Shown here: piece by piece, positions 1 through 64,000 of the stretch | Numbering within the stretch: the first letter of the stretch is position 1 | How the letters are laid out: each line of letters opens with the position of its first letter | The notes under the pieces: generated by a model | What the model saw: the letters and a program-made list of their open reading frames with translations, nothing else | Told to the model about the DNA's origin: nothing | The model's database searches: none | From: Trichocoleus desertorum NBK24 | Lineage (GTDB): Bacteria > Cyanobacteriota > Cyanobacteriia > FACHB-46 | Assembly (NCBI RefSeq): GCF_030409055.1 | Contig: NZ_CP116619.1 | Location: 3,573,628-3,637,627, forward strand | Length of the DNA: 64,000 nucleotides | Direction of reading: 5' to 3' | Made by a program: the position numbers and the translations under genes

Positions 1-1
1 A

Positions 2-229
2 CGCTGGGTTCCCAAACAGAAGGCATCCGCACTCATGGATGATGTCGAGGCTGAAACGCTCACCGAAATTCTGCCTGGAAAGATGGGGCGGGTACTCTAC
101 GAAGGCAACTCCTGGCAAGCGCGATGTGGCGATGAATCCTTAGCGATCGCACCTCAACAAAAGGTCTATGTGGTCGGTCGTAAAGGCAACACGCTGCTGA
201 TCATGCCCGAAAACTTACTGCATCACTAA
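2..229 (+). CDS. NfeD-like protein, C-terminal part (5' end outside window)
   Basis: The reading frame is open from the first bases of the window, so only the last 75 residues are visible. They form a short beta-rich stretch ([20 protein letters not shown], then [16 protein letters not shown]) typical of the C-terminal OB-fold of NfeD proteins. NfeD proteins are membrane partners of stomatin/slipin-type SPFH proteins, and the next gene 28 bases downstream is exactly such a protein, which strongly supports the call. The membrane segments expected at the N terminus lie outside the window. The ATG at 35 is internal to the domain and is unlikely to be the real start. Confidence 0.75.
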
Positions 230-257
230 GGTTTCAAGCTTCAGGAGATTTAAATCA

Positions 258-1283
258 ATGAACCAATTTATATTAATGCTCTTTCTTGCCTTGGGTGGCG
301 TGGGGCTTTCCGGCATAAAAACACTGAGCCAAGGGAATGAAGCGCTGGTTGAAACTTTGGGACGGTACAACGGCAAAAAGCTCAAACCGGGCTTAAACTA
401 CGTCGTCCCTGTTTTAGATCGGGTCGTGTTTAAGGAAACTGTTCGCGAAAAAGTTTTAGACATTCCACCCCAGCAGTGCATTACCCGTGACAACGTCTCC
501 ATCACCGTAGATGCCGTAGTCTACTGGCGCATTATGGACATGGAAAAGGCTTGGTACAAGGTGGAAAACCTCAGGTCAGCGATGGTAAACATGGTGCTGA
601 CTCAGATCCGGGCCGAAATGGGCAAGCTGGAACTCGATGAAACCTTCACGGCGCGATCGCAAATCAGTGAAATTCTGCTCCGAGAGCTAGACATTGCCAC
701 CGACCCTTGGGGCGTGAAAGTCACTCGTGTGGAATTGCGCGACATCGTTCCTTCTAAAGCCGTACAAGAATCGATGGAATTGCAAATGTCGGCAGAACGG
801 CGGAAACGCGCCTCTATTCTGACTTCGGAAGGTGAGAGAGAATCAGCCGTCAACTCTGCTAGAGGCAAGGCAGAAGCTCAAGTGTTAGATGCAGAAGCGC
901 GGCAGAAAGCGGTGATCCTTGAAGCCGAAGCACAACAAAAAAGCACCATCCTCCGCGCCCAAGCAGAGCGGCAGCAGCAAGTCCTCAAAGCGCAAGCTAC
1001 CGCTGAAGCCATCCAGATTGTCGCTAAAACCCTCAAAACTGACCCAGATGCTCGCGATACTCTGCAATTCTTGCTGGCTCAAAGCTATCTAGAAATGGGC
1101 ACTACCATTGGCAGCAGTGGCAGCAGCAAGGTGATGTTTATGGACCCGCGCAGTATTCCTGCCACCTTAGAAGGGATGCGATCGATCGTGGGCGATGGCA
1201 CCGCTCAGGCGAACAACCATGCCTCCAAGCTCGACTCTAACAATCTAGGAAACAATTTAGGAAATAATCTAGGGCTTTCCTAG
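258..1283 (+). CDS. Slipin/stomatin-like SPFH-domain protein
   Basis: 341 residues. One N-terminal hydrophobic segment (about residues 3-20) anchors the protein. It is followed by an SPFH/band 7 domain (about 25-190) and a long Ala/Glu/Gln-rich coiled coil (about 185-260, with repeats such as [20 protein letters not shown]). Proteins of this family oligomerise into membrane microdomain scaffolds and are often encoded beside NfeD, as here; the two genes probably form an operon. The start is supported by an AGGAG about nine bases upstream. The extreme C terminus is an oddly repetitive Asn/Leu/Gly tail ([12 protein letters not shown]), encoded by a near-direct DNA repeat at about 1240-1275. A QmcA-like role in membrane quality control is inference. 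Confidence 0.9.
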
Positions 1284-1363
1284 CCTTAAACTCGTCTCAA
1301 GGTTTCTGTGAAGGGCTACCTCTGCGATCGCGCCACCTATAGCCCTGCCGCCTATACAGGTTG

Positions 1364-1777
1364 CTAATTAGCAACCTCGCTGGTGCTATGAGCGATTTGG
1401 CATGGGTCGCAGAGGCCAAAAAACTCTAGGGTATGGTAATAGATTTTGAACTGATGCGATCGCTGTAGCTGGGTTTCTAGCTCATGAACAGGACATTCAT
1501 GAATGGGAATTGAGGCTCCACATTGTAGGCAAGTGAGATGGTGCTTATCTTCTTGGAGGCAGCTATACAGCGATTCACCACTCGCTAATGTGCGTACTTG
1601 TACCACACCCTCTAATTTCAGAGCATCCAAAGAGCGATAGACCGTAGCCAGACCCATACTTTGACTGTGGTTCCGCAATTCTACATAGAGATCTTGAGCA
1701 GAGACAGCTCGATTAAGAGTCTTCAGTAGGGCTAGAATGCGCTCCTGGCTGCGGGTGCGTTGAGCTTTCATAGACAA
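1364..1777 (-). CDS. Fur-family metalloregulator, Zur/FurB-like
   Basis: 137 residues, the usual size for the Fur family. The N-terminal winged helix (about residues 8-75) contains the family hallmark GLATVYRSLDALKLEG. The dimerisation and metal-binding half carries two CxxC pairs (Cys83/Cys86 and Cys123/Cys126) for structural zinc, plus His-rich segments (DKHHL, IHECPVHE). The overall pattern resembles cyanobacterial Zur (FurB) more than Fur or PerR, but that subtype is a judgement from memory of the family. It is transcribed away from purS, and no clear Zur or Fur box was found in the 150-base divergent region, so autoregulation cannot be shown. Confidence 0.85.
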   Translation of the reverse strand: MSMKAQRTRSQERILALLKTLNRAVSAQDLYVELRNHSQSMGLATVYRSLDALKLEGVVQVRTLASGESLYSCLQEDKHHLTCLQCGASIPIHECPVHELETQLQRSHQFKIYYHTLEFFGLCDPCQIAHSTSEVAN

Positions 1778-1930
1778 ACGTTCTCAAGCGGGATTTTGGG
1801 TGAGGACGCAGTCGGTCCTTATCTTCCAAGCTAAACGATCCAGACTGCACAAATTGGAAATCGCAGCCTTAGAATTAGGAAGGCTACGGTGTATAAGCCG
1901 TCCATTCACTCTTTAAGTTAAGGCGCTGCT

Positions 1931-2215
1931 GTGACTCGAAAGTATCAGGCTCGAATCTATGTTACCCTCCGCCCCTCCGTATTGGACCCAGCAGGCACCG
2001 CAGTGCAATCAGGGCTGCAACATATGGGCTACGACAATGTGGAGCAAGTGCGAATTGGGAAGTATGTGGAATTGACGCTAACAGCGGCAGATGAAGCAGC
2101 GGCTCGACAGCAACTGGATCACGTTTGCGACCAACTTCTCGCCAATCCTGTAATCGAGAATTATCGGTTTGAACTCACCGAATCAGCCACCCTTAGCTCA
2201 GGGGTAAACGCATGA
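1931..2215 (+). CDS. purS: Phosphoribosylformylglycinamidine synthase subunit PurS
   Basis: 94 residues, normal for PurS, the small bridging subunit of the three-part FGAM synthase (PurS-PurQ-PurL) in purine synthesis. The opening ([20 protein letters not shown]) and the middle ([12 protein letters not shown]) are characteristic. The start is GTG, with a modest AAGG upstream. The stop overlaps the purQ start by four bases (ATGA), indicating translational coupling. PurS dimers connect the glutaminase PurQ to the synthase PurL; purL is not in this window. Confidence 0.93.
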
Positions 2216-2910
2216 AGTTTGGCATTGTCGTGTTTCCTGGTTCCAATTGCGATCGCGATGTGGCGACTGTGACTGAGGGTTTGCTTCAGCAGCCCACTCG
2301 CATGGTCTGGCATGAGGAAAGTGATATTTCCGATTTAGATGTTGTGGTCGTTCCTGGCGGCTTTAGCTATGGCGACTACCTACGCTGTGGAGCGATCGCA
2401 CGTTTTTCTCCTGTGATGCAAGCCACCATTAAGCACGCTGAGCAAGGCAAGCTCGTTTTGGGCATTTGTAATGGCTTCCAGGTATTGACAGAAGCAGGAT
2501 TGCTGCCTGGTGCCCTGGTTCGCAACCGTGACTTGCACTTTATTTGCGATCGCGTCCCTGTGAAAGTGGAACGCAATGATTTGCCTTGGACGCAAGAATA
2601 TCGAGCAGGCGAAGTCATTACCCTGCCAATCGCTCACGGAGAAGGCAGTTATTACGCTGACCCTGAGACTTTGGCGGAACTGGAAGCCAATAGACAAGTG
2701 CTGTTCCGTTATTGCACAGCGGCGGGAGAACCTGAGAACGGCAGCAATCCCAACGGCTCACTCAACAACATTGCTGGCATTTGCAATCGTCGGGGTAACG
2801 TTTTAGGCATGATGCCCCACCCAGAGCGAGCTGCCGAACCCATTTTGGGCAATACCGACGGCATGAAGCTATTTCATGGCTTGTTGTCTGCGGTTGCTGC
2901 GATCGCCTAA
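2212..2910 (+). CDS. purQ: Phosphoribosylformylglycinamidine synthase subunit PurQ (glutaminase)
   Basis: 232 residues. Class I glutamine amidotransferase that supplies ammonia from glutamine to PurL for FGAM synthesis. The nucleophile elbow is visible as [10 protein letters not shown] (catalytic Cys), the oxyanion region as [16 protein letters not shown], and the His/Glu end of the catalytic triad as [11 protein letters not shown] near the C terminus. The start codon overlaps the purS stop, so both subunits are made from one message. Length and motifs are complete. Confidence 0.96.
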
Positions 2911-2970
2911 TTTTCTAAGTCGGCTGGAGCGATCGCTCTGCTTACTCAATCACATAGTTGACGCGATCGC
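2899..2970. repeat. Cluster of HIP1 palindromes (GCGATCGC)
   Basis: Three GCGATCGC octamers lie within 72 bases, at 2899-2906, 2929-2936 and 2963-2970. The last two are each followed by TCTGCT, so a slightly longer unit is repeated. HIP1 is the highly iterated palindrome of many cyanobacterial genomes and occurs dozens of times elsewhere in this window; this is one of the densest intergenic groups. Confidence 0.8.
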
Positions 2971-3105
2971 TCTGCTGTATTAGCCATCAATCTTGGTTAC
3001 GCGCATTGGCAATCACAGCGGGTTCCTACCTGAAGTCAGATGCGATCGGTGTCCAGATTCCCTTACTCTTAGGCTTTTAAAGGATAAAGGTCTCTGGATA
3101 CGATT

Positions 3106-3786
3106 ATGCGATTGTTGCGGCGTAAAAGATTTTGGCTGTTCGTGGCTACGATCGCTGTAATTGCTTTAATTAGTGTGCTCTTTCTCAAGGGCTGGTTTCT
3201 CAATTTCAGGAACTGGCTGCGGACTTTAGGACCGTGGGCTATTCCTGCGTTTATCACCGTCTATATCTTGATGACCCTAGCTGGGCTACCTAACGCCTTA
3301 CTCATGCTTGGTTCTGGCACGTTATTTGGCTTTAGCAAAGGAGTGCTCTACGCCTCAATTGCCGACATCTTGGGAGCTACGGCTTGCTATGTCGTGGGCA
3401 AAACCATCGCCCGCAAACAAATTAAGAAATGGCTGGCTAAAAATCCCAAATTTCTCGAACTCGACAAAGCGATCGCCCGTAAGGGATGGAAAATCATCTT
3501 ACTAACTCGGCTCTCGCCAATTTTGCCTTCCAGCTTGTTGAACTATGGCTTTAGCTGTACGAAGGTCAAATTTAGAGACTACTTCATCTTTACCTGGATT
3601 GGGATGCTGCCTGTAGTTTCCTTCTACGTCTATCTTGGCTCTTTCGGCTTCAGGATGTTCGGCAAAAGCGGTACACCCGAAAACCTGCTGATCCAGTTGG
3701 CAGGTTTGCTTGCCACTATCGCGACTGCCCTTTACACCACGCGAGTCGCCCAGCAAGCCCTCAGGCAAGCAGAGGAGTCTGCCTAG
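3106..3786 (+). CDS. TVP38/TMEM64-family (VTT domain) membrane protein
   Basis: 226 residues with about five or six hydrophobic segments. The central VTT/DedA-type domain shows its usual features: a Gly/Pro-rich entry region (TLAGLPNALLMLGSGTLFGF), an Arg-Ser-Pro element (LLTRLSPILPSSLLNYGFS) and a C-terminal IGMLPVVSFYVYLGS. Proteins of this family are polytopic inner or thylakoid membrane proteins linked to lipid or ion movement; the substrate cannot be inferred here. The gene stands alone, about 200 bases after purQ. Confidence 0.85.
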   Translation: MRLLRRKRFWLFVATIAVIALISVLFLKGWFLNFRNWLRTLGPWAIPAFITVYILMTLAGLPNALLMLGSGTLFGFSKGVLYASIADILGATACYVVGKTIARKQIKKWLAKNPKFLELDKAIARKGWKIILLTRLSPILPSSLLNYGFSCTKVKFRDYFIFTWIGMLPVVSFYVYLGSFGFRMFGKSGTPENLLIQLAGLLATIATALYTTRVAQQALRQAEESA

Positions 3787-3863
3787 CACTAGACATCACC
3801 CGCCGCCACGAGCGTCTGAAGAAAAATGACAGCAGCGTGTTGGCGATCGGGTGCATGCCGTTG

Positions 3864-4337
3864 TTAGGCTTTGCCGCTCGCATCAAGTTTACCTTTGATA
3901 GGATATTCCGCCAACACTTTACAACAACTCTGGATAAGACCTGGGAGATACGACTGATCTATCTCAAACTGAAAACTATGCTCCTGCGTCATATGGTCTG
4001 GCGTAATCTCAACCCTCATTGAAATCTGCCCAAACTTTTTCATACTCAGCCCTACGTATAACTCAGGCTCAAGGCTAAACAAGTTCGCTTCGCCGGACAA
4101 GGATTTATTCATCTCTTCCAAAGCGGCGAGCCAGCGAGCTATATCAGGAACATTCAGGATAGCCCCGCTCGCCCAGATATCTGCCCCGTGTGTCCCACAA
4201 TGGGCGGTGATATTCAACCAATTACCGTCCCAGTAATCTTCTTCGTTCGGAAACTGGCGGCAATGAATCCAAATCTGTAAGCCCTCAAGTTTGATGTCAG
4301 GAGCGCCAAGATTCTCGGCGTATTTTCCGCTACTCAT
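3864..4337 (-). CDS. Hypothetical protein resembling WapI-type immunity proteins
   Basis: 157 residues, soluble, no signal peptide. The segment LQIWIHCRQFPNEEDYWDGN followed by WLNI resembles small immunity proteins annotated as the WapI family, which protect against contact-dependent polymorphic toxins. The resemblance is by eye only. No toxin gene lies nearby: the neighbours are a TVP38 protein and a small membrane protein. If the assignment is right this is an orphan immunity gene. The start has GAAAGG just upstream. It could equally be an uncharacterised domain with another role. Confidence 0.55.
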   Translation of the reverse strand: MSSGKYAENLGAPDIKLEGLQIWIHCRQFPNEEDYWDGNWLNITAHCGTHGADIWASGAILNVPDIARWLAALEEMNKSLSGEANLFSLEPELYVGLSMKKFGQISMRVEITPDHMTQEHSFQFEIDQSYLPGLIQSCCKVLAEYPIKGKLDASGKA

Positions 4338-4391
4338 AACCTTTCAGTCAGCAGAGATAAGGAAGAAGCCTAACGCTTCAGTTGAGTTGCA

Positions 4392-4766
4392 CTATTCGGG
4401 TTGGTGCAGTTCAGCAGGTCGCAATTTCAGCCAAGCCAGAAGCGCATCCAAGATGTGATTGAGGCTAGCGGGATGGGCGATCGCCCAAATATTAGTAAAT
4501 AGGCAGGTGGTAGCCAACCAAAACAAAATGTAGGTGGGAGGCATCACAACGCCAATCACCAACCACGTTAAGACATGCAGCACCATGATGAGGGCGAAGC
4601 TACTGGCTAAACCGACAGCTCGTTGAATCTGCACGCTGGGACGACGCAAGAGCACCAGCCCTAGAGTCAGCGAGGTAGACAGTAAGTTGGCTGGCACCAA
4701 GAACGCACAAATGGCGATGCAGTGAGTCCGGGAAAATTCAAATAGAGAGTTGAGAGCGTCAAACAT
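4392..4766 (-). CDS. Small membrane protein of unknown function
   Basis: 124 residues with three strongly hydrophobic segments (about residues 14-40, 48-75 and 76-95) separated by a short basic loop (RRPSVQIQRAVG). The C terminus is soluble. No catalytic motif is visible and I do not recognise the family. It lies on the same strand as the GH3 gene, about 120 bases downstream of it, so co-transcription is possible but unproven. Confidence 0.6.
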   Translation of the reverse strand: MFDALNSLFEFSRTHCIAICAFLVPANLLSTSLTLGLVLLRRPSVQIQRAVGLASSFALIMVLHVLTWLVIGVVMPPTYILFWLATTCLFTNIWAIAHPASLNHILDALLAWLKLRPAELHQPE

Positions 4767-4886
4767 GAAGGATGAACCGTTAGAGTCTGGATGCTATCAA
4801 TTTGAGCGATCGCTCTAAGGTTATATATAACTAACCATTTCATTCTTTGAGAGTAACCACTCACCTTTTTTAACAACTCTACAGAC

Positions 4887-6578
4887 TCAACGGACAGTCA
4901 CATCTTCTGGCAACCTAACTTCTCGTTCAATTTCTAAGCCAGCTAAAAAGCGACGGTCTTCGCTAATGTGAGGGAACTTAAGCTGCGAGTCGGGAACTCC
5001 TTTTTGCAATTGCCGTTGCCGTACGATCGCAAAACTACCAGGTGCGAGAATGCGCAATCGCGGAGCAGGCACTACATCGGGACGCTTGACTCGGTAAGAG
5101 GTATGGATTGCTTGAAGTTTCTCGTCAAATTGTCGTAGAAACTCGACTGGACTCGTCAAGGTTTGCTCTGGCAATAACTCAATATTCACCAGATAGTGAG
5201 CTGGAGTTTCAGTTTCAGAAAGTGTGACGCAAAAATCTTCTAGCGGCAAGCCAAACTCTTGCTGTAAAGCTTGCATGACTTGGGTGACGTGAAACTCAGT
5301 AGTTTTTTCGCTTGTGGAAGAGAGAAGCCCACCGAGCCGATGCCGAAAGACAATCAGCGGCGTTTGCTCGTAAAAACCAGTGACCTCGACTACATCACCA
5401 ATGTCATACCGATAAAACCCGCTGTAATTGGTCATCAAAATCCGGTAGCGATCGCCCGCTTTTACCTCTGGCCCCAGCAGCGTTTTTGGGTGTTCGGCTT
5501 CCCATTGGTCTTCGGGGACAAACTCAAAAAAGCCACTCTCGATCGCCAGAATGCTGCCATCCTGGTTGAGTTCGGGATAGATGCTAAATGTCCCCTCTGC
5601 GGAGGCATAAACCGCGCCATAACCAGGGGTGTCACCAAAATATTCGGGGAAACGCTCAAAATAGAAGTCCGAGGTGCCGCCGCGAGCCGTCGCGACATAA
5701 GCAAGATTGGGCCAAACCAGTTGCGGCGTGAGTCGTCCTGCCGATTTGAGCATCTCCCGGAGTTGGGTGGCACGTTGCGGTTGAGCTGACCACTGGCGTT
5801 CTAACTTGACTCGGACGTTGGGTTCTAGTTTTAGCCAAGGTGCGATCGCGCCCGTTTCCAGATCGTGAATCAAATCTTCGGCATACTGCTCTAAATAGTT
5901 GCAAATGCGCAGCACCAACATGGGGAAATTTGCTCCCATCCCCCGCAAGTTTGGGTTATTGAGGGCAAACAGCAAACAGAGGTAGTGCCGCGTCAGGCTA
6001 TCGTCAGGAAGCAGCGTCTCGTAGGGGTGGGTGAACAACTGCTCGTACAAAAACTTGCCCATCCGCAATACACCCACACTAGCGGGGCCATAGTCAATGC
6101 CACTCGGGGTTGTACCGATAAGCTGCACTGAGTTGGTAGCTAGGAGTTTGCCAAATTGCGATCGCCGTTGCCGCAACCCATCACTTAAGAAGCCAATGCT
6201 AGTTAAATTGGCCTGCTTCAGAGAATTTTGAAAGCGTTTGGTGACGGGAATCAATTTATGCTTGCCTGTCGAACCGCTGGTGAGGTTGAGATAGACCACG
6301 GGGTCAGGAGTCAAGACATTTTGCTCACCTTTGGCAATCCGCTCGGTGTAGGGTTCGTAGCTGGCGTAAGGCAGAACGGGGATGCGATCGCGGAATTGGT
6401 CAATCGTCTTGATGTCTCGCAAATCATAGTCTCGCCCCAACGCTGTGTCTTGATAGGCGGCGAGCAAGTTTCGCAAAAACTGCTCTTGCACCGCCAAAGG
6501 GTGACGAGTTTTTTTCACAAAGCTATTTTTAACTTGACGACTCACGGCCGCCAAAATCGGCAACAAAAAACTGGACAT
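4887..6578 (-). CDS. GH3 auxin-responsive-promoter family protein (acyl-adenylate-forming)
   Basis: About 563 residues from the ATG at 6578, which is preceded by GAGGGAGAG; an upstream GTG at 6605 would add nine residues but has no such site. The GH3 fold belongs to the acyl-adenylating superfamily. The ATP-loop motif NLTSGSTGKHKLIPVT is at about residue 110-125, and the YRYDIGDVVEVTGF element is in the second half. Plant GH3 enzymes conjugate amino acids to jasmonate or auxin; the bacterial members are largely uncharacterised, so the acid and acceptor are unknown. The length agrees with complete family members. Flanked by unrelated genes. Confidence 0.88.
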   Translation of the reverse strand: MSSFLLPILAAVSRQVKNSFVKKTRHPLAVQEQFLRNLLAAYQDTALGRDYDLRDIKTIDQFRDRIPVLPYASYEPYTERIAKGEQNVLTPDPVVYLNLTSGSTGKHKLIPVTKRFQNSLKQANLTSIGFLSDGLRQRRSQFGKLLATNSVQLIGTTPSGIDYGPASVGVLRMGKFLYEQLFTHPYETLLPDDSLTRHYLCLLFALNNPNLRGMGANFPMLVLRICNYLEQYAEDLIHDLETGAIAPWLKLEPNVRVKLERQWSAQPQRATQLREMLKSAGRLTPQLVWPNLAYVATARGGTSDFYFERFPEYFGDTPGYGAVYASAEGTFSIYPELNQDGSILAIESGFFEFVPEDQWEAEHPKTLLGPEVKAGDRYRILMTNYSGFYRYDIGDVVEVTGFYEQTPLIVFRHRLGGLLSSTSEKTTEFHVTQVMQALQQEFGLPLEDFCVTLSETETPAHYLVNIELLPEQTLTSPVEFLRQFDEKLQAIHTSYRVKRPDVVPAPRLRILAPGSFAIVRQRQLQKGVPDSQLKFPHISEDRRFLAGLEIEREVRLPEDVTVR

Positions 6579-6839
6579 TCGTCTCTCCCTCGCACTCCTC
6601 AGCACAGGTGCACTGGATTCCGATTAAAGCTGATTTACTCACGGAGTTCAAATCTATACTAGCCAGTTGGCCCCATCACCCAGCCAATCCCATCTATGTC
6701 AAGGCAACCTGCGATCGCGTTTCCTCAGCCTTAAGTCATGTTTGCAAGACATCTCCTAAGTAACCCCAGAGCAGCTAAGAAGGATGTAAAAATAACTTTA
6801 AGTTGATTCTTTGGGGTAATGGGTGAGTAAGGAGACTTC

Positions 6840-7343
6840 ATGTTGACATTAGAGCCGATCGCCATCGGGATTGCTTGTTTCGTCATCGCCTTTATTTTGG
6901 CTAGCTTGGTTGAATATTGGATGCACCGCTTAATGCACGCTTCGCCGAAAGTGGGAGAACGCCACCGCGACCACCATCGACGCAATGAAGGACAAGGGGT
7001 GGTGTGGGAATTCCGTGATTATGTCAAAGCCACAATTATTGTGCTGAGCTTGATGTTTTTTGTCTCCATCCCTGCGGGTACTGGGTGGTTTCTAGGTGGA
7101 TTGGCATATGCAGCGTTTTCGGCCTATGCCCATCAACTCCAGCATGAAAACCCTACCAAGTGTTTTTGGATGAAAATGCCTGTGCATTATGTGCATCATA
7201 AATACGGCATGTGGCATCACAACTTCGGCCTAGCAGTCGATTGGTGGGATCATATCTTCGGCACTTATAAGCCTGTAGAGTGGCTAACCGACCAAGAACT
7301 CAGCCAACCCGAACGCGGTTACCTGCAACTACGGTGGTGGTAG
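6840..7343 (+). CDS. Fatty acid hydroxylase/sterol desaturase-superfamily membrane enzyme
   Basis: 167 residues. A histidine-box di-iron membrane oxygenase. Boxes are visible as HRLMH (29-33), HRDHH (42-46), HQLQH (98-102), HYVHH (116-120) and WHHNFG (125-130), separated by hydrophobic segments at about 5-28 and 62-95. The family hydroxylates or desaturates lipid chains or carotenoids. The compact size and box spacing resemble FA2H or beta-carotene hydroxylase-like proteins, so the substrate is uncertain. GGAG lies six bases before the ATG. The next gene is a DUF962/Mpo1-like protein, which suggests a lipid rather than a carotenoid role (inference). Confidence 0.82.
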   Translation: MLTLEPIAIGIACFVIAFILASLVEYWMHRLMHASPKVGERHRDHHRRNEGQGVVWEFRDYVKATIIVLSLMFFVSIPAGTGWFLGGLAYAAFSAYAHQLQHENPTKCFWMKMPVHYVHHKYGMWHHNFGLAVDWWDHIFGTYKPVEWLTDQELSQPERGYLQLRWW

Positions 7344-7499
7344 CACTTGCCTCCAGACAACTCAACTAGACAACCCAACTGGGTGATCTTTATAGGAAAC
7401 AGGCGATCGCCCTCGCCGAAGCCAGAACCCTAGTGCTATGTTGCTTAAACAATAGTTCACTATTCTTGGCATGAATTTTTAGCGCGTGAGGATGCCACC

Positions 7500-7826
7500 T
7501 TGAGCGAATTTCGACAGTTGTTGCAAGAATCGAAAGCCCACTTTGTCGCCAGTCATCAAAACCCGATTAATCAGGCTTTGCATCATCTGACTAATATCTT
7601 GGCGATCGCAGCGGTAATCTTGCTATTTTACGATTGGCGGCTTACTTTAGTTTGCCTCGTGCTGACTCAAGTGTTTGCCTTAGGCGGACATGCCGTCTTT
7701 GAAAAAAACCAGCCTGCTTTCGTTAAGTATCCTGGCATTACCATTCTCAGTTCCTTCACTTGGTCGTTTGAGAATTGGTTTGGTCTGCGCCAAATTCTGG
7801 CTTACTTACAGCGCAAGACGGCTTAG
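7500..7826 (+). CDS. DUF962/Mpo1-like membrane protein (putative 2-hydroxy fatty acid dioxygenase)
   Basis: 108 residues with a TTG start. The family signature is clear: HFVASHQNPINQALHH (His14, His19, His28/29), then two hydrophobic segments, then GGHAVFEKNQPA (His64, Glu68) and FSFTW-like aromatic residues near the end. Yeast Mpo1 of this family is an iron-dependent dioxygenase that removes one carbon from 2-hydroxy fatty acids. Bacterial copies are seldom studied. It follows a fatty acid hydroxylase-like gene by about 155 bases on the same strand, which makes a two-step alpha-oxidation route plausible but unproven. Confidence 0.8.
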   Translation: MSEFRQLLQESKAHFVASHQNPINQALHHLTNILAIAAVILLFYDWRLTLVCLVLTQVFALGGHAVFEKNQPAFVKYPGITILSSFTWSFENWFGLRQILAYLQRKTA

Positions 7827-7952
7827 CGGTTACGCTTGTCCAAAAACTCGATAACTTCTTTAGCAAAGTTTGTCGGAGTCAGAGCTACAACGCTGCTGAG
7901 AACCGTTGTCCCTGTTGTCTCCGCTTTATAGGCTATTCACTGAGGAGCGTTC

Positions 7953-9350
7953 ATGTATCAAGGTTTACTGGTAATCGATGCGGATGCCCATAAGCTCGAA
8001 AATCCCCTACTACTGAGGGATTATATAGAGCCAGAGTATCGCGATCGCATTGGTTTAGTGATCGATAGTTTGGGTGACCAGCGGGCGAAGCTGATTGACT
8101 TTAACCCCGCCACTGGCAAAAACGATTATGTGCGGATGTTTCCTCAGCCTCAAGGCTTGGGCAAAGGCGGCTTCCGCAACCTGCACCCTGAAACAACCCT
8201 GGGTGCCATGTTCAACCGGGTTCGGATTGAGCACATGGATCGCGAAGGTGTAGATGTTCAAGTCATCTACGGCACGCTCAACCTAATTTTCTCTAGCATT
8301 TTAGATAAAGATTTCGCGATCGCCCTTTGCCGCGCCTACAACACCTACATGGCAGACGACTGCCGTGGCTACGATAACCGCCTCAAGCCTATCGGTGTGC
8401 TTCCTCTACAGGATGTGGATGCGGCCATAGTCGAGATGAAACGCTGCGTCAATGAGTTGGGTATGGTCGCTGTGGCTGTAGCCCCCAACATGCCGATTCC
8501 GCACCCCAAAGCCCCTGATGCTTTCCCCGAAATCCGCACTTGCAAGAACATTAGCCATCCCGACTTCCGTCCGCTCCTGCAAACCGCAGTAGACCTTGAT
8601 ATTGCCCTCGGCATTCACGGTGGCCCCGGTTCCTACATGGTGGGTGGTATTGCTGACCACATGGAGACTTTTGTGCTCAGCCACATCTTCGTGCAGCGCA
8701 ATCAGCAGCAGCTAGCAATGGCGCGGATGGTATTTGATGGTGCTTTTGAGCAATTCCCCACGCTGCGGGTTGGTTTCCTCGAAGGTGGCTGTGGTTGGAT
8801 TCCCGACCTCGCCCATGCTTTCCATGAGCACTGGGAGAAGCGGATTCGAGACTTCGATCCCAAGAATCCCTACCGTCCTTCGCTCATGGACTTCACCAAG
8901 CTGATGATCCAAGAGCGGGGTGTGCAAAACGTTAATCTACTCAATCAGGCAAAGAATCTGTTTGATTTGCTCTGGAGCGCTGAGCATGACCCAGCCAAGA
9001 TTGATGACGCAAGCTTATATGAGCACTACGACCTGCGTCATCGCGATCCCCTAGACTACTTCAATCGCGGACAAATCTTTGCGTCCTACGAGTCGGATGA
9101 TCCAGGCCCTTCCTATATGCCTCAGGCAATGGGTGAAGCAGGTAAGCACATTCCCTGTTTCTCTGGCGACTACGGTCACTGGGATGGTGTCCTGAAGGAT
9201 TGTGTCAAGGATGCAGCGACTGCGACTGAGTACGATCGCGACCACCTCGGTTTGCTGTTGGGTGGTAACGCATTGGCCTTGTATGGCGATCGCCTCCGCG
9301 ACTCCTTACCCGATTACGTCAGAGCAGACGCAGCTATAGCTGCTCAGTAA
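7953..9350 (+). CDS. Amidohydrolase-superfamily (Amidohydro_2) TIM-barrel protein
   Basis: 465 residues. The N terminus has the metal-ligand pattern of Amidohydro_2 proteins (VIDADAHKLENP, the DxH being the expected metal site). Further barrel elements are GVDVQVIYGTLNL, LGIHGGPGSYM (His on a barrel strand), FLEGGCGWIPDLAHAF and, near the end, CFSGDYGHWDG with the likely catalytic Asp. This family includes decarboxylases and hydrolases; the substrate is not predictable from sequence. GAGGAG six bases upstream of ATG supports the start. An insertion sequence begins 14 bases past the stop. Confidence 0.85.
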   Translation: MYQGLLVIDADAHKLENPLLLRDYIEPEYRDRIGLVIDSLGDQRAKLIDFNPATGKNDYVRMFPQPQGLGKGGFRNLHPETTLGAMFNRVRIEHMDREGVDVQVIYGTLNLIFSSILDKDFAIALCRAYNTYMADDCRGYDNRLKPIGVLPLQDVDAAIVEMKRCVNELGMVAVAVAPNMPIPHPKAPDAFPEIRTCKNISHPDFRPLLQTAVDLDIALGIHGGPGSYMVGGIADHMETFVLSHIFVQRNQQQLAMARMVFDGAFEQFPTLRVGFLEGGCGWIPDLAHAFHEHWEKRIRDFDPKNPYRPSLMDFTKLMIQERGVQNVNLLNQAKNLFDLLWSAEHDPAKIDDASLYEHYDLRHRDPLDYFNRGQIFASYESDDPGPSYMPQAMGEAGKHIPCFSGDYGHWDGVLKDCVKDAATATEYDRDHLGLLLGGNALALYGDRLRDSLPDYVRADAAIAAQ

Positions 9351-9397
9351 TCAGTAGTTCTAAGAGGGTGTTTGAAAAGTCGGGTAAACAGTAGAAA

Positions 9398-9449
9398 AGC
9401 TCACTCAGTGTAAGCTGCGAATACGAAAGAACACAGCACCGAGTGAGCT
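9398..9449 (+). promoter_or_regulatory. Hairpin covering the transposase ribosome-binding region
   Basis: AGCTCACTC at 9398-9406 is perfectly complementary to GAGTGAGCT at 9441-9449, two bases before the transposase ATG at 9452. The right arm contains the only Shine-Dalgarno-like GAG/GTGAG. A transcript entering from the upstream amidohydrolase gene would fold this stem and hide the start, whereas one starting between the arms would not. Protection against read-through expression is known for other insertion sequences; here it is inference. Confidence 0.5.
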
Positions 9450-9451
9450 AG

Positions 9452-10243
9452 ATGGGTAAATCCTATCCCAGTAATCTGACCCGTGCCGAATACGAATTTC
9501 TCAGTGACCTGATTCCAGAAGCAAAACCCGGTGGTCGCCCACGCAGCATCGAGATGTGGGCAGTTCTCAATGCCATCTTCTACGTCCTAGTCGAGGGGTG
9601 TCGTTGGCGAGCGTTGCCGGGAGACTTTCCGGCATGGCAGACGGTGTATACCTATTTTCGCAACTGGCGCAAGGACGGCACTTGGATTGTGATTCATGAC
9701 CGCTTACGTGAGTGGACGCGCATCGAAGTGGATCGCCAGCCCAGTCCCTCTGAAGCGATCCTCGACTCGCAAAGTGTCAAAACGGCGGCAGGGGTGAGCG
9801 AACAGGTGGGATTTGACAGTGGCAAAGTGATCAAGGGGCGCAAGCGGTTTATCAGTGTCGATACCTTGGGACTGGTGCTGCGTGTGTTCGTGACTGCTGC
9901 CAGTGTGGGAGAACGAGCAGGGGGCAAACGGGTACTCAAGCGGGTCAAACGGATGGACAAAGCTGTGTTTCGTCTAACCACCATTTGGGTCGATGGTGGC
10001 TTTGATGGCGCACCGTTCCTAATGTGGGTGATGGACGTTTGCCGTTGGATTATCCAAGTGGTGCTGCGACCTGAACAAACCAAGGGGTTCGTGCTGCTCA
10101 AAAAGCGATGGGTGGTGGAGCGGACATTCGGTTGGTTGATGCACTGTCGTCGTCTAGTGCGTGACTATGAGTTATTGCCAGAGACCTCAGAGACATTAAT
10201 CTATCTGGCAATGATTCGGATAATGGTCAAGCGATTGGCGTAA
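9452..10243 (+). CDS. IS5-family DDE transposase
   Basis: 263 residues in one uninterrupted frame. The N-terminal domain (PGGRPRSIEMWAVLNAIFYV, CRWRALP) is the DUF4096-like helical domain of this group. The DDE catalytic residues are visible in ILDSQSVKTA, WVDGGFDG and ERTFGWLMHCRRL, the last with the Y/R-E-R surroundings of IS5 proteins. Related elements often split the gene into two frames; this one does not, so it may still be active. Confidence 0.93.
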   Translation: MGKSYPSNLTRAEYEFLSDLIPEAKPGGRPRSIEMWAVLNAIFYVLVEGCRWRALPGDFPAWQTVYTYFRNWRKDGTWIVIHDRLREWTRIEVDRQPSPSEAILDSQSVKTAAGVSEQVGFDSGKVIKGRKRFISVDTLGLVLRVFVTAASVGERAGGKRVLKRVKRMDKAVFRLTTIWVDGGFDGAPFLMWVMDVCRWIIQVVLRPEQTKGFVLLKKRWVVERTFGWLMHCRRLVRDYELLPETSETLIYLAMIRIMVKRLA

Positions 10244-10290
10244 ACTTTGACTCGTTACAACTTTTCAAACACCCTCTAAGCTTGTAATAG

Positions 10291-10327
10291 TTTTGAGTGG
10301 TGTAAGCTCGGTTCCCACCACTCAAAA
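10291..10327. terminator. 12-bp stem-loop, probable (bidirectional) terminator
   Basis: TTTTGAGTGGTG at 10291-10302 and CACCACTCAAAA at 10316-10327 form a perfect 12-bp stem with a 13-base loop, with A runs on one side and U runs on the other in either direction. It lies between the two insertion sequences and probably ended the amidohydrolase transcript before the IS5-like element inserted 14 bases after that gene's stop. Confidence 0.6.
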
Positions 10328-10449
10328 TCATTATTTGTCTACCATCCACTAATCGTAGGAATGTGGATTAAGCGACAAGCAATTTACCTAGTAGAATCTG
10401 GCTGGAGTAGAGCTACCATTTAGGCAGGGTTACCAATGAGGGTAGAACC

Positions 10450-10995
10450 ATGCCTAGACTTGCTCCAACACCCTTGCGACTCACTGAGACAGAACGAGAG
10501 CAACTTCAACAGGCGATCAAACGCCATAGCACTCCCCAGCAAATTGCCATCAGAGCCAACATCATTGTGCGGGCCGACGCAGGACTCAACCCTCGAGACA
10601 TTGCACGCGAACTCAATATCAGCCGCGATATGGCAAGACTGTGGCGGAATCGATGGTTGGAGTTGAGCCACCCAAACATTCCTGCGCTGGAACGATTAGT
10701 CGATGCGCCCCGACCTGGAGGACCTTCTACCTTCAGTTTGGAGCAGATTCTGCAACTCTTTGCGATTGCTTGTGAGAAGCCGCAAACCTATGGACGACCC
10801 ATCAGTCATTGGACTTCGAGAGAACTGGCTGATGAAATGAGGCAGCAAGGCATTGTTGAGAGCATTTCTCCTCGTCATGTGGGGCGATTGATGAACGAAG
10901 CAGACTTAAAACCGCATCAGTCACAGTACTGGTTGAATCCCCCCCCGACTCTCAATTCGATGAAAAGGTCAAAGACCTCTGTGAGGTCTACCTGA
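10450..10995 (+). CDS. IS630-like transposase, N-terminal frame (OrfA)
   Basis: 181 residues. The HTH region ([20 protein letters not shown], then [16 protein letters not shown]) and the following winged-helix-like part ([20 protein letters not shown]) are the DNA-binding half of IS630 transposases. True homology stops at the eight C at 10939-10946; the last 16 or so residues are frameshifted. Continuing in the -1 frame joins directly to the catalytic half, so OrfA and OrfB were one protein or are fused by frameshifting. Confidence 0.85.
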
Positions 10996-11636
10996 ACGCG
11001 ATTGAGCGCGCCCAGGTGGGAGAGCGAACGGTTTCGGTTGATGAAATGACAGCAATTCAAGCCACAGAACGGAAATCCGTCACCCAAGCGATGCACCCTG
11101 GCAAACGAGAACGACGAGAATTTGAGTATATTCGCCACGGGACGCAAACGTTGATTGCCAGTTTTGATGTCGCTCAAGGTCGGGTGGTGGAAGCAAGCGT
11201 GGGAGACAGACGTACCGAAGCGGACTACCTCAAGCATATTCAACAGTTGATCGCCACAGACCCCAAGGCCCTAAAATGGCATCTGGTGATGGATTGCTTA
11301 AATATTCATCAATCTGAATCATTGGTGCGATTTGTGGCACAAACCGAGGGCTTGGAGATCGATTTGGGACTCAAAGGGAAGTCTGGCATTCTGAAATCCA
11401 TGCAAACTAGAGCAGATTTCTTGCGTGACCCTAGCCATAAGATCGTGTTTCACTTTACCCCCAAGCATTGTTCCTGGTTGAATCAGATTGAAATCTGGTT
11501 CAGTATCTTGGTGCGTAAATTGCTTAGACGAGCAGACTTTAGGAGTAAAACGCAACTCAAGACTCGTATTCTTGAGTTCGTTGATTACTTCAATCGCACC
11601 ATGGCAAAACCGTTCAAATGGACTTATAAAGGCTAA
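10947..11636 (+). CDS. IS630-like transposase, catalytic frame (OrfB)
   Basis: Catalytic DDE half, open in the -1 frame immediately after the C8 run (first in-frame ATG at 11043-11045, first GTG at 11016). Visible catalytic surroundings are [10 protein letters not shown] (first Asp), [11 protein letters not shown] (second Asp) and [14 protein letters not shown] (Glu), all normal for IS630. No ribosome-binding site is obvious at the internal start, so production probably depends on frameshifting or slippage in the C run, or the gene is simply a pseudogene. Nothing else in this half is damaged. Confidence 0.82.
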
Positions 11637-11696
11637 GCACTGAAACAGTGACTAAGGGTGGGCAGACTCACGCCTGGTTCTACTAGGCATATAGCT

Positions 11697-12647
11697 CTAG
11701 GCGTATAAAGCTTGAATCCATTGCCACTCTTGGGCTAAACCTTCTGCTAGCGATACCTTTGGTTGATAGCCTATCAACTTTTGAGCTTTAGAAACATCGG
11801 CTGCTGTGTGACGGGCATCTCCCATCGCTGACTCAATATGGTTGCGGCGAATCGGCTGCCCCACAATTTTTTCCATTGTGTCCAGCACTTCAGCCAAGAC
11901 TACACGGCTACCACCGCCAATATTGAAGACTTCACCGATAGCTTCAGGGACAGTTGCGGCTGCTAAATTAGCGGCGATCGCATCAGCCACAAAGGTAAAG
12001 TCGCGAGTTTGCTGACCGTCCCCATAAATGGGAATCGCCTGATCCTCTAAAACTGCCTTAAAAAACTTATGGAACGCCATATCTGGACGCTGACGGGGTC
12101 CATAAACCGTGAAGTACCGCAGAGCCGTCACGGGTACTTCAAAATTTTGGTGATATAGCCAGCACAAGCGCTCCGCTGCCAGTTTAGTAATGCCATAGGG
12201 AGAAACTGGCAGCGGACAAATAGACTCATAGGTAGGCAGCGTTTCAGCATTGCCATAAACCGATGAGGTAGAGGCAAATACCAGTCGCTTCAACTGCTTT
12301 GCTTCCTTCGCTGCTTCTAATAAAACTTGGGTCGCATTGATATTTCTCTCAGTGTAATTGTGAAAACCCTTCCCCCAACTGGCTCGCACCCCTGCTTGAG
12401 CTGCTTGGTGATAAACCACATCTACCCCTTCTAACAAGGCAGACCAGTCTAAGGTTTGAATATCTCCTTCTACCAAGCGAAAAGCAGGGTGATTCTCAAA
12501 CGAGACAATATTTTTATGCTTCAGTGCAGGATCGTAATAGTCATTAAATTGGTCAATACCAATGACTTCATATCCTTGATTTAAGATCGCCTCTGCTAAG
12601 TGAGAGCCAATAAATCCAGCAACTCCTGTGACAATATGAAGAGCCAT
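11697..12647 (-). CDS. NAD-dependent epimerase/dehydratase, UDP-glucuronate 4-epimerase-like
   Basis: 316 residues, an extended short-chain dehydrogenase. The Rossmann motif TGVAGFIGSHLAEAIL is at the N terminus, the active-site Tyr and Lys are in SPYGITKLAAERL, and the substrate region shows YFTVYGPRQRPDMA. The VIGIDQFNDYYDPALKHKNI stretch after the first strand is typical of UDP-glucuronate/galacturonate 4-epimerases. It presumably makes an activated sugar for the glycosyltransferases upstream on the same strand. The next gene, the first of the paralogous transferases, ends about 80 bases away, so they may share a transcript. Confidence 0.88.
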   Translation of the reverse strand: MALHIVTGVAGFIGSHLAEAILNQGYEVIGIDQFNDYYDPALKHKNIVSFENHPAFRLVEGDIQTLDWSALLEGVDVVYHQAAQAGVRASWGKGFHNYTERNINATQVLLEAAKEAKQLKRLVFASTSSVYGNAETLPTYESICPLPVSPYGITKLAAERLCWLYHQNFEVPVTALRYFTVYGPRQRPDMAFHKFFKAVLEDQAIPIYGDGQQTRDFTFVADAIAANLAAATVPEAIGEVFNIGGGSRVVLAEVLDTMEKIVGQPIRRNHIESAMGDARHTAADVSKAQKLIGYQPKVSLAEGLAQEWQWIQALYA

Positions 12648-12728
12648 ATCATTTATTATTCTTCAATAAATTGCTCAGCTTTTAACTGCTCCAGACTCAA
12701 CTTGGCGTTCTACCTAGCTAACTGACTT

Positions 12729-13646
12729 TCAACCTACGGATAGCTTTTTAACTTTGTTAGTCAGCTTACGCCAGAAACTTAACTTTTTAGGAGCAGGCTG
12801 AGGCTGATCTGGCTTTGGCTCATTCAGGTAGCGGTAATGCTCCCAAATTTCCCAATAAGGGCAACCAGGCTGTATCCGAATTCCTGCCCAGTGGAGGTAT
12901 TGCAGGGGCTGATTTACTTTTGAGTCAATTAGCTGATTTCCTTGAATAATAAAGTGTGAACTACCTGCCCAGTTACCTGGTCCTTTACTCTCTTGCTGCA
13001 CAATATTGAGGCGTCGCTGAACTCGCTTCAAAATCATGTAGTTAATGATTGGCTGATCCGAAGTTTTTTGAGAAAAGTCAAAATATTCAGGATGAGCAGC
13101 ACATTCAGCAAAGGCGTTGTATAGCTCCTCTTCGGAGAACAAGCCTTTTTTAGCTCCCCAAAAGCCTCCATTAAAGATGCCTTTTAGTTCTGCCTCACTA
13201 AAGACTTGCTCTTCAATTACCTTAAGGGAAAAAACATTTTTAATTCCACCTGAATGCTGATAATCACAACAAATAAAATCATAATCAGCTAGGTAATTGA
13301 GATTGTTACTAATTTTTTCAAAAACAACAATATCAGTATCAATGTATAGAAATTCATCAAAAGGGCCAAACCAGCAAGCCTGCTTCCGAAACTGATTGGG
13401 TCTAGCAAAAAACTTTTCTCCAAATGTTTGCTGTAGCTTGCTGGATAAGCGATTGATGAATTGCAAATCATCATAGAGTGTAACCCCATAGGCGCTATTC
13501 AGCTTTGCTGCGACTGCTTGATACTGATCGTCATAGGGAATCATGACAATCGGTATTTCTGGGTCTTGAACCCGGATGCTATTGAGCAGTGCGATCGCCT
13601 GATCGATAACTTTGTCATTCGCAATGATATAAATACCGCGTTTCAT
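12729..13646 (-). CDS. Nucleotide-diphospho-sugar transferase-like protein (Npun_R2821/R2823 type), copy 1
   Basis: 305 residues. It begins MKRGIYIIANDKVIDQAIAL and contains a DxD-type site in FLYIDTDIVVFEK, the signature of GT-A glycosyltransferases that use metal-bound nucleotide sugars. The late segment YLHWAGIRIQPG and the C-terminal HYRYLNEPKPDQPQPAPKK are shared with the neighbouring gene, so the two are diverged tandem copies. I recall cyanobacterial proteins named after Npun_R2821/Npun_R2823 with this pattern; no acceptor is known. It lies 10 bases downstream of copy 2. Confidence 0.75.
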   Translation of the reverse strand: MKRGIYIIANDKVIDQAIALLNSIRVQDPEIPIVMIPYDDQYQAVAAKLNSAYGVTLYDDLQFINRLSSKLQQTFGEKFFARPNQFRKQACWFGPFDEFLYIDTDIVVFEKISNNLNYLADYDFICCDYQHSGGIKNVFSLKVIEEQVFSEAELKGIFNGGFWGAKKGLFSEEELYNAFAECAAHPEYFDFSQKTSDQPIINYMILKRVQRRLNIVQQESKGPGNWAGSSHFIIQGNQLIDSKVNQPLQYLHWAGIRIQPGCPYWEIWEHYRYLNEPKPDQPQPAPKKLSFWRKLTNKVKKLSVG

Positions 13647-13656
13647 TCATTTCTCC

Positions 13657-14664
13657 TCAGCGAGCTAATCCCAACTTTTTCATCACCCGCTTCTTTAAAC
13701 TTGGCGGTGCATTGTAAGGCTTTGGTTTATCCCTAAATTGAGGTTGTTTGTCTGGCTCATGTAAATAGCGATAATGCAAGAAAACATCCCGGTAGGGAAA
13801 ATCAATGTTTTCACCAGCACACAGACGACTAAAAAGCTTGGACGACAAGCCAATATAGTGCAGATAAGTTAGGCGCTGAGCTTTGTCATACAGAACATTG
13901 TTCTTCAGTTCAAAATGGGAGGAGGCAACAGAGTTTCCAGTTACTTCAGCAGTCGGCAATTGGTGAACAAAATTATAAACCGACATCCCAGACTTCATCA
14001 CCATATAGTTCAATACTGATTGGTTAGGAGCTGATGGATAAAGAATGTCAGAATCCCCGTTTTGCAGTTGAGAGATCAACCAATCTTTCCTTTCTTGATC
14101 TAACAATCCCCGTTTAGAAGCATAGAATCCAGAACAAAATATCTCCTGATTAATGCGCTCCGAGGAAAATACTTGATAAAGCTTTTCTGACTGCAAGTTA
14201 TAAATGTGAGAAGGATCTTTATACTGAAAGTCATAAACAACTACATCACTTTCATCTAACTTTTCAAAAACGGGATCTAATGAGTCCATAACTAAAGTAT
14301 CTGCATCTAGATAAATAAATTTCTCAAAAGGACTATCTTGATCGAAGGCACAATAACGATGATTTTCTCCTATCCGATAAAAACGAGTTGAGATACCGCG
14401 ATCGCGCCAAGTTTGCAACGCTGTTGGGTGAGTTTTCCATACTTCAAAAGAAAAATCTTCCCAACGTGTGAAAAGAGCTGAATCATTGAGCAAAGCCACA
14501 TTTTTTCTTGCTTCAACTTCAGCTTTCACCTTCTCAACTTGATTATCATAAGCAATTACACAAACTGGGATTTCCTTGCCAGCATTAGCTTCTATACTGT
14601 TGAGCAGCGCGACAAGTTGATCGTAAACAAAATCATTTGCTAGGGTATAAATGCCATTAGTCAT
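13657..14664 (-). CDS. Nucleotide-diphospho-sugar transferase-like protein (Npun_R2821/R2823 type), copy 2
   Basis: 335 residues, paralogous to the gene that follows it. Shared features are the opening NGIYTLANDFVYDQLVALLN, the DxD site FIYLDADTLVMDSLD, the LTYLHYIGLSS element and an ending HYRYLHEPDKQPQFRDKPKP. It has about 30 extra residues (STRFYRIGENHRYCAFDQDS region) before the DxD. A metal-dependent GT-A transferase acting on a surface glycan is the best guess. Upstream lies a 336-base AT-rich gap, which may hold the promoter for this pair. Confidence 0.75.
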   Translation of the reverse strand: MTNGIYTLANDFVYDQLVALLNSIEANAGKEIPVCVIAYDNQVEKVKAEVEARKNVALLNDSALFTRWEDFSFEVWKTHPTALQTWRDRGISTRFYRIGENHRYCAFDQDSPFEKFIYLDADTLVMDSLDPVFEKLDESDVVVYDFQYKDPSHIYNLQSEKLYQVFSSERINQEIFCSGFYASKRGLLDQERKDWLISQLQNGDSDILYPSAPNQSVLNYMVMKSGMSVYNFVHQLPTAEVTGNSVASSHFELKNNVLYDKAQRLTYLHYIGLSSKLFSRLCAGENIDFPYRDVFLHYRYLHEPDKQPQFRDKPKPYNAPPSLKKRVMKKLGLAR

Positions 14665-15000
14665 GGAGAATTCCTCAAAGGTCAGCTTGGATTGAACTCG
14701 TGAGATTGTTAGCCAAGGCTATTAACAGAAACTTTAGGAAATCAGGACTTGTTTTTATGTCTAAATTGGACTCACTAAGTAGTCAAAATACAAATACTAA
14801 CACAATATTAAAGGTACAAAGCTTTCCTGATTTTGCCTGAATTATGACACACTTACGTACTTTAGGCTTAAGCTTAACAAGCTAGTTTAAATGCCCTTAA
14901 CAAAAGTACCTACCCAGTAAAACTTCATTAAAGGCTAAGCCAATAAACCAAATTCAAATCTTGAGTACGCTTTAACCTACTAACTCCTCGCAGGCAGGTA
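14665..15000. other. Gene-free AT-rich spacer
   Basis: 336 bases, AT-rich, between the GT10 gene and the tandem transferases, all on the minus strand. I see no RNA gene, no convincing stem-loop followed by a U run, and no HIP1 site. It most likely carries a promoter for the downstream transferase pair. Confidence 0.4.
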
Positions 15001-15987
15001 CTACTTGTACTTAGCAACAAAGTCAGACAGCCAGTTGAGTAAGTTTAATTTATGCAGAATTACTTGACGAGCCTCTGCGATCGCGGCCTTGGCTGCATGC
15101 CAGGCATCCGGACTTGAGGTCACGTCCTGGATATAGGCGAGTCCCTTTTCATCGAAGCTGGGCAATCTCAAAAAGCTTCCGGGTGGCAGTAATTTATCAG
15201 CGGCAGATCCTCCATAGTAAATTGGCAAACACCAAGCCAAAAGGGAATCCCAGAGTTTTTCACTGACGTACCAATCGTTATCTACATAGTTCTCAATGGC
15301 CAGATTGTAATAGTAAGGAGCCATCCCATACCATTTATTACTTAACTCCCCTCTAGATTGAGTGGCGATTGGTAGATTTCGGCCATACAGATCAAACTTA
15401 ACTTCATTTTCCTGTAGCAGGTTCAGAAACTCTAAACGCTTGCGATGATTCTCTGTGCGGCTAATACCTGACGTAATCCAACTACACATGCTCACTTTTT
15501 GTGGGGGCTCCATTTCATTTAGCTCAGCAAATGAGTTGGAGTGATACCAAATGGCAGGCATATAGTCGGGGTGAGGCGCAAAGTCATCTGGGCCGCTAAC
15601 GTAGCCACAGTACTTCTGTGCTGTTTTGTAAGTTGCTTTGTGCTTTTCTACTACTTCCTCTAGGGGTGGTTCCCTTAGTAGGTAAACGATGCGTTCTTGA
15701 GGAACTCCTCGTAAATGGCAGCTTACCTCTGTGAGATTGGATGATTTCTGTTTCTGCTGTTTATAAAACTGGCTGAGCCACGATTTTTGCGGACTTTGCT
15801 TCTGAGAAAAATTGAACTGATACATCAGCAAGAAATTTGGTTGGGTAGACTGAGCCAACATTTGAGCTCGCCCCCAATTGCCAAATGGGTGTGGAGTTTG
15901 CTTCCAAAGCCAGTCTGTAGGTGCGGGATCTAGACCCTGATAGCTACTGATCATCCCGACAATCTTTTGATCCATATACCCATCCAA
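15001..15987 (-). CDS. Glycosyltransferase family 10 (fucosyltransferase-like)
   Basis: 328 residues. The C-terminal half has the GT10 signature: a Ser/Arg donor-binding stretch (SGISRTENHRKRLEFLNLLQ, then KFDLYGRNL) followed by NYVDNDWYVSEKLWDSLLAW and LPIYYGGSAADKLLPPGSFL, equivalent to the YVTEK...PVYYG motif of alpha-1,3/1,4-fucosyltransferases. The usual donor is GDP-fucose, but GDP-fucose synthesis genes are not in this window. No membrane anchor is evident. It sits 23 bases after the GT4 gene, so they are probably one operon. Confidence 0.8.
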   Translation of the reverse strand: MDGYMDQKIVGMISSYQGLDPAPTDWLWKQTPHPFGNWGRAQMLAQSTQPNFLLMYQFNFSQKQSPQKSWLSQFYKQQKQKSSNLTEVSCHLRGVPQERIVYLLREPPLEEVVEKHKATYKTAQKYCGYVSGPDDFAPHPDYMPAIWYHSNSFAELNEMEPPQKVSMCSWITSGISRTENHRKRLEFLNLLQENEVKFDLYGRNLPIATQSRGELSNKWYGMAPYYYNLAIENYVDNDWYVSEKLWDSLLAWCLPIYYGGSAADKLLPPGSFLRLPSFDEKGLAYIQDVTSSPDAWHAAKAAIAEARQVILHKLNLLNWLSDFVAKYK

Positions 15988-16010
15988 TCAATTAATTAAA
16001 CTTTGACAGC

Positions 16011-17219
16011 CTAGCCAACTACAGAGGGCCGCATTGATGCATCTACATGGTTCAAAATCTTAGCAATTCTGCTCTCCCAAGAAAATTGGCGGGCAAACTC
16101 AACAATATGTGAGTATCCTTCTGGTTTTCTAGGATAAGTGTCAAGAACTTGTTGAAGACATTGAGCGAATTGGAGGGGGTTATCTGGCTCACACCAGCCT
16201 GCGATCGCATTTTCAGACCGAAACTCAGTTAAAGATGGAATTTCAGTCGCAACAATCGGATTTCCTGAAGCGAGATAATCAAATAGTTTGAGTGGAGAGG
16301 TGAAAGTAGCCGCTTCTCCAGAAAGATGAGGATGTGCTAAAGCATCGGCTGCTTGCACCAAACTAGTTAGCTGGTCCTGGCTTAGATGGCCTAAAAAGCA
16401 TACATTATCAATTTGTTGTGCTCTTACCCTTTGTTGGTAATCTTTGACCTGAGATTTGTTCCCACCAGCTAGGGCAAATTGAACATGGGGCAACTCTTTA
16501 GCAACTTCAATTAATAGATCAACACCTTTAAATTTCTGAAGAGCTCCAGCATATACCACTAAGGATTGGCGCTCATTCTTAAGTAGTTTACTGCGCCACT
16601 CTGCTGCTTTTTCAGGTTGCCTAAACAAGAAAAGATGATTAAAGCCATTGTGCAATTTAATGACTTTTTCAGGTGGCATTCCATGTTGAATCATACTTTC
16701 ACGGACTGTATCCGCTACTGTAACAGCAATCTGAAACAAAGGGTTCTGAACAATATCTAGTTCAAATTGTTTCTCTTCATGATGATGGTGCTCATAAATC
16801 GCAGGAATACCTTGTCGAACAGCTGCTTTCACAAAGTTCCAGTCACGAGTATGCACAAGTTTAGTGAAAGGTCGAATATGAACCGGAAAGTGGTACTTGC
16901 AGACTAATGTACTAGAGTTGAGAAAACGACTCCGTACTTGATCAAAAGGCCATGCTACGGGTAGTGAAGCAACTTTTAGCTTTTCTTGTAAGTTGTAGAA
17001 TTTTACAAGTTCTACGCTGGGAGTTTTAGGATGAAAAGGATGAATCCATGTTAATGGGTTGAGAGCTTGTGCTCCCTTTTCAAGATAGGTCAAGACTGTT
17101 GGCATTCCGAGATTAGCTGCGGCATTAGCAGAGTTAGCAATCTGTACTAAGTAAGCTTTATTAGGTTGCGGCAAAGTATCTCTAGCAAAAAAAAGGTAGT
17201 ACGCTGTCATTACATCCAC
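16011..17219 (-). CDS. Glycosyltransferase family 4 (GT-B)
   Basis: 402 residues. The second half has the GT4 nucleotide-sugar fold: VVYAGALQKFKGVDLLIEVA, VCFLGHLSQDQLTSLVQAAD, and the E-x7-E-like donor site in SPLKLFDYLASGNPIVATEI. The N-terminal half is the acceptor domain (SANAAANLGMPTVLTYLEKG). No membrane segment is apparent. It transfers a sugar with retention of configuration; donor and acceptor are unknown. It lies between the ABC exporter and the GT10 gene in the minus-strand glycan cluster. Confidence 0.87.
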   Translation of the reverse strand: MDVMTAYYLFFARDTLPQPNKAYLVQIANSANAAANLGMPTVLTYLEKGAQALNPLTWIHPFHPKTPSVELVKFYNLQEKLKVASLPVAWPFDQVRSRFLNSSTLVCKYHFPVHIRPFTKLVHTRDWNFVKAAVRQGIPAIYEHHHHEEKQFELDIVQNPLFQIAVTVADTVRESMIQHGMPPEKVIKLHNGFNHLFLFRQPEKAAEWRSKLLKNERQSLVVYAGALQKFKGVDLLIEVAKELPHVQFALAGGNKSQVKDYQQRVRAQQIDNVCFLGHLSQDQLTSLVQAADALAHPHLSGEAATFTSPLKLFDYLASGNPIVATEIPSLTEFRSENAIAGWCEPDNPLQFAQCLQQVLDTYPRKPEGYSHIVEFARQFSWESRIAKILNHVDASMRPSVVG

Positions 17220-17330
17220 TAAAGGCTTGCTAATTAAGAGATTAATCTAGATGCGGCCAAGTAGATAATAGACATAAAAGCCTAACGGCTTTTAATCCGA
17301 AGATTGATCAAAACAAAATCAACTTCAAGG

Positions 17331-19337
17331 CTAAACTGTAACTTCACTTTCAAGAGACTCTAGAGTTTTTAGTAACTTAACTGCTGAATAATAGGCCTCT
17401 TCTGTGAGTTCACTAACTTCTTCTGGATTTTCTGCCATACCATCAACAATCAGCTTTAAGGAGACAATCATTGAATTCAGACGAGTGCGAATTTCGTAAG
17501 AGGTTTTGGATAAGGCATCATGTTTGCTAACCTTGAGCGCTTCCTGGGTATCCTCAGAAAACTGCATTAGACACAGGCGCGCATAATAGCCGCCTTGCTT
17601 TAATAGCTCTTCATGGGAACCTAGTTCTACAACAGAGCCTTTATCCATTACTGCGATTTGATGTGCTTTTTGCACAGTGGAGAGACGGTGAGCAATCACG
17701 AGAGTTGTGCGATCGCGGCTCAGTTCGTCTATAGCTTGTTGCACTAAGCGCTCCGACACTGTATCCAACGCACTGGTTGCTTCATCTAAGATCAAGATTT
17801 CCGGATTACGCAGAAGGGCGCGAGCAATGGCAAGACGCTGACGTTGGCCACCAGAGAGTAAAACACCGCGATCGCCTAAAGGTGTATCAAAGCCTTGAGG
17901 CAACTGGACAATAAACTCGTAAGCATTCGATCGCTTAGCCGCCTCAATTACATCCTCATCGGTGGCATCCTCTTTACCGTAGGCAATGTTGTTAAGAACT
18001 GAATCATTAAACAAGAAGGTGTCTTGGCTAACGATCCCCATTGCCCTTCTCAGGGATTGGAGGTTGAACTCTCGCAGATCTTGGTTGTCTATAGTGATGC
18101 GGCCTTCCGTAGGATCATAAAACCTAGGCAACAAATCAGCCATCGTTGACTTTCCAGCACCAGAGGCTCCTACCAAAGCCAACGTTGTTCCCCGTGGTAC
18201 CCAGAGGTCTACATTCTTCAAAACTAAGCTGTTGCGGCTAGGATAAGCAAACGAGACATTTTCAAACCGGATGCCCTTTTCTAATTTCTTGTAGGTTACT
18301 GAACCGCTTGCCATAAACGGTTTGTTATCTTTACGCAAAAAGTCAGCCACAACTTCGACGCTGGCAGTAGCGTTAGCAAATGTATTGCGAGCGTTGTTTA
18401 ATTGACCAATAACGGGAAGGAGCCGAAAGAGAACAAATAAGTAAGTCAGTAATACAGCCGAGACAGCTTCTAGTTGCTGGAAGAAAAAAGTCCGCCCCAC
18501 AAAAAGGATCGACAACACTGCCAGCAGTCCAGACATTTCGTTCACGGGTCCGATCGCTGCAGAGTTGGCTTGGGAGCGAAATTCAGCTTTTTCTCGCGCT
18601 TGAATGAGTTCTTCTATTTGTCCATATTCTTTTTTCTCATTTCCAGCAGATTTAATCAGACGAATGCCAATCAAGAGATCTAGGAGACGATTAGAATACA
18701 TTCTCGAAACTTCGGTCAAAGTGCGACCAAATTCTTTAGAGCGCTGAATCCAATATTGATTAGTTAGATTAACTAACAGCAGCAAGCCCGTAGAGACCAA
18801 GGTTAACTGCCAGGATATTGACAGCAATATCCCAACAAATACCAAGATGGTGGCAACCGTAGAAACGAGTTGAAAGATAATTTGAACTGACTTGGCAGTT
18901 CGACCAACTTCATTTCCAATTCGATTCGTAATATCACCAATCTTAATTTGACTATAAAAATCCAAATCAACTTCTAGAAGAATTCTCAATCCTTCCTTTC
19001 TGAGATCATTGACTAGCAAGCGAGCTAAGTGGCCTGCAGACAAGGAGTTAATATATCCAGTTACATTTTTGAGAGCAATAGCCAATAGAATGGCTCCTAG
19101 CATTAGCAATAGTCGATACTGCTCAGGAGCACCGCCAAAAAGACCCAGAATTCTGCGGATGATGGGTGGGCCACTATTCAAAACCACATCTTGGCCTAGA
19201 AAGCTCAAGACTACAGGCACAATTAGAGTGGTGCTGACACCATTAAAGAGGGCTCCTGAGAAGCCCAATATGATGGTAATGAAATTCCAGAATGGGTATC
19301 GAAGAGCGTACTTTATCAGTAACTGGTTGGGAGACAT
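17331..19337 (-). CDS. MsbA-type ABC exporter with HisKA-like C-terminal tail
   Basis: 668 residues. An N-terminal six-helix ABC transporter domain (about 15-320) is fused to an ATPase domain (about 345-585) with Walker A GASGAGKSTMADLL, signature LSGGQRQRLAIARALLR and Walker B LILDEATSALD. Half-transporters of this type dimerise and move lipids or lipid-linked sugars. An extra tail of about 70 residues (600-668) reads SYEIRTRLNSMIVSLKLIVD, resembling a histidine-kinase dimerisation helix, except that Tyr614 stands where the phosphorylated His would be. As the first gene of the glycan cluster it probably exports the product. Confidence 0.88.
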   Translation of the reverse strand: MSPNQLLIKYALRYPFWNFITIILGFSGALFNGVSTTLIVPVVLSFLGQDVVLNSGPPIIRRILGLFGGAPEQYRLLLMLGAILLAIALKNVTGYINSLSAGHLARLLVNDLRKEGLRILLEVDLDFYSQIKIGDITNRIGNEVGRTAKSVQIIFQLVSTVATILVFVGILLSISWQLTLVSTGLLLLVNLTNQYWIQRSKEFGRTLTEVSRMYSNRLLDLLIGIRLIKSAGNEKKEYGQIEELIQAREKAEFRSQANSAAIGPVNEMSGLLAVLSILFVGRTFFFQQLEAVSAVLLTYLFVLFRLLPVIGQLNNARNTFANATASVEVVADFLRKDNKPFMASGSVTYKKLEKGIRFENVSFAYPSRNSLVLKNVDLWVPRGTTLALVGASGAGKSTMADLLPRFYDPTEGRITIDNQDLREFNLQSLRRAMGIVSQDTFLFNDSVLNNIAYGKEDATDEDVIEAAKRSNAYEFIVQLPQGFDTPLGDRGVLLSGGQRQRLAIARALLRNPEILILDEATSALDTVSERLVQQAIDELSRDRTTLVIAHRLSTVQKAHQIAVMDKGSVVELGSHEELLKQGGYYARLCLMQFSEDTQEALKVSKHDALSKTSYEIRTRLNSMIVSLKLIVDGMAENPEEVSELTEEAYYSAVKLLKTLESLESEVTV

Positions 19338-19608
19338 TCAGTGTTTCCTGTTTGTTTCCTGCTAATGGTTTCTAGCTAAAAACAAATAATTTTTTATATC
19401 TAATATCTGAAATTGTCATTATCTCACTAAAATTTATTTTTGAAATCGCCATTTTCAGCTCTAGAGTTTAAGACTTCCCTTTTCTGTACTTGATGATTCA
19501 CTAAATATAGTTGGTTCCGCTATATGTTAGTCAATCTGTTCCGGTGATTAGACGCACTTCCAGGGCTGCTTTATGTATTCTTCAAGGCGATGTAAATATT
19601 AAGTAAAG

Positions 19609-20355
19609 TTAAATGAATACAAGCGGTTTGTCTTTCAACGGAGCAAAGGCATTGGCATCAAAGCGGTAGAGACTTGCGGGGCGTCCTGCTCCTCGTGACA
19701 CCTTGATACCAGTGTCGTAGAGAAATCCGAGTTTGAGTAGACGAGAGCGGAAATTGGAATAGTCCGAAAAGTTCTCGCCTAACACAGTTATGTAAAGTTG
19801 GTAGAGGTCGTTGAGCGTAAAGACGTCTGGCAGTACTTCGAATGCTATAGGACTATACTCCAGCTTGTTACGGAGTCGTTGATACCCATATTGCAGAATT
19901 CGATTGTGGTCAAAGGCTAGTTGGGGTACTTGCTCTAGGGGATACCAGGCAATACCGCTCACACCATTGGCAACTAGTTCTGCTTCTTCGAACCGTACGA
20001 GGGCAAAGTAACTGACTGAAAGATAGCGCACGCCATAACTATCAGGGGCTTCTCTGGGGTCGCGACCTGGTTCACCAAAGGTATAAAGCTGTTCTAGGTA
20101 AAGGTTTTTGACACGGATTTTTTCAGCCAAAATCCGGTAGGCAGCTTCTTCTAGGGATTCTCCCTGGCGCACCAAGGTTCCGGGGAAACACCATTGACCT
20201 AGAAATGGTTCCTCTTGCCGCATGACTAATAAAGCTAGGAGGCGGTTCTGAAGAGTATCGACTGAGAAGATGACGTTGTCTACTCCAACTTTGAAGTCCG
20301 CTAATGCTGTTTGGGTTACCGGATCTGCACTCTTTTTGGGGCGGTGTCCTGGCAT
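19609..20355 (-). CDS. NrtR-like Nudix-family transcriptional regulator of NAD metabolism
   Basis: 248 residues. A Nudix-fold domain (about 25-160) is followed by a winged-helix DNA-binding domain (about 165-248: LPDVFTLNDLYQLYITVLGE, NFRSRLLKLGFL, GRPASLYRFDA), the architecture of NrtR. The Nudix box is degenerate: the catalytic REUxEE is replaced by RILAEK, which is usual for NrtR proteins that sense ADP-ribose instead of cleaving it. The segment YLEQLYTFGEPGRDP is also typical. It is the last gene of the pncB-nadD operon and overlaps nadD by about 40 bases, so it presumably controls that operon. Confidence 0.85.
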   Translation of the reverse strand: MPGHRPKKSADPVTQTALADFKVGVDNVIFSVDTLQNRLLALLVMRQEEPFLGQWCFPGTLVRQGESLEEAAYRILAEKIRVKNLYLEQLYTFGEPGRDPREAPDSYGVRYLSVSYFALVRFEEAELVANGVSGIAWYPLEQVPQLAFDHNRILQYGYQRLRNKLEYSPIAFEVLPDVFTLNDLYQLYITVLGENFSDYSNFRSRLLKLGFLYDTGIKVSRGAGRPASLYRFDANAFAPLKDKPLVFI

Positions 20356-20915
20356 GCGTACAATTGCTCTTGATGAATATAGGCTTCAACGGTTGGGGAT
20401 AATGCTTCTGATTGGCCTGCTTCACGGTAGGCGGTGGAGGAAATGGCAGGGCCAGTCAAGTCAGCGATCGCAACTTTTGCACCCAGCCGTCTTAATTCCG
20501 CCAAATCATTATCCTTTAGAGGGTAACCTGGCCGTGGAATAACCAAAAGCTTGACTTGTTGCAGTAAGTCTTCTATTCGATACCAAGTAGGCAATTGAGC
20601 CACCAAATCTGCCCCGATCGTGAGGGTGAGATCTGCATCAGGCCATTGCCTGCGTGCCTGGTCTACGGTGATCAAGGTTCGAGGGCTGCTCAGCTCTGGC
20701 TGCAAACTAATATTGTGCCGTGGCGGTTCAATATCTTGAATCAAGAGTCGCAGCATAGCGCTTCGATGCTCTAGAGGTGTTTGATGAGATTTGAAAGGGT
20801 TGTCAGAAGCCCACACTGCAACGTAGTCAAAGCGTTGGGATAGCCAGCTTAAGATCGCTTGATGTCCGGCGGTCGGTGGGTCAGCACTAGTGCCAAAGAG
20901 AGCAATTTTTAGCAT
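20316..20915 (-). CDS. nadD: Nicotinate-nucleotide adenylyltransferase
   Basis: About 199 residues from the internal ATG at 20915; an upstream ATG at 20945 would add ten residues not typical of the family. The nucleotidyltransferase motif KIALFGTSADPPTAGHQAIL corresponds to GxFDPxHxGH, and the second motif is ISSTAYR. GADLVAQLPTWYRIEDLL is the substrate loop. The first motif has Ser-Ala and Thr-Ala at places where most NadD proteins have Thr/Phe and His; His18 of GH is kept. It converts nicotinate mononucleotide to its adenine dinucleotide, the step after PncB, whose gene lies directly upstream. Confidence 0.83.
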   Translation of the reverse strand: MLKIALFGTSADPPTAGHQAILSWLSQRFDYVAVWASDNPFKSHQTPLEHRSAMLRLLIQDIEPPRHNISLQPELSSPRTLITVDQARRQWPDADLTLTIGADLVAQLPTWYRIEDLLQQVKLLVIPRPGYPLKDNDLAELRRLGAKVAIADLTGPAISSTAYREAGQSEALSPTVEAYIHQEQLYACQDTAPKRVQIR

Positions 20916-21015
20916 AGGGAGTGACAAGGAAAATGGGTGAGTCATGAAGGAGCATCCAGTAAACGCAAGAGTCCAGAGGCAAGAGTCTAGAGGCAGGCGT
21001 CGTAAATCCTGACTG

Positions 21016-22359
21016 TTAGGCGTGGCGGGTTTTTTCTGTTAGTTCTAGGAGATGAGCGGAAATTTCCACAGGGGATGGGGATGGGCGATCGCGGCGACGT
21101 AGCTCTGCGGGCAAACTAGCCACAGCCGTGGCTGTGCGTTCAGCGATCGTTGCTAAGGATTCGGGTAGGTGTAAGCGATCTCCTTGCTTAAAGACGGTTT
21201 GTAGCAATGGTTGCTCGTGCTGAAAAACTTCTGTGATCAACCCTAAGCGATCGCTATGGATTTGTCCGTGTTCAAAGCGGCGAAAAATTTGCTTGCGTCC
21301 TGGATAAGTTAATTTACCGCTAGCCTCTTTCATGACCGGGAGACCATCCAGTTCAACTAGCTTATACACGCCATTGACAGGCTCTCCAGTGACTAATCGG
21401 GTGCCTAAACCGTAGCCATCGATGCAAGCGCCTGCGGCCCGCAGTTCTGCAATTTTCCACTCGTCTAGATCTCCACTGGCAAAAATAGGTACGCCCGGAA
21501 GCCGCGATCGCACTTGCTGCGAAAGTGTCACCAAATCGCCAGAATCAATTCTTACCCCTTCCAGGGTCATGGTGCCAGCTTTGACTTGCTGAGCGAGTTG
21601 ATCGGCAGCGGCGATCGTGTCGTAGGTGTCGATTAGCAGAGGAGCCCCCGGAAAGTAGCGGTGAAAAGCGGTAAACGCTTCGATTTCACTTCCCTGGACG
21701 GCAGTCAAAGCCATCACTAAGGAGTGAGCCATCGTCCCAGCGGGCTGACGACCGAGTTGGAGGGCTGCCAGCACATTGGAAGTGGCATCTAAGCCAGCGG
21801 CTAAAGCGGCTCTTGCGGCCCAGAGTGCGGCCTGGGGGCTAAAAGCGCGACGAGTGCCAAATTCTAGCAATACGGCTTGCGAACCCGCCGCATCTCGGAT
21901 TCGGGCGGCGCGGGTCGCAATGAGCGTTTGGTAGTTTAGTGCATTGAGTAGATAGGTTTCTACAATTTGGGCTTGCCACAAAGGTGCTTCGATTCTTAAC
22001 AGCGGTTCGTTGGCAAAGACAACAGTCCCTTCTGGAACGGCCCAGACATCTCCGGTAAAGCGAGCCGTTTCTAGCAAGCTCCAGAAGCGACCGGGGGCTT
22101 GGCTAAAAATGCCGCTAGCTTGTAGAGCTGCAATTTGCGTTGCACTAAATTTGAGTTGTTCTAAGTACTCCAGTGCTTGAGCCAAACCCATCGCCACTAG
22201 ATAGCCAAAATTCTCTGGTAAGCGTCGCACGGTTAGCTCAAAACTAGCCCGACGCTGTTCAATGCCCTCCCCGGTATAGCAGGCGGTCATGGTGAGCTGG
22301 TAGAGATCGGTCAGCAAACTATAGTCTTCTGGCTGTAGCGTCAGTTCTAAATTGGCCAC
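21016..22359 (-). CDS. pncB: Nicotinate phosphoribosyltransferase
   Basis: 447 residues. It condenses nicotinate with PRPP to give nicotinate mononucleotide in NAD salvage. Family features are SLLTDLYQLTMTACYTGEGI at the N terminus, LLEFGTRRAFSPQAA, the catalytic-His region AGTMAHSLVMALTAV, and the phosphate-binding strands IDSGDLVTLSQQVRSRLPGV, IFASGDLDEWKIAELRAAGA and IDGYGLGTRLVTG. This is the larger bacterial form without a separate C-terminal extension. It is the first gene of the pncB-nadD-nrtR cluster; the 556-base region upstream should hold its promoter and any NrtR site. Confidence 0.94.
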   Translation of the reverse strand: MANLELTLQPEDYSLLTDLYQLTMTACYTGEGIEQRRASFELTVRRLPENFGYLVAMGLAQALEYLEQLKFSATQIAALQASGIFSQAPGRFWSLLETARFTGDVWAVPEGTVVFANEPLLRIEAPLWQAQIVETYLLNALNYQTLIATRAARIRDAAGSQAVLLEFGTRRAFSPQAALWAARAALAAGLDATSNVLAALQLGRQPAGTMAHSLVMALTAVQGSEIEAFTAFHRYFPGAPLLIDTYDTIAAADQLAQQVKAGTMTLEGVRIDSGDLVTLSQQVRSRLPGVPIFASGDLDEWKIAELRAAGACIDGYGLGTRLVTGEPVNGVYKLVELDGLPVMKEASGKLTYPGRKQIFRRFEHGQIHSDRLGLITEVFQHEQPLLQTVFKQGDRLHLPESLATIAERTATAVASLPAELRRRDRPSPSPVEISAHLLELTEKTRHA

Positions 22360-22915
22360 CCTTCTCTCCTAGACCAGCAAATTTTCAGGTTTGATTCTTT
22401 GCAAGGCAGCAAGTTTGCCCTCAACCCCCTAGGTTGCCTCAGCCCAGCAATTCGGCCATGTTGCTTCAAATCACTTTTTCACAACTAGCTATCGATTGCC
22501 GTGTCAGTTGTTTCAAATTCAACTGGCCTTTATTGGCACGCTGGGTCTCATTGCAACAGAGCTTTCGTTTAATTATAGTCAAATTTACCAAAATTAGATA
22601 AAGCTTTTGCTCAGGTTCGCCTAATTTGTCCAAAGCTAGTGACGAAGCACTTGCAGCGCACCTTTACTTACACATCGGATTTATGGTGATTTCACGAAAA
22701 TAGACGTTGGGCGATCGCACGTCTTAGCAGACTCAGCACATCTTGATTAATTATCAAAGGTAAAGCAGTATCAAGAAGAGTAAATGATGCTCCAACTAAG
22801 CTAAAGAATTATACGTGTTTCGGCTCTCTTTAAAGGAGTTGGCGATAATAAAGGTATCAGGTTACATAGCTTGGTTTAGAGCGAGTCATTACTCACTAAT
22901 CTTGAGAGCAACCTT
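22360..22915. other. Gene-free region between pncB and a small plus-strand gene
   Basis: 556 bases. It must contain the leftward pncB promoter and the rightward promoter of the 49-residue gene. An AT-rich block at about 22565-22610 is the likeliest place for a regulator site, but I cannot match it to a known NrtR operator by eye. TTGGCG at 22839 and TACATA at 22863, 18 bases apart, are a possible rightward promoter. One HIP1 site lies at about 22711. No RNA gene is evident. Confidence 0.35.
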
Positions 22916-23065
22916 ATGAAGTTACGTAGAACTTTTAATGATTTAATTCAGTTTGTTTTTGCTGCGGTCAACCGGATCTTTAGCCCTACCGACGATGAGT
23001 ACCCTGCGACTGGTGTCCAGCCTTTTGAGGGAGATCTGAGATCAAGACGGTCTTATGATCGTTAG
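22916..23065 (+). CDS. Small cyanobacterial-type protein, 49 residues
   Basis: A short frame starting MKLRRTFNDLIQFVFAAVNR, then IFSPTDDEYPATGVQPFEGD and a basic end RSRRSYDR. GAGAG lies about eight bases before the ATG, and a stem-loop terminator follows about 140 bases after the stop, so it looks like an independent transcription unit. The first half could form an amphipathic helix; no membrane segment. The pattern seems familiar as a conserved short protein of filamentous cyanobacteria, but no function is known to me. Confidence 0.6.
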   Translation: MKLRRTFNDLIQFVFAAVNRIFSPTDDEYPATGVQPFEGDLRSRRSYDR

Positions 23066-23201
23066 CTAGTCAGGCGCTTGCCAAGTCTGCTTTGACCCAA
23101 AGGAGCCGAATCTAACCTTAGTGATTGCAATCCTAAATTGCATGACTGCTGTTGTGAATTGTCTAAATTAATCTGTGACTTTTACTAGTAAATCTTTCTG
23201 G

Positions 23202-23240
23202 CTCGGTGAATTACTCTACCTATTCTTCACCGAGTTTAGT
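23202..23240 (+). terminator. Stem-loop terminator after the 49-residue gene
   Basis: CTCGGTGAA at 23202-23210 pairs with TTCACCGAG at 23226-23234 (perfect 9-bp stem, 15-base loop), followed by TTTAGTT. This has the form of a rho-independent terminator for rightward transcription. Confidence 0.6.
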
Positions 23241-23357
23241 TATGAATATTTAAATTTATGAATTTAGTTGGATTTAATTTGTTTTATGGCATGTTTTAGC
23301 GATCGCCAATGCAAATTAACTAGCTCCCATAAATCCTATAAAACCTACATAAAACAA

Positions 23358-24086
23358 TTAATCCGACAAAATCTCTTGAGTACAGTTGCCGCTAGAATCC
23401 CATTGCAATTCTGCTAATAGCAAAGCGTTGACCCCGATCACGACTCCAGTCAACAAAAATTGCCAAGCGGCAAAATAAGGCAGGATGAAGATACCGAGCA
23501 AGTGAATGAGCGCGACTAAGATGAAGGCTCGCGATCGCATCCGCCAACCTGTGCCCAAATAACCCACTGCGTTTAATCCCAGCCATAGCGGACAAAGCTG
23601 AAGCAACATGCCGCTCCAGCCGAGAAAAATGCTGAGGTCAGTAATCACCAGACCACCTAGCATCAACCAAGCCCACCACCGCAGCACCCATTTGAAATGC
23701 TCAAATTGGCTCCAAGGTGCTGTCAATCTACGCATGCCCAATGTACCTAAAACCGTTAAGACCGACCACAGAACAGCTTGCAAACTCCAGTTAATAGGCA
23801 AAAACTGAGCCGTTGCGAAAATAGCGATCGAGATGACTCCCCAGAGAATACAAGCTTGATCGATGCGTGTATAAAAGGTGGAAATAATAGTTTGACCGCC
23901 TACTTGCCAATGAATTCGCCACAAACCAGGTAAATCTTCGATCGCAAAAGCAGATTCTTTAAAGCGAACTAAAGGAATATCGAAATTAAAAAAATTTAGA
24001 TTAATTTGACTAACTAAATTCATTGACTTCAAAAGGTGATTGAAAATAAAACGATGTCGTTCCTTTGATCGGAACGATACAATCAT
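23358..24086 (-). CDS. Polytopic membrane protein of unknown function
   Basis: 242 residues from the ATG at 24086, which has GAGGAG very close upstream; an ATG at 24023 would give a 221-residue form. About five or six hydrophobic segments lie between residues 75 and 230 (for example ACILWGVISIAIFATAQF and FLLTGVVIGVNALLLAELQW). The first 70 residues are soluble and include LPGLWRIHWQVGGQTI. No catalytic motif is recognised. It stands alone between AT-rich gaps. Confidence 0.6.
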   Translation of the reverse strand: MIVSFRSKERHRFIFNHLLKSMNLVSQINLNFFNFDIPLVRFKESAFAIEDLPGLWRIHWQVGGQTIISTFYTRIDQACILWGVISIAIFATAQFLPINWSLQAVLWSVLTVLGTLGMRRLTAPWSQFEHFKWVLRWWAWLMLGGLVITDLSIFLGWSGMLLQLCPLWLGLNAVGYLGTGWRMRSRAFILVALIHLLGIFILPYFAAWQFLLTGVVIGVNALLLAELQWDSSGNCTQEILSD

Positions 24087-24399
24087 CTCTCCTCATGTAT
24101 CGCCTTAAATCTATCGGCAGAAGCGGTTTAACGGATCTTGGAGTCTGCCAACAGAAGTACCTGAAGTCGTTAGCTTTTACTTGAGATTAATGACTGCAAT
24201 CTTCCAGCCAGCTTTGCACCAAGTTTAAAGATTAATAGCTTATCCTGGCTAGAAGATTGAAACTGTATCTGTTTTTACGCTCAGTTTTGATTGAGTCTTA
24301 ACTTTTCAGAAAAACTCAATTTTTTGATACAAATTTAACCAATTATTTGAGGTACCAGTTATTTTATTAGCGTCATAAATTTATTACTTAGCTAATTCA
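24087..24399. other. Gene-free AT-rich spacer
   Basis: 313 bases between two minus-strand genes. It contains AT-rich runs (about 24300-24400) and no HIP1 site. I see no RNA gene and no strong stem-loop; it probably contains the promoter for the membrane protein gene. Confidence 0.35.
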
Positions 24400-25107
24400 T
24401 TAGTTTAAAAAAAGAATTTTGTGTAATAAGAAACTTAAAGCTCCGCTGGCAATGGGTACGGTTAAGTTATCAATTCCAAACTTAGAGAAAGCTTCTAATC
24501 CAGCGGCAATGGTAGCCACTACCAACGGAATGCACCAAGTTTGCCAAGTATTTCCTTGCACTCCGAACAAAATGGCGCTGCTGACCACGTAGCTCACTGC
24601 TGCCATCGTCAATGATCCTTCCCAACTCTTCTGCATGTCCCAAAGTTTGTAAGGATGACGACCAAAACGGCGACCAATCAAAGCTGCTAGCCCATCTCCC
24701 CAGGTCATTACCAAGATGCCGAGAACTGCGTACTGGGGCTGCTGGGTGGGCCAAAACCAAGCAATCAACACCCCAATGCTGACGGCATAGAAAAAGGTGC
24801 CCCAGCTTTTGCGGCCCACGCTGTTCATGCTGGCCAAGATGGGGATGTAGTAGGAAATAAAGGCGATCGCGCTTGCCAAAACAGAAGCCGTAATTCCCAT
24901 CCAAGCAGGAATCTGGAGCCACCAAGCCAGCAAAATGACATTGCCTACGCCAATATGGACGACTTTCCGCACGATCTCGGCATCGGTCTCAGTGTAGCGG
25001 CCTAGCCACTCTGCTAAGAGCACGACACAACTAAGCCAGACTCCGACAACAGTCAACTGAACCCAAAAGCTGGGTGGGGAAGCAAGGCCAAGTACTTCAG
25101 TCAGCAA
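24400..25107 (-). CDS. Diacylglycerol/polyprenol kinase family protein, phytol kinase-like
   Basis: 235 residues, seven or so hydrophobic segments, TTG start. The CTP-dependent lipid kinase motifs are visible: EIVRKVVHIGVGNVILL near the N terminus, ILVMTWGDGLAALIGRRFG in the middle and MQKSWEGSLTMAA after it. In cyanobacteria and plastids this family (VTE5-like) phosphorylates phytol released from chlorophyll so that it can be used for tocopherol and phylloquinone. Substrate is inferred from the lineage; farnesol or dolichol-type alcohols are possible alternatives. Confidence 0.83.
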   Translation of the reverse strand: MLTEVLGLASPPSFWVQLTVVGVWLSCVVLLAEWLGRYTETDAEIVRKVVHIGVGNVILLAWWLQIPAWMGITASVLASAIAFISYYIPILASMNSVGRKSWGTFFYAVSIGVLIAWFWPTQQPQYAVLGILVMTWGDGLAALIGRRFGRHPYKLWDMQKSWEGSLTMAAVSYVVSSAILFGVQGNTWQTWCIPLVVATIAAGLEAFSKFGIDNLTVPIASGALSFLLHKILFLN

Positions 25108-25323
25108 AGCGAGAACACAGATAGGGGTTCCTTTTCACTTTATTAGATCTTGGCTAGAATCTGGCTGCCCTAGCTAGGAGTGCGATCGCTTGTGGTGCTC
25201 TTAAGACGGCTCCAGCTTCAGTTCTGTATACTGAGCTTTAAGTTTCCTTGCTGTTTTTACATCCCAGGTCAGTCTCCTTTAAGCCAGATTTTTGAAGGCA
25301 ATTTTTAAGTAACGGAAGAGAAT

Positions 25324-26250
25324 ATGAAAGTCGCGATCGCAGGTGCAACAGGTTTTGTCGGCAGTCGTTTAGTCGAGCGGTTACAGGCGGAAGGCCATCA
25401 AATCGTCGTGTTTAGCCGTAGTCGTGAGCGCGCTGAGCGGTTGTTTCCTCGCACCGTTTTCTCAGACGTAGAGATTGTTCCTTATAACCCTACGATTCCT
25501 GGCGATTGGCAGCAGGCAGTTGCAGGTTGTGACGGCGTGGTGAATTTGGCAGGAGAAGCGATCGCAGACGGCAGATGGACTGAATCCCGTAAACAAGAGA
25601 TTTTGAGCAGTCGCCAACTCGCCACCCAAAACATCGTGGCAGCGATCAACCGAGCCAACCCAAAACCTGCCGTGCTAGTCAACGCTTCAGCAGTGGGCTA
25701 CTACGGCACCAGTGAAACCGCTGCTTTTGACGAAACCAGTGCTGCGGGTCAAGATTTCCTGGCTCAAGTCTGCCAAACCTGGGAAACCGAAGCGCAGAAA
25801 GTCAAAGACAGTGGCACCCGCTTGGTAATTGTGCGAATTGGGATTGTTCTAGGGATGGGCGGTGCATTGGCTAAGATGCTGCCTCCGTTCAAGCTATTCG
25901 CAGGTGGGCCGATTGGGAGTGGTCGGCAATGGTTTTCTTGGATTCATCGCGAAGATTTGGTCAGTCTAATTCTGCAAGCGCTGACCCAAACCGACCTGCA
26001 AGGGGTGTATAACGGTACCGCTCCTAATCCAGTCCGCATGGCTGAGTTTTGTCACGTGTTGGGCGAGGTGCTGAATCGTCCTTCCTGGTTGCCAGTCCCT
26101 GATTTTGCTTTAGAAGCTTTGCTGGGAGATGGGGCTAAGGTCGTCCTAGAAGGCCAGCAGGTATTGCCAAAGCACACCCTCGCCAATGGCTTGCAATATC
26201 AATACCCTACGGTAAAGCAAGCGCTCTCAGAAATTTTGGCAACTAGCTAA
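25324..26250 (+). CDS. TIGR01777-family epimerase-like oxidoreductase
   Basis: 308 residues. The N-terminal Rossmann motif KVAIAGATGFVGSRLVERLQ, the VNLAGEAIADGRWTESRK segment and the NASAVGYYGTS region are diagnostic of this SDR subgroup. The C-terminal DUF1731 part is present (PSWLPVPDFALEALLGDGAK, VLPKHTLANGLQYQYPT). Often labelled cell division inhibitor SulA-like, which has weak support. In plastids and cyanobacteria the role is unclear. Eight bases separate it from the HEAT/phosphatase gene, so the two are probably co-transcribed. Confidence 0.87.
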   Translation: MKVAIAGATGFVGSRLVERLQAEGHQIVVFSRSRERAERLFPRTVFSDVEIVPYNPTIPGDWQQAVAGCDGVVNLAGEAIADGRWTESRKQEILSSRQLATQNIVAAINRANPKPAVLVNASAVGYYGTSETAAFDETSAAGQDFLAQVCQTWETEAQKVKDSGTRLVIVRIGIVLGMGGALAKMLPPFKLFAGGPIGSGRQWFSWIHREDLVSLILQALTQTDLQGVYNGTAPNPVRMAEFCHVLGEVLNRPSWLPVPDFALEALLGDGAKVVLEGQQVLPKHTLANGLQYQYPTVKQALSEILATS

Positions 26251-26258
26251 AGCCGCTC

Positions 26259-27752
26259 ATGCCCTCAGAAGATGCCCTTTTGGAGTTTCAGTATCAACTG
26301 CTGAGACTCACAGGTTCCGATCGGGCGATCGCGCTCATACACTCTGTGATTCAGGCAACGACCTCTCAGGCATTAGAGCCAAAATTCGCAGTAGAGGCAG
26401 CTCAAAATATTGCCATCACTGGCGAACCAATCGATAGTGAAGCGGCAGTAGCTGAGTTGCTATCCACCTTGGCTCATCCCAACGTAGAGGTGCAAAGCTG
26501 GGCAGCTTGGGCTTTAAGTCAAATCGGTGGTGAAACCGTAGTCGCGGGCCTCTTGGCAGCACTCCAGCATGAATCTATAGCTGTGCAGGGCTGGGCAGTT
26601 TGGGCACTGGGCCAAATTGGTACAGAGGCAGCGATAACAGGTTTACTCCAAGCGCTACAAGCTCCAGAGGCAGCGGTGCGGTGGAAGGCGGCGGCAGCTC
26701 TAGGAAAAACGAAGCAGCCTCATGTTAGGGATAGTTTGCTGCAAGCAATGGCTGACCCTGACCCTTACGTACGGGAGCGAGTCGTTTTAGCGCTGAGGCA
26801 TTTTGCTGATGATGTCGTGGTGGAAAGACTGCTCTGGGCACTTTACGATTCAAAACCCTCGGTGCGATCGCAAGCTGTTGTTGCTTTAGGAGCGATCGCC
26901 ACCGAAACTGCAATTGCAAAGCTACTCGATTCACTAGAACATCCCGATCCGAAGGTGCGTGACCACATTATTTGGACGTTGGGCGAGATCGGCAGCGATG
27001 CTGTGATCCCTGGCTTGTTGCAAGGGATTCAAGATGTCAATAGACAGATTCAGAAGCGATCGGCCCAGATGTTAGTGGCTCTAGAGACACCAACGGCGAT
27101 CGCAGCACTCCAGCGCTCGCTCCAGAATGACGATGCGACAGTGCGAGAGTTTGTGGCTGAAGTTTTACAACGCCAAGCGACAGACATTTCGGAGTCTGGT
27201 TTGGAAGTGCAACTCAGTGCACAAAATCAGCATCCCGATCTGCCACCCCTAATCATCACTTCGCAAGCAGAAGTCAGCCGCTATATTGCCAACCCTGCCT
27301 TAGCTGGAGAAGTGAAGTACCTGATTTCCATTGGCAGCCCTGGCGCGAAACCACCCAGAGAGTTACACCAAGTGGCTCAGCGCTTGCGGTTAGAGTTTGA
27401 TGATATTGACGCACCGTTTGACGATCCAGAATATACACTGGCTACCGCAGAACACCTTCACCAAGTCGTGCAGTTTGCAAAAGCGATCGCCCAAGACCAA
27501 AGCAAATGGGACGGGACGTTGCTGGTACATTGTCAGGCTGGGATCAGTCGGTCGGCGGCGATCGCCCTAGCCGTTTGTGCTTCCTTACTGGGCGCGGGAC
27601 GAGAAGCAGAAGCCTTAGCGTACGTCCTGGCAGTAAGGCCCAAAGCTCGACCCAATGCTTGGATCGTGACGCTAGCCGATGCCATTCTGGAGCGAGATGG
27701 GAAATTAGTACAGGCGTTTCAGCAAGCTAAGCCCAATCTGGGGCTTTGGTAG
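26259..27752 (+). CDS. HEAT-repeat protein fused to a dual-specificity phosphatase-like domain
   Basis: 497 residues. Residues about 60-310 are seven or eight PBS-lyase-type HEAT repeats of roughly 30 residues (for example VQGWAVWALGQIGTEAAITG). Residues about 331-497 form a cysteine-phosphatase domain with the full signature HCQAGISRS (His424, Cys425, Arg431) and an acid-loop candidate FDDIDAPFDDPEY. Small stand-alone phosphatases of this type are known; the HEAT fusion implies docking to a protein partner, possibly a phycobilisome or other large complex, but that is inference. Catalytic residues are intact. Confidence 0.82.
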   Translation: MPSEDALLEFQYQLLRLTGSDRAIALIHSVIQATTSQALEPKFAVEAAQNIAITGEPIDSEAAVAELLSTLAHPNVEVQSWAAWALSQIGGETVVAGLLAALQHESIAVQGWAVWALGQIGTEAAITGLLQALQAPEAAVRWKAAAALGKTKQPHVRDSLLQAMADPDPYVRERVVLALRHFADDVVVERLLWALYDSKPSVRSQAVVALGAIATETAIAKLLDSLEHPDPKVRDHIIWTLGEIGSDAVIPGLLQGIQDVNRQIQKRSAQMLVALETPTAIAALQRSLQNDDATVREFVAEVLQRQATDISESGLEVQLSAQNQHPDLPPLIITSQAEVSRYIANPALAGEVKYLISIGSPGAKPPRELHQVAQRLRLEFDDIDAPFDDPEYTLATAEHLHQVVQFAKAIAQDQSKWDGTLLVHCQAGISRSAAIALAVCASLLGAGREAEALAYVLAVRPKARPNAWIVTLADAILERDGKLVQAFQQAKPNLGLW

Positions 27753-27847
27753 AGGCGGATAGGCGTAACGCTGGAGGACGGCGATCGCGCCTCATCAACC
27801 CACCCCTATCCTTGAGCAACCTTGTAGTATGTGAGATGGAGCTTGTG

Positions 27848-27893
27848 CTGGGTTAAAATGCCGCTTGCTCTGAAGCTGCCTAACCCAGTTTAA
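27848..27893 (+). terminator. Stem-loop between the phosphatase fusion and the helicase gene
   Basis: CTGGGTTA at 27848-27855 pairs perfectly with TAACCCAG at 27881-27888, followed by TTTAAT. The 25-base interior has a further weak GC-rich pairing. It is a plausible terminator for the upstream operon; the U run is short, so a leader structure for the helicase mRNA is the alternative. Confidence 0.45.
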
Positions 27894-27928
27894 TGAGTGT
27901 TCCTGCTCGCGATCGCACCTAGAGTTTT

Positions 27929-30286
27929 ATGACTGCCACCACTGACTTTCTCGGCCATCTCAACCCTTCGCAAAGACAAGCCGTGGAACATTTCTGCGGG
28001 CCGCTGTTGGTGGTAGCGGGAGCAGGATCAGGCAAGACTCGTGCCTTGACCTACCGGATCGCCAATTTGGTGCTGACCCACCGAGTAGACCCAGAAAACA
28101 TCTTGGCAGTGACGTTTACCAACAAAGCCGCCAAGGAAATGAAAGAGCGGATTGAGCGCTTGTTTGCCGAGCGGCAAGCTCTGGATGAATTTAGCAAGCC
28201 CTTTCATTTACTCGCGCCCTACGAACAGAAGCAATTGCGATCGCGGGTTTACAAAGGCATCACCAAAGAATTGTGGATTGGCACCTTCCACGCTCTCTGT
28301 TGCCGCATTTTGCGATTCGACATTGATAAGTATCAAGACAGCAATGGTCGTCAGTGGACAAAGAACTTCTCGATCTTTGATGAATCGGACGCGCAGAGTT
28401 TGGTCAAGGATATTGTCCAAAACAAGTTGAACTTGGATGACAAAAAGTTCGACCCGCGATCGGTGCGCTACGCCATCAGCAACGCCAAAAACGAAGGGCT
28501 GTCCCCGCAAGAATTGGAGCAGCAGCAACCCAACTTTAGAGGCCGCGTCATTGCCAACGTCTATAGCTGCTATCAAGATGCTCTGGCCGCGAACAATGCT
28601 CTAGACTTTGATGACTTGATTTTGCTCCCCGTAAAACTGTTTCAGCAGAATGAGCAGGTGTTGGCTCATTGGCACAAGCGGTTTCGTCACATTTTGGTGG
28701 ATGAATACCAGGACACTAACCGCACCCAGTACGACTTAGTCCGCTTACTAGTGACCAACGGTGCAGACTCCCGCGACTTTAAGAGTTGGGATTACCGTTC
28801 GATTTTTGTCGTGGGCGATGCCGACCAGTCGATCTATTCTTTCCGCAAAGCCGATTTCAAAATTTTGATGGGCTTCCAGGATGACTTCGGCGACCGCCTC
28901 CCCGATGACGATACCCGGACAATGGTGAAGCTAGAGGAGAATTACCGCTCCACCGAAAATATTCTCCAGGCTGCGAACGAACTGATCGAGAACAACACCG
29001 AGCGCATCGACAAAGTCCTGAAGCCAACTCGCGGTAGTGGCGAAACCATCTTCTGCCATCGCTCTGATGATGAAACCGCTGAAGCCGAGTTCGTCATCCA
29101 ACAAATTCGCACTTTGGAACGTCAGAACCCCGAACTCAACTGGGGCTGTTTTGCCATTCTCTACCGCACCAATGCTCAGTCTCGCGCTTTTGAGGAATCG
29201 TTGGTGCGTTGGGGTGTGCCTTACAAAGTGGTGGGTGGCCTCAAGTTCTACGATCGCAAAGAAATTAAAGATGTCTTGGCCTACCTGAGAGCGATCGCCA
29301 ATCCAGCAGATACCCTGAGCTTGTTGCGCGTGATCAACACCCCCCGACGGGGAGTGGGCAAAACCACAATTGACTCATTGACCAATGCGGCTCAACAACT
29401 GGGGGTCACACTGTGGGATATTTTGAAAGATGAAACGTCAGTCAAAACCCTGGCGGGGCGCTCTGCTAAAGGCGTGCTCAACTTTGCCAACATCATCCAA
29501 ACCTGGCAAGACAAGTTAGAAACAATTCCCGCTACAGAGATTGTGCAAGGCGTATTAGAAGACTCTGGCTATATTCAAGACTTGCACAACCAAGGCACCG
29601 ATGAAGCCCTCGATCGCGTGCAAAACGTCCAAGAGCTTTACAACGCGGTGCGGCAATTTGAGGAAGATAACGAAGACAAAAGCTTATCAGGTTTCCTCGC
29701 CAGTGCCTCTCTCGCCTCCGACCTGGATGACCTGAAAGAAGATGACGCTCGCGTTTCGCTGATGACACTGCACTCCTCAAAGGGATTGGAGTTTCCGGTC
29801 GTGTTTCTAGTGGGCTTAGAGCAAGGCTTGTTCCCCAACTTCCGATCGCTCGAAGACCCTACTGCTCTGGAAGAAGAACGTCGGCTTTGTTACGTTGGCA
29901 TTACCCGCGCCCAAGAGCGGTTATTCATTAGCCATGCTCGTGAGCGTCGCCTTTACGGTTCTCGTGAGCCTGCTAGTCCCTCGCTATTTTTAGCGGAGTT
30001 ACCTAGAGAGTTACTCACCAGTAACGTCTCTACGGCCATCCCCACGCGGATGACTCAGGGAATTGCGACTGCCAAGCGCCAAGGTGCTGCTGTCGGCTCC
30101 GCTCGGCCCAATAGCCATGAAGATGACTGGACTGTGGGCGATCGCATTGTGCATAAAGCTTTTGGGGTAGGACAGGTAACGCATATTTTTGGCAAGGGTG
30201 ACAAAATTTGCCTCGCCATTAAGTTTCCAGGCTTAGGTCAGAAAATTATTGACCCTAAGGTCACGGCATTGCAGCGCGTAGAATAA
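27929..30286 (+). CDS. pcrA: UvrD/PcrA-type superfamily 1 DNA helicase
   Basis: 785 residues, the normal size. Motifs in order: Q motif LNPSQRQAVEH, Walker A AGAGSGKTRALTYRI, Ia TFTNKAAKEMKERI, II VDEYQDTNRTQY, III GDADQSIYSFRKAD, IV ENYRSTENIL, V TLHSSKGLEFPVVFLVGLEQ and VI CYVGITRAQERLF. The C terminus ends in a Tudor-like domain (GDRIVHKAFGVGQVTHIFGK) that in PcrA contacts RNA polymerase. It acts as a 3'-5' helicase in repair and conflict resolution. It has its own spacer upstream. Confidence 0.95.
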   Translation: MTATTDFLGHLNPSQRQAVEHFCGPLLVVAGAGSGKTRALTYRIANLVLTHRVDPENILAVTFTNKAAKEMKERIERLFAERQALDEFSKPFHLLAPYEQKQLRSRVYKGITKELWIGTFHALCCRILRFDIDKYQDSNGRQWTKNFSIFDESDAQSLVKDIVQNKLNLDDKKFDPRSVRYAISNAKNEGLSPQELEQQQPNFRGRVIANVYSCYQDALAANNALDFDDLILLPVKLFQQNEQVLAHWHKRFRHILVDEYQDTNRTQYDLVRLLVTNGADSRDFKSWDYRSIFVVGDADQSIYSFRKADFKILMGFQDDFGDRLPDDDTRTMVKLEENYRSTENILQAANELIENNTERIDKVLKPTRGSGETIFCHRSDDETAEAEFVIQQIRTLERQNPELNWGCFAILYRTNAQSRAFEESLVRWGVPYKVVGGLKFYDRKEIKDVLAYLRAIANPADTLSLLRVINTPRRGVGKTTIDSLTNAAQQLGVTLWDILKDETSVKTLAGRSAKGVLNFANIIQTWQDKLETIPATEIVQGVLEDSGYIQDLHNQGTDEALDRVQNVQELYNAVRQFEEDNEDKSLSGFLASASLASDLDDLKEDDARVSLMTLHSSKGLEFPVVFLVGLEQGLFPNFRSLEDPTALEEERRLCYVGITRAQERLFISHARERRLYGSREPASPSLFLAELPRELLTSNVSTAIPTRMTQGIATAKRQGAAVGSARPNSHEDDWTVGDRIVHKAFGVGQVTHIFGKGDKICLAIKFPGLGQKIIDPKVTALQRVE

Positions 30287-30315
30287 TTCAATTCAATCAG
30301 AGGCACCTAAATAGG

Positions 30316-30567
30316 ATGGCAAAGCATACACAAGCCCATATGTCCAAGACTTTGGAGAAGAACAGAGCCGACGCTTGGAAGGAAATGACGAAGCGCCAGA
30401 TGGAATACTATATGGGCGCTAAACTTTTGGAAATTGGGGTGAATCCAAAGTCAGCTATTTACCGCTGGTCTATGGAAGACAAAGGAAGCAGCGAGGAGTG
30501 GACCTATAGCGCTTATTGGGGCGACTCGAAGGAGAAGCTGGAGCAGCAGGAAGCGCAGGGTAGCTAA
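30316..30567 (+). CDS. Small hydrophilic protein of unknown function
   Basis: 83 residues, charged, no membrane segment. It opens MAKHTQAHMSKTLEKNRADA and has a long predicted helix, then IYRWSMEDKGSSEEWTYSAY. Gly and aromatic residues in the second half suggest a small beta hairpin. It starts 29 bases after the helicase stop, so it may be read through from it. I do not recognise the family. Confidence 0.55.
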   Translation: MAKHTQAHMSKTLEKNRADAWKEMTKRQMEYYMGAKLLEIGVNPKSAIYRWSMEDKGSSEEWTYSAYWGDSKEKLEQQEAQGS

Positions 30568-30613
30568 GTTGCAGTTAGGTGTTTTAAGCATTAAGTATTG
30601 AAGAACCAAACCC

Positions 30614-30664
30614 TTGGGGGCGCTTGCCCCCAAACCCCCGCTGAGAGACGGTCGCGTCCCTCAG
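30614..30664. repeat. Double hairpin, candidate dispersed repeat
   Basis: Two adjacent stem-loops: TTGGGGGC (30614-30621) pairs with GCCCCCAA (30626-30633) around a GCTT loop, and CTGAGAGACG (30641-30650) pairs with CGTCCCTCAG (30655-30664) around GTCG with one mismatch. The first could end transcription of the preceding gene but lacks a U run. Similar G/C-rich double hairpins are scattered between genes in some filamentous cyanobacteria, as far as I recall; only this copy is in the window. Confidence 0.5.
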
Positions 30665-30834
30665 GCTCCCTCCAAAAAGGGCACAAATGTTGGTTGCGAG
30701 TTCTCTAATGGAAATTTCATCACCCAACCCAATTTGGTTTTTTCATAGGTAGCAATATAGCTGGGTGACCTGCCCTAGGAAAGAGGGAGGCGTTTCTGGA
30801 TTTATCTACGCTGTGAGCAGAATGGAGAAAAGCA

Positions 30835-30924
30835 ATGAGCTACCTATTAATTATTGTTCTGCTGGCTTGGGGCGCGGTTTATCTATTTACCAGACAGGCG
30901 GGTAAGAGTGACGCTCCTAAGTAA
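30835..30924 (+). CDS. Single-helix mini-protein, 29 residues
   Basis: Frame MSYLLIIVLLAWGAVYLFTR followed by QAGKSDAPK. One hydrophobic helix of about 17 residues with a positively charged end, as in small subunits of membrane complexes. GGAG lies about nine bases before the ATG. It precedes a polytopic membrane protein gene by 33 bases on the same strand. It does not match the known short photosystem or cytochrome subunits I can recall. The shortness limits confidence. Confidence 0.4.
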   Translation: MSYLLIIVLLAWGAVYLFTRQAGKSDAPK

Positions 30925-30957
30925 CTAACTGAATTGGATGGTTGATCTAATCGTGGT

Positions 30958-31605
30958 GTGAGACGAGCAATGCTCAGGAAAGTGGGATTGTGGCTACTTT
31001 GGATTGGCTTCATTGCTTACGCTGTCTTCCTGGCTCCTCCGTGGCAACCTGATATGGGTCGGTTGCAAAATTTATTGGCAGGGAACTGGACTGACATCAA
31101 TGCAGTGGTGCTAGCGATCTTTAGTCTGATCGGTATGTGGGTAGCGATCTATAGTTGCCTCATGTTTGCCGATGGCCGCATGCAAAAGCTTCCCGCTTGG
31201 CCGTTTATTTTAGGTTCGCTAGGGACAGGTGTGCTGGGCTTGATTCCTTATTTAGCGTCTCGTGAGCCGAACCAACATTTTTCTGGGACGAAGGATAGTT
31301 GGCTGAAGTTTTGGGATTCCCGCCGCACCGCATGGCTGATTAGCCTCAGCACGATCGCCTTTGTCGCCTACGGCACTTTATTGGGTGATTGGGCTGGCTT
31401 TGTGCAAGAGTTTCAAACCAGTCGCTTTATTCATATGATGAGTTTGGCCTGTTGTCTATTTGGTTTGTTGTTTCCGACCTTACTAGGAGATGACATGGCG
31501 CGTCGGGGACTGAAGGATGCGCGGCTATTTTGGACTGTGGCTTTGATTCCGTTGTTTGGGCCACTGGCTTACCTGTGTTTCCGCCCAGCCCTACCAGAAG
31601 CTTGA
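30958..31605 (+). CDS. Polytopic membrane protein, DUF2834-like
   Basis: 215 residues from GTG 30958, or 211 from ATG 30970. Five or so hydrophobic segments, with GLWLLWIGFIAYAVFLAPPW at the start, a long helix AVVLAIFSLIGMWVAIYSCL and IPLFGPLAYLCFRPALPEA at the end. The middle soluble loop (SREPNQHFSGTKDSWLKFWD) is conserved-looking. Cyanobacterial and plant plastid homologues are likely, but no function is known to me. The preceding 29-residue frame may belong to the same transcript. Confidence 0.65.
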   Translation: MRRAMLRKVGLWLLWIGFIAYAVFLAPPWQPDMGRLQNLLAGNWTDINAVVLAIFSLIGMWVAIYSCLMFADGRMQKLPAWPFILGSLGTGVLGLIPYLASREPNQHFSGTKDSWLKFWDSRRTAWLISLSTIAFVAYGTLLGDWAGFVQEFQTSRFIHMMSLACCLFGLLFPTLLGDDMARRGLKDARLFWTVALIPLFGPLAYLCFRPALPEA

Positions 31606-31651
31606 AAGGATTGGCGATCGCTGTCACTCTAAAGGCATCTGGTTCCGTTGA

Positions 31652-32176
31652 GTGAAGATGCCACGACCCATTTCTCCCAATCGCTCTCCTGAGGAATCAC
31701 TTCGTTGCGCCGCGATCGCTTTGGGCAGTAACTTAGGAGACTCGCAGCAAACTTTAGAATCGGCATTGGTGGCGCTAGATCAAACACCCGAAATTACTTG
31801 GCAAGCGCGATCGCACTGGTACGTTACGGCTCCGGTTGGCCCGCTACAACCAGATTTCTTAAATGGCTGTGCTCTGCTCTTAACCACGCTGACACCGCAA
31901 GCTTTACTGGCAACTTTATTAGAGATAGAACAGCAATTTGGCCGAGTCAGGCAGGAACGATGGGGGCCGCGATCGCTCGATCTCGATTTGTTGCTGTTTG
32001 ATGATCTGATTTTGGAGACTAACAGTCTCACCCTGCCACATCCTCACATGACCGAAAGAGCCTTTGTGCTAGTACCTCTCGCTGAAATCGCTCCAGATTG
32101 GGTGGAGCCAGTTTCTGGAAAAGCGATCGCAGACTTGGTTCAGGCGGTAGACTGTTCGGGAGTGCGCCGATTGTGA
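31652..32176 (+). CDS. folK: 2-amino-4-hydroxy-6-hydroxymethyldihydropteridine pyrophosphokinase
   Basis: 174 residues from GTG 31652; ATG 31658 is an alternative start two codons in. HPPK transfers pyrophosphate from ATP to the pterin in folate synthesis. Hallmarks are ALGSNLGDSQQTLESAL, APVGPLQPDFLNGCALL, the magnesium-binding RWGPRSLDLDLLLFDDL and LPHPHMTERAFVLVPLAEIA. The Nudix hydrolase gene starts 12 bases after the stop; a Nudix enzyme can act earlier in folate synthesis, but this one looks more like an ADP-ribose hydrolase. Confidence 0.94.
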   Translation: MKMPRPISPNRSPEESLRCAAIALGSNLGDSQQTLESALVALDQTPEITWQARSHWYVTAPVGPLQPDFLNGCALLLTTLTPQALLATLLEIEQQFGRVRQERWGPRSLDLDLLLFDDLILETNSLTLPHPHMTERAFVLVPLAEIAPDWVEPVSGKAIADLVQAVDCSGVRRL

Positions 32177-32188
32177 GTTGGAGATCCT

Positions 32189-32737
32189 ATGGGTTTTGGT
32201 TCCGAACCCCCACAACTATTAAAGCAACGTCTCTTTTACCGAGGCCGCAAGTTTAATTTTGAAGTTAATACTTTGCGTCTCCCCAACAAAGCAGTGGGAG
32301 ATTGGGAATGTGTGCGGCATCCCGGTGGAGCACTGGCGGTACCTGTGACCCCGGATGGCAAACTCATTTTGTTGCGGCAATATCGCTTTGCCTTAAAGGG
32401 ACGGATTCTAGAGTTTCCGGCGGGCACCATTGAGCCTGACGAAGATCCAGCGGAAACCATTCGGCGAGAAATTGAGGAAGAAACTGGGTATCGCGCCCGT
32501 AGTTGGCGGAAGCTAGGACAATTTTCTCTAGCTCCGGGCTATTCAGATGAGATTATCTACGCTTTTCTGGCTCAAGATCTGGAAAAGTTAGAAACGCCAC
32601 CTGCCCAAGATGTCGATGAAGACATTGAACTGGTCTTGATGACTCCTGAAGAATTGGAGCAGGCCATTTTAGCGGGACAACCTGTTGATGCTAAGTCTAT
32701 TTCTAGTTTTTTCCTAGCCCGCCCTTTTCTAACCTAG
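32189..32737 (+). CDS. Nudix hydrolase, ADP-ribose pyrophosphatase-like
   Basis: 182 residues. The complete Nudix box is present (GTIEPDEDPAETIRREIEEE followed by TG), so catalytic glutamates are intact, in contrast to the NrtR-like protein at 19609-20355. The preceding strands (LILLRQYRFALKGRILEFPA) and the later QFSLAPGYSDEIIYAFLAQD match the ADPRase/NudF group, which hydrolyses ADP-ribose to AMP and ribose 5-phosphate. It follows folK by 12 bases, in a probable operon. Confidence 0.88.
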   Translation: MGFGSEPPQLLKQRLFYRGRKFNFEVNTLRLPNKAVGDWECVRHPGGALAVPVTPDGKLILLRQYRFALKGRILEFPAGTIEPDEDPAETIRREIEEETGYRARSWRKLGQFSLAPGYSDEIIYAFLAQDLEKLETPPAQDVDEDIELVLMTPEELEQAILAGQPVDAKSISSFFLARPFLT

Positions 32738-32818
32738 AGGCTGTCAGAACCTGAGCTAAATCTGGCAGAGTTCAGTACAGTAGTACTTAAATAGTTTTTG
32801 CAATTGTAGTAAGCCTGG

Positions 32819-34264
32819 ATGTCTGATCTAGTTTTGTTTTGGCACCGTCGTGATCTGCGCATCACAGACAATATTGGCTTGGCTCAAGCGCGTCAGCAAA
32901 GCCCCAAAGTGGTAGGCGTGTTTTGCCTTGACCCCAATATTTTGCAGCGCCATGATGTTGCTCCTGCCAGAGTTACGTATATGATCGGCAGCTTGCAAGA
33001 ATTGCAACAGAGCTATGCCCAAGCGGGAAGTGAGTTGTTGATTTTACAGGCTGATCCTCATGTGGGTATTCCTGCTTTAGCAACAGCCCTCAATGCTCAG
33101 GCAGTATTTTGGAATTGGGATGTGGAGCCTTATGCCCGCCAACGCGATCGCGCCGTTTTAGAATCGCTGCACGAAAAAGGGATTAAAGCAGTTAATTTCT
33201 GGGATCAACTCCTCCATGCACCGGAGGAGATTCGTTCGGGTTCAGGTAATCCTTACACGGTCTACACGCCTTACTGGAGAAACTGGAATAGCCGCCCCAA
33301 AGCTGAACCCGCAGCCACTCTACAAGGTGCAATGGGTTTAACGCCCGCCGAGCAAGCAGCGGCGCAACAAGCAGGCGCGATCGCTCTGCCTACGGCTAAA
33401 GATTTAGGGTTTGTTTGGGAACACGAACTGGTTTTATCGCCTGGAGAAAAAGCGGCCCAAGAGCGGCTAGACGGGTTTTGCGATCGCGCTTTGTCTGGTT
33501 ATGCTGAGCAGCGCAACTTCCCGGCAGAAGATGGCACCTCTCAACTCAGCGCGGCCCTGAAGTTTGGCGTAATTGGCGTGCGTCATGTGTGGGCTGCAAC
33601 GACAGGAGTAATGGAGCAAGCCCGCAGCGATGAAGCTAGGGACGGGGTACAAACTTGGCGGCAAGAACTGGCATGGCGCGAGTTTTACCAGCATGTCTTG
33701 TACTCTTTTCCAGAACTAGCGGATGGCCCTTACCGCCAACCACTCAAAGATTTTCCTTGGCAAAATAATGACGACCATTTGCAAGCTTGGTGCGAAGGCA
33801 GAACAGGCTACCCAATGGTGGATGCAGCCATGCGCCAAATGAACGAAACAGGCTGGATGCACAATCGTTGCCGCATGATCGTGGCTAATTTCTTGGTCAA
33901 AGACCTCATCATCAATTGGCAAGAAGGTGAGAAGTACTTCATGCAAAAACTATTTGATGGCGATCTTTCCGCTAATAACGGCGGTTGGCAATGGAGCGCC
34001 TCTAGCGGCATGGACCCCAAACCGCTACGAATTTTTAACCCTGCTAGCCAAGCCAAGAAATTCGACCCGGATGCTACCTATATCCGTCATTGGCTACCAG
34101 AACTCAGAAGCATTGACACAGAAGACTTGCTCAGTGGTAAAATTTTGCCCCTAGAGCGCGATCGCTGTGGTTATCCCGCCCCAATTGTGGACCACAACCA
34201 GCAGCAAAAATTATTCAAGCAACTCTACCAACAACAAAGAGCGGGAGTTGGCGTTGTTGAGTAA
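32819..34264 (+). CDS. phr: Deoxyribodipyrimidine photolyase (class I type)
   Basis: 481 residues. The N-terminal antenna-binding domain begins [20 protein letters not shown] and the FAD-binding domain holds the hallmark [20 protein letters not shown], followed by [31 protein letters not shown] and [20 protein letters not shown] line the FAD pocket. It repairs cyclobutane pyrimidine dimers using light, probably with a deazaflavin antenna as in other cyanobacteria. A cryptochrome role cannot be excluded from sequence. Its stop abuts the stop of the UV endonuclease gene on the other strand. Confidence 0.94.
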
Positions 34265-35197
34265 TTATCTGGCACGACTGGCTACAGGGGAAGGAATTAG
34301 CCATTCTTCGCGGAGCTTGGCGATCGCTTGCTCTTTTAGTTTGGCTTCTACCTCAATCCAAGGCACCTCGCGGTAAGAGCTGGGCATAACGGTGATGAGG
34401 TCGCTGTGGTGCGGGTCCGCAAAGGTGTCACAACCGTTTGAAATATGAACGAGTTGCCATTCTGGAACAGGCCAAGTAGTACGCGCTGCTAGCACCATCT
34501 CCGCAACGCTGGGGTGCTCGTAACTCTCTAATTTTTCGTGGATCACATGATGGTGAGCATCAAACACCATCGGCACTCCAGCTTCATGACAGACCGCCCA
34601 AATTTCTTCGGCACTGTAGGCGTACTCGTCGTTTTCTAGCGCCAGACGGCAACGAATTCCATCGGGTAAATCGCGGATCACTTGCACCAACCGCTCGGCC
34701 CGATCGCCCTTACCACCATGAATTTCCATCATGGCCCAAGGCGATCGCGGTAAGCCCAGCAAATCGAAAGTTCGGGCTTGAGCACGGAGGATTTTAATAC
34801 TGTTATCGATCACATCCGGTTTGTCGGAACTGAGCACGACAAACTGATCGGGATGGATCACGACGCGAATTTCTAGAGCCTGAGCGCGATCGCCTGTCTC
34901 CCGCAGCACCTCTTGAAACTCCAACAAAATTGCTTCACCAATCGCTTCATCCGCAAAGGGAAACAGAGCCGATGTGAGTCGATAGAGCCGAATCCCTTGC
35001 TCCACACAGAAGTCTAGCGCCAAGTTAAAGCGGCGTAGGTTGTCGGCATAGAGTTCACGTAGCGCTCGCTCTTGCTCCGGTAACTCTAGCTGCAACAACC
35101 GCTTCCGGGTCATGGCCCGATAGCGCACCTGATTGGACGAGGTAATGCAAACCAATCCCAATTCAGGCACGGTGTGAGTGGCTAGCTGTGGACTCAT
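34265..35197 (-). CDS. uvsE: UV damage endonuclease UvsE/UVDE
   Basis: 310 residues. TIM-barrel, metal-dependent endonuclease that nicks 5' of UV photoproducts. The signature regions LGLVCITSSNQVRYRAMTRK, RLYRLTSALFPFAD, VIHPDQFVVLSSDKPDV, MMEIHGGKGDRAERL, LENDEYAYSAEEIW, MVFDAHHH and HISNG are all seen; the His/Glu/Asp ligands are intact. It converges on phr with stop codons back to back, so two independent UV-repair routes are packed together. Cyanobacteria carry UvsE patchily. Confidence 0.92.
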   Translation of the reverse strand: MSPQLATHTVPELGLVCITSSNQVRYRAMTRKRLLQLELPEQERALRELYADNLRRFNLALDFCVEQGIRLYRLTSALFPFADEAIGEAILLEFQEVLRETGDRAQALEIRVVIHPDQFVVLSSDKPDVIDNSIKILRAQARTFDLLGLPRSPWAMMEIHGGKGDRAERLVQVIRDLPDGIRCRLALENDEYAYSAEEIWAVCHEAGVPMVFDAHHHVIHEKLESYEHPSVAEMVLAARTTWPVPEWQLVHISNGCDTFADPHHSDLITVMPSSYREVPWIEVEAKLKEQAIAKLREEWLIPSPVASRAR

Positions 35198-35232
35198 CTA
35201 GATTCGGCTCTCCATACAGCGTTGAGTAGGGC

Positions 35233-35520
35233 TTACTCTTCTACATACATGGGGGGTTCAATCGCGAAGTTGTCGATCCGCCCAGATTCATCAATCACAT
35301 AACCATCCGTGGTCTTTAGGTCAGTGTTTTCTTCCTGCTTCACCGCAGCGTTTAGATTCTTGATGTTCTGATCTACATCTACATTGGAGGGAATTTCTTC
35401 ATCAGCAGGATTCACAGCCGGGTTTTGCGCCATCTGTACCCCAAACTGATCGCCACCTGCACCTTTGCCAGGTTGAACGTTCTCAGGATTACCAACGTTA
35501 TATTCTTGTTCTTGACTCAT
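35233..35520 (-). CDS. Small acidic, disordered-looking protein of unknown function
   Basis: 95 residues, rich in Asn, Asp, Glu and Gln with few hydrophobics (for example NVGNPENVQPGKGAGGDQFG and VDVDQNIKNLNAAVKQEENT). It ends IDNFAIEPPMYVEE. It is probably soluble and unstructured. No motif is recognised. It lies upstream of uvsE on the same strand by about 35 bases, so the two may be co-transcribed; a stress-related role would then be a guess. Confidence 0.6.
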   Translation of the reverse strand: MSQEQEYNVGNPENVQPGKGAGGDQFGVQMAQNPAVNPADEEIPSNVDVDQNIKNLNAAVKQEENTDLKTTDGYVIDESGRIDNFAIEPPMYVEE

Positions 35521-35644
35521 GGTGACTATTCTCCGTGTTTAGCATTGAGGCTAGCTGGGCAGAATTAGGCTCCTAATTTTTCCGAGCTTTCAGTTCTGCT
35601 GCCACAAGTCATGCAGCTAGCGCATCCAACGCCTATAAAGCTAT

Positions 35645-35689
35645 CCCAGTTCTCTGGTGGGGTGATTCCTTCGGCGGGAAGGAACTGGG
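35645..35689. other. Stem-loop in the divergent spacer upstream of the methyltransferase gene
   Basis: CCCAGTTC (35645-35652) and GAACTGGG (35682-35689) form a perfect 8-bp stem; the interior can pair further (TTCC/GGAA, 35667-35670 with 35678-35682). No U run follows on either side. It could be a leader structure or a dispersed repeat. Confidence 0.3.
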
Positions 35690-35785
35690 CTTGAGCTTCC
35701 TATGCCTTGAGTAAGGTTCCGATCCCCTACATTTGTAGTCCGCGATCGCGAGAATAAAAGAAACGCTTTGCTCGCTGCTAAACTC

Positions 35786-36424
35786 ATGAGCCTTTTCCCA
35801 CTAGATAAAAAGCAACTGTTCGATCGCTGGGCACCCAGTTATGACTGGCTGTTTCCTTCGGTGTTTTACCAGGCGATCCATCGGAGATTGTTGGAATATG
35901 TCCAGCTAGGCGATCGCGCTGAAGTCTTAGATTTAGGCTGTGGCACTGGGCGCTTACTGCATCGTTTAACCGAGCAGTTTCCCACCCTGCAAAGCACAGG
36001 GCTAGATCTGTCACCAGAAATGCTACGGCAAGCTCAACTGCGACAACCTCACTACCCCCAGCTCACCTATATTCAGGGTAATGCTGAGCAGTTACCTTTC
36101 GCTGAGGCACAGTTCGATGCTGTGTTTAACACCCTTAGCTTTTTGCACTATCCACAGCCAGAGCAGGTTTTAGCAGAAGTGAGCCGCGTCTTAAATCCAG
36201 CAGGTTGCTTCTACCTGGTTGATTTAACTTGGCAACCCTGGTCAGACAATCAGGTTTTCCTGATTACGCCGGGTGATATTCGGCTTTACAGCCAGCAAGC
36301 GCGCAAGCAGTTAGGACAGCAGGCAGGACTAATTTGCCAAGGCCATCACTATTTGCTCGGTCTTGTGATGTTGACGATCTTTACTAAACCGAAGATGCCT
36401 GAATCCAACTCTGTTATCTGTTAG
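35786..36424 (+). CDS. Class I SAM-dependent methyltransferase
   Basis: 212 residues from the ATG at 35786; a TTG at 35768 would add six. The motif I loop VLDLGCGTGRLLHRL is followed by GLDLSPEMLRQAQ and the post-I acidic residue, then FDAVFNTLSFLHYPQPEQVL. Similar to UbiE/Coq5-like or small-molecule methyltransferases (PF08241/PF13649). The substrate is unknown. The short C terminus has a hydrophobic segment (YLLGLVMLTIFTK). It is isolated from metabolic partners. Confidence 0.85.
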   Translation: MSLFPLDKKQLFDRWAPSYDWLFPSVFYQAIHRRLLEYVQLGDRAEVLDLGCGTGRLLHRLTEQFPTLQSTGLDLSPEMLRQAQLRQPHYPQLTYIQGNAEQLPFAEAQFDAVFNTLSFLHYPQPEQVLAEVSRVLNPAGCFYLVDLTWQPWSDNQVFLITPGDIRLYSQQARKQLGQQAGLICQGHHYLLGLVMLTIFTKPKMPESNSVIC

Positions 36425-36449
36425 AAATAGAGCGTTACAAATAGTAACT

Positions 36450-36794
36450 TTAGTCACAGATTAAAGACTCAAACGTCGCTCGCAAAGCTTGGAGATCTGC
36501 GATTCTAGCCACAATTAAGTTCTCTTGGCCTGCATCTTCTAATCGATGTTTCCAAAGGTGAATTTTTTCGGAATTATTCATCCAAAAATCGACCACAGTT
36601 TGTACCGCTTGATCTAAATCCCAATTGCGTTTGGGTGGTACTGTTTCGACGGATTGAATAAAAGAATCCAGGGTACAGCGATAAGAACCGATATATTCCA
36701 CCCCAGGTTCTAGTTGTTTTTGGATAATTTCTTGTTGATGATTGAAGAAATGTAAAATGGGTGAGACACCTAGGACTTCAAATGTGTATGTCAT
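36450..36794 (-). CDS. Conserved-looking protein of unknown function
   Basis: 114 residues, soluble. It opens MTYTFEVLGVSPILHFFNHQ and includes the hydrophobic-acidic helix WDLDQAVQTVVDFWMNNSEK. It ends with IADLQALRATFESLICD. No recognised domain. It converges with the methyltransferase gene and is divergent from the ribulose kinase gene. Confidence 0.6.
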   Translation of the reverse strand: MTYTFEVLGVSPILHFFNHQQEIIQKQLEPGVEYIGSYRCTLDSFIQSVETVPPKRNWDLDQAVQTVVDFWMNNSEKIHLWKHRLEDAGQENLIVARIADLQALRATFESLICD

Positions 36795-36901
36795 GTGAAA
36801 CTCCTAAAGAGTTTTTATGGCCTCTTATGGAAAATTAATTGTAGTGAGTATAAAACCAAGCGTCTAACGTCAGTAGATAGATTTAATACCTTTTTAACCT
36901 A

Positions 36902-38164
36902 ATGAACCTATACCTTGGTCTAGATTTTGGTACCTCAGGAGCACGGGCGATTGCCATTGATGCGGAGGGTACTGTTCAGGCGCAAGTCACTTATGACTAT
37001 GTGGCAACAGCTTCCAAGGATTGGATCACAAGTTGGCAAACGGCTTTATTTGCCTTAATTGAAAAAATTCCCTTAGACCTACGGCAGGCGATTCGAGCGA
37101 TCGCGATCGATGGCACCTCTTCCACCGTATTAGTTTGCAATAGCGCCGGACGACCCATTGGTGAACCGATTCTCTATAACGATGGGCGAGGAGCGGCAGT
37201 TCTAGAGATGGTGCAGGCGATCGCTCCTGCGAATCACAGCGTCATCAGTGCTACTTCTAGTCTCGCCAAGCTGTTGTGGTGGACTCAGCAACCGCAGTTT
37301 ACTCAGGTGCGCTATTTTCTGCACCAAGCGGATTGGTTGGGGTTTCTGCTCCACGGCAAACTCGGCATCAGTGACTATCACAACAGCCTGAAGTTAGGCT
37401 ACGACGCAGAGCAACTGTGCTACCCAGCTTGGCTAGAGAGTTTGCCCATGTCACCTCTACTGCCGCAGGTCGTGGCTCCTGGTACTCCGATTGGCCCTAT
37501 CAAAGCCGCGATCGCCACTCAGTTTAAGCTGCGATCGGATTGTGTAGTCTGTGCTGGCACCACCGACAGCATTGCCGCTTTTCTTGCCAGTGGAGCCGAA
37601 ATCCCAGGTGAAGCAGTTACCTCCCTCGGCTCCACGTTAGTCCTCAAGCTTCTGAGCAAAACACGGGTAGATGACGCTCAGTTTGGGATTTACAGCCATC
37701 GTTTAGGCGACTGGTGGTTGGTGGGTGGTGCTTCTAATACAGGGGGCATGGTTCTGCAAGAATTTTTTAGTGCTGAAGAACTAGAAATCCTCAGTACAAA
37801 AATTTCAGCAGATCAAGAAAGCACTCTCCACTACTATCCTTTACAGCAACCTGGAGAACGCTTTCCGATTAACGATCCAGCCCTAGCGCCCCAACTAGAT
37901 CCACGCCCCGAAAATCCTGTGGAATTTCTCCACGGCCTGTTGGAAGGCATGGCTCGAATTGAAGCTCAAGGCTATGACCTCTTGCAAAAGCTAGGTGCTA
38001 GCCCCCTCAAGCAGGTTTATACAGCCGGAGGTGGAGCAGAAAATTCAGCTTGGGCCCAAATTCGATCGCGCCAGTTGGGAATGCCAGTCCTGCCTTCTAC
38101 TCAAACTGAAGCGGCTTATGGGACTGCTCTTTTAGCAATGCGAGGAGTTAACCAGTCTTTCTGA
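36902..38164 (+). CDS. FGGY-family carbohydrate kinase, D-ribulose kinase-like
   Basis: 420 residues. The FGGY fold is clear: the N-terminal ATP-binding phosphate loop YLGLDFGTSGARAIAID, the catalytic-Asp region VVCAGTTDSIAAFLASG and the C-terminal VYTAGGGAENSAWAQIRSRQ. The short length and sequence flavour match the cyanobacterial/plant group (SePSK/AtXK-1) whose members phosphorylate D-ribulose, rather than longer xylulose kinases. It produces ribulose 5-phosphate, which would feed the Calvin cycle. Substrate assignment is from the family. It overlaps the GNAT gene by 17 bases at their 3' ends. Confidence 0.85.
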   Translation: MNLYLGLDFGTSGARAIAIDAEGTVQAQVTYDYVATASKDWITSWQTALFALIEKIPLDLRQAIRAIAIDGTSSTVLVCNSAGRPIGEPILYNDGRGAAVLEMVQAIAPANHSVISATSSLAKLLWWTQQPQFTQVRYFLHQADWLGFLLHGKLGISDYHNSLKLGYDAEQLCYPAWLESLPMSPLLPQVVAPGTPIGPIKAAIATQFKLRSDCVVCAGTTDSIAAFLASGAEIPGEAVTSLGSTLVLKLLSKTRVDDAQFGIYSHRLGDWWLVGGASNTGGMVLQEFFSAEELEILSTKISADQESTLHYYPLQQPGERFPINDPALAPQLDPRPENPVEFLHGLLEGMARIEAQGYDLLQKLGASPLKQVYTAGGGAENSAWAQIRSRQLGMPVLPSTQTEAAYGTALLAMRGVNQSF

Positions 38165-38684
38165 GTAGCAAATCCAGTTTCATGCTGAAAGAGATGCCAC
38201 CTGTGCGATTAACCACTTCGCTGCCTGCGATCGCCTGAAATCCCCATCGTTCATACAATCGCAAGGCAGGATTATTGTCTCTAACACTGAGAGAAATCGC
38301 TGGATAAACTGGCTTTGCCGTTTCTAGCAAATGAGCCATTAATTGATTGCCAATGCCTCGATTCTGGTGTTCTGGCAGGACAGCAATCGCTAATTCTGGC
38401 ACGTCATCTGCGACCCAACCAAAGCCTTTTTCTGCCCCTATCCACAACCTGATCCAAACAGCTCCCACTTTTTCGCCCACGGTTTGATTGGTAGCAGAGG
38501 CGATCGCCACAAATCCCAGATCTCTGATTCGGCCCCAACCTTCGACATACCGCCTCAACAAAGGATGATTCTTAGCGGCATCAATGTTCGTTTCACCTTC
38601 GTCTCGTAGGTGGGCTGCTTCAGACAACATCTCCCACAAAAACGGCTCATCCGCGATCGTGAGGGGTTGAATTGAGTATTGCAT
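38148..38684 (-). CDS. GNAT-family N-acetyltransferase
   Basis: 178 residues. The acetyl-CoA site is ELAIAVLPEHQNRGIGNQLM (the RxxGxG/A motif) and the C-terminal strand is LRLYERWGFQAIAG. The N-terminal part (QPLTIADEPFLWEMLSEAAH) is the substrate side. The acetyl acceptor is unknown. Its 3' end overlaps the D-ribulose kinase gene on the opposite strand. Confidence 0.87.
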   Translation of the reverse strand: MQYSIQPLTIADEPFLWEMLSEAAHLRDEGETNIDAAKNHPLLRRYVEGWGRIRDLGFVAIASATNQTVGEKVGAVWIRLWIGAEKGFGWVADDVPELAIAVLPEHQNRGIGNQLMAHLLETAKPVYPAISLSVRDNNPALRLYERWGFQAIAGSEVVNRTGGISFSMKLDLLLRKTG

Positions 38685-38809
38685 AGAGTTTTAGAAGAGA
38701 GCTCAGCGTGCTCTACCTTTAGTTGGGTACATGATAAACCGCCGCTCTATCAGAGATACAAAACCAAGCGTAAGCCTTCATCTACCTCCTCTTGCAACAC
38801 CCCGATACA

Positions 38810-39046
38810 CTACCAATCCTCACGCGGCAGAGACATAAATTGCATTGTTGTCACCCCTGAGTCTAATTCTGAAGATTCCTCTGAATACACTTCGTTCAAT
38901 CGCGATAGAGTACGCGCCCGGTTATGCCGCTTTAGATACGATTTCAATGCTTCGGTATAAAGTTCGTTACGAGATATCCCCAACTGTTGTGCCAGCACCT
39001 CAGCTTCTTCAAAAATTGAGTCTGGAAGAGAAATAGCTGTTTTCAC
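38810..39046 (-). CDS. Ribbon-helix-helix (CopG/MazE-type) antitoxin-like protein, orphan
   Basis: 78 residues from GTG, with GGAGA seven bases upstream. The N terminus MKTAISLPDSIFEEAEVLAQ followed by LGISRNELYTEALKSYL is a standard ribbon-helix-helix DNA-binding domain, and the C-terminal tail (SLPREDW) is the toxin-neutralising end seen in MazE-like antitoxins. A MazF-type toxin normally overlaps the end of this gene, but the next 125 bases on this strand contain no such reading frame. It is therefore either an orphan antitoxin or a stand-alone regulator. Confidence 0.75.
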   Translation of the reverse strand: MKTAISLPDSIFEEAEVLAQQLGISRNELYTEALKSYLKRHNRARTLSRLNEVYSEESSELDSGVTTMQFMSLPREDW

Positions 39047-39115
39047 AAGTGATTCTCCAAATCAATTGAGTCCTTAAATCAATGGTAACTATCCTGTGTA
39101 ACTTAACTCTCTACG

Positions 39116-39259
39116 TTATGGATTTCTGCTTGTTTGTCGCAAAATATCGCGTATTTCACGCAAGTAGATTTTGATTTGCCCTAGAGTGCTAATGAACCAG
39201 AGTAAAAGAACAAGTTGAACTAAAATCAACAATAACCAGATAATTCCAGCATTTACCAT
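39116..39259 (-). CDS. Small single-pass membrane protein, 47 residues
   Basis: Frame MVNAGIIWLLLILVQLVLLL with WFISTLG, then a polar, amphipathic C-terminal helix (IKIYLREIRDILRQTSRNP). AGGTA lies nine bases before the ATG. It is located between the EAL-GAF-GGDEF gene and the antitoxin-like gene on the same strand. It may be a small regulator of a membrane protein. Support is limited to the clean hydrophobic/amphipathic pattern and ribosome-binding site. Confidence 0.4.
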   Translation of the reverse strand: MVNAGIIWLLLILVQLVLLLWFISTLGQIKIYLREIRDILRQTSRNP

Positions 39260-39336
39260 TAGATGTTTACCTGTTCACTTTATTCAAAAGTTGCTCCACA
39301 ATACTGACTAAGCAATCGCCCTAGCTACAAATAAAG

Positions 39337-41607
39337 CTAATTTTCCATAACTACTGTAGGAATAGCTTCTTCAGAGTTGATTTGAAACACACAATTACGG
39401 CCTTGAGCCTTAGCTCGGTACAGCCCTTGATCAGCAGCCACAATTAACGTCGCAGAAGAAAATTGGTTTTGGGGAATCGTGGCTGCAACTCCCAGACTGA
39501 GCGTAATAAACTCAGCGACTTGAGAACTCGCGTGGGGAATCTGCAAGGCTCTGACATTTGCCTGCATCTGCGCTGCAACGATCGCGGCAGCCGCAGCATC
39601 AGTATTGGGTAGAATTACCGCAAACTCTTCACCCCCGTAACGTGCCACCAAATCGGCGGGACGCTTCACCGCTTGCGCGATCGCCTGAGCCACTTGCCTC
39701 AAAGCATCATCGCCTGCTAAGTGCCCGTAGGTATCGTTGTACAGCTTAAAGCAATCCACATCACACAAAATCATTGACAAAGGAGACTGCTCCCTCGCCA
39801 ATCTCTGCCATTCTTGGGCCAAGAACTCATCAAAGCAACGGCGATTAGCCACCTGAGTCAGCCCATCTGAAGAGGCGAGCCGCTGTAGCTCTTGGTTGGC
39901 CTGCTGTAGTTGCTGATAAAGCTCTGACTGCTGAATCGCGATCGCGGCTTGACTCGCTAACTGATTAAATAAACTAATTTCGGCAGGTTGCCAGTTTCTA
40001 GGCTCACTACATTGATGAGCAATTAGCAATCCCCAGAGCTTCTCCTGCTGCAAGATGGGCACGACTAAATTGGCTCGAATTTGGAGATCTTGCAAGAGTT
40101 GTACATGACAAGGAGTGAGTCCTGCCGCATGAATATCTGCGATCGCTTTACTGCGCCCCTTTTGGTAGTCGTAGGCATGATTGGCTTGGAAGCAAGTGTC
40201 AATGACATGCAATCCCAGAATAGGCAACCAACCCTCTGCCACAGACTCCACTACCACAACTCCACTCCAGTCGGAGTCAAACCGATACAGCACCACACGG
40301 TCTACGCCAAAGAGTTGCCGAACTTCTGCGGCAGTAGTCTGCAAAATCTCATTTAAGTCCAGCGATTGCCGAATCCGTTGCGTAATAGCAGCTACAATCC
40401 GCTCTGATTCCCTCTGTTTGCTATGCAATTCTGCTTCAGTCAGCCCTTTAGTTGTGCTTTTTAGAGTTGCGCTTTTTAGGGCAATGCTGCTTTTAGGGGA
40501 GGTCGCGATCGCCCCCAAACTAGGAGTTACAGTCGCAGGCACGGCACTTGGTTTCGCAATCAAATATCCTTGGGCAAAAGTTGCTCCTCGCTCCCGCAGC
40601 CACCCCAGTTCCTCTATACACTCAATGCCCTCAGCCACAGTTTGGATATTTAACTGCTGCGTAATTTCTAAAATCTTTTCTGTAATCAGAGCTTTGTACG
40701 GGTCTTGATGCACATCTTGCACTAAACCCATATCTAACTTGAGAAAGTCTGGGCGCAACTGATGCAGCAAATTGAGGCTCGAGTAGCCAGAACCTAAGTC
40801 ATCCAACGCAATCAGAAACCCTGCATCTCGGTAATATTTCAAAATTGATTTGAGATGGTCTAAATCCTGGGGATGATTGGACTCAATGACTTCAAACACA
40901 ACCTGCTCATGAGCAATCCCTGCGGCATCAATGGCATCAACGGTGCTGCGTAGGCAAGAAACAGGATCGTATAAAGCAGTAGGTGAGAAATTAATAAAAA
41001 TGTGACTAGAAATTTGATGTTGGTTCGCTTGGGCGATCGCGCTTAAACGAGCCAATCGATCCACTTGAGGCAGCAAACCTGCTTCAGTTGCCAGCTCTAA
41101 AATAGGCCCTGGCATAATCAAATTATTTTGCTGATCAAACCCGCGTAGCAGCGCTTCGTGAGCATAAATCCGAGAAGTATCTTTGATATGAACAATCGGT
41201 TGAAAAAAGCTGGTAAAACGCTTCGCAGCCAGCATCTCTACGAGCCAATCAGACTGAGTAAACTTGATGAAACGCTGGAGCGAGGTAACATCGCTGAAGT
41301 CTTGAATTTGGGGTTGAACATTGCCCCGAATAAACAACGCTTGAGTTTCTTGCAATTCTATCGGAGTCAGCAGACAACCAACGTTTTGAGCTAGCTCTTG
41401 GGCTTGCCCTGGCTCGCAAGCAATACTCAAGCCATACCGCTCTGGCATCACCTCATAACTGAGCTTTGCAGATTGCAAGTAAGGCAGGATTTTCTTAAGA
41501 GGATGTGGAACCGGAAGCCATAGAAATAGCTTACCTGCCTCACCAGCCCCACAGGAGGCCAAGTTATAGCAAGCACAGGATTTGGGATGAGAATCGCCTT
41601 GGCTCAC
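39337..41607 (-). CDS. Cyclic-di-GMP signalling protein, EAL-GAF-GGDEF
   Basis: 756 residues, GTG start. An N-terminal Cys-rich stretch (SCACYNLASCGAG) is followed by an EAL domain (about 115-365; YAHEALLRGFDQQ, LDDLGSGYSSLNLLHQLRPD), a GAF domain (about 400-570; RFDSDWSGVVVVESVAEGW) and a GGDEF domain (about 590-745; CDVDCFKLYNDTYGHLAGDD, RYGGEEFAVILPNTD). Both catalytic signatures look intact, so it could both cleave and make c-di-GMP. The GAF domain probably binds a bilin or nucleotide; VDRVVLYRF fits bilin-type GAF, but the chromophore Cys is not evident. The EAL-first order is unusual. Confidence 0.88.
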   Translation of the reverse strand: MSQGDSHPKSCACYNLASCGAGEAGKLFLWLPVPHPLKKILPYLQSAKLSYEVMPERYGLSIACEPGQAQELAQNVGCLLTPIELQETQALFIRGNVQPQIQDFSDVTSLQRFIKFTQSDWLVEMLAAKRFTSFFQPIVHIKDTSRIYAHEALLRGFDQQNNLIMPGPILELATEAGLLPQVDRLARLSAIAQANQHQISSHIFINFSPTALYDPVSCLRSTVDAIDAAGIAHEQVVFEVIESNHPQDLDHLKSILKYYRDAGFLIALDDLGSGYSSLNLLHQLRPDFLKLDMGLVQDVHQDPYKALITEKILEITQQLNIQTVAEGIECIEELGWLRERGATFAQGYLIAKPSAVPATVTPSLGAIATSPKSSIALKSATLKSTTKGLTEAELHSKQRESERIVAAITQRIRQSLDLNEILQTTAAEVRQLFGVDRVVLYRFDSDWSGVVVVESVAEGWLPILGLHVIDTCFQANHAYDYQKGRSKAIADIHAAGLTPCHVQLLQDLQIRANLVVPILQQEKLWGLLIAHQCSEPRNWQPAEISLFNQLASQAAIAIQQSELYQQLQQANQELQRLASSDGLTQVANRRCFDEFLAQEWQRLAREQSPLSMILCDVDCFKLYNDTYGHLAGDDALRQVAQAIAQAVKRPADLVARYGGEEFAVILPNTDAAAAAIVAAQMQANVRALQIPHASSQVAEFITLSLGVAATIPQNQFSSATLIVAADQGLYRAKAQGRNCVFQINSEEAIPTVVMEN

Positions 41608-41825
41608 GACTTGCCTACCGTTAAAACAGCTTTATTAGTAATTCCCATGATGACTTACTCAAGTCCGCAACATGGGGTAATTCTTTTAAAGACTGCTTAA
41701 CTTAAAGACATCTTTGCGCTCATCCGGTGAGTTACCGTATAACCGAAACCTAGCCCAGCAGGACGACTGGAGAGGAATACGGAGGAAAGAGCGATCGCGT
41801 GAGCCAACAGCTTTTGACTTTTGGT

Positions 41826-42800
41826 TCACTTATTAGGCTCTTCTTGAAGTTTCCTTGGAGGTACGCTTTCAGGCAGTCGCACTTGAAGTAATTTCCTTTT
41901 GACCGACTCGAAGGCCCGCAGAGGAATTTCTATAACTTGGTGAATAATTAAATGCCAAAGATAGGGGTACTGAGGAAAGCGTCTGAGCAGCAGAACCTCA
42001 GCGAAAACATAAAAGCGGCGAGTTCTTTTGAATTGAGGCGGGTTTTCTTCAACACGAATCTGCTCTGGCTGAGGCAACTGATGGCCGATAATTTTATCAT
42101 TCTCAAAAAACTTCGCTTGGATAAACAACCCTAGCAAGCGATCCAGACACCAGAAGGGAACGTACTTAATCGGTCCCGCGATCGCCATCAACTGTACGAT
42201 CTCTAGCAGAGCAGCTTGTACTATCTCAGTTCTCCATACTTTTTTGTCAAAGTTTTCTGTATGGGGACCGTGATGATCTCTTCTGCCTCGAATCAAGCAC
42301 AAAGGATCAAATTTCTTATTCATCTGCGCGATCGGTATTTCCAGTAAGTACTGATCTGTACTAAATAAGTGCCGATCTGGCTTCGCCTTGCCACAGATAT
42401 CTAATTCTGCAATTGGGGTGATAGTATCCCAGCTCTTAGAGAGTCCTTCTAGATCACCGAAATCAAAACCCTTTTTAGCGAGTCGTAAAACCCAACTATC
42501 TGGAAATCTCTGAAAGTATTGAGAAGTGATTTCAAGGATTTCAGGCGTCAGATACTCGTCACAGTTAAGGGTTAGGGTATAAATGCCCATCGCATTCAAG
42601 AGCCCGCTGGCGCGTTGAATGATCTCACCTCTAAAACAACTATTAATTTGCTTTAATCGGGGGTCATCAACCGTATGCTTTGCCATCCCAGGCGGATGAA
42701 CCAGAATAAACTCAATGTCTCCCTTTACGGTAAGTAATTCTGCTAGCCAGTGTTCTGAAAAGCCTTCTCTCGTGGGAATCACAATTGACAGAATGGGCAT
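41826..42800 (-). CDS. Family 2-like glycosyltransferase
   Basis: 324 residues. The start MPILSIVIPTREGFSEHWLA is a GT-A family 2 N terminus, but the canonical DxD is replaced by a less typical TLNCDEYLTPEILEIT, so the Asp-Glu may serve as the metal site. The C-terminal half has amphipathic helices (IIHQVIEIPLRAFESVKRKL). Substrate unknown. The gene is solitary and far from the 11.7-19 kb glycan cluster. Confidence 0.65.
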   Translation of the reverse strand: MPILSIVIPTREGFSEHWLAELLTVKGDIEFILVHPPGMAKHTVDDPRLKQINSCFRGEIIQRASGLLNAMGIYTLTLNCDEYLTPEILEITSQYFQRFPDSWVLRLAKKGFDFGDLEGLSKSWDTITPIAELDICGKAKPDRHLFSTDQYLLEIPIAQMNKKFDPLCLIRGRRDHHGPHTENFDKKVWRTEIVQAALLEIVQLMAIAGPIKYVPFWCLDRLLGLFIQAKFFENDKIIGHQLPQPEQIRVEENPPQFKRTRRFYVFAEVLLLRRFPQYPYLWHLIIHQVIEIPLRAFESVKRKLLQVRLPESVPPRKLQEEPNK

Positions 42801-42990
42801 AGTTATAAAATCCTTTTGACCACTTCTGGGACTTGACCTCTAACCTTTTCCCAGAATATGGCCTCTGTAGCAGGTCTGCCCAGAGATACCACCGGAATTT
42901 CACGGAAAAAAAATATATATTTTGTTCCAGAAAGTACCGAATTAGACAGAATGGAGCTGTAATACCCGTAGCTTTACTGTGCAGGGCTGT

Positions 42991-43023
42991 AAAAAAACCG
43001 CCAAAACATGAATGCTCTGGCGG
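42991..43023 (-). terminator. Rho-independent terminator of acnB
   Basis: Read on the minus strand, CCGCCA and TGGCGG form a six-base stem (42998-43003 with 43018-43023), followed by seven T (the A run at 42991-42997). It lies 25 bases past the acnB stop, in the right orientation. Confidence 0.8.
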
Positions 43024-43047
43024 CTGCATTGGTTTGATTAAGAAGGA

Positions 43048-45657
43048 TTAGCGACCTGCGGCAGTTGGCATCCCTAAGATGTCTTCGATTCTAGGCATTT
43101 CCTCTAGGGGAATCACACGACCTTCATCTTCAAAACCAGCGATTTGGTCGAAGTTGAGGTAGCGGTAGAGATCGTCCGCGAAGGGGTTGATCTTGTTTGC
43201 CACAATGTCGAGGTATTCCTGCACCGAGGGAATCCGACCCAGGAGGGCACAAACAGCAGCGAGTTCTGCTGAGCCGAGATAGACTTGGGCACCTTTACCC
43301 ATGCGGTTGTTGAAGTTGCGGGTAGAAGTTGAGAAGACCGTGGTGTTGTCGGCCACCCGTGCTTGGTTGCCCATACAGAGCGAGCAACCTGGCACCTCAG
43401 TTCTGGCTCCTACTACCCCAAATGTGCTGTAAACGCCTTCTTCTTTGAGTTGGTGCTCATCCATGCGAGTCGGAGGTGCAACCCACAGGCGAGTACTCAC
43501 TGGAGGGGCACCTTCTAGCACTTTGGCAGCAGCGCGATAGTGACCAATATTGGTCATGCAGGAACCGATGAACACCTCATCAATTTTGTCTCCTGCCACT
43601 TCCGACAGCAGCTTCACATTGTCGGGGTCGTTGGGAGCAGCGACGATCGGTTCTTTGATTTCGTTGAGGTCGATCTCAATGATGGCAGCGTATTCCGCAT
43701 CTGCATCTGCTTCCATTAGGGATGGGTTGGCTAACCACTCTTCCATCTTGGCAACCCGCCGCATGATGGTTCGGGCATCAGTATAGCCACGCGCCGCCAT
43801 GTTTTTCAGCAGAGCCACGTTCGATCGCAAGTACTCAGCCACGGTTTCAGTACTAAGCTTGATTGTGCATCCCGCACAGGAACGCTCCGCAGTGGCATCT
43901 GTTAGCTCAAAGGCTTGCTCCACTTTAAGATCAGGCAACCCTTCGATTTCCATGATCCGCCCGGAGAAGATATTCTTTTTGTTCTCCTTAGAAACCGTGA
44001 GCAACCCTTGTTGAATCGCCACGTAAGGAATCGCATTCACCAAGTCGCGCAGGGTCACGCCTGGTTGCAGTTCACCTTTGAAACGTACCAACACTGACTC
44101 TGGCATGTCCAAGGGCATTACGCCTAAGGCAGCAGCAAACGCCACTAAACCAGAACCAGCCGGGAAGGAGATCCCTAGGGGAAAGCGGGTGTGGGAATCG
44201 CCCCCAGTGCCTACGGTGTCCGGTAGCAGCATCCGGTTCAGCCAGGAGTGAATGATGCCATCACCCGGACGTAGGGCTACCCCACCGCGAGAGGAAATAA
44301 AGTCGGGTAGGTCGTGGTGAGTTTTGATGTCGGCAGGCTTGGGATAGGCGGCAGTATGACAGAAGCTTTGCATCACTAAGTCAGCACTGAAACCTAGACA
44401 TGCCAACTCTTTCAGTTCGTCACGAGTCATCGGGCCAGTGGTATCTTGCGAGCCGACGCTGGTCATTAAGGGTTCGCAGGAAGTACCAGGACGCACACCG
44501 GGCAAACCGCAAGCCTTACCGACCATTTTCTGGGCTAAGGTATAACCTTTGCCTGTATCGACTGGGGCGTTGGGTCGCACGAAAATAGTGCTAGGTTCGA
44601 GTCCCAACGCTGTCCGGGTTTTGTCGGTGAGCGATCGCCCAATAATCAGCGGAATCCGACCCCCTGCCCGGACTTCATCCAAAATTGTGTCGGGTTGCAG
44701 CGTGAAGGTAGAAATCACTTCGCCTGCTTCATTGGTGATCTCTCCTTTATAAGGATGAATCGTGATCACCATTCCGGTTTCCATCTGAGTCACATCACAT
44801 TGGATGGGTAGGGCACCGGAGTCTTCAGCGGTATTAAAGAAAATAGGGGCGATCGCGCTGCCTAAGACAAATCCGCCACTGCGCTTGTTAGGTACAAACG
44901 GAATATCTTGGCCAATGTGCCACAGTACTGAGTTGATCGCAGACTTCCGAGACGATCCAGTTCCCACCACATCACCCACATAGGCGAGGGGATAACCTTT
45001 TTGCTTCAGCTCCACGATCGTTTCTAGCGATCCGGGTTGTCGCGTTTCGAGCATCGCTAAGGCATGCAGTGGAATGTCAGGACGAGTCGCCGCATGAGTT
45101 GCCGGAGATAAATCATCCGTGTTGGTTTCTCCTGGCACCTTAAACACGGTTACTTGAATGGCGTCTGGTAGGGTGGGACGACTGGTGAACCATTCCGCAT
45201 TCGCCCAAGCTTCCATAACTTGCTTAGCGTAAGCGTTGGTGGCAGCTAATTCTTGGATGTCGTGGAAGGCATCAAAGACGAGCAGGGTTTTGCTCAAAGC
45301 TGCTGTAGCTGCTGTTGCCAACTCGGTATTGTCCACCTGCAACAGCTCGATCAAGGAGTGCACATTGTAACCGCCCATCATTGTGCCCAACAGCTTCACA
45401 GCTTCTACAGGCGTTATTAAAGGACTGGTCGCTTCACCCTTGGCGATCGCCGTCAAAAATCCCGCTTTCACATAAGCCGCTTGATCCACACCGGGGGGCA
45501 CGCGATCGCGCAACATCTCTAGTAATACCTCTTCTTCTCCAGCGGGGGGGTGCTTTAGAAGTTCACACAGCTCAGAGGTCTGCTGGGGTGTGAGGGGCAA
45601 GGGGGGAATACCGAGGGCAGCCCGCTCAGCGACGTGTTGACGGTAAGATTCAAGCAT
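43048..45657 (-). CDS. acnB: Bifunctional aconitate hydratase 2/2-methylisocitrate dehydratase
   Basis: 869 residues, AcnB size. An N-terminal HEAT-like domain (about 1-160) precedes the swivel and core domains. Iron-sulfur ligands are visible in [20 protein letters not shown] and [35 protein letters not shown] is nearby. It interconverts citrate and isocitrate; AcnB also acts as a post-transcriptional regulator in other bacteria. Cyanobacteria use this form for the oxidative branch of the TCA cycle. It is a monocistron with its own terminator. Confidence 0.97.
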
Positions 45658-46094
45658 TGCAGTAGTCTCCAGGCATCAGCAAGATTTTAAGGATTGGCAG
45701 GATTAAAGAGATTATTGAGAGCGTAACTCAACCCCTAGCGCCTGGTAGTTGGCAGGGATACGGTCAGCAATCAAGTCCCAGTGAGAGGGCAGTCGCAACT
45801 AGCAGCAGCCAAGCCATTGAGATGGGCAGCATACATTTTTGCTACCGCTTACCAGCATAGAAGTTTACGTAGCGGAAACAAATGTTGCAATCAGCGACAG
45901 GTTGCCCTACAAATTCACGAAATGCGATCGCGGTCATCAGTGCCTAGTCGTGGCAGCAGACTCCACCAACCTGACATTTAGTTCAAAGTACATCGATTAA
46001 ATCTTGACCTGTACTCCAACCATAGCAAAGCTTAATTGATACTGTAGGGCACCTGAGTTGGGGTTTGTTGACTATCTAGCTCACAGGCCGAAGC
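45658..46094. other. Gene-free spacer between the TPR gene and acnB
   Basis: 437 bases upstream of acnB on the minus strand. It must hold the acnB promoter. One HIP1 site is at about 45924-45931. No RNA gene and no strong inverted repeat were found. Confidence 0.35.
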
Positions 46095-47117
46095 TTACCA
46101 ACCGATATCTAAGCCTTCAATCAAACTCCGCAACCACTCAGTGAGATTTTGATTGCCCAGTTGATCGGCGGTTGACCAAGCTTTGGCATAGAAGGCCAAA
46201 CCACGGCTTTTTTTACCTAACTCGACATAGAGAGTGCCGATATTCGCCATCGCATTAATCTCACCCAAGCGATCGCTTTCTTCGCGTCGGATGAGCAGCG
46301 CTTGATGGTAAAAGCGCAAAGCTTGTTCTAACTTGCCAAGGGATCGGTGAACCGCCCCCGTATTGGATAGGGTAACCGCTTGCCCTAAGCGATCGCCTGA
46401 CTCCTTCTGTAGGAGCAAAATCTGGTTATAAAAGAGCAAAGCCCGATTGGCTTGACCCAAGTTTACATAAGTGAGAGCTAAATTATTCATAGTGACAGCA
46501 GTGCCGGAAGTATCTCCCGCCTGTTGTCTCACCAATAAAACCTGCTGGTAATGCAGCCATGCCTGGGCCAATTCTCCCAAGTCATTATAAATAGACCCAA
46601 TATTGTTGAGAGTAGTGGCTTCACCCGTGCGATCGCCCAACTCTCGCTGAATCAAGAGCGCTTGCTGAAAACGCTCTAGAGCAGTTTGTAATTGTCCAAA
46701 GGCACTGTAGGCAAAGCCCATATTATTCAGGGTGGTCGCCTCAGCAGCGCGATCGCCGAGTTGTTGCCGAATCGCTAAAATTTGGTTGTAAAGCAGCAAG
46801 GCTCGTTTGGGCTGTCCCAACTTGGCATAGACCAAAGCAGTATTGCTTAAGGCAGCAGTTTCATTGGCACGATCCTCCAGAACCTGAAAGATCGATCTAG
46901 CTTGATTGAAATAGTGCAAAGCTCTTTGGAATTGATTGAGGCGAGAGTAAGCCAAACCCAGATCACTGAGCGAAGCCGCTTCCCTAACCTGATCTTGCAA
47001 ACTTCTAGCCAATTCTAAGTTGGCTTCAGAAAGGGTTAAAGATTCACGAAACTTACTGCCCTTATACAGTTCGAGCGCCCGGAGGCGGCATTGATCCCAC
47101 TTCTGTTGCACAAGCAC
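46095..47117 (-). CDS. Tetratricopeptide-repeat protein
   Basis: 340 residues, GTG start. It is built almost entirely of seven tandem repeats of about 40 residues (for example LNNMGFAYSAFGQLQTALER), longer than the normal 34-residue TPR unit and like the TPR_12/LGN type. No enzymatic domain or signal sequence is present, so it is likely a cytoplasmic scaffold. The regular repeat gives a stack of helices for protein binding. No partner can be inferred from its neighbours (acnB and tRNA-Glu). Confidence 0.82.
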   Translation of the reverse strand: MLVQQKWDQCRLRALELYKGSKFRESLTLSEANLELARSLQDQVREAASLSDLGLAYSRLNQFQRALHYFNQARSIFQVLEDRANETAALSNTALVYAKLGQPKRALLLYNQILAIRQQLGDRAAEATTLNNMGFAYSAFGQLQTALERFQQALLIQRELGDRTGEATTLNNIGSIYNDLGELAQAWLHYQQVLLVRQQAGDTSGTAVTMNNLALTYVNLGQANRALLFYNQILLLQKESGDRLGQAVTLSNTGAVHRSLGKLEQALRFYHQALLIRREESDRLGEINAMANIGTLYVELGKKSRGLAFYAKAWSTADQLGNQNLTEWLRSLIEGLDIGW

Positions 47118-47261
47118 AATCCCTAAAAACTGCTGGCTTACTTGCGATCGCCTATTACTCTCAGAATGCCCGATCGCTTGCCAAGAAGAACAGGTTGCGA
47201 GGCAGAGTCAGCATAGGATTGGCTATAGCTAACCGCCGTTGAACCATTACTAAAAAGTACT

Positions 47262-47304
47262 AAAAAGCCGCTCGATACCAAATCTTGGAATCAAACGGCT
47301 CTTT
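47262..47304 (-). terminator. Terminator downstream of tRNA-Glu
   Basis: On the minus strand AAAGAGCCG is followed after about 25 bases by CGGCTTTTT. The AGCCG/CGGCT core plus T run is a simple terminator for leftward transcription, directly after the tRNA. Confidence 0.55.
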
Positions 47305-47311
47305 AGTTTTA

Positions 47312-47384
47312 TACCCCCAGGGGAATTCGAATCCCCGTCGCCTCCGTGAAAGGGAGGTGTCCTAGGCCTCTAGACGATGGGGGC
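47312..47384 (-). tRNA. trnE: tRNA-Glu (anticodon UUC)
   Basis: 73 bases on the minus strand. The acceptor arms GCCCCCA and TGGGGGT pair fully, with A as discriminator. The D arm (GTCTAGAGGCCTAGGAC), the anticodon stem CCTCC/GGAGG with loop CTTTCAC (anticodon TTC), and the T arm GGGGATTCGAATTCCCC are all recognisable. CCA is not encoded. In cyanobacteria this tRNA also supplies glutamyl-tRNA for tetrapyrrole synthesis. It is followed by a stem-loop with a T run. Confidence 0.95.
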
Positions 47385-47673
47385 CTGTTTTGTTTGGCCA
47401 ACCGATTTACTTCGGTTTATCGCCGCGCCTTTATTAACTTAATCAATCTCCCTGAATCTGTCAATACCTGGTTCGAATTTTTCTTAATTTTTCAGCGACT
47501 GAGTGGTGAGTCTACGAGAAGCCAAATACAGTAGCGGGTAGAAAGAGCACTCAGTTAGTTGCTTGTGGCAAGCATTCTATGATGCCTGGAGCAAGGAACT
47601 ATAAGGGTTATGTATGGATAGAACTAAAGTGACGACAGATGCAGGGATGCCTAAATTGGAGTGAAATGAGCCG

Positions 47674-47952
47674 CTAGGCCAGCTCGTTAGAGTTGCGTAG
47701 ACGAATCAGCTGCCGACGCAATTCAGGAGAAGCCGACATTTCGGAAACTTCCTCAGCTTTCACTACCACTTGCAACTGCTCTAGATACTCGTCGGTACCA
47801 CAGGTGAAGGCATCGATTAGTTGCTCTAGGAGCTGGTCGCGATCGCTGAGTGCGCCTTTTTCCTCAATCAAACGAAATTTGAGGTGAATCTCACATTCGT
47901 AAACACTAACCTCGAAAGCAGCAGACTGGCGCTCTAGAGAATCCTGTTTCAT
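47674..47952 (-). CDS. Small regulator-like protein, possibly Npun_R1517-type
   Basis: About 92 residues from the ATG at 47952; an upstream start at 47967 is possible. It begins MKQDSLERQSAAFEVSVYEC, is Glu/Leu-rich and mostly helical, and ends SASPELRRQLIRLRNSNELA. It resembles a group of short cyanobacterial proteins named after Npun_R1517 and described as heterocyst-differentiation transcriptional regulators; I am unsure of that match, and the protein may occur in strains without heterocysts. A one-kilobase AT-rich region lies upstream. Confidence 0.5.
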   Translation of the reverse strand: MKQDSLERQSAAFEVSVYECEIHLKFRLIEEKGALSDRDQLLEQLIDAFTCGTDEYLEQLQVVVKAEEVSEMSASPELRRQLIRLRNSNELA

Positions 47953-48940
47953 TGCAGTAAGCAGCACTTAACCATGCTGTAGGTAAAGGAATGTTTAAAG
48001 CTAGACTTTGCAGAGTTTCAGCGATCTTATTGACGATTTTGAGCTTATTAAACTTTCAGCGTATCCCGAAGTCAAAACCTAAATCTGCTGTAGTCCTTGC
48101 TTACTATCTAAATTTAATATGCCCCTAAAAGCTTAGAATCCGCTAATTAGCTGAACTTAAATCAGCAAATTAATTGGCTTAGAAGATCCTAAAGTTAGCT
48201 TTGCGCTTTCTTCATAATGTATTTAATTATTACCTCCATTAAAGAGAACGAATCCATCCATCACTATCTCCTATTCAACCGGAAGAAGTGACAGCCTATC
48301 ACGTCTTCACAAGGGATTTGAAGAAGCTTTATCAAAGCTTTATTGCCGTCAGAATGCTAAGCATCCTAACGTTTTGATAGTTACAAAAACAGCTTAAATT
48401 TATCCGTATTAATACAATTACACTTTGTAGGGTTTAGTCCTGACTAGCAGTAAAGAAAAGCTCTATCTACGGAGTTGATTAGCTAGGTTTGATACCTTGT
48501 TATACTGAACCCCAAGGCAAAATTATCGGCCAGCTACTATAGTTAAGGCCTAAGTTAAGACTTAAAGGTTGGCAAGTAACCCTGAGAGAATCAAGTGTTA
48601 AGTTTGTCGCCAGTTCATTTCTAACTTTTCACAAAAACCTAATACTCAAACCAATTATTTTGTCAAAGTAAAAATAGTTACAGCCTCTACCCACTAGCAC
48701 TGGAATGACTGAGATTTTATTGTAAAGATAATAAAATTTACCCGAAAAAGATTGACAAGTCTGGTTCTGGCATTTTTAAGAAATTTAACCTTACCCGCTT
48801 AGCTATTTGCCTTGATGTTGAGCTTGCAAGCTGTTGAGTTTTAGTTCGCTTATTTAACAGTTTTCACCTTAAAAATACAGAGTTAATGATGGCGTTCTTG
48901 TCAATCGCATACATGAATTCAGTAACTTTACTGATGTAAT
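47953..48940. other. Long AT-rich gene-free region
   Basis: About 990 bases between the sasA stop and the small regulator-like gene, both on the minus strand. It is AT-rich, contains no HIP1 octamer and shows only tiny reading frames (24 residues or fewer) without ribosome-binding sites. It could be an extended promoter or untranslated leader for the small gene, a degraded gene, or an unrecognised RNA. I found no strong hairpin that would define an RNA. Confidence 0.4.
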
Positions 48941-50116
48941 TTAAGGACGATAGACAGGTAAGGTGAAGTGAAAAGAGCTACCTTGGTTTGGCACAGAGTC
49001 AACCCAAATCTGTCCATAGTGCGCTCGGACAATGCGCTGGCACAGAGCTAAGCCAATGCCGTAGCCTTCTTGAGCTTCATCGCGCTTGAGTCGGAAATGT
49101 TCTTCAAAAATTCGGTCTTGGTTTTCTTCTGGAACTCCAGGGCCGTTATCACAAATACTGACTTGCACTTTTTGTGTAGTCCGGTGCAAGACTGAAATTG
49201 CAATGGTGCCTTGGGCAGGAGCATACTTAATTGCGTTGTCTAACAGATTGATTAACACTTGCCTAACTCGCTCTGGGTCTGCATAGACTAGCGGTAGGTC
49301 ACTGGGAATGTCGTGCGTCATCTGCTGATCTTTAGTCTGAAAGCGATCGCGCAGGTATTCCAAAACTTCTTGGCAAAGCGCCCCTAACTCCAGCTTCTGC
49401 GGTTGGATCTGAAAGCCGCCACTGGTACCGCGAGCCGCCTGCAAAATATCCGTGATCATCCGGTCGATCGCGCGTGTTTGTGTTTTAGCGTGCTTGAGTA
49501 ACTGCGCCGTAACACCGGGTTTGAGGCGAGTGTTAAACCCTTCTTTGGGACTGTAGCTGAGTTCTAGGGTTTCGATCGCAATTGAGGCGGCTGTTAAAGG
49601 ATTGCGCAGGTCATGGGCCAACATAGCAATGATGCGGTCTTTGAACCGTAATTGCTCTTGGAGTTCTTCTTGGTCTTGCTGCAAGCGAAAAACTTCGTCT
49701 GTGAGTCGCATCAACTCGGCTGAATAGGCCACCGAATTAATCGTTACATTGGGACGATCCGAGTTAGAAGTCTCGACTTGCGGTTCTAAAGTTGAAAGGT
49801 ACTCTTCGACGGAGCGTTGCCAGCGAGGCCACCAGTTCTCTAGTTGAGTAACTAACGTACTGCCTGCAAGGGTTTGCCTTGGCTCTGGATGAATTTTGAT
49901 CAGAGCGGGGGTCGCTACTAGCTTAAAGTGCTCAGCTAGATAGGGCTGTTCTCCTACATCAACAACTTGCAGATCAAACGAATATTGAGCTTTGAGATTT
50001 TTGAGATAACTACGGATATGCCGAATCTGTTCTCCTGAGTTGGGGCGCTTGTCTACAAATAAAAGTAGTTGTAGCGGAGTTTCAGGGTCGATTGGCTTGT
50101 CAGGAGATGCTTTCAT
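48941..50116 (-). CDS. sasA: Adaptive-response sensory histidine kinase SasA
   Basis: About 391 residues from the ATG at 50116; a GTG at 50134 would give 397. An N-terminal KaiB-like thioredoxin-fold domain (about 15-110; [20 protein letters not shown]) is followed by a HisKA domain with the phosphorylated His in [20 protein letters not shown] and an ATPase domain ([48 protein letters not shown]). SasA reads the KaiC clock and phosphorylates RpaA to drive circadian gene expression. Both kinase motifs and the fold order are complete. The kai genes and rpaA are not in the window. Confidence 0.93.
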
Positions 50117-50232
50117 GCCATCTCTCGTCAGCACCTAGGATAGGCAAAATTAGATTGGGTTTTAGTTCAAACACAGGCAATAGAAGCAAGACTAGGTAGA
50201 ACTGCCACCTTCTCTATATAGACTATCGTGTT

Positions 50233-51315
50233 CTAGGTCTCCCCGCGCGAAATCTCTGCCGCAGATTCAGAGTTAATCTCAATTTCCGATCGCACCGTTC
50301 GACAGAGGAGCAGAGGACAAGGGGCGTGATGTAAGACGTAATCGCCTGTGGCCGTGAGGCGAATATTGCGAAAAGCGGGATGGCGATCGCTGCCCAAAAT
50401 AATTACATCGGCTTGCTGCTGCTGAGCGATTTGGCAAATGATTGGCCCTGGCTCTCCGGTCTGAATCAAGCTGGTAATGGTTAAGTTGACTCCCGTTAGT
50501 TTCTCTTGGGCTTTTTGGATAATTTGTTCACTTTGCTCTTTTTGGGCTTGTTGTAGCGATTGAGTCAGTTGCCAGTTGGGTGTGGGTGTGGCGAACGGCC
50601 CAAACAAATAGTGAGGATTGAGCGGCGTTTGGGCACAGAGGATGGTGACTCGCTGAATGCCTGCGGGAATTAGCTGGCGGGTGAGGGCGATCGCTTGTTT
50701 GGTCGCTTGGGAGCCATTCACCGCTAAGAGGACATGTTGCCACTTGGGTTGCAGCATTGGTTCTTCCGGTAAACCTCGCGCTACCAAGACGTGACAGGGT
50801 GCGTAACGGGCGATCGCTGAAGAAACGCTCCCCAGTAATAACTCCCGCGATCCACCAAGGCCACGGTGACCCACGGCAACCAAGCCAGCCTGAATCGTTC
50901 GTGCATGGTTCAAGATTTCAGTTGCAGGTCGCCCCTCTCGGGTCTGGTAAGCAATTCTAGGCTCTGGGGGCAATTCGGCTTTGATTTGGGCGAACAGATC
51001 ACTGGGGTTTAAATCAGGCCTATGACCATTTTCTAATTCAGGGAGCGGCAACGGTGAAGTTAGTTGTGCCTCTGCGTCAGAAGTTCGGGGTTCAGCCGCT
51101 GGTTTTCTGGCTAAGGCAGGCAGTCTTGGGCGCATTCCCGCCGGGCGAGGCTGTACGGTGAGGACTTCTAGCCAGGTTTGCTGCTTTGCCTCAGTTTCGG
51201 TATGGGAGAAAAGCGGCATCACTGGAAGCAAAAGCCGTTGTGCCATGCAAGCACTGGCAGAACCATCCGTAGCCAGTAGTAGGGGTGGCAGCAAAGGAGA
51301 AGGAGTAGACGGCAT
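50233..51315 (-). CDS. Tandem universal stress protein (two UspA domains)
   Basis: 360 residues. Domain 1 (about 1-180) ends with a normal ATP-binding loop, GHRGLGGSRELLLGSVSSAI followed by ARYAPCHVLVARG. Domain 2 (about 190-345) starts HVLLAVNGSQATKQAIALTR, but its loop reads LGSDRHPAFRNIRLTATGDY, lacking the normal glycines, so it may not bind ATP. A Pro/Arg-rich insertion of about 65 residues interrupts domain 1. Tandem Usp proteins respond to stress. It is the gene upstream of sasA on the same strand, about 117 bases away. Confidence 0.88.
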   Translation of the reverse strand: MPSTPSPLLPPLLLATDGSASACMAQRLLLPVMPLFSHTETEAKQQTWLEVLTVQPRPAGMRPRLPALARKPAAEPRTSDAEAQLTSPLPLPELENGHRPDLNPSDLFAQIKAELPPEPRIAYQTREGRPATEILNHARTIQAGLVAVGHRGLGGSRELLLGSVSSAIARYAPCHVLVARGLPEEPMLQPKWQHVLLAVNGSQATKQAIALTRQLIPAGIQRVTILCAQTPLNPHYLFGPFATPTPNWQLTQSLQQAQKEQSEQIIQKAQEKLTGVNLTITSLIQTGEPGPIICQIAQQQQADVIILGSDRHPAFRNIRLTATGDYVLHHAPCPLLLCRTVRSEIEINSESAAEISRGET

Positions 51316-51470
51316 GATTAACGGCTCCAGTCCCGAACAGAACTAAGGCATTTCTTACCCCTAACATAGGCAAAACCTGGACAAAAATTGAGTTCTTGGC
51401 GGGAAATATTCACAGAAGCTCTAGGCGATCGCAGAAATTTGTGCGGATGGGTTGAGCCAGCGCCGACAAC

Positions 51471-53141
51471 ATGAGACGTTTAGACTGTAGCGAAGAGAGT
51501 CATCTAATAATGTTGCAGCAGTGGCAGAAAGAGCCGGAGTTGCGGTGGGTGCTGGGCATGGCGATCGCTTTTTTTGTCGTGCTGTCCGCGATCGCGCTGC
51601 ATCGGTATTACAACTTCTATCCGACCTATGTCGCCTTCGACCAGGGCATTTTTAATCAGGTGTTTTGGAATGGGTTGCACGGTCGTTTCTTCCAAAGCTC
51701 ACTCTCTTCGACGCTATCGGCAGCGGTGACTCAAGACGGTCAAGTGCCGGAAGTGTTTTACCATCGGCTGGGCCAGCACTTCACGCCTGCTTTGCTGCTC
51801 TGGTTGCCAATTTATGCCCTGTTTCCCTCGCCTGCCCTGCTGTCAGTGCTGCAAGTGGCGTTGATGGCGGCTGCTGGTTTGGTGCTTTATGCCTTAGCGC
51901 GGCACCATCACAACCCACCCTTAGCCGTGATGATTGCGGCCAGTTTCTATGGGGCAGCAGCGGTGATTGGGCCAACCGTAGCTAATTTCCATGATTTGTG
52001 TCAGATCCCGTTGTTTATCTTTGGGCTGCTGCTGGCGATGGAAAAGCGTTGGTGGTGGCTGTTCTGGGTGCTGGCAGGACTGACGCTGCTGGTACGAGAA
52101 GATGCGGGAGTCGTCCTATTTAGTGCGGGGTTTTATTTAGCGGTGAGTCGGCGGCATCTCCGAACTGGGTTGGGAGTGTGTGCGCTGAGTGTGGCCTACA
52201 TCCTGCTGGTAACCAACTGGGCTATGCCGCTGTTCTCGCCGGATATTTCTCGGCGGTTTATGGTGGAGCAGTTTGGGCACTTCGTGGGCAACCAGGAAGC
52301 ATCTTCATTACAGGTGATTGGGGCGATCGCCACTCAGCCGCTGCGGTTAATTCAGGAAATCGTCACACCTGGCGATCGCACGATCAGCTATTTGCTGGCG
52401 CATTGGCTACCTTTGGCGTTCGTGCCAGCGGTGGCTCCGGCGGCTTGGCTAGTGGCTGGTTTTCCGCTACTACAAAACTTCATGCGGCAAGACCCAACTG
52501 CTCTGTCGATTGACCTGCGCTATGCCCTCACGGTGATTCCTGGGTTCTTTTATGGGGCGGTGCTGTGGTGGGCCAAGCATCCAGGGGCGTTTACTCGGCG
52601 GTTTCGGCGCTTTTGGATTTTCTGCCTCAGTGTGTCGCTAATTTTAACGATTGTTTCGAATCCCAATCGAGCTTTGTCCTTTCTGATTCCCGATTCGTTT
52701 CAGCCTTGGGTTTACTCAGCGCCTCAAGCTCAATGGCAACATGCGGCAGCAATTCGCAGTTTGATGGCTCAAATCCCACCGGATGCCAGCGTTTCGGCGA
52801 CTACTCATATCGTGCCGCACCTGTCGAATCGGCGGGAGATCGTGCGGTTTCCAGCCTTGCAGGTGAGAAATGATGCGCGAACCGTACTTTCGGTGGACTA
52901 TATCATTCTCGATTTTCAGCAGCTACGGCGGTACCAAGTTGTGTTTGATGATGACCGGAGACTTTTGAAGACAATGGTACCTGTGGTTGATCGGCTTTTG
53001 GGCGATCGCTCCTACGGCTTAGTTGGCTTTCGAGATGGCGTGTTGTTGATGCAGCGTAGTGCTAATTCTGACTCGACTGCGGCAACGGCCTGGTCTACCT
53101 TTCGGCAAGAACTGGAACCGATTCTGCGACAGCCTGACTAG
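51471..53141 (+). CDS. DUF2079-family membrane protein
   Basis: 556 residues (543 from the ATG at 51510). About ten hydrophobic segments in the first 420 residues, with the family signature YVAFDQGIFNQVFWNGLHGR and HRLGQHFTPALLLWLPIYAL near the N terminus, and a soluble C-terminal region (SVSATTHIVPHLSNRREIVR). DUF2079 proteins resemble GT-C glycosyltransferases or mannosyltransferase-like membrane proteins; the FDQG motif may correspond to the catalytic Asp loop. A GT4 glycosyltransferase follows by about 120 bases, so a surface-sugar role is plausible. Confidence 0.83.
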   Translation: MRRLDCSEESHLIMLQQWQKEPELRWVLGMAIAFFVVLSAIALHRYYNFYPTYVAFDQGIFNQVFWNGLHGRFFQSSLSSTLSAAVTQDGQVPEVFYHRLGQHFTPALLLWLPIYALFPSPALLSVLQVALMAAAGLVLYALARHHHNPPLAVMIAASFYGAAAVIGPTVANFHDLCQIPLFIFGLLLAMEKRWWWLFWVLAGLTLLVREDAGVVLFSAGFYLAVSRRHLRTGLGVCALSVAYILLVTNWAMPLFSPDISRRFMVEQFGHFVGNQEASSLQVIGAIATQPLRLIQEIVTPGDRTISYLLAHWLPLAFVPAVAPAAWLVAGFPLLQNFMRQDPTALSIDLRYALTVIPGFFYGAVLWWAKHPGAFTRRFRRFWIFCLSVSLILTIVSNPNRALSFLIPDSFQPWVYSAPQAQWQHAAAIRSLMAQIPPDASVSATTHIVPHLSNRREIVRFPALQVRNDARTVLSVDYIILDFQQLRRYQVVFDDDRRLLKTMVPVVDRLLGDRSYGLVGFRDGVLLMQRSANSDSTAATAWSTFRQELEPILRQPD

Positions 53142-53263
53142 TCAAGCAAGGCTTTGTGAAGATTTAGGAATCATGCCTGCATTCCTTCGCGGCAATTACA
53201 GTGGCCGCTACACTGATATGTGAAGTTCTTAGGACTTATGTGAAGGTGCGGGAGTAGCGTTTG

Positions 53264-54451
53264 ATGAAAATTCTGGTATTGGCTTGGGAATTTCCTCCTC
53301 GCATTGTGGGCGGTATTGCCCGACATGTGGCCGAGCTATACCCAGAACTCGTCAAGCTGGGCCATGAAGTGCATCTAATTACCGTCGAATTTGGGCAAGC
53401 CCCAAGTTATGAAGTGGTCGATGGAGTCAAAGTGCATCGGGTGCCTGTAGGCTATAGCCACGACTTTTTCCATTGGGTCGTGAATATGAACGAGAGCATG
53501 GGCCGTCATGGTGGCAAGTTAATCCTGGAAGATGGCCCCTTCGACCTGATTCATGCTCACGATTGGTTGGTTGGAGATGCGGCGATCGCCCTCAAGCACA
53601 CGTTCAAAACTCCGCTCATTGCCACCATTCACGCCACTGAATATGGCCGCCATAACGGCATTCATACCGATACCCACCACTACATCAGTTATAAAGAAAC
53701 CCACTTAGCCTACAACGCTTGGCGAGTCATCGTTTGTACCGACTACATGCGCTCTGAAGCCGCACGGGCGTTGGGGAGTCCTGAAGAAAAAGTGGATGTC
53801 ATCTACAACGGCATCCGCCCCGAAAAGAAACAACGGCACCCAGATTTTGACTTTGCCAGTTTCCGCCGCCAGTTTGCCGAGGATAGTGAAAAGATTATTT
53901 ATTACGTGGGCCGAATGACTCACGAAAAAGGCGTGGCGGTTCTGCTCAATGCCATGCCCAAGGTGTTGGCGGAAATGGGTGGCTACGCCAAGCTGGTGAT
54001 CATCGGCGGCGGCAATACTGACCACTTGAAACAGCAGGCTTGGAACCTCGGCATTGCTCACAAAACCTACTTCACTGGGTTCATGTCTGAGGAAGACTTA
54101 AACAAGTTTCAAACCATTGCTAATTGCGCCGTTTTCCCTAGCCTCTACGAACCCTTTGGCATCGTGGCTTTAGAAAGTTTTGCGGCGCGAGTACCAGTCG
54201 TGGTCTCCGATACAGGCGGCTTTCCGGAAGTAGTGCGCCATACCAAAACAGGCATTGTGACTTGGGCCAATAATTCCGAGTCCCTCGCTTGGGGTATTTT
54301 GGAAGTCTTGAAGAATCCGGGTTATGTCCAGTGGCTCATAGACAATGCTTATGAAGACTTGGAGCGGCGCTTCAGTTGGGCCAAAATTGCCCAGCAAACC
54401 GAAGTGGTTTACAAACGAGTAGTGCAAGAGCGATCGCAAGTCGATTGGTAA
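53264..54451 (+). CDS. Glycosyltransferase family 4
   Basis: 395 residues from the ATG at 53264, which has GGGAG upstream; the TTG one codon earlier is unlikely. The N terminus KILVLAWEFPPRIVGGIARH has the glycogen-synthase-like GGxxxH acceptor loop, DLIHAHDWLVGDAAIALKH follows, and the donor site is VFPSLYEPFGIVALESFAAR with VVVSDTGGFPEVV. This subgroup is close to starch/glycogen synthase-like and sucrose-metabolism enzymes. The donor is an NDP-hexose; product not determined. It precedes the AAA+/ferredoxin fusion gene by about 63 bases. Confidence 0.88.
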   Translation: MKILVLAWEFPPRIVGGIARHVAELYPELVKLGHEVHLITVEFGQAPSYEVVDGVKVHRVPVGYSHDFFHWVVNMNESMGRHGGKLILEDGPFDLIHAHDWLVGDAAIALKHTFKTPLIATIHATEYGRHNGIHTDTHHYISYKETHLAYNAWRVIVCTDYMRSEAARALGSPEEKVDVIYNGIRPEKKQRHPDFDFASFRRQFAEDSEKIIYYVGRMTHEKGVAVLLNAMPKVLAEMGGYAKLVIIGGGNTDHLKQQAWNLGIAHKTYFTGFMSEEDLNKFQTIANCAVFPSLYEPFGIVALESFAARVPVVVSDTGGFPEVVRHTKTGIVTWANNSESLAWGILEVLKNPGYVQWLIDNAYEDLERRFSWAKIAQQTEVVYKRVVQERSQVDW

Positions 54452-54514
54452 GGTGGATTGGATAAGACGGTTTAGATAGAGCACGTTCAAACCACAAACA
54501 CAGGGGGCGAGCAT

Positions 54515-57500
54515 ATGGATGGGGCTGAGCGGATTCAATGGTTAAAAGAGCATACTCAGTTGGCATCGCTCTCTGATGAAGCTCTAGAGGCGATCGCCGT
54601 TGCTATTGTCGAGGAGCCGTTCCCAGAAAATCGCCATCTGGTTGTAGAAGACACCCATCCAGATGTACTTTACATCTTGAAAACAGGACATTTAGAGAGC
54701 TACCACACCAGCCCAAATGGCCCTGTCAAAGCAGTGAGCTTGCTGCCTGGAAGCATCATTCATCTCAAGGAACTGTTGCTAGAGCAACCCACTGAGCGAA
54801 CCGTCATTACTCTTGACGATGGTTTGTTGTGGCGGATCACCAAAGAGCAGTTTCTTGCTTTAGCGCAGCAGTACCCAGAAGTTAGCCGTACCTTCTCGCG
54901 CCAACTCGCAGCGGAGCTAAACCAACTAACTTCTCAACTCGCCTATGAACAAGAGCGGCAGGCAGCATTACGACCTTACGCGATTCCCAGAGTCAGGCGA
55001 GGCGTGATTGGCAGTAGTGAGGTTGCTGTTGGACTCCGTAAACAAGTTCGAGATGCTGCCCGCGATCGCACTCCCGTTTTACTGACGGGTGAGGCAGGAG
55101 TTGGCAAAGTTAACTTAGCGGCCTTAATTCACTTCAACTCAGCGGCGCGACGGGAACCCCTAATTCGTTTCAACTGTGGCACTCTCTCTAGTAGTGGTGC
55201 AGAACTGTTTGGGCGGGCGGCTCAAAGCGCGAGTGGTAAACAGGGTTTGCTGGCCTACCTAGGCAGCGGAACTTTAGTGCTAGATCACCTGCAAGATCTG
55301 CTTCCAGAACTACAAGTTAAAGTAATTCAGCTCCTTCAAACCGGAGAGTATCGCTCCATCAGTCGAGAGGGCGAACCGATCGCTGAACTACAGCAGTGTC
55401 AAGCGCGCATTATCATCACCGCAGAGCGATCGCTCGATCAAGTCACTGAACAACTAAGCCTTGAACTTGGACAAGTTTTGTGGGGACATGCGATTGAAGT
55501 GCCACCCCTGCGCGAGCGTAAAGCCGATATTAAAGCCAAAGCCGAATATCACATTAGTTGCTTTGCCCGGGGAGAAGGAATTTCTCGGCCCAAACTCACC
55601 TCGGAAGCGGCGGAAGTTTTAGCCAGTTACGACTTCCCTGGCAATTTACCAGAGCTAGAGAGCCTGCTGGAGCAAGCGATCAGCCAATCGAATGGCGCGG
55701 CTGAACTGACGGCTGATCTGTTCCGCTCGGCCCAACAACTCGCCGTTGAACTGGATCAAGTTACCTCTCAACTGGCCTTTGAGCAAGAACGCCAGACTGC
55801 ATTGCGTCCCTACCTCGTGCCAAAAGTACGCCGGGGGATTGTCGGCTCTAGTCGCTATGCGGTGCGGTTGCGTCAGGAAATTAAAAAAGCGGCGGGCGAT
55901 CGCAAATCTGTCTTGGTGTTTGGTGAACCAGGGTTGGGCAAAGACAATACCGCAGCACTGATTCACTTCGGCTCTCGCGATCGCCACCAACCGATGATCA
56001 AAATCAACTGCAACACGCTGCAAGCCAGTGGCGCAGAATTGTTTGGTCGAGCGGGAGGTAAGCCAGGGCTACTAGAGTGGATTGGTCAGGGCACGCTCCT
56101 GCTCAACAACATTCAAGAGTTACCCCCCGCGCTGCTAGAAAAAATTCTGCTCTTACTCGAAACCGGAACCTACACTCCAATTAGCCGTGAAGGAGAACCC
56201 GCACCAGAACCTAAGCAAAGCCAAGCTCGGATCATGATGGTGTCAGAAAAAACGCTGCCCCAGTTGGAGCGAAAGCACTGCGTCCCCCATGTGATCAAAG
56301 TGCCACCGTTGCGGGTGCGGAAAGCTGACATTGCGGCTCAGGCTGAGTACTATATCAGCTTGACCTGTCGAGCTAAAAACCTCACTCGTCCCCACGTCAC
56401 CCCAGAAGCCTTACGCCGTCTCCAAGGCTATGACTTTCCGGGCAACTTCACAGAACTAGAAGGACTGATTGAACGGGCGATCGCGCAATCGAATGGCGCA
56501 CCAGAACTCACGGAAGAAGTCTTTTGGGCCGTGAGCAACAAAACCCGACGCTTCCGAGTGAACCTGCTCAACGCCTATCCCAAGCTACGGCAGTTTTTAC
56601 GGAGTGATTGGTGGCCCGATCGCATCAACTTTGGCTTTACTTTGGGTATGTTTGCCGTCATCGTCGCCATCTTGATGTTCGGCCCCCAAACGCGCGACAG
56701 CAACATTGGCCTCAATTTATTTTGGGCTTGGTGGTGGCCGTTGATGCTCTTTGCCTTTCCCTTTGTCGGGCGCTTGTGGTGCTCGGTTTGCCCATTCATG
56801 ATCTACGGTGAGTTAGCTCAGAAGCTTTCCTTACAAGTCTTTCCCCGTGAATTACTGCCTTGGCCCCGCCAGCAAGCGGAGAAGTGGGGCGGCTGGTTTC
56901 TGTTCGGCTTATTCACGCTGATTTTGCTTTGGGAAGAACTTTGGAATTTAGAAGACACAGCTTATCTGGCGGGTTGTCTCTTACTGCTGATTACGGCTGG
57001 GGCGGTAATCTTTTCGCTGTTGTTTGAGCGCCGCTTTTGGTGCCGCTATCTCTGCCCAATTGGGGGGATGAACGGCTTGTTCGCCAAGCTCTCCATGACT
57101 GAGTTGCGGGCACAACAAGGCATTTGTTCTGCCACTTGCACGACCTACCAATGCTACAAAGGCGGCCCTGAAAAAGGCGAAGGACAAGAAAGTCTGGGTT
57201 GCCCACTCTACTCTCACCCAGCGCAATTGGAAGACAACCGTGACTGCGTGCTGTGTATGACCTGCCTCAAAGCTTGCCCACACCGCTCAGTGGAAGTGAA
57301 TCTACGGCCTCCTGGCATTGAACTTTGGACGACTCATCAGCCGACTTATGCAGAAGTAGCGCTGCTATTTTTATTATTCGGAGCGGTTTTCCTCCATCGC
57401 CTACCTGAGATCGAAAACCAGTTGGGCTGGAATCTGCATTTAGAGAATTTTGGCTGGCATGCTGGGGTTTCTGTAGCAGCATTATTGCTCCCTGTGGCGA

Positions 57501-57880
57501 TCGCGCTCTTGGCCCAATTCTTGATTCGAGTAGTCAACCGCACCCTCAAACCTCGTCCCTTTCTGGAGCTAGCTTACGGCTATTTGCCTTTAGTTCTGGG
57601 CGGCAGCTTAGCTCACTATCTGCGTTTGGGTTTAACCGAAGCGGGCCGAGTTCTGCCAATCACCCTCGCTACCTTTGGCTACAGCAGCGTTAACGTGCCG
57701 ATCGCCGTGGCTGAACCCGCAGTAATCGCATTTCTGCAAGCGGTGACGCTCATTGCTTCAGTCTGGTTGAGTGTGATGTTGACTCAGAAAATTGCGCGTC
57801 AGCCTTTACTCAGTCTGTTACCCCAACACCTAGCCACGATCGCCATCGGCTCGCTGTTGTGGAAGTTAATTGTCAGTTGA
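54515..57880 (+). CDS. Fusion protein: cNMP-binding-like domain, two degenerate NtrC-type AAA+ modules, membrane 4Fe-4S ferredoxin
   Basis: 1121 residues. A cyclic-nucleotide-binding-like domain (about 10-135) is followed by two homologous AAA+ modules (about 160-400 and 435-670), each preceded by a copy of LTSQLAYEQERQ-ALRPY, so the unit was duplicated internally. Walker A loops (GEAGVGKVN, GEPGLGKDN) and the arginine-finger region PPLRxRKADI are kept, but the GAFTGA sigma-54 loop is absent and Walker B is LVLDH or LLLNN instead of LDE. Residues 700-1121 are several membrane helices with CSVCP (756-760), CRYLCP (843-848) and two ferredoxin sets (Cys871/875/880/896; Cys911/914/917/921), like NapH/CcoG. 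It is probably a redox- and nucleotide-sensing membrane protein. Confidence 0.85.
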   Translation: MDGAERIQWLKEHTQLASLSDEALEAIAVAIVEEPFPENRHLVVEDTHPDVLYILKTGHLESYHTSPNGPVKAVSLLPGSIIHLKELLLEQPTERTVITLDDGLLWRITKEQFLALAQQYPEVSRTFSRQLAAELNQLTSQLAYEQERQAALRPYAIPRVRRGVIGSSEVAVGLRKQVRDAARDRTPVLLTGEAGVGKVNLAALIHFNSAARREPLIRFNCGTLSSSGAELFGRAAQSASGKQGLLAYLGSGTLVLDHLQDLLPELQVKVIQLLQTGEYRSISREGEPIAELQQCQARIIITAERSLDQVTEQLSLELGQVLWGHAIEVPPLRERKADIKAKAEYHISCFARGEGISRPKLTSEAAEVLASYDFPGNLPELESLLEQAISQSNGAAELTADLFRSAQQLAVELDQVTSQLAFEQERQTALRPYLVPKVRRGIVGSSRYAVRLRQEIKKAAGDRKSVLVFGEPGLGKDNTAALIHFGSRDRHQPMIKINCNTLQASGAELFGRAGGKPGLLEWIGQGTLLLNNIQELPPALLEKILLLLETGTYTPISREGEPAPEPKQSQARIMMVSEKTLPQLERKHCVPHVIKVPPLRVRKADIAAQAEYYISLTCRAKNLTRPHVTPEALRRLQGYDFPGNFTELEGLIERAIAQSNGAPELTEEVFWAVSNKTRRFRVNLLNAYPKLRQFLRSDWWPDRINFGFTLGMFAVIVAILMFGPQTRDSNIGLNLFWAWWWPLMLFAFPFVGRLWCSVCPFMIYGELAQKLSLQVFPRELLPWPRQQAEKWGGWFLFGLFTLILLWEELWNLEDTAYLAGCLLLLITAGAVIFSLLFERRFWCRYLCPIGGMNGLFAKLSMTELRAQQGICSATCTTYQCYKGGPEKGEGQESLGCPLYSHPAQLEDNRDCVLCMTCLKACPHRSVEVNLRPPGIELWTTHQPTYAEVALLFLLFGAVFLHRLPEIENQLGWNLHLENFGWHAGVSVAALLLPVAIALLAQFLIRVVNRTLKPRPFLELAYGYLPLVLGGSLAHYLRLGLTEAGRVLPITLATFGYSSVNVPIAVAEPAVIAFLQAVTLIASVWLSVMLTQKIARQPLLSLLPQHLATIAIGSLLWKLIVS

Positions 57881-57908
57881 TCAGGTTACTCGCTCTAGCA
57901 GTTAGAAC

Positions 57909-58112
57909 TCAATCCACTACTTTTAGGAGTCCCATATCCAAGTGGTCAGAAATCCGCCGAATTTGACTCAACTCCTCAGCACTCAACACTGCGTCTGAAG
58001 CGATCGCCATAAAAAATTCGCATTCATCTGCTTGGGTAATTTTTCCAGAAATAAAAATGCGCTGGATAGTTGGCCCAATGGCAGAACCAAGACTGCTATT
58101 GTCAGTATTCAT
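57909..58112 (-). CDS. Small conserved-looking protein, 67 residues
   Basis: 67 residues from the ATG at 58112; a longer reading frame to 58268 would overlap rnc and is unlikely. It begins MNTDNSSLGSAIGPTIQRIF, then ISGKITQADECEFFMAIASD and ends ISDHLDMGLLKVVD. Helical, soluble. It converges on the big fusion gene and is divergent from rnc. I recognise the pattern as a short cyanobacterial protein of unknown function. Confidence 0.65.
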   Translation of the reverse strand: MNTDNSSLGSAIGPTIQRIFISGKITQADECEFFMAIASDAVLSAEELSQIRRISDHLDMGLLKVVD

Positions 58113-58239
58113 GAGGACGATTCTGTAAGGAAAACATGAAGAAGCTCTATTAATTTGTATATTCCCTGAATTGTTGACCTCTTTGCTCCCTCCAGTTGGC
58201 TTACCTAGGTGGGTGAGCCTGAGCCATACCAACGTAGAG

Positions 58240-58911
58240 ATGAAAAAACTGCCCATCTTCCGAAACAACGCTTTGTTACAACGAGCGCTGACCCACAGTT
58301 CTTACACCAACGAGCATCCGGCGTTTGGGGAAGATAACGAACGCTTGGAGTTCTTAGGCGATGCCATCTTGAACTTTCTCAGCGGTGAATTTCTTTACAA
58401 GCACTACCCTGAAAAACCAGAAGGAGAATTAACGCCGCTACGTTCTGCCTTGGTGGATGAGTCACAGCTCGCCAAATTTGCGATCGCCCTCAACCTTGGT
58501 TCCCTCATGCATTTGGGCCGAGGGGCGGAAATTAATGGTGGGCGGGAAAATCCCAACTTACTTAGCAGCACCTTTGAAGCGGTAATTGGGGCTTATTTCC
58601 TAGATACAGGTTCCAATATTGAGACAGTCCGCAACTATGTAGAACCGCTGTTTCAAGCGATCGCGGATACTTTGGTTGATACCGCAACCCAAATTAACTT
58701 CAAAAGTCGTTTTCAAGCTTGGGCCTTAGCCGAAGTAGGTCAGAACCCCAAGTACGCCATCATTGCTCAATCTGGCCCAGATCATGCGCGAGAATTTACC
58801 GCCGAGGTGCGTGTAGCTGACCAAAAATACGGCGAAGGCAAGGGGCACAGAAAGCAAGATGCGGAAAAGAGTGCCGCCAAACAAGCCCTAGAAGCCTTAG
58901 GACTGCTCTAG
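58240..58911 (+). CDS. rnc: Ribonuclease III
   Basis: 223 residues from the ATG at 58240; a TTG at 58171 would add 23 residues not seen in the family. The RNase III signature NERLEFLGDAIL contains catalytic Glu and Asp, with the second acidic site in STFEAVIGAYFLD. The C-terminal double-stranded-RNA-binding domain spans about 150-223 (FKSRFQAWALAEVGQNPKYA, EKSAAKQALEALGLL). It processes rRNA and other structured RNAs. Many cyanobacteria carry both full and mini RNase III; this is the full form. Confidence 0.94.
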   Translation: MKKLPIFRNNALLQRALTHSSYTNEHPAFGEDNERLEFLGDAILNFLSGEFLYKHYPEKPEGELTPLRSALVDESQLAKFAIALNLGSLMHLGRGAEINGGRENPNLLSSTFEAVIGAYFLDTGSNIETVRNYVEPLFQAIADTLVDTATQINFKSRFQAWALAEVGQNPKYAIIAQSGPDHAREFTAEVRVADQKYGEGKGHRKQDAEKSAAKQALEALGLL

Positions 58912-58927
58912 AAAATGGATCAACTTT

Positions 58928-60106
58928 CTAAGCTGGGCTAGAAACGGTCGTACCTCGCAAAGACTGGATGGTTGCGATCGCCTGTTGTGCGGCTCGATCA
59001 ATCTCCACTTCTGTATTGAACCGCCCAATACCAAACCGCAGCGAAGCATAAGCCAATTCTGGCGATCGCCCTAAAGCAGTCAGCACATGGGAAGGTTTGA
59101 TTTCAGCCGATGTGCAAGCAGAACCAGAAGAAACCGCTACCATAGGTTGCAACCCCAACAACAACGCTTGCCCATCTACCCCTGCCACACTGACATTGAG
59201 ATTGCCAGCAAGCCGTTGCGTAGGATGACCGTTCAGGTAGATATTGCCGACCGTGTTGAGCTGCTGCCACAGGCGATCGCGCAGTTGCGTCAGCCGTTGA
59301 GCTTCTGTTACTTGTTCTGCCAGTCCCAACTCTACTGCTCTGGCGAAACCGACGATCTGTGGGGTGTAAAGCGTCCCCGATCGCATGCCTCGCTCATGCC
59401 CACCTCCATGTAGTTGAGGTGCCACCTGGACTCTAGGATTACACCGCCGCACATACAACGCCCCAATCCCCTTCGGCCCATACACCTTATGAGCTGTGAG
59501 CGACATCAGATCAATCTGCATCGCTGCCACATCTAAAGGGATTTTAGCGATCGCTTGAGCCGCATCGGTGTGAAAGAGAACTTGATGCTGGTGACAAAGC
59601 GCCCCAACCTCAGCCAGTGGCTGCAACACCCCAATCTCATTATTTGCCGCCATCACCGAAACCAAAATCGTATCAGGCCGCAATGCTTGCTCCAGTTCTG
59701 CCAGATTGATCAAGCCATCAGATTGCACAGGTAAATAAGTAACCTCAAATCCCAAAGACTCTAAATAGCGGCACGGGTCAAGCACGGCATTGTGCTCAGT
59801 AATGACAGTGATGATGTGCCGTCCCTTGCTGATGTAAGCTTCTGCCACCCCTTTGATCGCCAAATTATTTGCTTCTGTAGCGCCACTGGTGAAAACGATT
59901 TCCTCTGGGCCACAGTTGATCGCAGTTGCTAAAATTTCTCGCGCTTTTTTGACTGCCGCTTCCGCCTCCCAACCATAGGCATGAGTCACACTCGCCGGAT
60001 TCCCAAAATGCTCGGTAAAGTACGGCAGCATTGCCTCTAGTACCCTTGGGTCTACCGGAGTTGTAGCGTGGCAATCCAGATAAATCGGACGATAAACGTT
60101 GGGCAT
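58928..60106 (-). CDS. Cysteine desulfurase (IscS/NifS type)
   Basis: 392 residues. Class V PLP aminotransferase. The N terminus IYLDCHATTPVDPRVLEAML, the PLP-lysine region SLTAHKVYGPKGIGALYV and the catalytic-Cys loop SSGSACTSAEIKPSHVLTAL are all present. It releases sulfur from cysteine for iron-sulfur cluster and tRNA thiolation pathways. The scaffold genes of an isc operon are not next to it, so I give no gene name. Type I by the Cys-loop. The 16-base gap to rnc is convergent. Confidence 0.93.
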   Translation of the reverse strand: MPNVYRPIYLDCHATTPVDPRVLEAMLPYFTEHFGNPASVTHAYGWEAEAAVKKAREILATAINCGPEEIVFTSGATEANNLAIKGVAEAYISKGRHIITVITEHNAVLDPCRYLESLGFEVTYLPVQSDGLINLAELEQALRPDTILVSVMAANNEIGVLQPLAEVGALCHQHQVLFHTDAAQAIAKIPLDVAAMQIDLMSLTAHKVYGPKGIGALYVRRCNPRVQVAPQLHGGGHERGMRSGTLYTPQIVGFARAVELGLAEQVTEAQRLTQLRDRLWQQLNTVGNIYLNGHPTQRLAGNLNVSVAGVDGQALLLGLQPMVAVSSGSACTSAEIKPSHVLTALGRSPELAYASLRFGIGRFNTEVEIDRAAQQAIATIQSLRGTTVSSPA

Positions 60107-60122
60107 TTTGACACTTAACAGG

Positions 60123-60692
60123 TTACAGCAATACCTTTAGTTCCAAGGTGAAACCAGGCACGACATTCTCACCACTGAGAATCGCTGTGGCTGGATACTG
60201 GGTCACGGATTGATCGGCTCGATAGACCCAAGCTTGTTGATTTTGGCGATCGATCAGCCAACCTAAACGCACACCGTTCGCAATGTATTCCTGCATTTTG
60301 GTTTGCAACGTGTCTAGACTGTCAGTTTTAGAGCGAATCTCGATCACAAAATCTGGTGCAAGGGCTAGAAACTCATCTTCTCCCTGATCCCAGCCTTCTG
60401 GTAAGCGTTCCTTAGCCACGAATGCCACATCCGGCGATCGCACCGCACCATTTGGTAATCTGAACCCTGTACTGGAGCTAAAGACTTCGCCAAGATCGTG
60501 GTTGATTACCCACAGCATCAGGTAAGTAATAGCTCTGGCCTCACGATTGCCAGAAGTGCCTCCGGTCGGTGCCATAGTCACAAGGGTTCCATTTGCGTTG
60601 CGCTCGAAGCGGAGATTTGGGTTTTGAGAGTTTAACTGCATCAACTCCAAATCTGTAATGATCCGTGACTGCACCACGTTTCCTGCTCCCAC
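60123..60692 (-). CDS. Uma2-family (DUF820) putative restriction-endonuclease-fold protein
   Basis: 189 residues, GTG start. The PD-(D/E)xK-type core is seen as RSPDVAFVAKERLPEGWDQG, APDFVIEIRSKTDSLDTLQT and KMQEYIANGVRLGWLIDRQN, the hallmark of the Uma2 group that is greatly expanded in cyanobacteria. Function is unknown; these may be mobile nucleases or domesticated copies. It lies 16 bases from the cysteine desulfurase gene on the same strand. Confidence 0.9.
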   Translation of the reverse strand: MGAGNVVQSRIITDLELMQLNSQNPNLRFERNANGTLVTMAPTGGTSGNREARAITYLMLWVINHDLGEVFSSSTGFRLPNGAVRSPDVAFVAKERLPEGWDQGEDEFLALAPDFVIEIRSKTDSLDTLQTKMQEYIANGVRLGWLIDRQNQQAWVYRADQSVTQYPATAILSGENVVPGFTLELKVLL

Positions 60693-60800
60693 GGCTTCAG
60701 CTCTCTAGCGTCAATATAGCAACTCTGTAACTTGGGCAGGGCGTAGGCTTTTACAACTTGCGGCATGTCCTCTGCCTGCTAAATCTCTCAAGGAGGGAAT

Positions 60801-61484
60801 GTGGAGTTACAGGCGATCGCGCTACTGTTGAAAAAAATTCTTTCACCTTCTGGCATGGAAATCCTCAGCCTAGTCAAAACATTTATCGATGTTCCGGTTC
60901 TGGTCAAAACATTTGTGGCAGTTTTCGTCTTGGCTGATGCTTTGGGGAATGCCCCAATTTTTTTGGTGCTGACCAAGGGCATGGAAATAGAGCAGAAAAA
61001 TAGTGTGGTCGATCGCGCTAGCTTGATTGGAACAGCGGTGATCCTGGCTTTTGCCTTTGGAGGGCAAACCGTTCTGGATTACTTGCACATCAGCATGGGT
61101 TCTTTAGAGATCGCAGGTGGATTGTTGTTGCTGATGATTGCCTTAAAGATGCTGGAAGGACATACAGAAGCACCACTGGTGGAGCAAGGGCGGGATGTGG
61201 CGATTACTCCATTGGCGTTTCCGCTGTTGGCTGGCCCTGGCACGTTAACCAGTGTGATGTTATTGATGTCTGATTCAGATACTGCAATCGGTCATCTCAG
61301 TGTCGCGCTTGGCATTGTTGGTGCGATGTTCGTCACTTGGTTTATCGTGCGGCAGTCGTCCCGGATTGATCATTGGTTAGGGGCAGAAGGCGCGATCATC
61401 ATCACGCAACTCTTGGGGTTCCTATTAGCGGCGCTAGCGATCGAAATTAGTAGTTCGGGAATTCGAGAGTTATTTCTGAAGTGA
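60801..61484 (+). CDS. MarC-family membrane protein
   Basis: 227 residues. The GTG start at 60801 has a strong AAGGAGGG upstream. Six hydrophobic segments. VLADALGNAPIFLVLTKGME (first signature), MGSLEIAGGLLLLMIALKML and VAITPLAFPLLAGPGTLTSV are typical of the MarC/UPF0056 group. Its transport function is not established; the link to antibiotic resistance was withdrawn for E. coli. It stops eight bases short of the disrupted SnoaL-like gene on the opposite strand. Confidence 0.9.
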   Translation: MELQAIALLLKKILSPSGMEILSLVKTFIDVPVLVKTFVAVFVLADALGNAPIFLVLTKGMEIEQKNSVVDRASLIGTAVILAFAFGGQTVLDYLHISMGSLEIAGGLLLLMIALKMLEGHTEAPLVEQGRDVAITPLAFPLLAGPGTLTSVMLLMSDSDTAIGHLSVALGIVGAMFVTWFIVRQSSRIDHWLGAEGAIIITQLLGFLLAALAIEISSSGIRELFLK

Positions 61485-61700
61485 ACTGCAATCAATAAGA
61501 CTTGCCATCACTGCCAAAGTACTCACGGTAGGCACAAATTTTATCTGCACGCACATCAAACGCGATCGCCACTCGGTTTTTGTAGGGTTGACCTCGCATC
61601 ACACCCTCATCCCGAAACTCAAAAACTACGGTGGTGTCATTGCTCATGACGCGATCGAGCGTTACCATTAAGCCCTGTTCAAACGTGGCAGAGACATACT

Positions 61701-62937
61701 CAGTAGATCGCAAATTCATTCCAGAGCGGGTAAGTAGATGGCTGTGATGACTGGAAAATGCCGCTCCACTGCCTGGGACAGGAATTCCAGCATTGTCTTG
61801 AGGGCAAACAGTTCTCGGTAAACCACTCGCCCTCCTCGTTGTGTCCAACTGATAAAGAACCACAGCAAATACACCCAAAGATTGACTAGGACAAACGCTA
61901 GAGCGACAAACAGAAAGCGGGTTACAGGATTTTTACTCGTGGTGCGGATGCGACACTGGTTCTTGATCCTGTAACTGGTTTCAATGCCAAAACGGTCTCT
62001 GTAATGCCGATGGGTCTGGTGCAGGGCAACCTTCACCCGATGCAGCACATAGACAGTGTATTGAATCCCATGCTTGCCCTTGAGCCCTTTGTAATAGTTA
62101 CAAATGACCCGCATCTGACAGCTGACCGAACCATACTGGGGACTGTTGAGGGTGTAGGGTGTCTGGTAGCTGCGCCGTCCCCTTAGCAGTTGACGGGTTC
62201 CTCCAGTTTTGCCCCGAATCACCGCAGGCATCAGGAAGGGAATCTGCAATGCCTTCAGCCAACGGATGACAGGGACACTATAGAACCCTCGGTCCAGGTA
62301 AAGCCGTTTGACTCGGACTCGCAGCGGACTCAACCTTGCGAGCAAATAAGTCAGGGTCGCCACTAAGGTTTCTTGACGATGCACTGCATGAATCCCTAGG
62401 GTCACACGTTTGTGACGACAGACAACATAGACTGTGGCATAGGCGAAGAATGAGGTAGTTCCAGCTTTAGCTTGAGAGCGGTAGATGTAGGGAGCCTCCA
62501 CCTCACTTGGGTTGCCGTAGTAGGGAATTAAGTGTAAATCGATGGCAATGCGATGCTGCCTTCTGCAAATCTTGGGTGGAATTCGGCTTTGCAGAGCCGC
62601 ATTGAGTTGGCTCTCCAGTGTTGCCATCTCATCCAATTTGTCCAAGTGATAGCGGATACCATTACCACTGGGTGTACCTTGCAAGCGTTGAGCCGTGTGT
62701 TCGATGCTATCGCCTCGGCTGGCAGCCCGCAGCAGGATCTCGAATAGGTCTTGGGGGGTGTATCCGCCTTCCATGTTCAGTGGAACAGACTCGAGTAGAC
62801 AATCAAGGGCAGCTTCCAGTGTCCCTTCATCGGTCAGAGCGGGAGCAGGAGATAATGAAGATGGGTAGGTCGTCATGGCTTGATCTAATGCTTTTAGCCT
62901 GACCCTACCCCTTTCCTAGAGAATTTGCGATCTACTG
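61701..62937 (-). mobile_element. ISH3/IS4-like insertion sequence, intact
   Basis: 1237 bases. Perfect 17-bp inverted repeats CAGTAGATCGCAAATTC at 61701-61717 and its complement at 62921-62937, flanked by the direct repeat ATACT at 61696-61700 and 62938-62942. It contains one 386-residue transposase gene on the minus strand and no HIP1 octamer. The intact repeats and open frame point to recent insertion. Confidence 0.92.
61716..62876 (-). CDS. ISH3-like/IS4-superfamily transposase
   Basis: 386 residues. The DDE catalytic pattern is visible: HRIAIDLHLIPYYGNP (first Asp), RLYLDRGFYSVPVIRWLKAL (second Asp) and YRDRFGIETSYRIKNQCRIR (Y-2-R-3-E-6-K motif). The C-terminal hydrophobic stretch (FLFVALAFVLVNLWVYLLWF) is normal for this group. 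It ends 15 bases before the left end of the element. The subfamily is assigned as ISH3-like by general similarity; IS4 or IS1634-like relatives are alternatives. Confidence 0.85.
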   Translation of the reverse strand: MTTYPSSLSPAPALTDEGTLEAALDCLLESVPLNMEGGYTPQDLFEILLRAASRGDSIEHTAQRLQGTPSGNGIRYHLDKLDEMATLESQLNAALQSRIPPKICRRQHRIAIDLHLIPYYGNPSEVEAPYIYRSQAKAGTTSFFAYATVYVVCRHKRVTLGIHAVHRQETLVATLTYLLARLSPLRVRVKRLYLDRGFYSVPVIRWLKALQIPFLMPAVIRGKTGGTRQLLRGRRSYQTPYTLNSPQYGSVSCQMRVICNYYKGLKGKHGIQYTVYVLHRVKVALHQTHRHYRDRFGIETSYRIKNQCRIRTTSKNPVTRFLFVALAFVLVNLWVYLLWFFISWTQRGGRVVYRELFALKTMLEFLSQAVERHFPVITAIYLPALE

Positions 62938-63386
62938 ATACTGCAAGAAAGCCTCCGTCCTCGCTTTGCCAGTATTGAGTCCGTGGTAAGGCCCCATCGG
63001 AAACCAGAAGCTGAAATCTTCGCTGAGCATGTCTAAAAACGCTTGCCATTCACCCGTTGCTAGACCGTGGGTAAAGTACTCAAAAGCTTGATGGGCAGTT
63101 TTTAGGGTGTCAGTCTGAGCTGTATTCATCTTGATTAATTTTGGCTCGATCCCACCTGAGAAGTAGTACTTAGAGGTTACTCCTGCACCCCAGCAAATTT
63201 GCTTCTTCTAGCGAAATCTCAATAATCTAAATCCGAAATTCCACGCAGAGGGTAGTAGGTAATCACAGCAGTCTGGGTAAACCTGCGATCGCACCTTTCA
63301 AGATTCCCAGTTACAACCAAGGAGCTAGAGCGCGATCGCGGCTCAATCCGTTGACGCTGAAATTCAATTCGCTGGAGTAGAGTTGC

Positions 63387-63659
63387 ATGGAATTTACCAC
63401 CACACTAGGACTAATTGCAGGCAGTTTAACCACGATCGCCTACTTGCCCCAACTGATCAAAACTTGGAAATCTAAGTCAGCCGATGACCTTTCTTGGAGC
63501 ATGCTGATCACGCTTTGCGTTGGGATTGTACTGTGGTTGGTTTACGGCAGTTATGTCCACGATATTCCAGTCATTTGCGCCAATGTCGTGACCCTAATTC
63601 TTTCCTCAATCATTTTGGGCCTCAAAATTCGTTACAAGCGGAGTGGGGAGTTGGGGTGA
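63387..63659 (+). CDS. SemiSWEET sugar transporter
   Basis: 90 residues, three hydrophobic helices. The PQ-loop motif AYLPQLIKTWKSKSADDLSW in helix 1, LCVGIVLWLVYG in helix 2 and the Asn of CANVVTLILSSIILGL in helix 3 are the signature of SemiSWEET/MtN3 half-transporters, which pair to carry mono- or disaccharides. Length is standard. It overlaps the partial gene on the opposite strand by 28 bases at their 3' ends. Confidence 0.9.
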   Translation: MEFTTTLGLIAGSLTTIAYLPQLIKTWKSKSADDLSWSMLITLCVGIVLWLVYGSYVHDIPVICANVVTLILSSIILGLKIRYKRSGELG

Positions 63660-64000
63660 GGAGCGAGGGAATCTAGCACTCTCACAGCTAGCGCTTGGTT
63701 GTGTTTTTGAGAGGGATGAAAAGCAGGCCGAGCGTAGTGCAACCCACTGACGATCGCCCTGAACAAAAGCTTCTCCTTGAAGAACCAAAATTGCATTAAG
63801 TCTTGCCAAACTTGGCGATCGCCCCATTTTTTGTCTTGCTGCAACAGCAGTGCTATGCCCCAGCTCATCAGGCCCAGCATTAAAAGATTTGAGATGACTA
63901 AACCCAATAGGCGCATTCCATAATTACGAGTGGCAGATTGCAACACCTCAAAGGCTACCGCTTGATGTTCTATTTCTTCGGCAGCGTGCCATTCAAACAA
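63632..64000 (-). CDS. Metal-dependent hydrolase-like protein (PF10118 type), partial
   Basis: The gene enters from beyond 64000; the last 122 residues are visible. WHAAEEIEHQAVAFEVLQSA is a His/Glu-rich motif typical of the predicted metal-dependent hydrolase family (COG3687/PF10118), followed by two hydrophobic segments (LLGLVISNLLMLGLMSWGIA). The 5' portion with further metal ligands lies outside the window. Substrate unknown. Confidence 0.7.
   Translation of the reverse strand: MFEWHAAEEIEHQAVAFEVLQSATRNYGMRLLGLVISNLLMLGLMSWGIALLLQQDKKWGDRQVWQDLMQFWFFKEKLLFRAIVSGLHYARPAFHPSQKHNQALAVRVLDSLAPHPNSPLRL

Follow-up and report, generated by a model that had tools for sequence, protein, structure and literature searches.

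A 1121-residue protein of Trichocoleus desertorum NBK24 joins a cNMP-binding-type fold, two NtrC-type AAA+ modules and a membrane polyferredoxin in one chain. The core of this combination is widespread in cyanobacteria, and the doubling of the AAA module is a local elaboration of the window genus. Because twelve cysteines of the membrane part are invariant in every subfamily, this redox part appears to be the core on which the function of the protein rests, and the N-terminal head looks like a non-catalytic regulatory scaffold.

Gene, domain layout and family

The gene occupies positions 54515–57880 (+) of the window, the whole 64,000-nucleotide stretch of DNA that was analysed, in a genome assembled as one contig of 5.46 Mb. 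As the earlier note had read it, this is a single intact frame of 1121 aa with zero internal stops, the coordinates including the stop codon. Two other sampled genomes of the genus carry the full-length gene (loci L002 and L003; 1121 aa, 93–94% identity). An erroneous assembly of two genes, which the note had itself considered, is ruled out, because each of the three genomes sampled from the genus has the gene at equal length.

Pfam assigns residues 35–120 to cNMP_binding (PF00027, E 9.4e-13), two stretches to Sigma54_activat (PF00158, E 3e-41), with AAA lids, and part of the C-terminal region to Fer4_5 (39.7 bits against a cut-off of 22, thus above the gathering score). The N-terminal domain (residues 1–127; 54515–54895 (+)) matches the cNMP-binding fold that had been proposed, yet the usual cyclic-nucleotide contacts are missing: the positions aligned with the Glu and Arg of the phosphate-binding cassette are Leu and Thr/Ala in the window protein, and both residues are replaced family-wide. 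Two repeat units follow, each made of a helical linker and an AAA module (AAA1, residues 128–403, 54896–55723 (+); AAA2, residues 404–675, 55724–56539 (+)), and the chain ends in the membrane polyferredoxin domain (residues 680–1121; 56552–57877 (+)) with about nine predicted transmembrane helices.

A search with the AAA1 segment found relatives in 247 of the 388 cyanobacterial genomes of the class sample, and a GTDB peptide scan returned 394 candidate relatives, the best 80 of which were examined. Outside the genus, relatives are about 700–930 aa long and have a single AAA module; among the relatives examined, the 1121-aa tandem form was seen in the window genus only. What the earlier note implied to be a one-off double-AAA fusion is thus a member of a family. 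Its architectures are of three types: type A (~850 aa) consists of cNMP, AAA and membrane ferredoxin domains; type B (~900 aa, 42–46% identical) has the same domain order; and type C (~700 aa), from picocyanobacteria, keeps the AAA and membrane ferredoxin parts and lacks the cNMP domain. Three genomes (G149, G183 and G281) gave two AAA matches each, but at separate places and not in tandem; G149 and G183 each carry two type A-like copies (L131, L132, L145 and L146), ~60–68% identical to the window protein. In two genomes, the type B gene is interrupted by an in-frame stop or a frame change (L116, 3621–6450; L117, 4256–6968).

The description of the tandem as two duplicated units holds in that Pfam finds two modules, but the pair is just 56% identical and is specific to the genus. 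AAA2 retains every near-invariant family position within its slice, whereas AAA1 has 15 of them changed, in all three genomes of the genus (R447-Y448, P472, D477 and N531-N532 among others). Pairwise NG86 estimates of dN/dS are 0.05–0.13 for AAA1, 0.02–0.045 for AAA2 and 0.03–0.05 for the membrane domain; all domains fall within 0.02–0.13, with the lowest values in the membrane and AAA2 parts. From the retained and changed positions together with these values, AAA2 represents the family's standard module and AAA1 a diverged extra module maintained by purifying selection. A pseudogene was rejected on the same dN/dS range and the intact gene in three genomes. In trees, AAA1 groups with the single-AAA gene of another genome (G022-like), which suggests a hybrid origin of the tandem in which AAA1 derives from such a gene; an AU test does not reject the alternative that the two modules share one origin (p-AU 0.125).

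The NtrC-type AAA+ head

We aligned 100 type A, 41 type B and 10 type C modules (151 in total) with NtrC1 and NifA. The window head has the NtrC-type AAA+ fold with the P-loop Lys. The earlier note had reported the GAFTGA loop missing, and it is indeed absent from both window modules and from all 151 aligned relatives. Walker B reads as noted, LVLDH in AAA1 (GTLVLDH, 55268–55288 (+), Glu lost) and LLLNN in AAA2 (GTLLLNN, 56090–56110 (+), Asp and Glu lost); its Glu is replaced in every subfamily, being Asn in 98% of type A and 87% of type B. The sensor-I Asn is Glu in types A and C and mostly Pro in type B. Walker A was said to survive and does so (GEAGVGKV, 55088–55111 (+), in AAA1; GEPGLGKD, 55922–55945 (+), in AAA2), the P-loop Lys being kept in both modules and in all aligned ones; the loop is a full GxGKT in type B and GLEKD in most of type A. 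The arginine-finger region, by contrast with its claimed survival, is gone: where NtrC1 and NifA read FREDLYYRL, both window modules have a deletion or other residues, the segment is gapped out family-wide, and the PPLRxRKADI block, next after it, alone remains.

As no subfamily retains the Walker B Glu, the sensor-I Asn or the trans Arg fingers, cycling ATP hydrolysis by the head in a ring is unlikely; nucleotide binding is possible. Neither Pfam nor NCBIfam finds a helix-turn-helix (HTH) in the 1121-aa protein, whose AAA lid runs into the membrane domain, and Pfam finds no output domain of any other kind in it. The rpoN domains PF04552 and PF00309 were not found in the complete window genome, whereas positive control genomes gave matches, and none scored above cut-off in the genomes of 58 relatives. 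The suspected lack of sigma-54 agrees with a survey in which sigma-54 and its activators were absent from all 29 cyanobacteria that it covered (PMC3162934). Judged from the alignments, the loss of sigma-54 function is ancestral to the family. The proposal that the AAA+ pair was repurposed therefore stands in so far as the modules no longer serve sigma-54 activation and are joined to a membrane redox domain in a genome without rpoN; its "nucleotide-dependent" part is weaker than had been put, and a sensor role of the fusion is possible.

The membrane polyferredoxin and its genomic context

The twelve cysteines form a CX2CP motif (C756 and C759, residues 756–760; 56780–56794 (+)), a CX3CP motif (C843 and C847, residues 843–848; 57041–57058 (+)) and two ferredoxin-type sets (C871/875/880/896 and C911/914/917/921; 57125–57277 (+)), and show 100% conservation across 99 type A, 39 type B and 10 type C proteins. 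All twelve also occur in a homologue from Deinococcus ficus, the stand-alone 4Fe-4S protein WP_027463891.1, which matches 84% of the membrane domain at 33% identity and has no head and unrelated neighbour genes. The loop charges obey the positive-inside rule, by which the ferredoxin part and both CP motifs are predicted to be cytoplasmic. The NapH/CcoG-like character given to this region by the earlier note is borne out by the Fer4_5 membrane region with its CX2-3CP motifs and by the two 4Fe-4S Cys sets, placed on the cytoplasmic side by sequence and positive-inside topology; the NCBIfam NapH model scores 51.7 bits versus a curated cut-off of 213.05, and the protein is not a NapH member by that model. 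In the C-terminal helices, the family columns H1034 and H961 hold a His conserved in types A and B, the former being lost in type C; they may form a heme, metal or quinone site.

A search of solved structures with the membrane part gave weak ferredoxin matches only, and a fold search with its predicted model (pLDDT 63, below 50 in the ferredoxin part) gave no match at E 0.001, with the middling Z scores typical of helical bundles. Since model confidence is low to middling (full protein pLDDT 64.8, pTM 0.34) and the models do not resolve the ferredoxin part, the NtrC-type AAA fold is the one structural claim that we draw from them.

The first lead to the function of the family comes from the surroundings of type B genes. 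At 29 of 43 type B loci, cysK lies downstream within two genes on the same strand, at a median gap of 19 bp; this cysteine synthase was identified by TIGR01139, over cut-off. A CysK homologue lies within 6 kb at 2 of 80 type A (window-type) loci. The effect is large, but its Fisher p of 2e-15 overstates the certainty, because loci sharing genera are not fully independent. Rhodanese, CydAB, HemN, heme oxygenase, AcsF, NrdG, FeoB, PetC and PsbA each adjoin type B genes in fewer loci than cysK does, as do metallo-beta-lactamase-fold and TauE/SafE-like proteins, named by a look at their sequences only. HemN and heme oxygenase 2 belong to the cyanobacterial low-oxygen response, according to PMC4500134.

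Type B and cysK (L112–L117, L190–L226) form an apparent operon in low-oxygen/sulfide islands, some of them plasmid-borne with extra psbA and petC. The plasmid copy of Pseudanabaena galeata lies near cysK, rhodanese, DsrE, PetC and a photosystem Q(B) protein, and that of Aulosira laxa near cysteine synthase, PetC and a photosystem Q(B) protein. The A. laxa type B protein (L231, 6645–9359) is annotated as a nitrogen assimilation regulatory protein, a misleading name for a protein with neither HTH nor GAFTGA.

No neighbour of type A genes is conserved beyond 17 of 80 loci, and synteny across ten picocyanobacterial genomes revealed nothing conserved. The window genome has its own cysK elsewhere, not beside the 1121-aa gene. 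Near the gene lie a class-V aminotransferase gene, cysteine desulfurase-like, on the opposite strand (58928–60106), which is not a conserved neighbour, and, ~4 kb downstream, a DDE transposase gene (PF01609; 61716–62876). The sulfur and low-oxygen context thus reaches the window protein by homology only, and we infer that the window-type protein itself may be linked to reductant, sulfide or low-oxygen homeostasis.

Proposed mechanism, alternatives and known systems

The mechanism that we prefer, while holding it tentatively, is that of a membrane electron-transfer protein gated by a pseudo-AAA head. The C-terminal polyferredoxin would be the working part, with two [4Fe-4S] clusters predicted to face the cytoplasm, the CX2CP and CX3CP motifs at the membrane interface and five more helices thereafter; electrons would probably pass between soluble ferredoxin and either a quinone or an acceptor on the far side. 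The cNMP-fold domain and the NtrC-type pseudo-AAA+ part would form a cytoplasmic head with no sigma-54 action and probably no ATP cycling, whose most likely role is to oligomerise or gate the redox part when it binds a small molecule or a partner. The window genus has this head lengthened by the second, diverged AAA module that selection keeps. Cluster binding, electron transfer and gating are all predicted from sequence. The invariant cysteines, the universally lost catalytic AAA residues and the head-less homologues together argue for a redox protein with a regulatory head, not a regulator with a redox sensor.

The main rival, a possible but less probable reading, is a redox, O2 or sulfide sensor: an Fe-S membrane receptor whose pseudo-AAA head signals to a soluble partner or regulator, with no net electron transport. 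The head is composed of signalling domains, the sister subfamily, type B, adjoins redox-responsive genes, and the best solved relative of AAA2 by phmmer is VpsR, a non-sigma-54 NtrC-like protein; such proteins are signal-binding regulators. However, an HTH or other output domain is absent, the four membrane-motif cysteines and both ferredoxin sets are retained, which goes beyond the needs of a sensor, and homologues without a head exist. We consider it rather improbable that the protein is a maturation or assembly factor, in which the AAA-like head would dock a client and the ferredoxin part would give the electrons with which a metal centre is inserted or reduced. MoxR-type AAA proteins dock clients, CcoG and FtrD are thought to supply electrons for copper or iron handling, NapH/Fer4_5 relatives act in metal handling, and a distant stand-alone homologue in Azospirillum adjoins an FTR1-family iron permease; neither type A nor type B, though, has a metal-enzyme or transporter gene as a conserved neighbour, and the AAA catalytic residues are lost.

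Two further readings carry very little weight. A decaying or mis-assembled fusion without function would account for the 15 positions lost from AAA1, but is very unlikely given the intact gene at 93–94% identity in three genomes and the dN/dS values across its domains. Least probable is a genuine sigma-54 activator, that is, an enhancer-binding protein: Pfam and NCBI models do name a sigma-54 interaction domain, and one plasmid copy is annotated as a nitrogen assimilation regulatory protein, but this reading is refuted on sequence, with GAFTGA, Arg fingers, Walker B Glu and HTH all missing, no rpoN domains in the genome or above cut-off in the 58 relatives, and the 29-species survey in agreement.

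Taken further, and more speculatively than the gated electron-transfer mechanism itself, the family may be an undescribed, cyanobacteria-wide class of signal-gated membrane electron conduits, in which a head-controlled polyferredoxin connects the membrane with the pool of cytoplasmic ferredoxin. Type B would then be the form for low oxygen and sulfide, sharing a transcript with cysteine synthase, and the window genus would have a form with a double head. All parts come from known superfamilies, and in databases the proteins carry names that are generic or that mislead (sigma-54 interaction, nitrogen assimilation regulator). Our search of the open literature turned up no paper on the family, a 2026 review on redox signalling in cyanobacteria included, and it is unmentioned in the available parts of PMC5295598, PMC13421787, PMC5061849, PMC8002359 and PMC12466478. 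The combination, its spread, the three architectures and the cysK link are thus not described in the literature found, a search that left most subscription journals outside. About two-thirds of the sampled cyanobacteria encode this large membrane Fe-S protein. If its role is to move or sense electrons passing between ferredoxin and the membrane, it would fill the place of a missing control point in the redox balance of cyanobacteria; type B, with its cysK link, points to a concrete condition, low oxygen and sulfide. The family also shows clearly that an enhancer-binding AAA+ module can outlive sigma-54.

Among known systems, NapH/MauN, CcoG, NosR and FtrD resemble the membrane part in their helix bundle, CX2-3CP motifs and two 4Fe-4S Cys sets predicted to be cytoplasmic. 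The window protein differs from them in about five additional C-terminal helices, in the fused AAA/cNMP head and in its first motif, which is CX2CP and not CX3CP. With the NtrC-type enhancer-binding proteins (NifA, NtrC1 and PspF) and with VpsR and TyrR, the head shares the AAA+ fold, the lid, the P-loop Lys and the PPLRxRKADI block, but it has no GAFTGA, Arg fingers, Walker B Glu, sensor-I Asn or HTH; it is membrane-anchored, unlike VpsR and TyrR, which are soluble DNA-binding proteins, and in its genus has two AAA modules. The likeness to the cNMP-binding domains of CRP/FNR and PKA type is a fold-level profile match: those domains hold the cyclic nucleotide by a Glu and an Arg, and both are replaced across the window family.
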